This document shows positions 1-29,125 of a stretch of DNA of 29,125 nt, piece after piece (the first letter of the stretch is position 1; each line of letters begins with the position of its first letter). The DNA is taken from positions 1-29,125 of IMG/VR virus record IMGVR_UViG_3300023175_000155. One strand, given 5' to 3'. The position numbers were made by a program, and so were the translations under genes. The notes under the pieces were generated by a model, which was given only the letters and a program-made list of their open reading frames with translations, did no database searches and had not been told where the DNA came from. Source of the stretch: a virus.

Positions 1-1
1 T

Positions 2-1456
2 CCAAAGCCAGCAGCTAAAATTGAAGAAGTTACATACGAAACACAAAGCATAGAAGAACATGCTAATGTGTTGTTCAAGCCAAACCCCGGACCACAGACG
101 GAGTTCTTGGCTGCAAGTGAACGAGAGGTTTTGTACGGTGGTTCTGCAGGTGGTGGCAAAAGCTACGCTATGCTTGCAGACCCTTTACGATACATGGGGC
201 ATCCACAGTTTAGTGGGCTTCTGCTGCGACACACCACAGAGGAGTTGCGAGAACTTATATTTAAGTCGCAGGAGTTGTACCCAAAAATCTGGCCCGGTAT
301 TAAGTGGTCAGAAAGAAAGATGCAGTGGACTGCGCCATCTGGTGCGAGATTGTGGATGTCATACCTCGACAGAGATGAAGATGTCCTGCGCTATCAGGGT
401 CTAGCTTTTAGCTGGATAGGCTTTGACGAATTGACGCAGTGGCAATCGCCATACGCATGGAATTATATGCGGTCACGTCTACGGTCCACTGCACCAGATT
501 TGCCAATTTTTATGAGGGCTACGACTAACCCCGGCGGAAGAGGTCATCACTGGGTTAAGAAGATGTTCATTGACCCTTCGCCATATAATAGAGCCTTCGA
601 TGCAACAGATATTGAAACAACAGAAGTCTTGCGATACCCCGCAGGACATAGCAAGGCTGGAAAGCCTTTATTTAAAAGACGATTTATTCCGGCAAGACTC
701 GCTGATAATCCATACCTTGCGGAAGCAGGAGATTACGAAGCCATGCTCTTATCACTTCCAGAGCAGCAACGTAGACAACTTCTTGAAGGTGACTGGGATA
801 TCAAAGAAGGTGCGGCATTCACTGAGTTTGATCGCTCTGTTCATGTTGTCGAGCCTTATCGTATCCCTAGTAACTGGGTTAAGTTTCGTGCTTGCGACTA
901 TGGCTACGGTAGCTATAGTGCTGTTGTTTGGTTTGCCGTTGCGCCTAGCGAACAACTTGTGGTATATAGAGAACTCTACGTTTCTAAAGTCCTTGCCACA
1001 GACTTGGCAGATATGATTCTGGATTTAGAAGCAGAAGACGGAAATATTAAATACGGAGTTTTGGATAGTTCGCTTTGGCACAAGCGTGGAGACACAGGAC
1101 CATCCCTAGCAGAACAGATGATACAGCGAGGGTGCCGCTGGCGACCATCAGATAGAAGTAGAGGTAGTCGGGTAGCTGGTAAAAACGAGATACACCGTAG
1201 ACTACAAATAGATGAATTTACAGAGGAGCCTAGACTTGTTTTCTTTGATACTTGCACAAACCTCGTTGCCCAGCTACCGTCCATTCCTCTGGACAAGAAA
1301 AATCCAGAAGATATTGACACGAAATCGGAAGACCACTTGTACGATGCGTTAAGGTATGGTATAATGTCCAGACCAAGGTTTAGTATATTTGATTATGACC
1401 CAATGGGTAGACCCGGTGGCGGTATGCAAGTAGCAGACGCAACCTTTGGATACTAA
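2..1456 (+). CDS. Terminase large subunit (5' partial)
   Basis: This is the packaging motor ATPase and nuclease that pumps DNA into the prohead through the portal. The ATPase comes first. Numbered from the GTG at 68, it has a Walker A motif GGSAGGGKS at residues 24-32, a Walker B WIGFDE at about 116-121, and a coupling motif TTN at 152-154. An RNase H-type nuclease follows, with likely acidic residues in RACDYG (D278), GVLDSS and the C-terminal HLYDALRYG. The frame is open back to the first bases of the window and contains no ATG there. GTG-68 lacks a clear Shine-Dalgarno, so the true start is probably upstream and roughly 22 or more N-terminal residues are added to the 462 counted from GTG-68. 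The portal gene starts 11 nt after the stop, as expected for a packaging module. Function is certain from motifs; only the N terminus is open. Confidence 0.95.
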   Translation, partial: PKPAAKIEEVTYETQSIEEHANVLFKPNPGPQTEFLAASEREVLYGGSAGGGKSYAMLADPLRYMGHPQFSGLLLRHTTEELRELIFKSQELYPKIWPGIKWSERKMQWTAPSGARLWMSYLDRDEDVLRYQGLAFSWIGFDELTQWQSPYAWNYMRSRLRSTAPDLPIFMRATTNPGGRGHHWVKKMFIDPSPYNRAFDATDIETTEVLRYPAGHSKAGKPLFKRRFIPARLADNPYLAEAGDYEAMLLSLPEQQRRQLLEGDWDIKEGAAFTEFDRSVHVVEPYRIPSNWVKFRACDYGYGSYSAVVWFAVAPSEQLVVYRELYVSKVLATDLADMILDLEAEDGNIKYGVLDSSLWHKRGDTGPSLAEQMIQRGCRWRPSDRSRGSRVAGKNEIHRRLQIDEFTEEPRLVFFDTCTNLVAQLPSIPLDKKNPEDIDTKSEDHLYDALRYGIMSRPRFSIFDYDPMGRPGGGMQVADATFGY

Positions 1457-1467
1457 GGATAAACATT

Positions 1468-3609
1468 ATGGATGAAGATGAAATCATGATTGAAGATGAT
1501 GCTATCGCACTAGAAGATAGTGAGGATACATCTGTTTCAGACGTAGACGTAAGTAATATTATTCCATTTGTACTAGAGCGTTATAAACGATCTGAAGACT
1601 ATCGTTATGATGATGAACAGCGTTGGCTAAAAGCATATCGCAACTATCGTGGTTTGTATGGGCCTGATGTTCAGTTTACTGAATCTGAAAAATCACGAGT
1701 ATTTATTAAAGTAACAAAAACTAAAACGCTGGCAGCATACGGGCAGATTGTTGATGTTCTGTTTGCTAACCAGCGTTTTCCTTTGTCTGTAGAACCAACG
1801 GAGTTGCCTGAAGGTGTGGTTGCCGATGTACATTTTGACCCTAAAGAACCAGAAGAACTGCGTAGTGAAACTGCTCTTTCCAGTCCCTACGGTTTTGCAG
1901 GAGACGGTAAAGATTTACCGCCCGGTGCAACAATACAGACACTACAAGATAAACTTGGGGTGTTGGAAAACAAACTTGAACCAATACAAGATAAATTAAA
2001 AGAAGGTCCGGGTAAAACACCAACGGCTATTGCATTTAGCCCTGCAATGATTGCAGCAAAGAAAATGCAAAAGAAAATACACGACCAGTTAGAAGAGTCA
2101 GGCGCATCTAAACATTTACGTAATGCAGCATTTGAAATGGCTTTATTTGGCACTGGCGTTATGAAAGGGCCGTTTGCTATTGACAAAGAATATCCTAATT
2201 GGAATGACAGTGGAGAATATGACCCATTGTTTAAAACAATTCCACAAGTTAATTACGTATCTGTTTGGAACTTTTATCCAGACCCAGACGCAAATAATAT
2301 GGACGAAGCACAGTTTGTGATTGAACGTCACAAGATGTCACGTACACAACTGCGTAATTTAAAAAAACGTCCTTACTTCCGTGGTGAAGTTATTAATGAA
2401 GTAATTGCTATGGGTGAAAATTATACCAAGCAATACTGGGAAGATGACTTGTCAGACTATGCACCAGAGCATGGTGTGGATCGTTTTGAAGTCCTTGAAT
2501 ATTGGGGCATGGTTGATACAGAATTGCTAGAAGAGCAGGGTATTAATATTCCAAAAGAACTACAAGAGTTTGATGAACTACAAGCCAACGTGTGGATTTG
2601 TAACAACAAATTGCTTCGTATGGTTCTTAATCCATTTAAACCTTCTAAGATTCCATATGCTGCTGCACCGTATGAACTGAACCCATATTCATTTTTTGGT
2701 GTTGGTATTGCAGAAAACATGGACGATACGCAAACACTGATGAATGGGTTTATGCGTATGGCTGTTGACAATGCTGTATTGTCAGGCAATTTAATTGTAG
2801 AAGTAGATGAAACAAACTTGGTGCCGGGTCAGGACTTGTCATTGTATCCGGGCAAGGTATTCCGGCGGCAGGGTGGCGCACCGGGCCAAGCTATCTTTGG
2901 TACAAAGTTTCCTAATGTTTCATCTGAAAATATGATGTTGTTTGATAAAGCACGTGTATTAGCAGATGAAAGCACAGGTTTTCCATCGTTTGCACACGGA
3001 CAGACAGGTGTGCAGGGCGTAGGGCGTACAGCTTCAGGTATCTCAATGTTGATGGGTGCTGCGCAGGGTAGCACAAAAACTGTTATTAAGAATGTGGATG
3101 ATTATTTGTTACGACCATTGGGTGAAGGTTTTTTCCGCTTCAATATGCAGTTTGACTTTGACCCAGAAATTAAAGGCGATTTAGAAGTTAAGGCACGTGG
3201 TACAGAAAGCCTTATGGCTAATGAAGTGCGTAGCCAAAGATTAATGCAGTTCTTGCAGATCGCAAGTAATCCTGCACTCGCACCCTTTGCTAAGTTCCAA
3301 TATGTAATCCGTGAGATTGCAAAGTCTATGGACCTAGACCCCGACAAAGTTACTAACAATATGGATGAAGCTGCACTGCAAGCAGAAATTATGAAGGGCT
3401 TCCAAGCACCAATGCAACAAGAGCAGGGTGGCATGACACCACCAGCAGGTGCTGATGCAATGGACCCAACAGGTGCAGGTGGTGGCAACATAGGTATGGG
3501 ACAGGCTCCTGTACCGGGTGAACAAGGATTTAGTGCGAATGGACAAGGAAATACTCAGCAAGCTGAAGGGGTTGGTCAGCAGCAACCGCCAATGGGACCA
3601 CTTCAGTAA
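1468..3609 (+). CDS. Portal protein
   Basis: The product is 713 residues and forms the dodecameric ring at one capsid vertex through which DNA enters and leaves. The identification rests on its position right after the terminase, its size (close to large P22-type portals rather than the smaller T7 type), and portal-like features. These are an N-terminal helical region with RYDDEQRWLKAYRNYRG, a central clip and stem region, and a C-terminal stretch TASGISMLMGAAQGS followed by a long helical part. The N terminus is strongly acidic. The last 65 or so residues are rich in Gln, Gly, Pro and Met and look disordered. The ATG at 1468 has AAGGA about 8 nt upstream. The 3' end overlaps the next small gene by 71 nt in another frame. 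Confidence 0.88.
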   Translation: MDEDEIMIEDDAIALEDSEDTSVSDVDVSNIIPFVLERYKRSEDYRYDDEQRWLKAYRNYRGLYGPDVQFTESEKSRVFIKVTKTKTLAAYGQIVDVLFANQRFPLSVEPTELPEGVVADVHFDPKEPEELRSETALSSPYGFAGDGKDLPPGATIQTLQDKLGVLENKLEPIQDKLKEGPGKTPTAIAFSPAMIAAKKMQKKIHDQLEESGASKHLRNAAFEMALFGTGVMKGPFAIDKEYPNWNDSGEYDPLFKTIPQVNYVSVWNFYPDPDANNMDEAQFVIERHKMSRTQLRNLKKRPYFRGEVINEVIAMGENYTKQYWEDDLSDYAPEHGVDRFEVLEYWGMVDTELLEEQGINIPKELQEFDELQANVWICNNKLLRMVLNPFKPSKIPYAAAPYELNPYSFFGVGIAENMDDTQTLMNGFMRMAVDNAVLSGNLIVEVDETNLVPGQDLSLYPGKVFRRQGGAPGQAIFGTKFPNVSSENMMLFDKARVLADESTGFPSFAHGQTGVQGVGRTASGISMLMGAAQGSTKTVIKNVDDYLLRPLGEGFFRFNMQFDFDPEIKGDLEVKARGTESLMANEVRSQRLMQFLQIASNPALAPFAKFQYVIREIAKSMDLDPDKVTNNMDEAALQAEIMKGFQAPMQQEQGGMTPPAGADAMDPTGAGGGNIGMGQAPVPGEQGFSANGQGNTQQAEGVGQQQPPMGPLQ

Positions 3610-3757
3610 TTACCTAGATGTGCTTATTGCACAGCAACATAAAGTACTAGAACAATCTAACAATATGGTTGATGTACACAAAGCACAAGGTGCTATTGAA
3701 GCACTGCGTAAGATAAGACGTTTACGTGAGGACATAGCTAAAGCAGATGGCTCTTAA
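3539..3757 (+). CDS. Small helical protein overlapping the portal 3' end
   Basis: The product is 72 residues from ATG-3539, with AAGGA about 10 nt upstream. A GTG at 3518 in the same frame would add seven residues but has no better ribosome site. The first 71 nt lie inside the portal gene in a different frame. The protein looks entirely helical, with a centre such as YLDVLIAQQHKVLEQ and a C-terminal basic helix EALRKIRRLRED. It has no cysteine and no membrane segment. I recognise the general pattern of short helical proteins placed after portals in phages but cannot assign a function. It could be a packaging or head-assembly cofactor. Its stop overlaps the start of the next gene by 11 nt, suggesting translational coupling. 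The overlap with a well-conserved gene and the continuation beyond it argue that it is real. Confidence 0.75.
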   Translation: MDKEILSKLKGLVSSNRQWDHFSNYLDVLIAQQHKVLEQSNNMVDVHKAQGAIEALRKIRRLREDIAKADGS

Positions 3758-5441
3758 CGAACAAATGCAACAGATGATTCAGCAGGATATTCAAGATGCT
3801 GAAACAAGACCAAAAGAAGAAATCCTACAAGAACAAATGAAAGGATTAAAGACTGCTGGTCGTACTGCTAGAGATATTGCTGTTGAATCTATTCCCGGTG
3901 TTAGTGAGGCATTAGCAGAAAAGCGTGTTGATGAAGCACTGCAACGTGGCGATACTACAGGTGCTATGATTGAGGGTGCTGCAGGTTTAATGGGTGCAGT
4001 GCCTATGGTTGGTGATGCAGCAGCCAAAGGGTTACGTGCTGTTACAAAATCATTTCGTAAACAAGATATAAATCAGGCAGAAAAATTAGTAGACAATCCA
4101 GACAAATTAAAAGAATGGCAAGAAGCTAATACACTACCTGAATCTCAAAGACAAAAAAACATACCAGAAGCACAACAAGCTGCAGAAGATTTATTTCAAG
4201 GAAAGATAAAATCAAAAGAAGCACGTAAGCGGATTAAGGAAGTTTTTCCAGAACCAAAATTATACACTGCTGAAAATATGCCAGAAATGCCTACAGTAAC
4301 AGATGTTGTAGGCTCTATGGGAAAAAAAGCAGAAAAGGGTATATTAGGCGTAAAGGGATTTGATTTAGAGCCGGGGCAGCGTGTAGGTGCTAGATTAGAC
4401 ATACCAGCATATAATAATTATGACAAATGGGTTGTGTCAATACACGATGGCAAAATTAGAAATGGTTCTGTTGTTGGTTATGGACAAGCTATTAGGTTAA
4501 AAAATATTGAATTTGGTTCAGACCCAGAAGTTGCATTAGATATTGCAAAAGGAAAAAGGGTAGCCAAAAAATCAGGCGAAGAAAAACCAATGGGCAAAGC
4601 TACAATTGCTCGTGTGTTTGGTGATTATGTACCAGAAGACCCCTATGAGTTGCAAGCGTTTGCAAAAAAAGTTTTAGCAGATAAAGACTCTGGATGGACC
4701 CAAGTTGGTATGAATCCATATAGAGGCAGTTATTTTTATAACAAAGAAACAGGAAAAGTTGTTACACGTGCAGATGAAGTAATTCAAGTTGGCCCATTGG
4801 TACTTGCAAAAAATGTAACAGAGCCAAAGTTATCAGAACTAAAAGAATTGTTTAGTCAAAAAACAGCCAGAACAAAAGATGGTAAACTTAGAATTTTTAA
4901 TCAAGGTGGAGTAGTACCTATGAAACGTATAGCAGAACAAATGGAACTCTTTGAGCCAGTAGAACGTGGCTTTGATGAGGGTGGCCTTATGGAAGAAGGC
5001 GGTATGGTTGATGAGGAATCAGGCAACAAAGTACCACCCGGCTCATTGCGTGAAGAAGTACGTGATGACATTCCTGCTCAGTTGAGTGAAGGCGAGTTTG
5101 TTTTTCCTGCAGATGTAGTGCGTTACATTGGTCTTGAAAAACTAATGATGATGCGCCAAGAAGCAAAGCAAGGTTTAGCACAGATGGAAGCTATGGGCCA
5201 GATGGGTAATAGCGAAGAAGCAACCGTACAAGATGATTTGCCGTTTGATATGTATGACCTTGATGTTGAAGATGATAATAATATGTCACAAGGTGGTATG
5301 CCACAACAACAACAAATAAAAGACCCACGAGATACGGTAAAAGCTGGTTTTGTTACTTACAAAGATCAAACAGCTTATGTTCATGATGTTACAAATATTC
5401 CTGAAGACATAAAAAATGAAGTACGGGTGGATAGAATATGA
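3747..5441 (+). CDS. Polyvalent-type protein with LPD-like domain and SEGEFVFPADVVRY module
   Basis: The product is 564 residues of mosaic make-up. Residues 1-60 are a charged helical region. Residues 75-100 are glycine/alanine-rich and hydrophobic (GAAGLMGAVPMVGDAAAKG). Residues about 206-360 match my memory of a large polyvalent protein-associated (LPD) domain found in phage and conjugative-element proteins: GARLDIPAYNNY, then WTQVGMNPYRGSYFYN, then ADEVIQVGPLVLAKN. Residues about 385-480 hold NQGGVVPM, EGG-type motifs and DIPAQLSEGEFVFPADVVRY, a module common in marine phages and of unknown role. The acidic tail follows. The gene sits between portal and scaffold, overlaps its upstream neighbour by 11 nt and its downstream neighbour by an ATGA. 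It may be a minor virion protein carried in with the DNA, which is inference. LPD family number and activity are not known to me. Confidence 0.7.
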   Translation: MALNEQMQQMIQQDIQDAETRPKEEILQEQMKGLKTAGRTARDIAVESIPGVSEALAEKRVDEALQRGDTTGAMIEGAAGLMGAVPMVGDAAAKGLRAVTKSFRKQDINQAEKLVDNPDKLKEWQEANTLPESQRQKNIPEAQQAAEDLFQGKIKSKEARKRIKEVFPEPKLYTAENMPEMPTVTDVVGSMGKKAEKGILGVKGFDLEPGQRVGARLDIPAYNNYDKWVVSIHDGKIRNGSVVGYGQAIRLKNIEFGSDPEVALDIAKGKRVAKKSGEEKPMGKATIARVFGDYVPEDPYELQAFAKKVLADKDSGWTQVGMNPYRGSYFYNKETGKVVTRADEVIQVGPLVLAKNVTEPKLSELKELFSQKTARTKDGKLRIFNQGGVVPMKRIAEQMELFEPVERGFDEGGLMEEGGMVDEESGNKVPPGSLREEVRDDIPAQLSEGEFVFPADVVRYIGLEKLMMMRQEAKQGLAQMEAMGQMGNSEEATVQDDLPFDMYDLDVEDDNNMSQGGMPQQQQIKDPRDTVKAGFVTYKDQTAYVHDVTNIPEDIKNEVRVDRI

Positions 5442-7273
5442 AAAAGTCAATCAAAGAACAAACTATTAATGCTTTTCAAACTGGTGGAGTAGTTAATCCA
5501 CAAACAGGAACATATCAAGTACCCGGCACAGGTATTACTGGTTTTCAACAAGCACCGGGATTAGGTACAGGTTATACCCCAAATCAACCTATACAACCAT
5601 ATTTTACACCAACTCAATTTACACAGGCTCAATACCAAGACCCTTTGCAAGTAACTAATATTCCTACTTTTGCAGACACTGTTGGATCTGGTTTTGGTCA
5701 ATATGATGAAGAAAGAACATATATTAACGATGCTGGGCAGGTATTAAAAATACCTTTTAAAGATGGTAAACCTTTATTTCCTATTCCTGAAGGATATTCA
5801 GAACAAGGTGCAGCACCAACAGAAGAAACACCTTCTACAACTATACCATTAACAGGGCAAACAACAACTAGAGACACTGGCGGTGGTAAAGAAGATACTG
5901 CTACAGTAAGCCCAACAACAAAAGCAGCTAGAAATGTGTATAAAGGATACAGCAAAGGTTATGCTGGATTATCAACTGCTTTTGGTAGTGGTACTGGTGG
6001 TTTGTCTGAGGCTGCTGCACAAGCTAAAAAAGACTTTGGTATAACGGGACAACAAACAGGTAACTTAGGAAGTTTAGCATCTTTTCTTATGGCATCGGCT
6101 GGCGTTCCTATTGGAATAGCGTCTCTTACAGCAGGTAAAGGTGGGTATCTAAATGACACACCAGTAACTCCGGGTGCTATAGGAACTGTATCTTATCAGG
6201 ATTTAGTAGCCATTGCTAATGGAGAAATACCTGCCCGTGCTGAAGATTTAGTTAATCAACAAACAGCTAAAAATGTTTTAGAGGCTCAATTTAATTATGG
6301 GGTTAACTTGAGTGGCAAAATAGGGTATAATAGTGGAGACATTAATCCAGTTACAGGAACACCTGTAAAAAATGGAATGGCAGTAAATTCTGCGTTTGGT
6401 CCGGGAGTAACTTCTCCATCTTATGCAACAGTAGAGGATATGAAAAACGTAATACAAAAAGGTTTAGCTGCAGGTTGGCGTGGCGGCTATATAGACAAAA
6501 AAGCATATGATGGTCTTTCAGCAAAAGCAAAAGAAAACTATAATAATTTTGACAATACACACCTTCAAAATGATATTATATCAGGTAATTATAAAGGTGA
6601 GTATGAAGATGTAGAAGATTACATTAAAGACTCAAAGGCAGCGCAAGAAGCCTATGAAAAAGGTAATCAGCCTATGCAAGATAACATTACTGGTACACCT
6701 ACCTCTACAGATGTTGATAAAGCCTTTGCTGCTGCTGATGCTGCGTATGAAGCAGGAGTAGATTATGGTGATGAATTTGGTAATATTCCAGAAAGCAGTT
6801 ATGATGGTGGCGGCAGGTCTGAAGATGCTGATGCAGCAGATGCTGGTCGCAGCGATACTAGCGATAGCGGTTCGTCTTGTTTTGCTGCAGGAACTAAGTT
6901 CTTTATGGCAGACGGTTCACTCAAAAATATCGAAGATATTAAAATAGGAGATATTTTACAAAAGGGTGGAAAAGTTAGAACAACTATGGTTGGAGATGGT
7001 CTGTACGAAAACTGGTATATGTATGGCACTACAAAAGTAACAGGTACACATACTGTATATGAAAACGGTACATGGAAACGTGTAGCAGATTCAGATAAAG
7101 CTATACCAACAGAAAAAGATAAATTTATCTACACACTTGTAAATGAAAAACATCGTTTGATTGCTGAAGATGGTGTTATGTATGGAGATTATGATGAGGT
7201 TGACAACCTTGACATAGAAGACGGACTTCTTGAAATGATGAACTTACAAGATTCCGTTGACCAAGCAGCATAA
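5438..7273 (+). CDS. Structural-region protein with C-terminal Hint (intein/hedgehog-type) domain
   Basis: The product is 611 residues. The N-terminal part is Gln/Gly/Pro/Thr-rich and starts with a GGVV motif (residues 16-19). It includes INDAGQVLKIPFKDGKPLFP around residues 90-115, a pattern I associate with marine-phage structural-region proteins. A small hydrophobic patch, FLMASAGVPIGIASLTAG, lies near residue 215. A flexible Asp/Ser/Gly linker precedes Cys481. From there to the end is a Hint fold: CFAAGTKFFMADGS and IEDIKIGDIL (block A), TGTH with His538 (block B), and EKHRLIAEDGV with His572. There is no C-terminal HN followed by an extein, so N-terminal cleavage at Cys481 is more likely than splicing. 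The ATG overlaps the previous stop (ATGA). The Hint call is firm; the role of the rest is unknown. Confidence 0.8.
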   Translation: MKKSIKEQTINAFQTGGVVNPQTGTYQVPGTGITGFQQAPGLGTGYTPNQPIQPYFTPTQFTQAQYQDPLQVTNIPTFADTVGSGFGQYDEERTYINDAGQVLKIPFKDGKPLFPIPEGYSEQGAAPTEETPSTTIPLTGQTTTRDTGGGKEDTATVSPTTKAARNVYKGYSKGYAGLSTAFGSGTGGLSEAAAQAKKDFGITGQQTGNLGSLASFLMASAGVPIGIASLTAGKGGYLNDTPVTPGAIGTVSYQDLVAIANGEIPARAEDLVNQQTAKNVLEAQFNYGVNLSGKIGYNSGDINPVTGTPVKNGMAVNSAFGPGVTSPSYATVEDMKNVIQKGLAAGWRGGYIDKKAYDGLSAKAKENYNNFDNTHLQNDIISGNYKGEYEDVEDYIKDSKAAQEAYEKGNQPMQDNITGTPTSTDVDKAFAAADAAYEAGVDYGDEFGNIPESSYDGGGRSEDADAADAGRSDTSDSGSSCFAAGTKFFMADGSLKNIEDIKIGDILQKGGKVRTTMVGDGLYENWYMYGTTKVTGTHTVYENGTWKRVADSDKAIPTEKDKFIYTLVNEKHRLIAEDGVMYGDYDEVDNLDIEDGLLEMMNLQDSVDQAA

Positions 7274-7349
7274 ATTAGCTGCATATATGTTGGCTACCTA
7301 ATCCCCCACCCCGGCGTGGCTACGGTTGGCCCCAACGAAAGGAAGTACA
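7274..7349 (+). other. Short intergenic leader before the scaffold gene
   Basis: This 76-nt gap has a C-rich stretch around 7302-7316 and an incomplete inverted repeat GCAGC/GCTGC at 7265-7282 that spans the upstream stop codon. There is no T-run, so I do not call a terminator. A short GTTG/CAAC hairpin at 7325-7336 is possible. The useful element is the Shine-Dalgarno AAAGGAAG just before ATG-7350. Confidence 0.4.
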
Positions 7350-8225
7350 ATGGCAGAACAAGCTATTATGGCTGAAGAAATGAAGCCACAAAAGAAAGTT
7401 GCGTTTGCAAATCGTAAATACACTAACGAAGAAAAACGCAAAATGGAAGAAGAAGAACTAGAACAGTTAATGAAAGAGCAGAAAGGTGAAGTAGAACAAG
7501 AAGCTGCTGAACCAGAAGAAGCTGAACCTACAAACGCAGAAGAGAAAACATTTAAGAAACGTTACTCTGATTTGCGTAGGCACCAGCAACAACAGGCTGA
7601 AGAGTTTAAGAAAGAGATTGAAAACCTTAAATCTCAACTCAGCCAAGCTGCACAAAAAGAAATGAAATTGCCTAAGTCGGATGAAGACATTGAACAATGG
7701 GCAAAGGATTATCCAGATGTAGCAGCTATCGTTGAAACAATTGCAATGAAGAAAGCACGTGAACAAGCTACTGCGCTTGAAGAACGTATGAAAGCAATTG
7801 ATGAGTTGCAGTCTAGTGCTTCAAAAGAAAAAGCTGAAGCAGAACTAATGCGGTTACACCCAGACTTTGGTGAAATCCGTGACAGTGATGAGTTTCACGA
7901 CTGGGCAGAAGAACAGCCTAAGTGGGTACAAGACGCACTGTATGACAATGACAATGATGCACGTTCTGCTGCTAGAGCCATTGACTTGTACAAAGCTGAC
8001 ATGGGCATTAGTAAAGAAAAGCCTAAGTCAGATAAAGCTGCAGCTAAATCGGTATCTACAAAAGACTCACGTAGTAAACCGCAAGATAATGAAGCGAACT
8101 CATATCTCAAAGAGTCTGCAGTACAAAAGATGTCACCGTCTGAATACGAAAAACGGTCTGACGAAATCATGGAAGCTATCCGTAGTGGAAAGTTTATCTA
8201 TGATATATCTGGCTCTGCTAGATAA
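7350..8225 (+). CDS. Head scaffolding protein
   Basis: The product is 291 residues. It is the internal scaffold on which the capsid protein assembles and which leaves before or during packaging. Evidence is position directly upstream of the major capsid gene, a very acidic and Gln/Glu/Lys-rich composition without cysteine, and long coiled-coil stretches (KRKMEEEELEQLMKEQ, EEFKKEIENLKSQLSQ, ALEERMKAIDELQ). The middle has DEDIEQWAKDYPDVAA and LMRLHPDFGEIRDSDEFHDW, a pattern common in scaffolds of marine and T7-like phages. The C terminus has a charged, basic-flanked helix, where scaffolds often contact the coat protein. ATG-7350 is preferred over an in-frame TTG at 7326 because AAAGGAAG lies about 5 nt before it. 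Identification is by context and composition, not by a catalytic motif. Confidence 0.85.
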   Translation: MAEQAIMAEEMKPQKKVAFANRKYTNEEKRKMEEEELEQLMKEQKGEVEQEAAEPEEAEPTNAEEKTFKKRYSDLRRHQQQQAEEFKKEIENLKSQLSQAAQKEMKLPKSDEDIEQWAKDYPDVAAIVETIAMKKAREQATALEERMKAIDELQSSASKEKAEAELMRLHPDFGEIRDSDEFHDWAEEQPKWVQDALYDNDNDARSAARAIDLYKADMGISKEKPKSDKAAAKSVSTKDSRSKPQDNEANSYLKESAVQKMSPSEYEKRSDEIMEAIRSGKFIYDISGSAR

Positions 8226-8232
8226 AAAAGTG

Positions 8233-8260
8233 TTGACAAATAGTTATTTGTAAGTATAAC
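8233..8260 (+). promoter_or_regulatory. Sigma70-type promoter for the capsid genes
   Basis: A perfect -35 hexamer TTGACA lies at 8233-8238 and a -10 hexamer TATAAC at 8255-8260, separated by 16 nt. It begins 8 nt after the scaffold stop codon, in the largest non-coding gap of the window. Transcription would start near 8267, leaving a leader of about 195 nt before the capsid start codon. A host-type holoenzyme would read it. Confidence 0.72.
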
Positions 8261-8269
8261 TATAGTCAG

Positions 8270-8306
8270 AATAGTGTAACTTTATTGCGCACCTAGTTAC
8301 ACTGTT
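8270..8306 (+). promoter_or_regulatory. 5'-terminal stem-loop of the capsid mRNA
   Basis: AGTGTAAC at 8273-8280 and GTTACACT at 8296-8303 pair perfectly. The stem extends to 8270 and 8306 with one G-U pair, giving about 11 bp around a 15-nt loop. It would lie at the very 5' end of RNA started at the predicted promoter, where such stems often protect mRNA from decay. It has no T-run, so it is not an intrinsic terminator. It could instead be an operator-like inverted repeat. Confidence 0.55.
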
Positions 8307-8358
8307 ATTCGCAAACAGCCAAGTCTTACGGATTACCTGACGAACATGGCCCGTTGAA

Positions 8359-8380
8359 TAGTAGGGCGGCCACCTTACTA
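8359..8380 (+). promoter_or_regulatory. Second leader hairpin
   Basis: TAGTAGGG at 8359-8366 pairs with CCTTACTA at 8373-8380 (8 bp with one G-U) around the 6-nt loop CGGCCA. An alternative pairing, TGGCC at 8347-8351 with GGCCA at 8368-8372, would use the same loop. The region could therefore switch between two folds. Confidence 0.5.
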
Positions 8381-8391
8381 GAATACGCACC

Positions 8392-8420
8392 CAAGTGAAT
8401 CAGCCTCCTGATTAGTCTTG
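8392..8420 (+). promoter_or_regulatory. Third leader hairpin with anti-Shine-Dalgarno loop
   Basis: AATCAG at 8398-8403 pairs with CTGATT at 8408-8413 around a CCTC loop. CAAG at 8392-8395 and CTTG at 8417-8420 extend the stem across a small internal loop. CTCCT at 8405-8409 is complementary to the capsid Shine-Dalgarno AGGAG at 8449-8453, so hairpin formation and ribosome-site masking would exclude each other. This is a prediction from the sequence only. Confidence 0.45.
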
Positions 8421-8448
8421 CGAGTTTGTATCTGTAAAATGCTAAAAT

Positions 8449-8453
8449 AGGAG
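8449..8453 (+). promoter_or_regulatory. Shine-Dalgarno of the major capsid gene
   Basis: AGGAG lies 8 nt before ATG-8462 within an A/T-rich, open stretch. The same GGAGATT context is repeated ahead of the next gene at 9540-9546. It is among the strongest ribosome sites in the window, as expected for the most abundant virion protein. Confidence 0.8.
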
Positions 8454-8461
8454 ATTTAAAA

Positions 8462-9538
8462 ATGGCATTTACTTCCGCAGCGGGGTATGGCAATCTTCCT
8501 AACGGTAATTTTTCACCCGTAATTTACAGCAAACAGGTGCAACTTGCTTTCCGCAAGTCTGCTGTTGCTGAAGCAATCACCAATAACGACTACTTTGGTG
8601 AGATTGCGCAAATGGGTGATTCCGTTCGGATCATTAAAGAACCCGAAATCACAGTTAAGGCTTACGAGCGTGGTACAACCATCACTCCGCAAGACCTTGA
8701 CGATGAAGACTTCAACCTGACAATTGACAAAGCTAACTACTTTGCATTTAAGGTTGACGACATTGAAGAGGCACACAGCCACGTAAACTTCCAGTCACTG
8801 GCAAGTGATCGTGCTGCGTACCGTTTGGCTGACCAATTTGACCAAGACGTTCTTGGTTACATGTCAGGATACAAACAGTCTGCACTGCACAGCAATGCTG
8901 ACACAGTAAACACAACCATTAATGGTTCTGTTGCTGTATCAACTGCTGGTACAGATGAACTGCTTGCATCAATGAAGTTGGACGCATCTGACTTCTCTGA
9001 CGGTGCAGGTACAGTAGGTAACGCAGGTGAAGCCATTGCTATCCAGCCTCGTACTGGTGGCGCAACTGACGCAACTCCTGCTGCTGGTGATACACACCCA
9101 TTGACTTTGATTGCACGTATGGCTCGTCTTCTTGACCAGCAAAACGTGGACTCACAAGGTCGCTGGATTGTGCTTGACCCAGTGTTCATGGAAGTATTGA
9201 AAGACGAAGATTCTCGTCTGTTCAATGCTGATTTTGGTGGTTCTGGTCTGCAAAATGGTCAGATTGCTACCCAAATCCACGGCTTCCAAGTTTATCAGTC
9301 TAACAACTTGCCTTCAGTTGGTACTGGTCCATCATTCGCTGGTGCGAACAGTTCAACCAACTACGGTGTGATTGTTGCTGGTCACTCTTCTGCTGTTGCT
9401 ACTGCAGAACAGATCAACAAGACTGAAACTTACCGTGATCCTGATAGCTTTGCCGACATTGTTCGGGGAATGCATTTGTATGGTCGCAAGATTCTCCGTC
9501 CAGAGGCTCTTGTCAACGCCATTTACCACTTAGCGTAA
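8462..9538 (+). CDS. Major capsid protein (HK97-like fold expected)
   Basis: The product is 358 residues and forms the icosahedral shell. Supporting features are its place after the scaffold, its own promoter and strong ribosome site, its typical length, and a composition rich in Asp, Ala and Thr with no cysteine. Recognisable stretches include the N-terminal NGNFSPVIYSKQVQLAFRKS, the MGDSVRIIKEPEITVKAYER region that resembles the E-loop and P-domain start of phage coats, and the C-terminal TYRDPDSFADIVRGMHLYGR near the end. Similar coat proteins are common in marine podoviruses. There is no N-terminal protease-like extension and no visible prohead protease gene nearby, so maturation by cleavage is unlikely, consistent with a separate scaffold. 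The fold is inferred from family resemblance. Confidence 0.9.
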   Translation: MAFTSAAGYGNLPNGNFSPVIYSKQVQLAFRKSAVAEAITNNDYFGEIAQMGDSVRIIKEPEITVKAYERGTTITPQDLDDEDFNLTIDKANYFAFKVDDIEEAHSHVNFQSLASDRAAYRLADQFDQDVLGYMSGYKQSALHSNADTVNTTINGSVAVSTAGTDELLASMKLDASDFSDGAGTVGNAGEAIAIQPRTGGATDATPAAGDTHPLTLIARMARLLDQQNVDSQGRWIVLDPVFMEVLKDEDSRLFNADFGGSGLQNGQIATQIHGFQVYQSNNLPSVGTGPSFAGANSSTNYGVIVAGHSSAVATAEQINKTETYRDPDSFADIVRGMHLYGRKILRPEALVNAIYHLA

Positions 9539-9551
9539 AGGAGATTAAATC

Positions 9552-10037
9552 ATGGCTTTAGGTGATAATACTCTTCAGGCCGCACGTGGTAATTCACAGC
9601 GTGGTCGTAACCCATACTTTGTGTCAACAATTGTAGACATTGCAACAGCATTGTCAGACAAGGGTTCTGCTCTTGCTGCTGCTGATGTAATTCCTGCAAT
9701 TGCGGTTCCAAAAGGTACTTGCATTTTGAATGCAGGTATCGAAGTTGATACAGCACAAACTTCTGCTTCTGCTCTGACCCTTGATTTGGGTACAGGCGTA
9801 GATGCTGACGTTTTTGTAGATGGCTTTGACGGCACATCTGCAGCAGGTGTTGTAGCACAGAACCCAGCAGTGTACCAGCCAGTAATGGCTGTAGCTGATG
9901 ACAACATTGACCTGAAGATTGCAACTCTTACAGGCACATTGTCAACAGGTAAGTTCCGTGTTTGGGCAATCCTAATGGATTGTACTGATCCCGGTTCACT
10001 GACTGCTGCTGAAGTAGATCGTGACACTCTTGCCTAA
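9552..10037 (+). CDS. Putative capsid decoration protein
   Basis: The product is 161 residues, acidic, rich in Ala, Asp, Thr and Val, and with a pattern of short beta strands (VPKGTCILNAGIEVDTA, ALTLDLGTGVDADVFVDGF, GTLSTGKFRVWAILMDC). It has two cysteines, near residues 57 and 144, and no membrane segment. It follows the capsid gene by 13 nt with a copy of the capsid ribosome site, and the terminator comes right after it. It therefore shares the capsid transcript and is probably made in similar amounts. That argues for a shell-binding cement or decoration protein, although a head-fibre role is possible. Proteins of this type follow the coat gene in many marine phages, but I know of no biochemical assignment. 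Confidence 0.68.
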   Translation: MALGDNTLQAARGNSQRGRNPYFVSTIVDIATALSDKGSALAAADVIPAIAVPKGTCILNAGIEVDTAQTSASALTLDLGTGVDADVFVDGFDGTSAAGVVAQNPAVYQPVMAVADDNIDLKIATLTGTLSTGKFRVWAILMDCTDPGSLTAAEVDRDTLA

Positions 10038-10042
10038 ATAGT

Positions 10043-10080
10043 TGAGGGGGCAGGGCAACTTGCCCCTTCACTTTTCTTTT
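10043..10080 (+). terminator. Intrinsic terminator after the capsid genes
   Basis: TGAGGGGGCA at 10043-10052 pairs with TGCCCCTTCA at 10061-10070 to give 10 bp (one G-U) around an 8-nt loop. The T-rich tract CTTTTCTTTT follows at 10071-10080. It lies 6 nt after the stop of the decoration gene and 13 nt before the start codon of the tail adaptor. I see no new promoter behind it, so downstream genes probably depend on read-through. Confidence 0.85.
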
Positions 10081-10092
10081 GAGGAACCTTAA

Positions 10093-10821
10093 ATGGCTAC
10101 AACATTTTTACAATTAGTAAATCAAGTAAACAGACGTTTGAATGAAGTTGAACTAACTTCCGCAAACTTTGCAAGTGCGACAGGTTTTTATGCACATGCA
10201 AAGGATGCAGTTAATGCATCTATTAGATATATAAATCAATCTGAATTTGAGTGGCCTTTTAATCACAATACACAGACTACCACACTAACGGCTAATCAGA
10301 GCCGTTATTCTTTTCCTGCTGACTGTAAAGTAATTAACTTTGATACTTTTAGAATTAAAGAAAATAGTTCATTAGGTAATTCTACTACACGTATACTGCC
10401 TATGACATATGAAGAATACTTAGATAAATTTGTAGCACAAGAATATAACAACACCAGTTTTCAAGGTGTTCCCACCCGTGTAGTACATGCCCCTTCCCTT
10501 GAATTTATTTTAACACCAGAACCAAACGCTGCGTATGAGTTAGTGTACGAGTACTTTAACTTTTCATCAGACTTGTCTGCAAACAGCGATACAATAGTAA
10601 TACCAGATAGGTTTGTTCACGTAATTGTAGACGGTGCTATGCACTATGCATATTTGTTCCGTGGTAATACACAAGACGCATTGGTAATGAAAGAAAAGTT
10701 TGATGAAGGCATTAAATATATGCGTTCAATGTTGATTAATCGTACACGGTATGTACGTTCTTATATGATTCCGCAAAACACAGGTGGTGGACTTAGATAC
10801 GGATATTCTTCGATAACATAG
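10093..10821 (+). CDS. Head-to-tail adaptor (tail tubular protein A-like)
   Basis: The product is 242 residues. It likely forms the ring that joins the portal to the short tail, equivalent to T7 gp11 or P22 gp4. The N-terminal half is helical (FLQLVNQVNRRLNEVEL, HAKDAVNASIRYINQSEFEW), followed by a beta part with a SRYSFPADC motif, then VPTRVVHAPSLEFILTPEPN, and a helical C-terminal part with DRFVHVIVDGAMHYAYLFRG. This order of helical bundle and beta-sheet elements is what I know from tail tubular A proteins of marine T7-like phages. ATG-10093 has AGGA about 7 nt upstream, directly beyond the terminator. The next gene starts 9 nt after its stop and has the size expected of the partner nozzle, which supports the call. 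Confidence 0.8.
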   Translation: MATTFLQLVNQVNRRLNEVELTSANFASATGFYAHAKDAVNASIRYINQSEFEWPFNHNTQTTTLTANQSRYSFPADCKVINFDTFRIKENSSLGNSTTRILPMTYEEYLDKFVAQEYNNTSFQGVPTRVVHAPSLEFILTPEPNAAYELVYEYFNFSSDLSANSDTIVIPDRFVHVIVDGAMHYAYLFRGNTQDALVMKEKFDEGIKYMRSMLINRTRYVRSYMIPQNTGGGLRYGYSSIT

Positions 10822-10830
10822 GGGTAATTT

Positions 10831-13011
10831 ATGGCTGACGCATGGAAAACCTATGCCGTTGAGTTTCGTGGTGGTCTTATTAGTAATCTATCACCTTTAC
10901 AGCAAGGTATTAACGCACCGGGTAGCGCAAGAATACTACGTAACTTTGAACCGTCTGTTGAGGGTGGCTATCGTAGAATTGAGGGCTATGACAAATACGA
11001 CAGTAATATAATTCCGCCTTATGGCGCACCAAAGGTACACGGCGGTAGTCAAAGCGGCACATCACTTACAATAGCGAATATACATCAAACACCAGTCGCA
11101 GGTGATGTGTTAACATTTACAGGTGGTGCAGTAGCAGGTGGATCACAGACAGGTACATCACTAGACGTAGATGGATTAGATGTAGCACCATCCGCAAGCG
11201 ATACATTTACTATAGCAGGTGACACAACTGTATATACAGTAAGCGCAGCAACGGCTCTTGTCGGTACAGCATCTACGCTTACAATAACACCAACACTAGC
11301 AGTTACTCCAGCAGATAATGCTGTTCTTAGTTTTAGATATAGTATAGCCACAGGTGGTGTAAGTTTTTCTGCAAGCGTAAACAGAGCAACATTAACACTT
11401 GACCAGACAATGGTGGTTAATCCGTCAGATCAAGATGATGTTACGTTTGTATCTACTGTACTAAACTATTTAGCACTAGGCGTAGCAAGTTGGGAAAGCC
11501 AAGCCATTGTTGCTAAAAATGATGACATATATAGTACTACAGGTACTGGCTATACTAAAATAAATGTTCCTAGTTATGGTACGGTATTAGTAAACGGTGG
11601 AAGTCAAACAGGTTCATCTTTAGCAGTAGATGGTTTAGACGCTACGCCGCAAGCACAAGACCAGTTTACTATTGCAGGTGTAGACTTAGTATACACAGTT
11701 ACGGCAGCACCTACAGTTACATCGGGTGCAGCGACCATTAGCATAGACCCGGCACTTAACTCTAGCCCAGCAGACAATGCCGCTATTACGTTTATATCTA
11801 CCAGTAGAGAAGGTGCCTCACGCACACGATTTGCTAAGTACAACTACGATGGTACACAAAAGATTGCTATAGTTGACGGTGCTAATGCACCAGCCACGTA
11901 TGATGATAGCACATTTACAGTATTAAATGACGCTCCGGCAGATGTAAAAGGCGCATCTTTTGTAAGTAACTTTAAAAATGCTTTGTTCTTTGGTAAAGGA
12001 ACTAACCTTAATTTTACTGCACCGTATACAGATAATGACTTTTCAGTAGCCAACGGCGCAGGTGCAATTAATATAGGTTCACCCATTACTGGATTAGAAG
12101 TGTTTCGTGACCAGCTAATTATTTTTACTGAAGTATCTATACAAAGATTAGTTGGTAACACTATTGCAGACTTTACATTACAACCAGTAACAAACGACAT
12201 TGGCTGTATTGAAAGTGACACCATTCAAGAAGTCGGTGGTGACATTATGTTCTTGGCACCTGATGGTCTGCGACTGTTGAGTGCAACAGATAGAATTGGC
12301 GACTTTGGATTAGGCGTTGTATCTAAGGCTATACAGGATAACTTAACTACATTTATTTCGGCAAACACAAATTTTTCAAGCTGTGTTATCAGAGAAAAAT
12401 CACAGTATAGAATATTAGGATACAACAACAATATTACACAAGAGAATGCCCAAGGTATTATTGCTACGCAGTTTGCAGAGCAGGGTGGTGCAAATATGCA
12501 GTATGCGGAAACAAGAGGCATACGAGCATATGTAGCAGACAGTAACTACCACTTAAATACAGAAGTCGTGGTCTTTGCTAATAATGATGGCTACTTGTAT
12601 CAAATGGAGTCGGGAAGTGATTTTGATGGTACAGCAATTACAATTACTTTTGCTACGCCATTTATTCCAATTGAAGATCCACGTGTACGAAAAACTTTTT
12701 ACAAGATATTTTTGTACACAGACCCGCAAGGTAGTGTGGCATTTGATTTAAGTCTAAAGCTAGATTTTGACGAATCTGGCATAATACAACCAGCACCTAT
12801 TAACATTCAAAACACACAAGGTACTGTTGGTTTCTTCGGACAAGGCACATTTGGTGTAACATCATATGGAGCCAAGCTAGTTAAACTATTTGAAAGTCAA
12901 GTTGTTGGTTCAGGATTTGCAGTTTCATTCTTGTTTGATTCTGCTACAGAGGCACCGCCGTTTTCCCTTGACGCATTAACGGTAGAGTATGCCACTAACT
13001 CAAGAAGGTAA
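10831..13011 (+). CDS. Tail nozzle-like protein (tail tubular B / stabilisation protein type) with inserted repeats
   Basis: The product is 726 residues. The N terminus EFRGGLISNLSPLQQGI followed by ARILRNFEPSVEGGYRRIEG is the hallmark start of nozzle proteins from short-tailed phages. A central region from about residue 340 (KYNDGTQKIAIVDGANAPATYDD in spirit, then NFKNALFFGKGTN, FRDQLIIFTEVSIQRLVG and DIMFLAPDGLRLLSAT) reads as a beta-propeller. It is comparable to T7 gp12 or P22 gp10. Residues 71-321 contain two and a half copies of a 66-residue beta repeat beginning GGSQTG, which enlarge the protein. It would sit at the tail tip below the adaptor, with the fibre genes next. The family is inferred from motif and position; the split between nozzle and stabilisation types is not settled. 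Confidence 0.77.
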   Translation: MADAWKTYAVEFRGGLISNLSPLQQGINAPGSARILRNFEPSVEGGYRRIEGYDKYDSNIIPPYGAPKVHGGSQSGTSLTIANIHQTPVAGDVLTFTGGAVAGGSQTGTSLDVDGLDVAPSASDTFTIAGDTTVYTVSAATALVGTASTLTITPTLAVTPADNAVLSFRYSIATGGVSFSASVNRATLTLDQTMVVNPSDQDDVTFVSTVLNYLALGVASWESQAIVAKNDDIYSTTGTGYTKINVPSYGTVLVNGGSQTGSSLAVDGLDATPQAQDQFTIAGVDLVYTVTAAPTVTSGAATISIDPALNSSPADNAAITFISTSREGASRTRFAKYNYDGTQKIAIVDGANAPATYDDSTFTVLNDAPADVKGASFVSNFKNALFFGKGTNLNFTAPYTDNDFSVANGAGAINIGSPITGLEVFRDQLIIFTEVSIQRLVGNTIADFTLQPVTNDIGCIESDTIQEVGGDIMFLAPDGLRLLSATDRIGDFGLGVVSKAIQDNLTTFISANTNFSSCVIREKSQYRILGYNNNITQENAQGIIATQFAEQGGANMQYAETRGIRAYVADSNYHLNTEVVVFANNDGYLYQMESGSDFDGTAITITFATPFIPIEDPRVRKTFYKIFLYTDPQGSVAFDLSLKLDFDESGIIQPAPINIQNTQGTVGFFGQGTFGVTSYGAKLVKLFESQVVGSGFAVSFLFDSATEAPPFSLDALTVEYATNSRR
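11137..11334 (+). repeat. Beta-repeat copy in nozzle-like protein (residues 103-168)
   Basis: This copy begins GGSQTGTSLDVDGLDVAPSA and ends near TPADNAVLSF. It matches the copy at 11596-11793 over 66 residues. A shorter, more divergent copy lies just upstream at residues 71-98 (GGSQSGTSL). The set looks like inserted Ig-like or similar beta-sandwich units. Confidence 0.75.
11596..11793 (+). repeat. Beta-repeat copy in nozzle-like protein (residues 256-321)
   Basis: This copy begins GGSQTGSSLAVDGLDATPQA and ends SPADNAAITF. It keeps the FTIAG, VYTV and PADNA landmarks of the copy at 11137-11334 at the same spacing, while the DNA has diverged. Propeller-like sequence resumes right after it. 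Confidence 0.75.
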
Positions 13012-13016
13012 AAACT

Positions 13017-15563
13017 ATGGGAACAGGATACACTAGAAACGATACAGCTAATAATATTGCTGACGGTAACGTAATTAACGCTGCTGACTTTGATGGCGAA
13101 TATGATGCCATTGAAGCAGCCTTTAATGCTACCACAGGACATACGCACGATGGTACTGCTGCAGAAGGTGGGCCAATTACGGTGGTTGGTCCTGTGCAAG
13201 ATGTGGTTGTGTCGTCTACAGAAATGCGTCCTAAGACGACTAACACACTAGACCTTGGTACATCTTCTCTTGAGTATAAAGACCTTCACCTTGCTGGTAC
13301 AGCTAATCTTGTAAATGTGACTACTACTGGCGATGTTACTCTTACAGGCGCAGCTAATAACGTAGTATTTGATGCCAGCGATAATGCACTGGAGTTTGCG
13401 GATAGTGCTAAAGGTGTGTTTGGTACAGGCAATGATTTGCAGCTATACCACGATGGAACAAATAGTTATATTGAAAATAATACTGGCGAACTTTTTGTAC
13501 AAGGTGATGGCATTACACTTCGTAGTGACACAGGTACAGAAACTTATATTGCAGCAGATGTAAATGGTGCAGTAGAATTATATTATGATAACAGCAAGAA
13601 ATTTGAAACAACATCAACGGGTGTTGCAATTACAGGTAGTCTTGCACTAGATGGTATACATCTTGACGATACTGAAAAAGCTACATTTGGTAATAGTGTT
13701 GCACCCGATTTAGAAATATACCATGATGCTACTAATAGCTACATTGAAAACAACACAGGTGAATTATATGTTCAGGGCGATAACATTACTTTGCGTAGTG
13801 ACACAGGAACTGAACAGTTTATTGCTATGGACGTTAATGGTGCGGTAGAAATATACCATGACAATGTAAAGAAATTTGATACGGACGCAGACGGTATAAA
13901 TGTAACTGGGCAGATTGATGTTAGCACAGATGTTAATATTACTGGTGACTTAGATGTTGGTGATGATGTTACGTTATCATCAGATGGTGCTATAATTAAT
14001 TTTGGTGCAGCCCCTACTGATGTAACACTTACCCACGTAGCAGATACTGGTCTTACACTTAATGTAGAAAACTCTACCACCAATGCTGTTACTGACGTTC
14101 TTAAACTGCAAGCACAAAGCAGTGGTACACCTGCTGTGGGCATTGGTACTGGTATTGAGTTCTCTACAGAAACTGCTTCAGGAACGCTTGAAACAGGCGG
14201 TGTAGTTGAATCTGTAACTACTGGATTAACTCCGGGTTCTGAAGAATTTGACCTCATATTTAAAACCATGTCATCTGGTGCTGCTGCTGCAGAACGCTTG
14301 AAGTTAAATGCTTCTGGTGCTACCGTTGGTAATGTTAATGTAAATGGTAACACGGTTAGTAGTACAGACACCAATGGTGATATTAACCTGTCACCAAATG
14401 GAACTGGTACAGTTGTAATTAACACAGACCTTGATGTTGATAACATTAACATTAATGGTAACGCTATTACAAGCACGGATGCTAACGGCAATATTGCCCT
14501 TACACCAAACGGAACTGGTGAAGTTGATATTAGCAAAGTCGACATTGACAGCGGTGCTATTGATGGTATCACATTAGGTACAAACAGCCCGGTTACTGAA
14601 GCACAGATAGATAACATCAACATCAACGGTAATGCTATCACATCAACAGATACAAACGGCAACATTACACTGACACCAGATGGTACAGGTGAAGTTGATA
14701 TTAGCAAGGTTGACATTGATAGTGGTGCTATTGATGGTGTAACCATTGGTACAAATAGTGCTGTAACCGATTTACGTGTAGATAATATTCAAATTGATGG
14801 AAACACAATATCAAGCACAGACCTCAATGGTAATGTTACTATTACGCCTAACGGAACAGGTGATGTTAACGTAGGTGTGTTTACTTTTGACGCAGATCAA
14901 AGTGTAGGCGTAGGTCAAGATAATTATGTGTTGACATATGATAATACTGGTGGTAAAATACAACTTGAAGCATTACCGGGAACAAGTATATCAAGTGACA
15001 CATCACCTGCTTTGGGTGGTACACTTACTGCTGATGGCTTTAACATTGAGTTTGATGACAGTGGTGCAGCAACAGATGACCGCTTGCGGTTTGGTACAGG
15101 TAATGATTTAGAAATTTATCACAATGGTACAGACAGTATTATTGATAATGCTACGAGTGAAGGTAGTATCAAAATACAAGATACTTCGTCTACTGTAGTA
15201 GAGATTGATGCTGCAGGTGTAACGGTAACAGGACGTGCTTTAAGTTCAGATGGAACTGACGCTATAACAACCGACTCACCAAGTGCCAATGTCATCACTT
15301 TTGATTTGACTGACAACACCAATTTCCAAGCTACCACAACAGGTGATGATGAACTTACCTTTAGCAATACTGTAGCTGGTCAATCAGGCAATATCTTCTT
15401 AACTACTGGTGGTGGCACAATCAGTGCTAACGCTATGGTAGCTATTAACGCAGATGCCTTAACAGCATTAGCTACTGCTGGCGTATATCACCTAGCATAC
15501 TTTGTAAAAGCTGCAACAGGTGACAATAGAGTTTTGGTTTCTGTATCAGGGGCATTAACATAA
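13017..15563 (+). CDS. Repeat-rich tail fibre
   Basis: The product is 848 residues, Asp/Asn/Thr/Gly-rich and almost all predicted beta. The N terminus NDTANNIADGNVINAADFDG and GHTHDGTAAEGGPI is a common phage fibre attachment start. Residues 135-298 hold two copies of a roughly 74-residue unit with YHDGTNSYIENNTGEL, and a third partial copy starts at residue 692. Residues about 438-621 hold four copies of a unit with INGNAITSTD and LTPNGTGEVDISK. The C-terminal part, AGQSGNIFLTTGGGTISANA onward, looks like a capping or tip domain. Trimeric shaft and host-receptor binding are inferred from this build. It follows the nozzle gene by 5 nt and precedes the giant tail protein by 1 nt, giving two linked adhesion genes. 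Confidence 0.87.
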   Translation: MGTGYTRNDTANNIADGNVINAADFDGEYDAIEAAFNATTGHTHDGTAAEGGPITVVGPVQDVVVSSTEMRPKTTNTLDLGTSSLEYKDLHLAGTANLVNVTTTGDVTLTGAANNVVFDASDNALEFADSAKGVFGTGNDLQLYHDGTNSYIENNTGELFVQGDGITLRSDTGTETYIAADVNGAVELYYDNSKKFETTSTGVAITGSLALDGIHLDDTEKATFGNSVAPDLEIYHDATNSYIENNTGELYVQGDNITLRSDTGTEQFIAMDVNGAVEIYHDNVKKFDTDADGINVTGQIDVSTDVNITGDLDVGDDVTLSSDGAIINFGAAPTDVTLTHVADTGLTLNVENSTTNAVTDVLKLQAQSSGTPAVGIGTGIEFSTETASGTLETGGVVESVTTGLTPGSEEFDLIFKTMSSGAAAAERLKLNASGATVGNVNVNGNTVSSTDTNGDINLSPNGTGTVVINTDLDVDNININGNAITSTDANGNIALTPNGTGEVDISKVDIDSGAIDGITLGTNSPVTEAQIDNININGNAITSTDTNGNITLTPDGTGEVDISKVDIDSGAIDGVTIGTNSAVTDLRVDNIQIDGNTISSTDLNGNVTITPNGTGDVNVGVFTFDADQSVGVGQDNYVLTYDNTGGKIQLEALPGTSISSDTSPALGGTLTADGFNIEFDDSGAATDDRLRFGTGNDLEIYHNGTDSIIDNATSEGSIKIQDTSSTVVEIDAAGVTVTGRALSSDGTDAITTDSPSANVITFDLTDNTNFQATTTGDDELTFSNTVAGQSGNIFLTTGGGTISANAMVAINADALTALATAGVYHLAYFVKAATGDNRVLVSVSGALT
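13419..13637 (+). repeat. Fibre repeat A, copy 1
   Basis: This is residues 135-207 of the fibre, starting FGTGNDLQLYHDGTNSYIEN. The protein sequence is close to copy 2 at 13686-13910, while third codon positions differ often. A partial third copy starts at 15090. Confidence 0.85.
13686..13910 (+). repeat. Fibre repeat A, copy 2
   Basis: This is residues 224-298 of the fibre, with DLEIYHDATNSYIENNTGEL and ITLRSDTGTE in the same spacing as copy 1. The short segment between the copies (LALDGIHLDD) is probably a linking strand. Confidence 0.85.
14329..14880 (+). repeat. Fibre repeat B, four tandem copies
   Basis: Four copies begin near 14332, 14444, 14614 and 14785, each with NxNxNGNxxxSTD followed by a TPNGTG-like turn. 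Copies two and three (170 nt apart) share the long stretch GEVDISKVDIDSGAIDG at protein level but differ at many silent sites. The spacing of 112-171 nt shows length change by the optional SKVDIDSGAIDG part. Confidence 0.85.
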
Positions 15564-15564
15564 G

Positions 15565-18500
15565 ATGAGCATTCTTCAAGCTAACGGTGCTGGACTAGGC
15601 GGTGCTGGTGATCCCGGTGGCGCACTTGCTGGTGGTGCGCTTTTAGGTAGTTATGCTATTAATCAATCCTTGAGATTTGATGGTAGTACTTCATACCTAG
15701 AATTTACACCAAGCAGTGCTGCTACGGATAGTAGCAAGATGACCTTTTCAACGTGGGTTAAAACGTGGGGTTCTGGGATAGGTGATGGGTATATCTTGTC
15801 TGCTGGCTCTAGTTACATTGATGGCGTTGGATATCAAAGCCTAAATAACTTTACATTTGCTCGTAATGGTACAACAGCAGTTACTGGTAACGCCGTTAGG
15901 CGTGACCCATCAGCTTGGTATCATCTATATGTAACTTATGATGCAGACGGAGAGTCTAAAGTTAAAATTTATGTTAATGGTGAATTAGACAATGAAGCCT
16001 CACAATCAACAGATTTAGGTAAACTTGGTGTTAATGGTCAATTACAAAGAATTGTCCGTAAATCAAATGCATCCACATATTTAGACTTATATCTTGCCGA
16101 AGCACATTTTATAGACGGTTCAATTGTACCTATTAGCACTTTTGCTGAAACAATAGATGGAGTGTGGGTTCCTAAAGAAACATCGGGAATTACTTACGGC
16201 AACAACGGTTGGTATCTTCCATTTACACAAGATGTTACAGGTGGAAATAGTATAAACTTTGGAACAGCCCGTACTGCTGCAGTTACTTATTCGGATGCCG
16301 CCTCTTTTGTCATTGGTGCATCAGATGATTTTACTATTGAGTTCTTTTTCAAGACACAAGATGTAGGTGCTAACTACGGTAATTTTATGGGTGATTATGC
16401 AACAAGTTATCACTTAATTGGTTATGATTTTAGAAGTTCAACTAGAAATATTTATTTTTACTCAGGTAATGGGCAATCATTAGCTTGGGCTGTAGCTGGT
16501 AACGTTACTTTATCTAACGGCACTTGGCATCATATGGTATTTCAAAGAGATGGCACAACATTAAGAGCATATATTGATGGTACAAGGTTAACGTCTATTT
16601 CAAATGTATCTTCTAGCTGGACTTTATCAGATGGAAAGGCAACAAATTTTAACAAAGCCTATAGTTCAAACGATACTATTTTAGGCGATCCACATGGGCA
16701 AGGTATGAGTGGGTCACTAAGCAATGTTAGATATGTTATTGGCAACACTGTTTATGCTGATGACGATAATAACATTACTGTTCCAACAACAACTTTAACA
16801 GCAGTTACTGGCACTAAATTATTAACTGCTGTAAATGCTACACTTGGCGATGACATCAGCACCGAAAATAATGATGGTACTACAAGTGGTTCTCCAACTT
16901 TAAGTTATGATAGCCCATTTACGACTAGCAATTTTTATGATGATGCGTCTGGTAATGGAAATCACTGGACTGCATATAATTTAGATGAAAATGATGTCGT
17001 GCCGGATAGCCCGACTAATAATTTTCCAACAATAAATTCAGTTTTCCCACACGCTAATATGACTTTTAGCGAAGGAAATTTGCGGCATACAACATCAACA
17101 AATAATAGAGGTGTTGTTGCCAACATTCTTTTGCCTAAGTCTGGTAAGTGGTATTGGGAGCATTGGTCAAAATCTTTTAACTACTCAACTGATAACGAAT
17201 TGCACGCTGTAGGCATCAATGTACCGACTGTTGATATAGATGGAAGCAGGGGTGGTTGGGATACTGGTGTAACTCTTTCGTCCAGAAATGGTCAAAAGAA
17301 TGTTGAAGGAACTAGAACAGCATACGATTCTATAACAGGCTGGGCTGAAAATGAAGGATGTGGAGTTGTATTTGATGCAGATGCTGGAACTATTGCTTGG
17401 ACAGTAAATGGCGGCTCATTAGGTAGTGCAGTAACTATACCGTCTGGAACAGATATTGATTGGATACCATTTGTCGGTATGGGCGGCGGCACTTCAAGTG
17501 AAGTGGGATTTTTTAACTTTGGGCAAGATGGCACATTCGCTGGCGAAACAACATCTGGTGGATATTCAGATGCAAATGGCTATGGTGATTTCAAATGGCA
17601 ACCGCCAACAGGTGCATTAGCCTTATGCACAGCCAACCTTCCAGATTCAATTATTGGCCCCAACAAAAGTGAACAAGCTGACGATTACTTTGAAACTATA
17701 CTTTACACAGGCAACGGTGCAACACAACACATTGGTTCAGGTGGCGCACAACATCCTATAGATGTTACTACTATTGCTAATGGTCTTCTATTTGATAGAG
17801 CAGGTGAACACGAATTAGCTAGAACATTTGGTTCAGGTGGCAATAGACGAAAGTGGACATTTAGCACTTGGATGAAACGAACTGATCTTTTAGCAAGTGG
17901 AAATGATCATTATATATTTGGTACAAATACAGGTGCTGCCGATAGCACTTTTATGATGTTAGTTTGGAGAGCAACGGATGCTTTAACAGTTACTGGTCAA
18001 TCAACATTGTGGTTAAAGTCTAATAAATCTTTTCAAAGTGTCAGTGATTGGTATCATATTGTATGGGTGTTAGATACAGACAATGCAACTGATGCTGAAA
18101 AAATGCGTTTATACGTAGACGGTACAGAAATAACATCGTTTGCTACTGACAACAGATTATCTTTATCTGGAGATCAAGCAGTAAATGCGGCTGTTGAACA
18201 TAATCTTGGTGTGCATCCTTCTGCAACAGGGTATGGGCTAGATGCATACTTAGCAGATACTATTTTTGTAGATGGACAAGCATATGGTCCAGAAGAATTT
18301 GGACAAGTAGGGTCTAACGGGTATTGGATACCTAAAGCGTATAGTGGAACATATGGTAGTACAGGTTTTAGATTAACATATGAAGGAACAGGAACGGCTA
18401 CCACAGCGGATGGTACAACAGCGCAAACAAATATTGGTGATGACCAATCAGGATCGGGAAGAAATTTTGGTATTATAGGTAGCACAATTGATTCACACGA

Positions 18501-20439
18501 TGTAAAAACAGATAGCCCTACACAGAACTTTAATACATTTGACCCTAAAAACTCTTATAGTAGTGGCTCACGTCTTTCAGAAGGTAATTTAAGATATACT
18601 CATGATGGTGCTAATGGACACCATACTACTACTTTAGCTTTTAACTCTTCTGGTAACTGGTATTGGGAAGTAGACCTAACTAATTTATCTACTGCTTGGA
18701 TGGGTATAGTTGATGCAAACCAAAGCTGTACAGGTGCTGGAAGCATTAATGGATATTTTTGGTATCCTCAAAATGGTTATAGATCAGAAAATCCTTATGG
18801 AACATCTGATGCTTGGATAGGTACTACTGCAACAACTGGAGATATAATTGGTTTTCAAATAAAAAATGAAGTAATGACTATATATAAGAATGGTGTATCT
18901 TTAGGTAGTCCATTTACTATTGCACCCGGATCTTATAGACCATTTACTATGTCCCCCGGTGCAGGAACTGGAATTAGTACATTTAACTTTGGTGCTGATG
19001 ATACTTTTGCTGGAAGTAAAACATCAGGGTCAGCAGCAGCTTCAGATGCTAATGGCTATGGTAGTTTTTACTACACGCCACCTACTGATGCATTAGCAAT
19101 AGTAGATGACAACATTCCAGTAGAAGGTATAGTTGCGCCGGATTTAGTGTGGATTAAAAATAGAACCACTGCTTCAACAGACCATTATCTTGTAGATTCT
19201 GTTAGAGGTGATTATAAGCAGTTAATATCAAATTCAAACGCCATAGAAAGTACAAATACAAATAATGGTACAAAACTTGAATACAATGGTTTTACAATTG
19301 GAGCATTAGGAGATACTAATACAAGTGGTAATAGTTATGTAGCTTGGACTTGGAAAGCTGGTGGTCCTTCTCCTACACAAACATATACAGTAAAAGTTGT
19401 ATCCGACAGTGGTAACAAATTCAGGTTTGATGATTTTGGAACAAGTGCAGTAACATTAAGTTTACAAGAAGGTGGCACATATACATTTGACCAATCAGAC
19501 AGTAGTAATGCCACACATCCACTTCGCTTTTCTACTACATCAGATGGAACACACAACAGTGGCTCAGAGTATACAGTAGGCGTAACAACTTCGGGAACAC
19601 CGGGTTCTGCTGGCGCAAAAACAGTTATAACTGTAGCTGCAGGTGCGCCAACTTTGTACTACTATTGTTCAACACATAGTGGTATGGGTGGACAAGCTAA
19701 CACTACAGAAACACACGGGTCATCAAATTTTAAAGGTTCTATACAGTCTGTTGTATCAGCTAGTCAGGATGCAGGGTTTAGCGTGGTCAGTTATTCAGGT
19801 GTAAATACTACCACTGGGCAAACATCAACAATAGGTCACGGCCTTGCTTCGGCACCTGAACTAATCATATGCAAACGCCTAAACGATGCACAAAGCTGGT
19901 CGGTTGGAAGCACTGATATTGGCAACTTTACAACAAGTAATGTTTATAGTTTAGATAGCACAGGTGCGCCAGCAACAACGTGGGCAGATGAATGGGGTGC
20001 AAACCCAACTAGCACAGTTTTCACAACTGGCTATTCAAACAGAACGAATATTAGCGGCGGCGATTTCATAGCCTACTGCTTCCACAGCGTGGATGGCTTC
20101 AGCAAGACTGGTTTATATGTCGCCAACAATAGTGCAGATGGCCCTTTTACCTACACAGGGTTTAGGCCAGCATGGGTTATGATAAAAAACACAAACAATG
20201 GGTCAGTAAATTGGTTAATACTGGACACAGATAGAAGCACGTTTAATGAAATGAACGATTTTTTATATCCAAATACAGGTGGTGCAGAAAGCGCAAGCAC
20301 TGTTTTGAAAGTAGATTTTTTAAGCAACGGCTTTAAGATTAGAAACGCCTCCTATGGCGAAACAAACGCCGCCGCTGGACATAATTTTATCTACCTCGCC
20401 TTTGCCGAAACCCCATTTAAATATGCCAATGCACGATAG
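15565..20439 (+). CDS. Giant tail protein with LamG, SPRY-like, cupredoxin and marine-phage C-terminal domains
   Basis: The product is 1624 residues and is most likely a host-binding tail protein. Domains in order are: a Gly-rich start; LamG/concanavalin-like domains at about 30-220, 240-450 and 750-940 (cues SKMTFSTWVKTW, DFTIEFFF, RKWTFSTWMKR, WYHIVWVLD, LRAYIDGT); SPRY-like domains at about 510-685 and 1010-1180 (cues GKWYWEHW, GNWYWEVDL); a cupredoxin-like domain at 1273-1380 with H1318, C1368, H1371 and M1374; and a C-terminal domain from about 1395 ending PFKYANAR, typical of marine-phage tail proteins. LamG and SPRY folds usually bind sugars or proteins. The start is fixed by ATG-15565, one base after the fibre stop. 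The ribosome site is weak, which suggests coupling to the fibre gene. No enzyme motif is visible. Confidence 0.82.
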   Translation: MSILQANGAGLGGAGDPGGALAGGALLGSYAINQSLRFDGSTSYLEFTPSSAATDSSKMTFSTWVKTWGSGIGDGYILSAGSSYIDGVGYQSLNNFTFARNGTTAVTGNAVRRDPSAWYHLYVTYDADGESKVKIYVNGELDNEASQSTDLGKLGVNGQLQRIVRKSNASTYLDLYLAEAHFIDGSIVPISTFAETIDGVWVPKETSGITYGNNGWYLPFTQDVTGGNSINFGTARTAAVTYSDAASFVIGASDDFTIEFFFKTQDVGANYGNFMGDYATSYHLIGYDFRSSTRNIYFYSGNGQSLAWAVAGNVTLSNGTWHHMVFQRDGTTLRAYIDGTRLTSISNVSSSWTLSDGKATNFNKAYSSNDTILGDPHGQGMSGSLSNVRYVIGNTVYADDDNNITVPTTTLTAVTGTKLLTAVNATLGDDISTENNDGTTSGSPTLSYDSPFTTSNFYDDASGNGNHWTAYNLDENDVVPDSPTNNFPTINSVFPHANMTFSEGNLRHTTSTNNRGVVANILLPKSGKWYWEHWSKSFNYSTDNELHAVGINVPTVDIDGSRGGWDTGVTLSSRNGQKNVEGTRTAYDSITGWAENEGCGVVFDADAGTIAWTVNGGSLGSAVTIPSGTDIDWIPFVGMGGGTSSEVGFFNFGQDGTFAGETTSGGYSDANGYGDFKWQPPTGALALCTANLPDSIIGPNKSEQADDYFETILYTGNGATQHIGSGGAQHPIDVTTIANGLLFDRAGEHELARTFGSGGNRRKWTFSTWMKRTDLLASGNDHYIFGTNTGAADSTFMMLVWRATDALTVTGQSTLWLKSNKSFQSVSDWYHIVWVLDTDNATDAEKMRLYVDGTEITSFATDNRLSLSGDQAVNAAVEHNLGVHPSATGYGLDAYLADTIFVDGQAYGPEEFGQVGSNGYWIPKAYSGTYGSTGFRLTYEGTGTATTADGTTAQTNIGDDQSGSGRNFGIIGSTIDSHDVKTDSPTQNFNTFDPKNSYSSGSRLSEGNLRYTHDGANGHHTTTLAFNSSGNWYWEVDLTNLSTAWMGIVDANQSCTGAGSINGYFWYPQNGYRSENPYGTSDAWIGTTATTGDIIGFQIKNEVMTIYKNGVSLGSPFTIAPGSYRPFTMSPGAGTGISTFNFGADDTFAGSKTSGSAAASDANGYGSFYYTPPTDALAIVDDNIPVEGIVAPDLVWIKNRTTASTDHYLVDSVRGDYKQLISNSNAIESTNTNNGTKLEYNGFTIGALGDTNTSGNSYVAWTWKAGGPSPTQTYTVKVVSDSGNKFRFDDFGTSAVTLSLQEGGTYTFDQSDSSNATHPLRFSTTSDGTHNSGSEYTVGVTTSGTPGSAGAKTVITVAAGAPTLYYYCSTHSGMGGQANTTETHGSSNFKGSIQSVVSASQDAGFSVVSYSGVNTTTGQTSTIGHGLASAPELIICKRLNDAQSWSVGSTDIGNFTTSNVYSLDSTGAPATTWADEWGANPTSTVFTTGYSNRTNISGGDFIAYCFHSVDGFSKTGLYVANNSADGPFTYTGFRPAWVMIKNTNNGSVNWLILDTDRSTFNEMNDFLYPNTGGAESASTVLKVDFLSNGFKIRNASYGETNAAAGHNFIYLAFAETPFKYANAR
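16939..17646 (+). repeat. SPRY-like unit, copy 1
   Basis: This unit runs from DDASGNGNHW through DSPTNNF, LSEGNLR-like FSEGNLRHT, GKWYWEHW and DANGYGDFKWQPPTGALAL. The same order of landmarks recurs at 18439-19119. It marks a duplication of the linker plus SPRY-like domain. Confidence 0.7.
18439..19119 (+). repeat. SPRY-like unit, copy 2
   Basis: This unit runs from DDQSGSGRNF through DSPTQNF, LSEGNLRYT, GNWYWEVDL and DANGYGSFYYTPPTDALAI. It parallels copy 1 landmark by landmark but is strongly diverged between them, so the duplication is old. Confidence 0.7.
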
Positions 20440-20451
20440 GAGAATATAAAT

Positions 20452-21024
20452 ATGCCTTGGAAACACGAACTACTAACTTTAAAGCCGGGAAAGGCTTGGA
20501 CAGACACGGAAGGTCGGTTGCATTCGGCATTGTGGATGCGTTATTCTGACCAAACAAAAGCGAGGTACAACATCATTTGGGAAGAGCCACCTGCAAGCGC
20601 AGCACCCTTCGACAATCGTTTCTATTGGGGGCGTGATCTTGATGGCACATTAATACCAAGATCACTAACTGACATCAATGAAGTTGATGACAATAACAAT
20701 CCAGTTTTAGATGAAGATGGTAATCAAGTCATAACGCTTGGCCTCAAGTCTATACATAAAGCAAAGACAAAAGAAACAGCAGGTTCACTTCTTTCGCCAA
20801 CTGACTGGCATGTCGTAAAGGCTGCTGAAGTATCCGGGTATACTGTACCCAGCACAATCACAACTTATCGTGCAGCAGTACGCACAGCCAGCAACACAAT
20901 AGAAACTGCCATAGACAATGCTGCAGACTTGGATGCTTTCATTGCATTGTTCGATGTGCCTGTAGATGCTGATGGAAATCCAACTGGTAATGCTCCTATT
21001 AACGACTGGCCTGACGAGATTTAA
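20452..21024 (+). CDS. Tail-fibre chaperone-like protein (DUF4376/XkdW-like C terminus)
   Basis: The product is 190 residues, soluble and acidic. The N-terminal half (residues 1-105) starts with HELLTLKPGKAWTDTEGR and looks like a small beta domain of unknown role. The C-terminal half, SLLSPTDWHVVKAAE, GYTVPSTITTYRAAVRTAS and ADLDAFIALFD, resembles the short helical domain found in phage tail-fibre assembly and XkdW/DUF4376-type proteins, where a conserved DW and a helical pair are typical. AGGAG lies 9 nt before ATG-20452. Its position directly behind two tail-adhesion genes supports a role in folding or attaching them, but it could also be a minor tail component. The family match is from memory and moderate. 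Confidence 0.6.
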   Translation: MPWKHELLTLKPGKAWTDTEGRLHSALWMRYSDQTKARYNIIWEEPPASAAPFDNRFYWGRDLDGTLIPRSLTDINEVDDNNNPVLDEDGNQVITLGLKSIHKAKTKETAGSLLSPTDWHVVKAAEVSGYTVPSTITTYRAAVRTASNTIETAIDNAADLDAFIALFDVPVDADGNPTGNAPINDWPDEI

Positions 21025-21026
21025 TC

Positions 21027-21254
21027 ATGGAAATGACAAACCTTATTGATTTATTGCTTGGTGTTGTAGTAGCTGGTGTTGCTTGGTTTCTTAATGAACA
21101 CAGCAAAGAACAAAAGCGCATAGGTATTTTGCTGAACAAAACACGTGAAGATTATGCAACTCGCATGGAATTACGTGATGATATGAATAAGGTTATGGAC
21201 GCACTGCATCGTGTGGAAGATAAACTAGATAAAGTATTGAGTAGGGAACTGTAA
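21027..21254 (+). CDS. Small membrane protein with coiled coil (holin-like candidate)
   Basis: The product is 75 residues. One N-terminal membrane helix (LIDLLLGVVVAGVAWFL, residues about 6-22) is followed by a charged helix with heptad-like spacing (ELRDDMNKVMDALHRVEDKLDKVL). This is the layout of one-helix holin-like proteins and of membrane-anchored virion proteins in marine phages. No endolysin or spanin gene is visible in the window, so a lysis role is not proved. It could equally help DNA entry, since it sits in front of the internal-virion genes. The start follows the previous stop by 2 nt with a weak purine-rich ribosome site. The next gene starts 1 nt after its stop. Confidence 0.6.
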   Translation: MEMTNLIDLLLGVVVAGVAWFLNEHSKEQKRIGILLNKTREDYATRMELRDDMNKVMDALHRVEDKLDKVLSREL

Positions 21255-21255
21255 A

Positions 21256-23367
21256 ATGGCAATGTTTAAAGCATTTAAACCTAGTGGCATGGAGAAGATA
21301 GCACGGTCTATGGGCTATCAAGGTAATATGCAGGGGTTCCAAGACTTCCTTGCACAAGACCCTATGCGACAGCAGAAGATGAATGACTACACAAACAAAG
21401 CTATGCAAATGGCTAAAGGTGGTGTGGTTAAAATGCAGACAGGTGGTACACCACAATCTGAATCTCAAATGTCGGGTGTAACTGACTTTAGTGTACAGCA
21501 AATGTATGATCCTAAACTAACAGAAGATCAAATTACAAAGGCACAGTTTATTCCTTACGATACATCTCAAGATATTGCTGCAGGAACTGGAACAGTAACA
21601 GGACAAGTGCAAACACCTACAGCTATGGCATTGACAGCCCAAGCGCAACAACCCGGACAAACTACAGCTAATTTAGTGCAAGCAGACACTGCTGCTGCTG
21701 ACGTAGATGCTGCTGTATCTGCTACACAAGCAGCACAGTCAGACCCAAATGACCCAAGACTGCAAGTCACTGCCGCACAGCAAACACAATCGTCTGTAGG
21801 TAATTTACAAGCAGCACAGGGTAACGCAATACTTATTAACAATCCTGTACAACGTCAGATACAACAAGGTGAACTGATTAGTGGTACAGGTGTGGATGCT
21901 ACTAAAGCCGCACAAGTAGCTGCACAAACACAAGCTGCAGCAGCTACGGCTAATCCATCTGCTCAAACTATGGTGGCTACACAACTTGATGGATTAATGC
22001 AACAGTTCCAAGGCGGTGCTACACCAGCATGGGCTGCAGGGGCCATGAGAGCCGCTACATCAGCTATGGCGGCACGTGGGCTAGGTGCATCATCTCTTGC
22101 TGGTCAAGCCGTTGTACAGGCCGCTATGGAGTCTGCAATGCCTATTGCAATGGCAGATGCAAAAACTGTTGCTGCTTTTGAAGCACAGAACTTATCTAAC
22201 AGGCAGCAGTCTGCAATGCTTGCAGCGGAACAACGTGCTAGGTTTATGGGTCAAGAGTTTGACCAAGCGTTTCAAATGAAAGTAATGAATGCTAGTAAGA
22301 TTAGTGATATTGCTAATCAAAACTTTACAGCAGAACAGCAGGTACAGTTAGAAAACTCTCGTGCCGCTAACACAGTGAACCTACAGAACCTATCAAATAA
22401 ACAAGCATTGGTTATGGCTGAAGCATCTGCATTAGCACAGCTAGACACAGCTAACCTATCCAATAGACAACAAGCTGCAGTACAAAATGCGCAATCATTC
22501 TTGCAAATTGATATGGCTAACTTATCTAATAGACAACAAACTGAATTGTTTCGTGCGCAGCAACGTGTGCAAGCAATGTTTACTGACCAAGCTGCAGAAA
22601 ATGCAGCACGTCAATTTAATGCATCTAGCCAAAATCAAGTCGATCAATTCTTTGCTAATCTATCCAGTCAGGTAGCACAGTTTAATGCTACTCAGCAAAA
22701 CGCACAATCGCAGTTTAATGCAGGGCAAGCTAATACAATTAACAGATTTAACGCAGAGTTAAATAACCAACGTGACCAGTTTAATGCACAAAACCAGCTT
22801 GTAATTGCTCAATCAAATGTGCAATGGCGTAGACAATTAGCCACTGCAGATACTGCCGCACTTAACAGAGTCAATGAATTAAACGCTGCAGCTACGTTAG
22901 ACATAGGTAAACAGGCTTATGATAACCTATGGAACTTTTATGCTGATACGATGGAGTGGGCGGTAACTGCTGCAGAAAATTCTCAAGACAGAATTGTTGA
23001 TATGGCTATAGCAGAGTTAGATGCTAAGACACGTAAAGAAGTTGAAGAAGAAAGATCAAGCACTTCAAATGGTCAGGCTGTTGGTGGTTTGATTGGTACG
23101 GTCTTGGGTGCTGGTATTCAATACGGTTTTGGTAATCTGTTTTGTTGGGTGGCTCGTGAAGTATATGGTAAAGGAGATCCACGTTGGTTTGTATTCCGTA
23201 CATGGATGCGATATGACGCACCAGAGTGGTTACAAAAATTATATAAGAAACACGGTCAAGCATATGCTAAGTTTATTAGCAACAAGCCTGCACTTAAATG
23301 GCTTACCAAAAAAGCAATGGATATTATTGTAGAAAGAAAAAGGGTGAAACAAAATGCGTACGTATAA
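21256..23367 (+). CDS. Probable internal virion (ejection) protein with 22-residue repeats
   Basis: The product is 703 residues. Residues 1-60 are MFKAFKPSGMEKIARSMGYQ plus a GGVV motif at 55-58. Residues 60-300 are Gln/Ala/Thr-rich and low in complexity. Residues 312-531 hold ten exact 22-residue units, several starting NLSNRQQ, which turn into 11-residue QFNA units. A glycine-rich hydrophobic stretch, GGLIGTVLGAGIQYGFGNLF, lies around residues 607-630. It is followed by CWVAREVYGKGDPRWFVFR and a helical end, a C-terminal domain I recall from several phage proteins. The long helix plus membrane-active patch fits a protein that leaves the head with DNA and spans the cell envelope, as T7 gp14-16 do. 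That role is inference. The ATG is one nt after the previous stop, with an AGGGA ribosome site. Confidence 0.65.
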   Translation: MAMFKAFKPSGMEKIARSMGYQGNMQGFQDFLAQDPMRQQKMNDYTNKAMQMAKGGVVKMQTGGTPQSESQMSGVTDFSVQQMYDPKLTEDQITKAQFIPYDTSQDIAAGTGTVTGQVQTPTAMALTAQAQQPGQTTANLVQADTAAADVDAAVSATQAAQSDPNDPRLQVTAAQQTQSSVGNLQAAQGNAILINNPVQRQIQQGELISGTGVDATKAAQVAAQTQAAAATANPSAQTMVATQLDGLMQQFQGGATPAWAAGAMRAATSAMAARGLGASSLAGQAVVQAAMESAMPIAMADAKTVAAFEAQNLSNRQQSAMLAAEQRARFMGQEFDQAFQMKVMNASKISDIANQNFTAEQQVQLENSRAANTVNLQNLSNKQALVMAEASALAQLDTANLSNRQQAAVQNAQSFLQIDMANLSNRQQTELFRAQQRVQAMFTDQAAENAARQFNASSQNQVDQFFANLSSQVAQFNATQQNAQSQFNAGQANTINRFNAELNNQRDQFNAQNQLVIAQSNVQWRRQLATADTAALNRVNELNAAATLDIGKQAYDNLWNFYADTMEWAVTAAENSQDRIVDMAIAELDAKTRKEVEEERSSTSNGQAVGGLIGTVLGAGIQYGFGNLFCWVAREVYGKGDPRWFVFRTWMRYDAPEWLQKLYKKHGQAYAKFISNKPALKWLTKKAMDIIVERKRVKQNAYV
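22189..22848 (+). repeat. Ten 22-residue helical repeats (11-residue sub-period)
   Basis: Residues 312-531 of the 703-residue protein divide without gap into ten 22-residue units. Units 1, 4, 5 and 6 begin NLSNRQQ or NLSNKQ. From unit 7 on, a QFNA-like motif returns every 11 residues six times (QFNASSQNQVD, QFNATQQNAQS, QFNAGQANTIN and others). An 11-residue period is the signature of a right-handed (hendecad) coiled coil. Confidence 0.85.
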
Positions 23368-23572
23368 TCCTGTACTATCCACGTACAAAACAATATCAAA
23401 GCAAGTAGAAGAAATGTCTCACGTTAAAGAACCAAAGAAAACTTTAAGTGGGCTTCTTGCGCCTAGACGTAAAGAAGAACAAAAAGAAAATGATATGGAT
23501 AGTCCAGTAATGCGTGTTGCTTCACACTTTAAAATATTGCGTGATAAAAGGAACGAAATAAATGGCTCGTAG
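23354..23572 (+). CDS. Small basic protein of the internal-virion cluster
   Basis: The product is 72 residues, rich in Lys, Glu and Arg, with no membrane segment and no cysteine. The N terminus reads RTYNPVLSTYKTISKQVEEM and a motif GLLAPRRKEE sits in the middle. The rest is likely helical or disordered. I do not recognise the family. It overlaps the upstream gene by 14 nt and the downstream one by 11 nt, and AGGG lies about 10 nt before its ATG, so it is very probably translated. The GLLAPRR motif resembles GLMARR at the end of the next protein, which hints at a shared short binding element. Confidence 0.65.
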   Translation: MRTYNPVLSTYKTISKQVEEMSHVKEPKKTLSGLLAPRRKEEQKENDMDSPVMRVASHFKILRDKRNEINGS

Positions 23573-24065
23573 TACTGATTTTTCATTTGATGCTCCAATA
23601 CCCGGTATGTCTTTAACTGCAGAGTTTGGTGCTAGACCTTGGCAATCTCCACCACAAATTGCATCAGTAGATGATGCTATTGAGTATTACCTTGAACGCA
23701 TGTCTAACGATGATTTTACTGACCAATTAATTGATGTAATGGAAATGGGTGTTCCTGTAGCTGATGTAGCAAATACACTGCAGCTTGGTGCAGTTATGGA
23801 AGGTGTACATACAATTGATGTGGGTATTCTTGTAATGCCTTTGTTAGCAGAAATGATGATGCTTATAGGAGACAGTGCAGGTGTAGAATATGAATCTGGT
23901 TTAGAAGACAATCCAGATAAAGACAGGGTAAGACGCAGCCTCGTAGAAAAAACACTGCGAAAACTAGAGAATATGGACAGTGTTAAGAAAAATGATGAGA
24001 CACCAGACGAAGAAGAACAAGAAACTGAAGAGCCTTCAACTGGATTAATGGCACGGAGACAATAA
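23562..24065 (+). CDS. Conserved marine-phage protein starting FDAPIPGMSLTAE
   Basis: The product is 167 residues. The front, FDAPIPGMSLTAEFGARPWQ followed by DDAIEYYLERM, and the core DQLIDVMEMGVPVADVANTL with MEGVHTIDVGILVMPLLAEM form a pattern I know from marine phages, always without a known function. The middle stretch GILVMPLLAEMMMLIGD is hydrophobic enough to touch membranes or pack in a helical bundle. The C-terminal 50 residues are very acidic and end GLMARRQ. AGGAAC lies before ATG-23562, which overlaps the upstream gene by 11 nt. The stop shares its last base with the next start codon (TAATG). An accessory virion role is suggested by context only. Confidence 0.68.
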   Translation: MARSTDFSFDAPIPGMSLTAEFGARPWQSPPQIASVDDAIEYYLERMSNDDFTDQLIDVMEMGVPVADVANTLQLGAVMEGVHTIDVGILVMPLLAEMMMLIGDSAGVEYESGLEDNPDKDRVRRSLVEKTLRKLENMDSVKKNDETPDEEEQETEEPSTGLMARRQ

Positions 24066-25351
24066 TGAAGATTAGATTGGCTGATGTAATTGGCGGTGCT
24101 GCTAAAAGTTTAGACCAGCGTTTGCAAGATGATATGCGGCGTACAGAAGAACGTGCAGAAAACGTGGCTAAAGAGCGTAGATTAAAACGAGAAGCCCAAA
24201 AAGCAAAAGAAGAAGAGTTTGATCAAGCGATGACAACATACGTTGAAGGTATCCAATCTACTCTAGGCCCAAACGCTACCTATACAGATGCCGTTAGGAT
24301 TGTTAAAGATTATGGTGGTAATTTAGCTGGTGCAGAACGTGCATACAAAGCATTTACTGAAAGTGCAGATGCAGGTATTGATGTTAGTACACTTGTTAAA
24401 TTTTCTCAGGGGACAGATTCGGCAACTCTTCCAGAGTTAATATCTAGTATGCGTCCTGCAGGTACGTCTATGCAACCGTTAGGTGCAGGTGATGTCGTAG
24501 GTACAGGCTTTTTAAAGGGGGTAGATTTATCTGAACGGATTAATCAGCAGGTTCCTATTACTGCACAAACTAGACAATCCTTTAATATTGGTCAAGCAAC
24601 GGTTGATAGAAAAGGTTTGTTAGCTGGTCTTGAAGGTCAGGCTAAAATAAGCGATGCCAACAAAAAGAAAAGAAATACAACATATACCGCATTGCACGTT
24701 GAGTTAACTGAACGGATAATGGCAGAACAAGATAAGCCTAATCCTAATCAACAGTTAATTGATGACTTAACGAAAAAACGTAAAGAAGCCCACACACAAT
24801 GGCTAGAGTTTCAATTAAGAGAAGGCGGTGCCACTGACTCTGCAGGTCAGTTTGATAAAGATTTGGTGACAAGCATACCCACTATTATCAAAAGCTATGC
24901 GGATACTGCAATGTCTAAATTTGCAGTAAAAGGTATTGATGGTAAAATTACTACTGTCATAGCTGGTAACGAAGGCGAAGCATTTGACTTAGAAAAATCA
25001 GCGTATCAAGAAATTATAGATACGGGATATGCAGATGCTTCAAAGTTTGGTTTGTTGCATCAAAACGCAAGAGCCGCTATAGCCTCTGTCGATAGGCAAA
25101 TTTTAGCTTTTAAAAATAAAGCAGAGGTAAATTATAACAAATTGCGTAACGAAGACCCCAATTTAGTTGGGTCTGGTTATACAAAATTTGTAGACTTAAC
25201 TAATCAACAAAATGTTACTATGAGCAGTTTAAAGGAACGTGCTAACGCTGGTGAGTTTAGTAAAAATGCTGTTGTTAAATTTACAACAACAAATACAGAT
25301 GGACAAGTAGGTACCGTAAAATTATTGTGGACAGGATATAAATTTATATGA
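24065..25351 (+). CDS. Helical protein of the internal-virion cluster
   Basis: The product is 428 residues, mostly helical. A long charged coiled coil spans residues 15-55 (QRLQDDMRRTEERAENVAKE, REAQKAKEEEFDQAM). A mixed central part has QSFNIGQATVDRKGLLAGLE. Another helical stretch runs from about 205 to 260, and a more globular C-terminal part ends with VKLLWTGYKFI. There is no cysteine, signal peptide or membrane segment. I do not recognise a family. Its place between two probable internal proteins, and its helical build, resemble T7 gp15-type core proteins, but this is inference. The start shares a base with the previous stop, and the stop overlaps the next ATG (ATGA), so the three genes are tightly coupled. 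Confidence 0.65.
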   Translation: MKIRLADVIGGAAKSLDQRLQDDMRRTEERAENVAKERRLKREAQKAKEEEFDQAMTTYVEGIQSTLGPNATYTDAVRIVKDYGGNLAGAERAYKAFTESADAGIDVSTLVKFSQGTDSATLPELISSMRPAGTSMQPLGAGDVVGTGFLKGVDLSERINQQVPITAQTRQSFNIGQATVDRKGLLAGLEGQAKISDANKKKRNTTYTALHVELTERIMAEQDKPNPNQQLIDDLTKKRKEAHTQWLEFQLREGGATDSAGQFDKDLVTSIPTIIKSYADTAMSKFAVKGIDGKITTVIAGNEGEAFDLEKSAYQEIIDTGYADASKFGLLHQNARAAIASVDRQILAFKNKAEVNYNKLRNEDPNLVGSGYTKFVDLTNQQNVTMSSLKERANAGEFSKNAVVKFTTTNTDGQVGTVKLLWTGYKFI

Positions 25352-28300
25352 CCTTAGAACAACAAAGTCAGACTGACGCAGAACTTGAGGCGTTAATTAA
25401 TCAACAATTTGAAGTACAAAATCAGATTGATAATGATGTTCAACCTGATCTTGTTGTCACTCCTAATGTGCCTGTAGTGCAAGAAAAAGAAGTAGAACCT
25501 CAATCAGACGATGAGTTAAATCAGCTAATAAACAACTCTTTTGAACCTGTAGATACTTACGTCCCACCACAAGACCGTGCCGAAAAAGATCCAATGATTC
25601 CTCAGTTTAATGATGAGGGCGAGGTTGTTTTAGTGCTACGTCCTACTGAGCCTGAACAGCCTGTTGATACAGAAGCACTGTCTCGTTATGAGAAAGCAGT
25701 AGCCGAAGCTGATAGCACAGAAGCAATGTTGAACGAAGTTGCAATGGCTGTTGATTTCTCTTATGAAGAGGAGCAGGCGGCAATAGAAGAGGCTAGACAG
25801 CAAGCAGAAATACGGGAAGCCATGATTGGCAGGACGGGTTTAGACTTTGCGTTGCCAGAAATAGACTTAGATGAAGATGTAATTGTAAACAATGCTCGTA
25901 GAGATAAAGCTATTGAAACATTAGTCATACCTAAGATGGATGATGGTCCACTCAAAGACTTTATAGCTTACGGTGGTGCTGATGCATTTGATGCTATGAT
26001 TTCTTTAGGCATGTCTATGCAACAAGCGGGTGCTGCGAGTGTAGATGCTGCTCAGTCATTCTTTGAAACATGGAAAGAAACCAACGAAGCAAGCTATGAT
26101 TTTTTTAATGAATATATAGCTGCAGGTGCTAAACAAAGTCCTAAAAATGCAGCAGAACAATGGGGTAGAGAAATGATAAATTTCTTTACCATGCTAGAGG
26201 CTATTCCTGTATTGGGTTCTGTGTCCACATTAGGTAGGCAGTATAAAAATGCAGCAAAAGCTGCTACAGCAGAGGCTAAGAAAATAGCTAATAATAAAAG
26301 GTTTAACCTTGGATTAGCCACAGCTAACACAGCACAACAGAAAAAAATAAAGCGTGGCGAAGCTAAAAAAGTAGCTGACGAAAATCAAGCAATACGTGAG
26401 CAACTCATTATGAGTTTTGAACAGGCAATTGGCGCACGTAGTAAAGATGCATATGATGCTGCAGGTAATCCCGTAATCATTGATAAGGACTTACTTATAT
26501 CTATAACAGATGATGGTGTAATTAAGTTAGACAATCCTGCAGCCAAAGAAGCTGCTCGTAAAAAGTTAGCTGAGTATGGCTCTAGTAAGCGTAGCGATAG
26601 AGCGTTGGAAGCATTTGGTCTTAAAGATGCGCCAGAAGATGACATTCCTGATTTTCTTATCAACGATGATGGCGAACTCACTATACCTATTATTAAAGCA
26701 GAGAACCTAGACTCTTTTACAGCTATTGCTAAAGAGTTATTGGACAGAAAACCAGAACTTTATGACCCGTCAAAGGGTTTGGTGGATAATCTGTTTGAGT
26801 TTTCTGTTAACAAGGACATCATACCAGCAGATGAATTGTTAGACTTGCTCAACAAGTATGATATTAACTTTGAAGAGTATGCTACAATGATGCTAGGCTC
26901 TGCTTCTGAAGCAGGTAGAGTACTAAACAAGTTCTCTCAAATCTCTCAACGTGTAAAACCTGCCAGTGCCAAACGTGCAGCAGAAGAAAAAGCATTCTTC
27001 GATAGCATGAATGGGTTTCAGAAGTTTATCGTGCGTGTGGAAAACATTAGGCGAGGACTCTTGGTATCGCAGTTAGCTACTGCAGGTAGAAACCTGTCAT
27101 CTGCTGTTGCACGTGCGCCTCTTGAAGGTTTAGGTAACATGATGGATACTGCGTTATATAATTTTAGTAACGCAAAAGGACCAGCAACCAGTCTAGCTGC
27201 TGGTCTTAAAACATTTAAACCGGGTGAAGGTAACTGGACAGGTAGCTTTAGACATATGCGTTATATGTTTGACCCTACAAAGATGCGTGACTCTAAACAG
27301 ATAACTGATTTTGTGTTAAGCAACGACAAATATGCATCACAATTTGACATGATGTTTAATACTATTAACGAAATTCGTAAAAGCACAGGCGCAGGTAAGG
27401 CAAAAACAAAGTTTGGTAGAGGTGTAGATGCTGTATTAAATAAAGCTGAAGCAGGTGTTGACATCCTGAACTTGCCAAACAGGTGGCAGGAGTTTCTTAT
27501 ACGCAGGGGTGCCTTTACAGGTGAACTAGAACGCCTTGTGCAAAGAGAATACGGCATTGATTTAGTACAGGCATTAAATAATGGAAGACTGCCTGACCTT
27601 ATGAATGATGCCTCTGACCTTGTACCTAAAGGTAAGCGGTCATTTAATGACTTGGTAGCAGACGCTACAGACAAAGCACTAGACATTACATATGCAAAGC
27701 AGCCTGACGTGCCTGTATTTAGGACGATTACATCTTTCATTACACGTAGCGGCTTGACTGCTGTTGTTCCGTTCCCACGCTTTATGTTTAACAGCATGGA
27801 ACTTGCAGGCAACTATTCTGCTGGCGCATTTGCTCCTGTTATTAAACGTAGTATCGCTGCTGCAACTGGTGATTTTGCCACAGCAACAGGCAAACTAACT
27901 AAGAAAGACCGCCAACAAATATCCCGTAACATTATCGGTGCGGGTATAATACTTCCTGCAGCTATGATGTATAGAAGCGAAAAGTATAATGACGATGTAC
28001 CGTCTGACTACAAGATGCTAAAGACGGACAATGGACTCATTGATACTACACCACAGTCACCTATACTAAGACAGGCACTGTGGGTAGCAGAGGCTATTCA
28101 TCGTGGTATGTTATCTAAAGTGGGTGGCCCTGAAGGTGACGGTACATTCCGTAACTGGCTAGACTTTGATGACATGAAACAAACTTTCTTAGGCACGAAT
28201 GTTAGAACAGGTACAGGCGCAGTTATCTTTGAAGATATAGCCAAGATGATTTCTACGGCTGACTCTATTGGCGGTGAGAAGGGTAAAGAAATGTTGGGTG

Positions 28301-29125
28301 AAGCACTGGCAGAGTATGGTGCCACTTACCTGACCCCTCTTACACAGGTCATAGAGATACAGCGCATACAAGGCTCACGTCCGTCAGTGTTTAAGGATGT
28401 TCGTAAAGAAGCATTAATAGGTAAAGACCCTAAGACTGGTGAAGAGTTTGAAGGGCCGTTCATGCGGGGTGTTAAAACTGTAATTGACAGACGTGGGTTT
28501 GGTGACATCTTTGACCCCGGCTCACAGGAAGATTTACCTGCACGTGAAACAGTGTTCCAAGAGGAAGGTAAGCCACGTGAACGTATTGGCACGGCCCTTA
28601 AATTATTTACAGGTATTGGTTTGAGCGAAGAGTTAAGTGAAGCAGGTCAGTTCATGGAAGAACTAGGCTATCGTGACTTTAAAATACCTAGTCGTACTAT
28701 CTCAAAGGGCTTTAATCAGTACGAGACACGTTTCTTGAGAAGGATGCTGCCCTCTATCGTTGAGGTAGTTAAGAGTCCAGAGTTTGTATCTGAAGCTAGA
28801 CAAAGAGCAAGACAAAACAAAGAGCCTAATGTTAAGGCGTTTGTTAATAAGGAAAGAATTGCCTATATAGATGCTGCAATCAAGACATATAAGTCGCAGA
28901 TAGATGATTATATTGCAGACAAAGACGCTGGGGATATGGTTACACCAGATGGTTCACCTATTGACGGTAATCTAACTATGTATCTACGGCTTATGCAGCA
29001 ATACAGAAGGTTATCTCCATCAGCACGAGACAGAGCATATCAAAATCTACCACTACTGATTCGTGAGGGTAATCTAAAGAATAAAGAACCTAATCTTGGC
29101 GACCCAGAACATCTAGCTGCGATGG
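25348..29125 (+). CDS. Very large probable internal virion protein (3' partial)
   Basis: The frame is open from ATG-25348 to the last base, 1259 codons with no stop, so the gene runs past the window. Residues 1-150 are acidic and disordered-looking, with a duplicated short helix motif at residues 10-22 and 54-66. Mild hydrophobic or amphipathic segments lie near residues 275-297 (FFTMLEAIPVLGSVSTLG), 568-606, 791-830 (TAVVPFPRFMFNSMELAG) and 861-880 (NIIGAGIILPAAMMYR). No lytic transglycosylase motif, protease motif or nucleotide-binding loop is visible in the part seen. Its size and its place last in the cluster resemble T7 gp16, which channels DNA through the envelope, but similarity is by context only. 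The ATG overlaps the previous stop (ATGA). Confidence 0.78.
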   Translation, partial: MTLEQQSQTDAELEALINQQFEVQNQIDNDVQPDLVVTPNVPVVQEKEVEPQSDDELNQLINNSFEPVDTYVPPQDRAEKDPMIPQFNDEGEVVLVLRPTEPEQPVDTEALSRYEKAVAEADSTEAMLNEVAMAVDFSYEEEQAAIEEARQQAEIREAMIGRTGLDFALPEIDLDEDVIVNNARRDKAIETLVIPKMDDGPLKDFIAYGGADAFDAMISLGMSMQQAGAASVDAAQSFFETWKETNEASYDFFNEYIAAGAKQSPKNAAEQWGREMINFFTMLEAIPVLGSVSTLGRQYKNAAKAATAEAKKIANNKRFNLGLATANTAQQKKIKRGEAKKVADENQAIREQLIMSFEQAIGARSKDAYDAAGNPVIIDKDLLISITDDGVIKLDNPAAKEAARKKLAEYGSSKRSDRALEAFGLKDAPEDDIPDFLINDDGELTIPIIKAENLDSFTAIAKELLDRKPELYDPSKGLVDNLFEFSVNKDIIPADELLDLLNKYDINFEEYATMMLGSASEAGRVLNKFSQISQRVKPASAKRAAEEKAFFDSMNGFQKFIVRVENIRRGLLVSQLATAGRNLSSAVARAPLEGLGNMMDTALYNFSNAKGPATSLAAGLKTFKPGEGNWTGSFRHMRYMFDPTKMRDSKQITDFVLSNDKYASQFDMMFNTINEIRKSTGAGKAKTKFGRGVDAVLNKAEAGVDILNLPNRWQEFLIRRGAFTGELERLVQREYGIDLVQALNNGRLPDLMNDASDLVPKGKRSFNDLVADATDKALDITYAKQPDVPVFRTITSFITRSGLTAVVPFPRFMFNSMELAGNYSAGAFAPVIKRSIAAATGDFATATGKLTKKDRQQISRNIIGAGIILPAAMMYRSEKYNDDVPSDYKMLKTDNGLIDTTPQSPILRQALWVAEAIHRGMLSKVGGPEGDGTFRNWLDFDDMKQTFLGTNVRTGTGAVIFEDIAKMISTADSIGGEKGKEMLGEALAEYGATYLTPLTQVIEIQRIQGSRPSVFKDVRKEALIGKDPKTGEEFEGPFMRGVKTVIDRRGFGDIFDPGSQEDLPARETVFQEEGKPRERIGTALKLFTGIGLSEELSEAGQFMEELGYRDFKIPSRTISKGFNQYETRFLRRMLPSIVEVVKSPEFVSEARQRARQNKEPNVKAFVNKERIAYIDAAIKTYKSQIDDYIADKDAGDMVTPDGSPIDGNLTMYLRLMQQYRRLSPSARDRAYQNLPLLIREGNLKNKEPNLGDPEHLAAM

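Follow-up and report, generated by a model that had tools for sequence, protein, structure and literature searches.

Phage inteins have been described before, as have Hint domains and variants of them that cleave at the N-terminus. Among the described relatives, Vint domains (PF14623; Tetrahymena 8r2c) resemble the domain treated here in having the Hint fold, motifs A and B, a weak motif F and no C-terminal motif. However, the Vint proteins known so far are VWA-Vwaint-Vint fusions of eukaryotes (PMC2362128), whereas the present domain sits on a phage head-module carrier lacking VWA and Vwaint, and its copy in the window (the whole 29,125-nucleotide stretch of viral DNA that was analysed) scores under the Pfam cut-off. 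B-type BIL domains lack the C-terminal intein motif, may cleave at their N-terminus and occur in hypervariable regions of non-conserved proteins (PMC7765530). Compared by motifs alone, the pattern in the window fits this type. Unlike B-type BIL domains, the family is always C-terminal on phage virion-module proteins and is exchanged with non-Hint tails; the conserved C-terminal His-Asn of A-type BIL domains was not found in the window domain.

The Hedgehog Hog domain is likewise a C-terminal Hint domain that releases the N-terminal part through a Cys1 thioester, and our structural model matches it (Z 12.3 to 1at0), but no sterol-recognition region stands behind the Hint domain of the window protein. 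Phage inteins (TerL, UvsX, DnaB) share the fold and blocks A and B and provided the best annotated matches in phage records. In contrast to them, the window Hint domain has neither a C-terminal His-Asn nor a C-extein and lies outside a conserved active site. Polyvalent phage proteins are multidomain and packaged, and a peptidase within the protein has been proposed to cut them (PMC5512222). The cutting domain differs in being a peptidase, and the passages found there describe no Hint tails.

Genomic context

We assign the window, as a fragment, to an uncultured HMO-2011-type marine podovirus because its portal and scaffold-like proteins are highly identical (86% and 78%) to those of Puniceispirillum phage HMO-2011. 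The TerL-portal-scaffold-coat gene order of HMO-2011-type phages was found in the window and matches that of locus L027. The genes around the locus are the following.

1468..3609, + strand: portal protein gene (SU10_portal; 86% to HMO-2011)
3747..5441, + strand: upstream ORF of 564 aa, weakly matching L5 gp82 and containing a LSEGEFVFPADVVRY motif
5438..7273, + strand: the whole Hint-tailed ORF, 611 aa
7326..8225, + strand: scaffold-like gene, named by position (phrog_13678, no curated function; 78% to HMO-2011)
8462..9538, + strand: major capsid protein gene

The Hint gene thus lies between the portal gene and the scaffold-like gene, neighbours that support the virion-module setting claimed in an earlier note on this DNA. 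It overlaps the upstream ORF by ATGA (5438-5441), and in relatives such as L012 and L120 the two form a single fused gene. Gene order and the cell-wall hydrolase domains of relatives point to a virion-borne carrier product. In L122 (2559-5102) a class 1 Hint tail is combined with an N-terminal phage lysozyme domain (PF18013, E 1.6e-16), the CRP-2 copy of the carrier gene has a cell wall hydrolase domain (E 1.3e-11), and the phiM6 copy has one at E 1.3e-5, under its cut-off. No proteomics of the carrier gene was found in the open-licence literature, and the HMO-2011-type genome paper mentions neither Hint nor proteomics.

Identity of the Hint domain

The ORF consists of a short conserved N-terminal region, a variable middle, an Asp/Ser/Gly linker and a C-terminal Hint domain, with the parts and residues listed below.

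5438..5797, + strand: N-terminal ~120 residues, common to other alleles, motif YINDAGQ.L.IPF..G.P..PIPEGY
5798..6864, + strand: variable carrier region and Gly/Ser/Asp-rich linker
6866..6877, + strand: SGSS, residues -4 to -1 ahead of the predicted scissile bond Ser480/Cys481
6878..7270, + strand: Hint domain, class 1, residues 481-611 (131 residues)
6878..6880, + strand: Cys481, position 1 nucleophile, invariant in 17/17 class 1 members
7040..7051, + strand: block B TGTH, Thr535-Gly-Thr-His538 (Thr B:7, His B:10)
7133..7135, + strand: Thr566, invariant in class 1, where standard inteins have Asp F:4
7151..7153, + strand: His572, the block F His, within KHR, invariant in class 1
7181..7186, + strand: Tyr582-Gly583, aligned with the intein terminal His-Asn; C-terminal cleavage motif absent

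The 611-residue ORF, Cys481, block A, TGTH and KHR are all located where the earlier note had read them, and its suggestion of an exposed Asp/Ser/Gly linker ahead of Cys481 is supported. The block-A motif CFAAGTKFFMADGS begins at residue 481 of the ORF, and Cys481 is the only cysteine in the protein. Its lack of a terminal HN-extein, also claimed there, is borne out by Tyr582-Gly583 at the His-Asn place; only 28 residues follow Gly583 before the protein ends at 611. The blastn match to L003 (70%) ends at 5797, and blastp gives 58% over residues 1-120; across 5798..6864 most other Hint alleles are no longer similar in DNA. SGSS is kept together with the Hint domain in close relatives.

The C-terminal Hint domain proposed in that note was borne out by Pfam profiles, an AlphaFold2 model and PDB structural matches. 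The profile search it had suggested returned Hom_end_hint (E 1.2e-6, 29.1 bits, cut-off 32.1) and Vint (PF14623; E 0.003, 17.9 bits, gathering cut-off 27), both window scores being under their cut-offs. The Vint cut-off was passed by L014 (31.4 bits) and L122 (27.1 bits), and that of Hom_end_hint by L014. Pfam profiles detected no VWA or Vwaint domain in the window protein. The best PDB sequence matches of the window Hint domain were to PI-SceI, with the alignment starting at its Cys1. Modelling with AlphaFold2 from an alignment of 33 sequences gave a pLDDT of 88.2 and a pTM of 0.81; with 10 class 1 sequences alone the model was poor (pLDDT 44.8). Since the larger alignment combines the two phage Hint classes with six standard Hints, the fold and profile results are not fully independent.

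Foldseek placed BIL domains as the top PDB hits of the model, followed by inteins, Vint and Hedgehog. Against solved BIL, intein, Hedgehog and Vint domains Z was 11-14 with Cys481 at position 1. VIA-align gave Z 14.0 for a Tetrahymena BIL, 12.3 for the Hedgehog autoprocessing domain 1at0, where the aligned range begins at Cys258 opposite Cys481, and 11.9 for the Tetrahymena Vint over 116 residues. A chance motif is ruled out by fold, profile and conservation, and a canonical intein by the missing HN and C-extein. Profiles and model together confirm residues 481-611 as a real Hint domain, with a predicted Hint fold and position-1 nucleophile.

Searches with tblastn of the whole 611-residue protein against 50,697 phage records gave no match, and the Hint part alone matched only inteins and a few hypothetical proteins. 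The class 2 Hint, searched in phage records, had no match either. A scan of genome contigs for Hint returned 6 weak matches and no class 1 member; the three that were examined were standard Hints with His-Asn.

Active site and selection

Cys1, Thr B:7, His B:10 and the block F His were invariant in all 17 class 1 sequences. Across 33 sequences, both classes included, Cys1 and His B:10 were invariant and Thr B:7 was present in at least 90%. Activation of the N-terminal bond in inteins is the role of Cys1, Thr B:7 and His B:10 (PMC4031507). The position of the terminal His-Asn is occupied by Tyr-Gly in class 1 and by His-Gly in class 2. That of Asp F:4 holds Thr in class 1 and a residue other than Asp in class 2. 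Scanning with two Cys1-free patterns retrieved 20 loci, every one of which matched from Cys1 onward.

Pairwise dN/dS lay at 0.03-0.26 in most of the class 1 and class 2 comparisons, and the most distant pair that could be scored reached 0.345. Judged by these ratios (0.03-0.35), the Hint domain is maintained under purifying selection, and a decayed domain is ruled out.

On paper, this set of residues would permit N-terminal thioester chemistry and make Asn cyclisation impossible. Splicing and C-terminal cleavage are not expected, because Tyr-Gly stands where His-Asn was. The likeliest activity predicted for the domain is cleavage ahead of Cys481, an inference we consider sound because Cys1, Thr B:7 and His B:10 are under purifying selection while the residues of the C-terminal step are lost. 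Cys481 would attack the carbonyl of Ser480 in an N-S acyl shift aided by Thr535 and His538, and the thioester would be resolved by water or a small nucleophile. Against cleavage, Asp F:4, the first-step helper in most inteins, is missing in both classes, and selection could equally preserve an inactive folded Hint domain for binding.

Exchange of tails at the carrier C-terminus

In the Hint relatives, portal and scaffold-to-capsid DNA is 79-86% identical and the carrier between them differs. We surveyed 80 loci, taken as the best matches found through the scaffold-like gene and so leaning to close relatives. Non-Hint tail types were sorted by simple text rules, and two loci were corrected by hand (L089, assigned to the basic tail, and L055, left out of the tail classes). 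Among these best 80, about 33 carriers had a basic tail of the ...GLASKK type, 18 a Cys-led tail and about 15 none; 7 were contig edges or duplicates. Hint tails were found in six, 4 of class 2 and 2 of class 1. Since ~90% of the alleles at the site are without a Hint tail, the tail is not essential.

Paired alleles locate the exchange. The carrier DNA of L014 (class 1 Hint) is 93% identical to that of L039 (no tail); the match stops 7 bases short of the Cys codon and resumes directly past the stop. Carrier DNA is ~90% identical between L004 (class 1) and L036 (class 2), and 92% between L045 (no tail) and L048 (basic tail). The carrier C-terminus is a swap site, at which Hint class 1, Hint class 2, a Cys-led tail, a basic tail or nothing is found. 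A Hint domain hidden behind the stop of the tail-less alleles L039, L042 and L045 was rejected, because the 21-103 bases from stop to scaffold start are too short for a 393-base domain.

The commonest ending (~33/80 loci; L043, L058, L063, L077 and others) is the basic tail, closing with ...KKMKRGGLASKK or ...KQMKQSGLASKK; it could be a scaffold- or head-targeting peptide. Cys-led tails fill the Hint slot in the cultured phages CRP-345 (L029), ctYwJ313 (L032), HMO-2011 (L027), CRP-1 (L028) and HTVC033P (L030); all cultured relatives that were examined had either such a tail or no tail. The ctYwJ313 tail matches NCBIfam CFI_box_CTERM (E 4e-14). We dropped a general assignment of the Cys-led tails to the CFI-box family, since ctYwJ313 alone matches, CRP-345 being marginal (0.02) and the others giving no match. 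No mention of "CFI-box" was found in the open-licence literature.

These alternatives bear on the reading that the Hint tail is a folded, non-cleaving structural or binding tail of a virion protein, one among several. In its favour, no autocatalytic fold is known for the basic tails (...KKMKRGGLASKK) and various Cys-led tails of this site, and Asp F:4 is absent. However, Cys1 and His B:10 are strictly kept in both classes despite their differing surroundings, and the Cys1-free search patterns found no member without Cys1. We consider this reading rather unlikely, though worth keeping in mind.

In the window (5438-6877) and across the 80-locus survey the carrier parts held no Cys, the survey covering ~51,000 residues (the L055 protein, with 5 Cys, set aside), compared with 16 Cys in the 7,485 residues of the window's other proteins; a probability for this absence would be meaningless because the sequences are related. 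The absence may be partly due to low-complexity composition. The ORF of L055 (42-812; 256 residues), upstream of the scaffold-like gene, was fatty acid desaturase-like as judged by eye.

Hint tails on the VrlC/DUF4815 protein

A second carrier is a DUF4815 protein adjoining baseplate wedge genes, which ends in a class 1 Hint in L117 and a class 2 Hint in L144, L151, L155 and L189. In the cultured Kyanoviridae C48C1, Mosig and HTVC008M the DUF4815 protein is an uninterrupted chain, 1661-2045 residues long, and goes by the name VrlC in two of the three. At four loci it is encoded by two genes, the first with a Hint tail.

L144, 2907-8494: VrlC/DUF4815 as two genes, first with Hint tail
L151, 686-6339: the same arrangement
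L189, 1049-6792: the same arrangement
L117, 2235-7828: the same arrangement

The Hint-tailed half of L144, L151 and L189 corresponds to C48C1 residues 4-1148, and the alignment of the next gene begins at 1155; for L117 the two halves correspond to 1-943 and 1000-1660. The two Hint classes thus occupy two different breaks of the VrlC chain, at 1148/1155 and 943/1000. The class 2 tail lies between residues 1148 and 1155 of uncut VrlC, and therefore a free C-terminus is tolerated there.

This arrangement raises the possibility that a specific amine, alcohol or partner protein receives the thioester, leaving the carrier C-terminus ligated or modified in a Hedgehog-like manner. In L144, L151 and L189 (class 2) and in L117 (class 1), the gene downstream of the tail encodes the remaining half of a protein that cultured phages make as one chain. 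The class 2 tail falls in a 6-residue gap of VrlC, and the terminal Asn, which would compete through C-terminal release, has been lost. However, the 28 residues past Gly583 hold no sterol-recognition-like region, the downstream VrlC halves lack an N-terminal Cys, and no partner half of this kind accompanies the window gene. We regard such transfer as improbable. The narrower proposal that Hint tails transfer the carrier C-terminus, in thioester form, to the N-terminal end of a separately encoded partner, rejoining split chains (VrlC) or linking the carrier to another virion protein, is in our judgement very improbable.

L036 (a podovirus) and L151 (T4-like) share 80% DNA identity across 381 bp, covering the class 2 Hint alone. 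The confinement of similarity to the Hint fits a module that moved between phage groups. A neutral or selfish remnant of an intein minus its C-terminal half, spread only through recombination homology of its DNA, would also share domain DNA between unrelated podovirus and T4-like carriers, and intein DNA as recombination homology has been proposed for phiCbK TerL (PMC3556154). Nevertheless, dN/dS is low, the domain contains no homing endonuclease, and two separate Hint classes are retained at identical slots, and we find a remnant very improbable.

A different phage protein (MKGTLFSADFV...) in L017 (4639-6933) and L020 (1888-3798) carries a standard Hint with terminal HNK; L017 apparently has two Hints in tandem.

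Predicted role and implications

The explanation that we favour, with moderate confidence, is a mobile C-terminal cassette that removes itself from phage virion-module proteins and uses only the N-terminal half of intein chemistry. Cleavage would free a 480-residue carrier with an Asp/Ser/Gly linker end, resembling the tail-less alleles, which end in a similar linker as shedding of the tail would give. The module would probably work during assembly of a modular virion protein, the product of the gene between portal and scaffold. It might, for instance, assist folding or targeting for a time, or be a spacer that is later shed.

Phage Hint domains have so far mostly been reported as inteins within enzymes. 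Searches of open-licence texts turned up no description of two Hint classes that lack the C-terminal motif and serve as interchangeable tails on two unrelated virion-module proteins of phages. Here, two Hint classes without C-terminal chemistry are tails in marine HMO-2011-type podoviruses and T4-like myoviruses. If cleavage is true, they would constitute a phage-borne self-removing tag system, for which the paired alleles with and without the tail are ready-made controls. The same slot holds the Cys-led tails, one of them CFI-box-CTERM, and the function of the Hint tail could offer a first handle on those.
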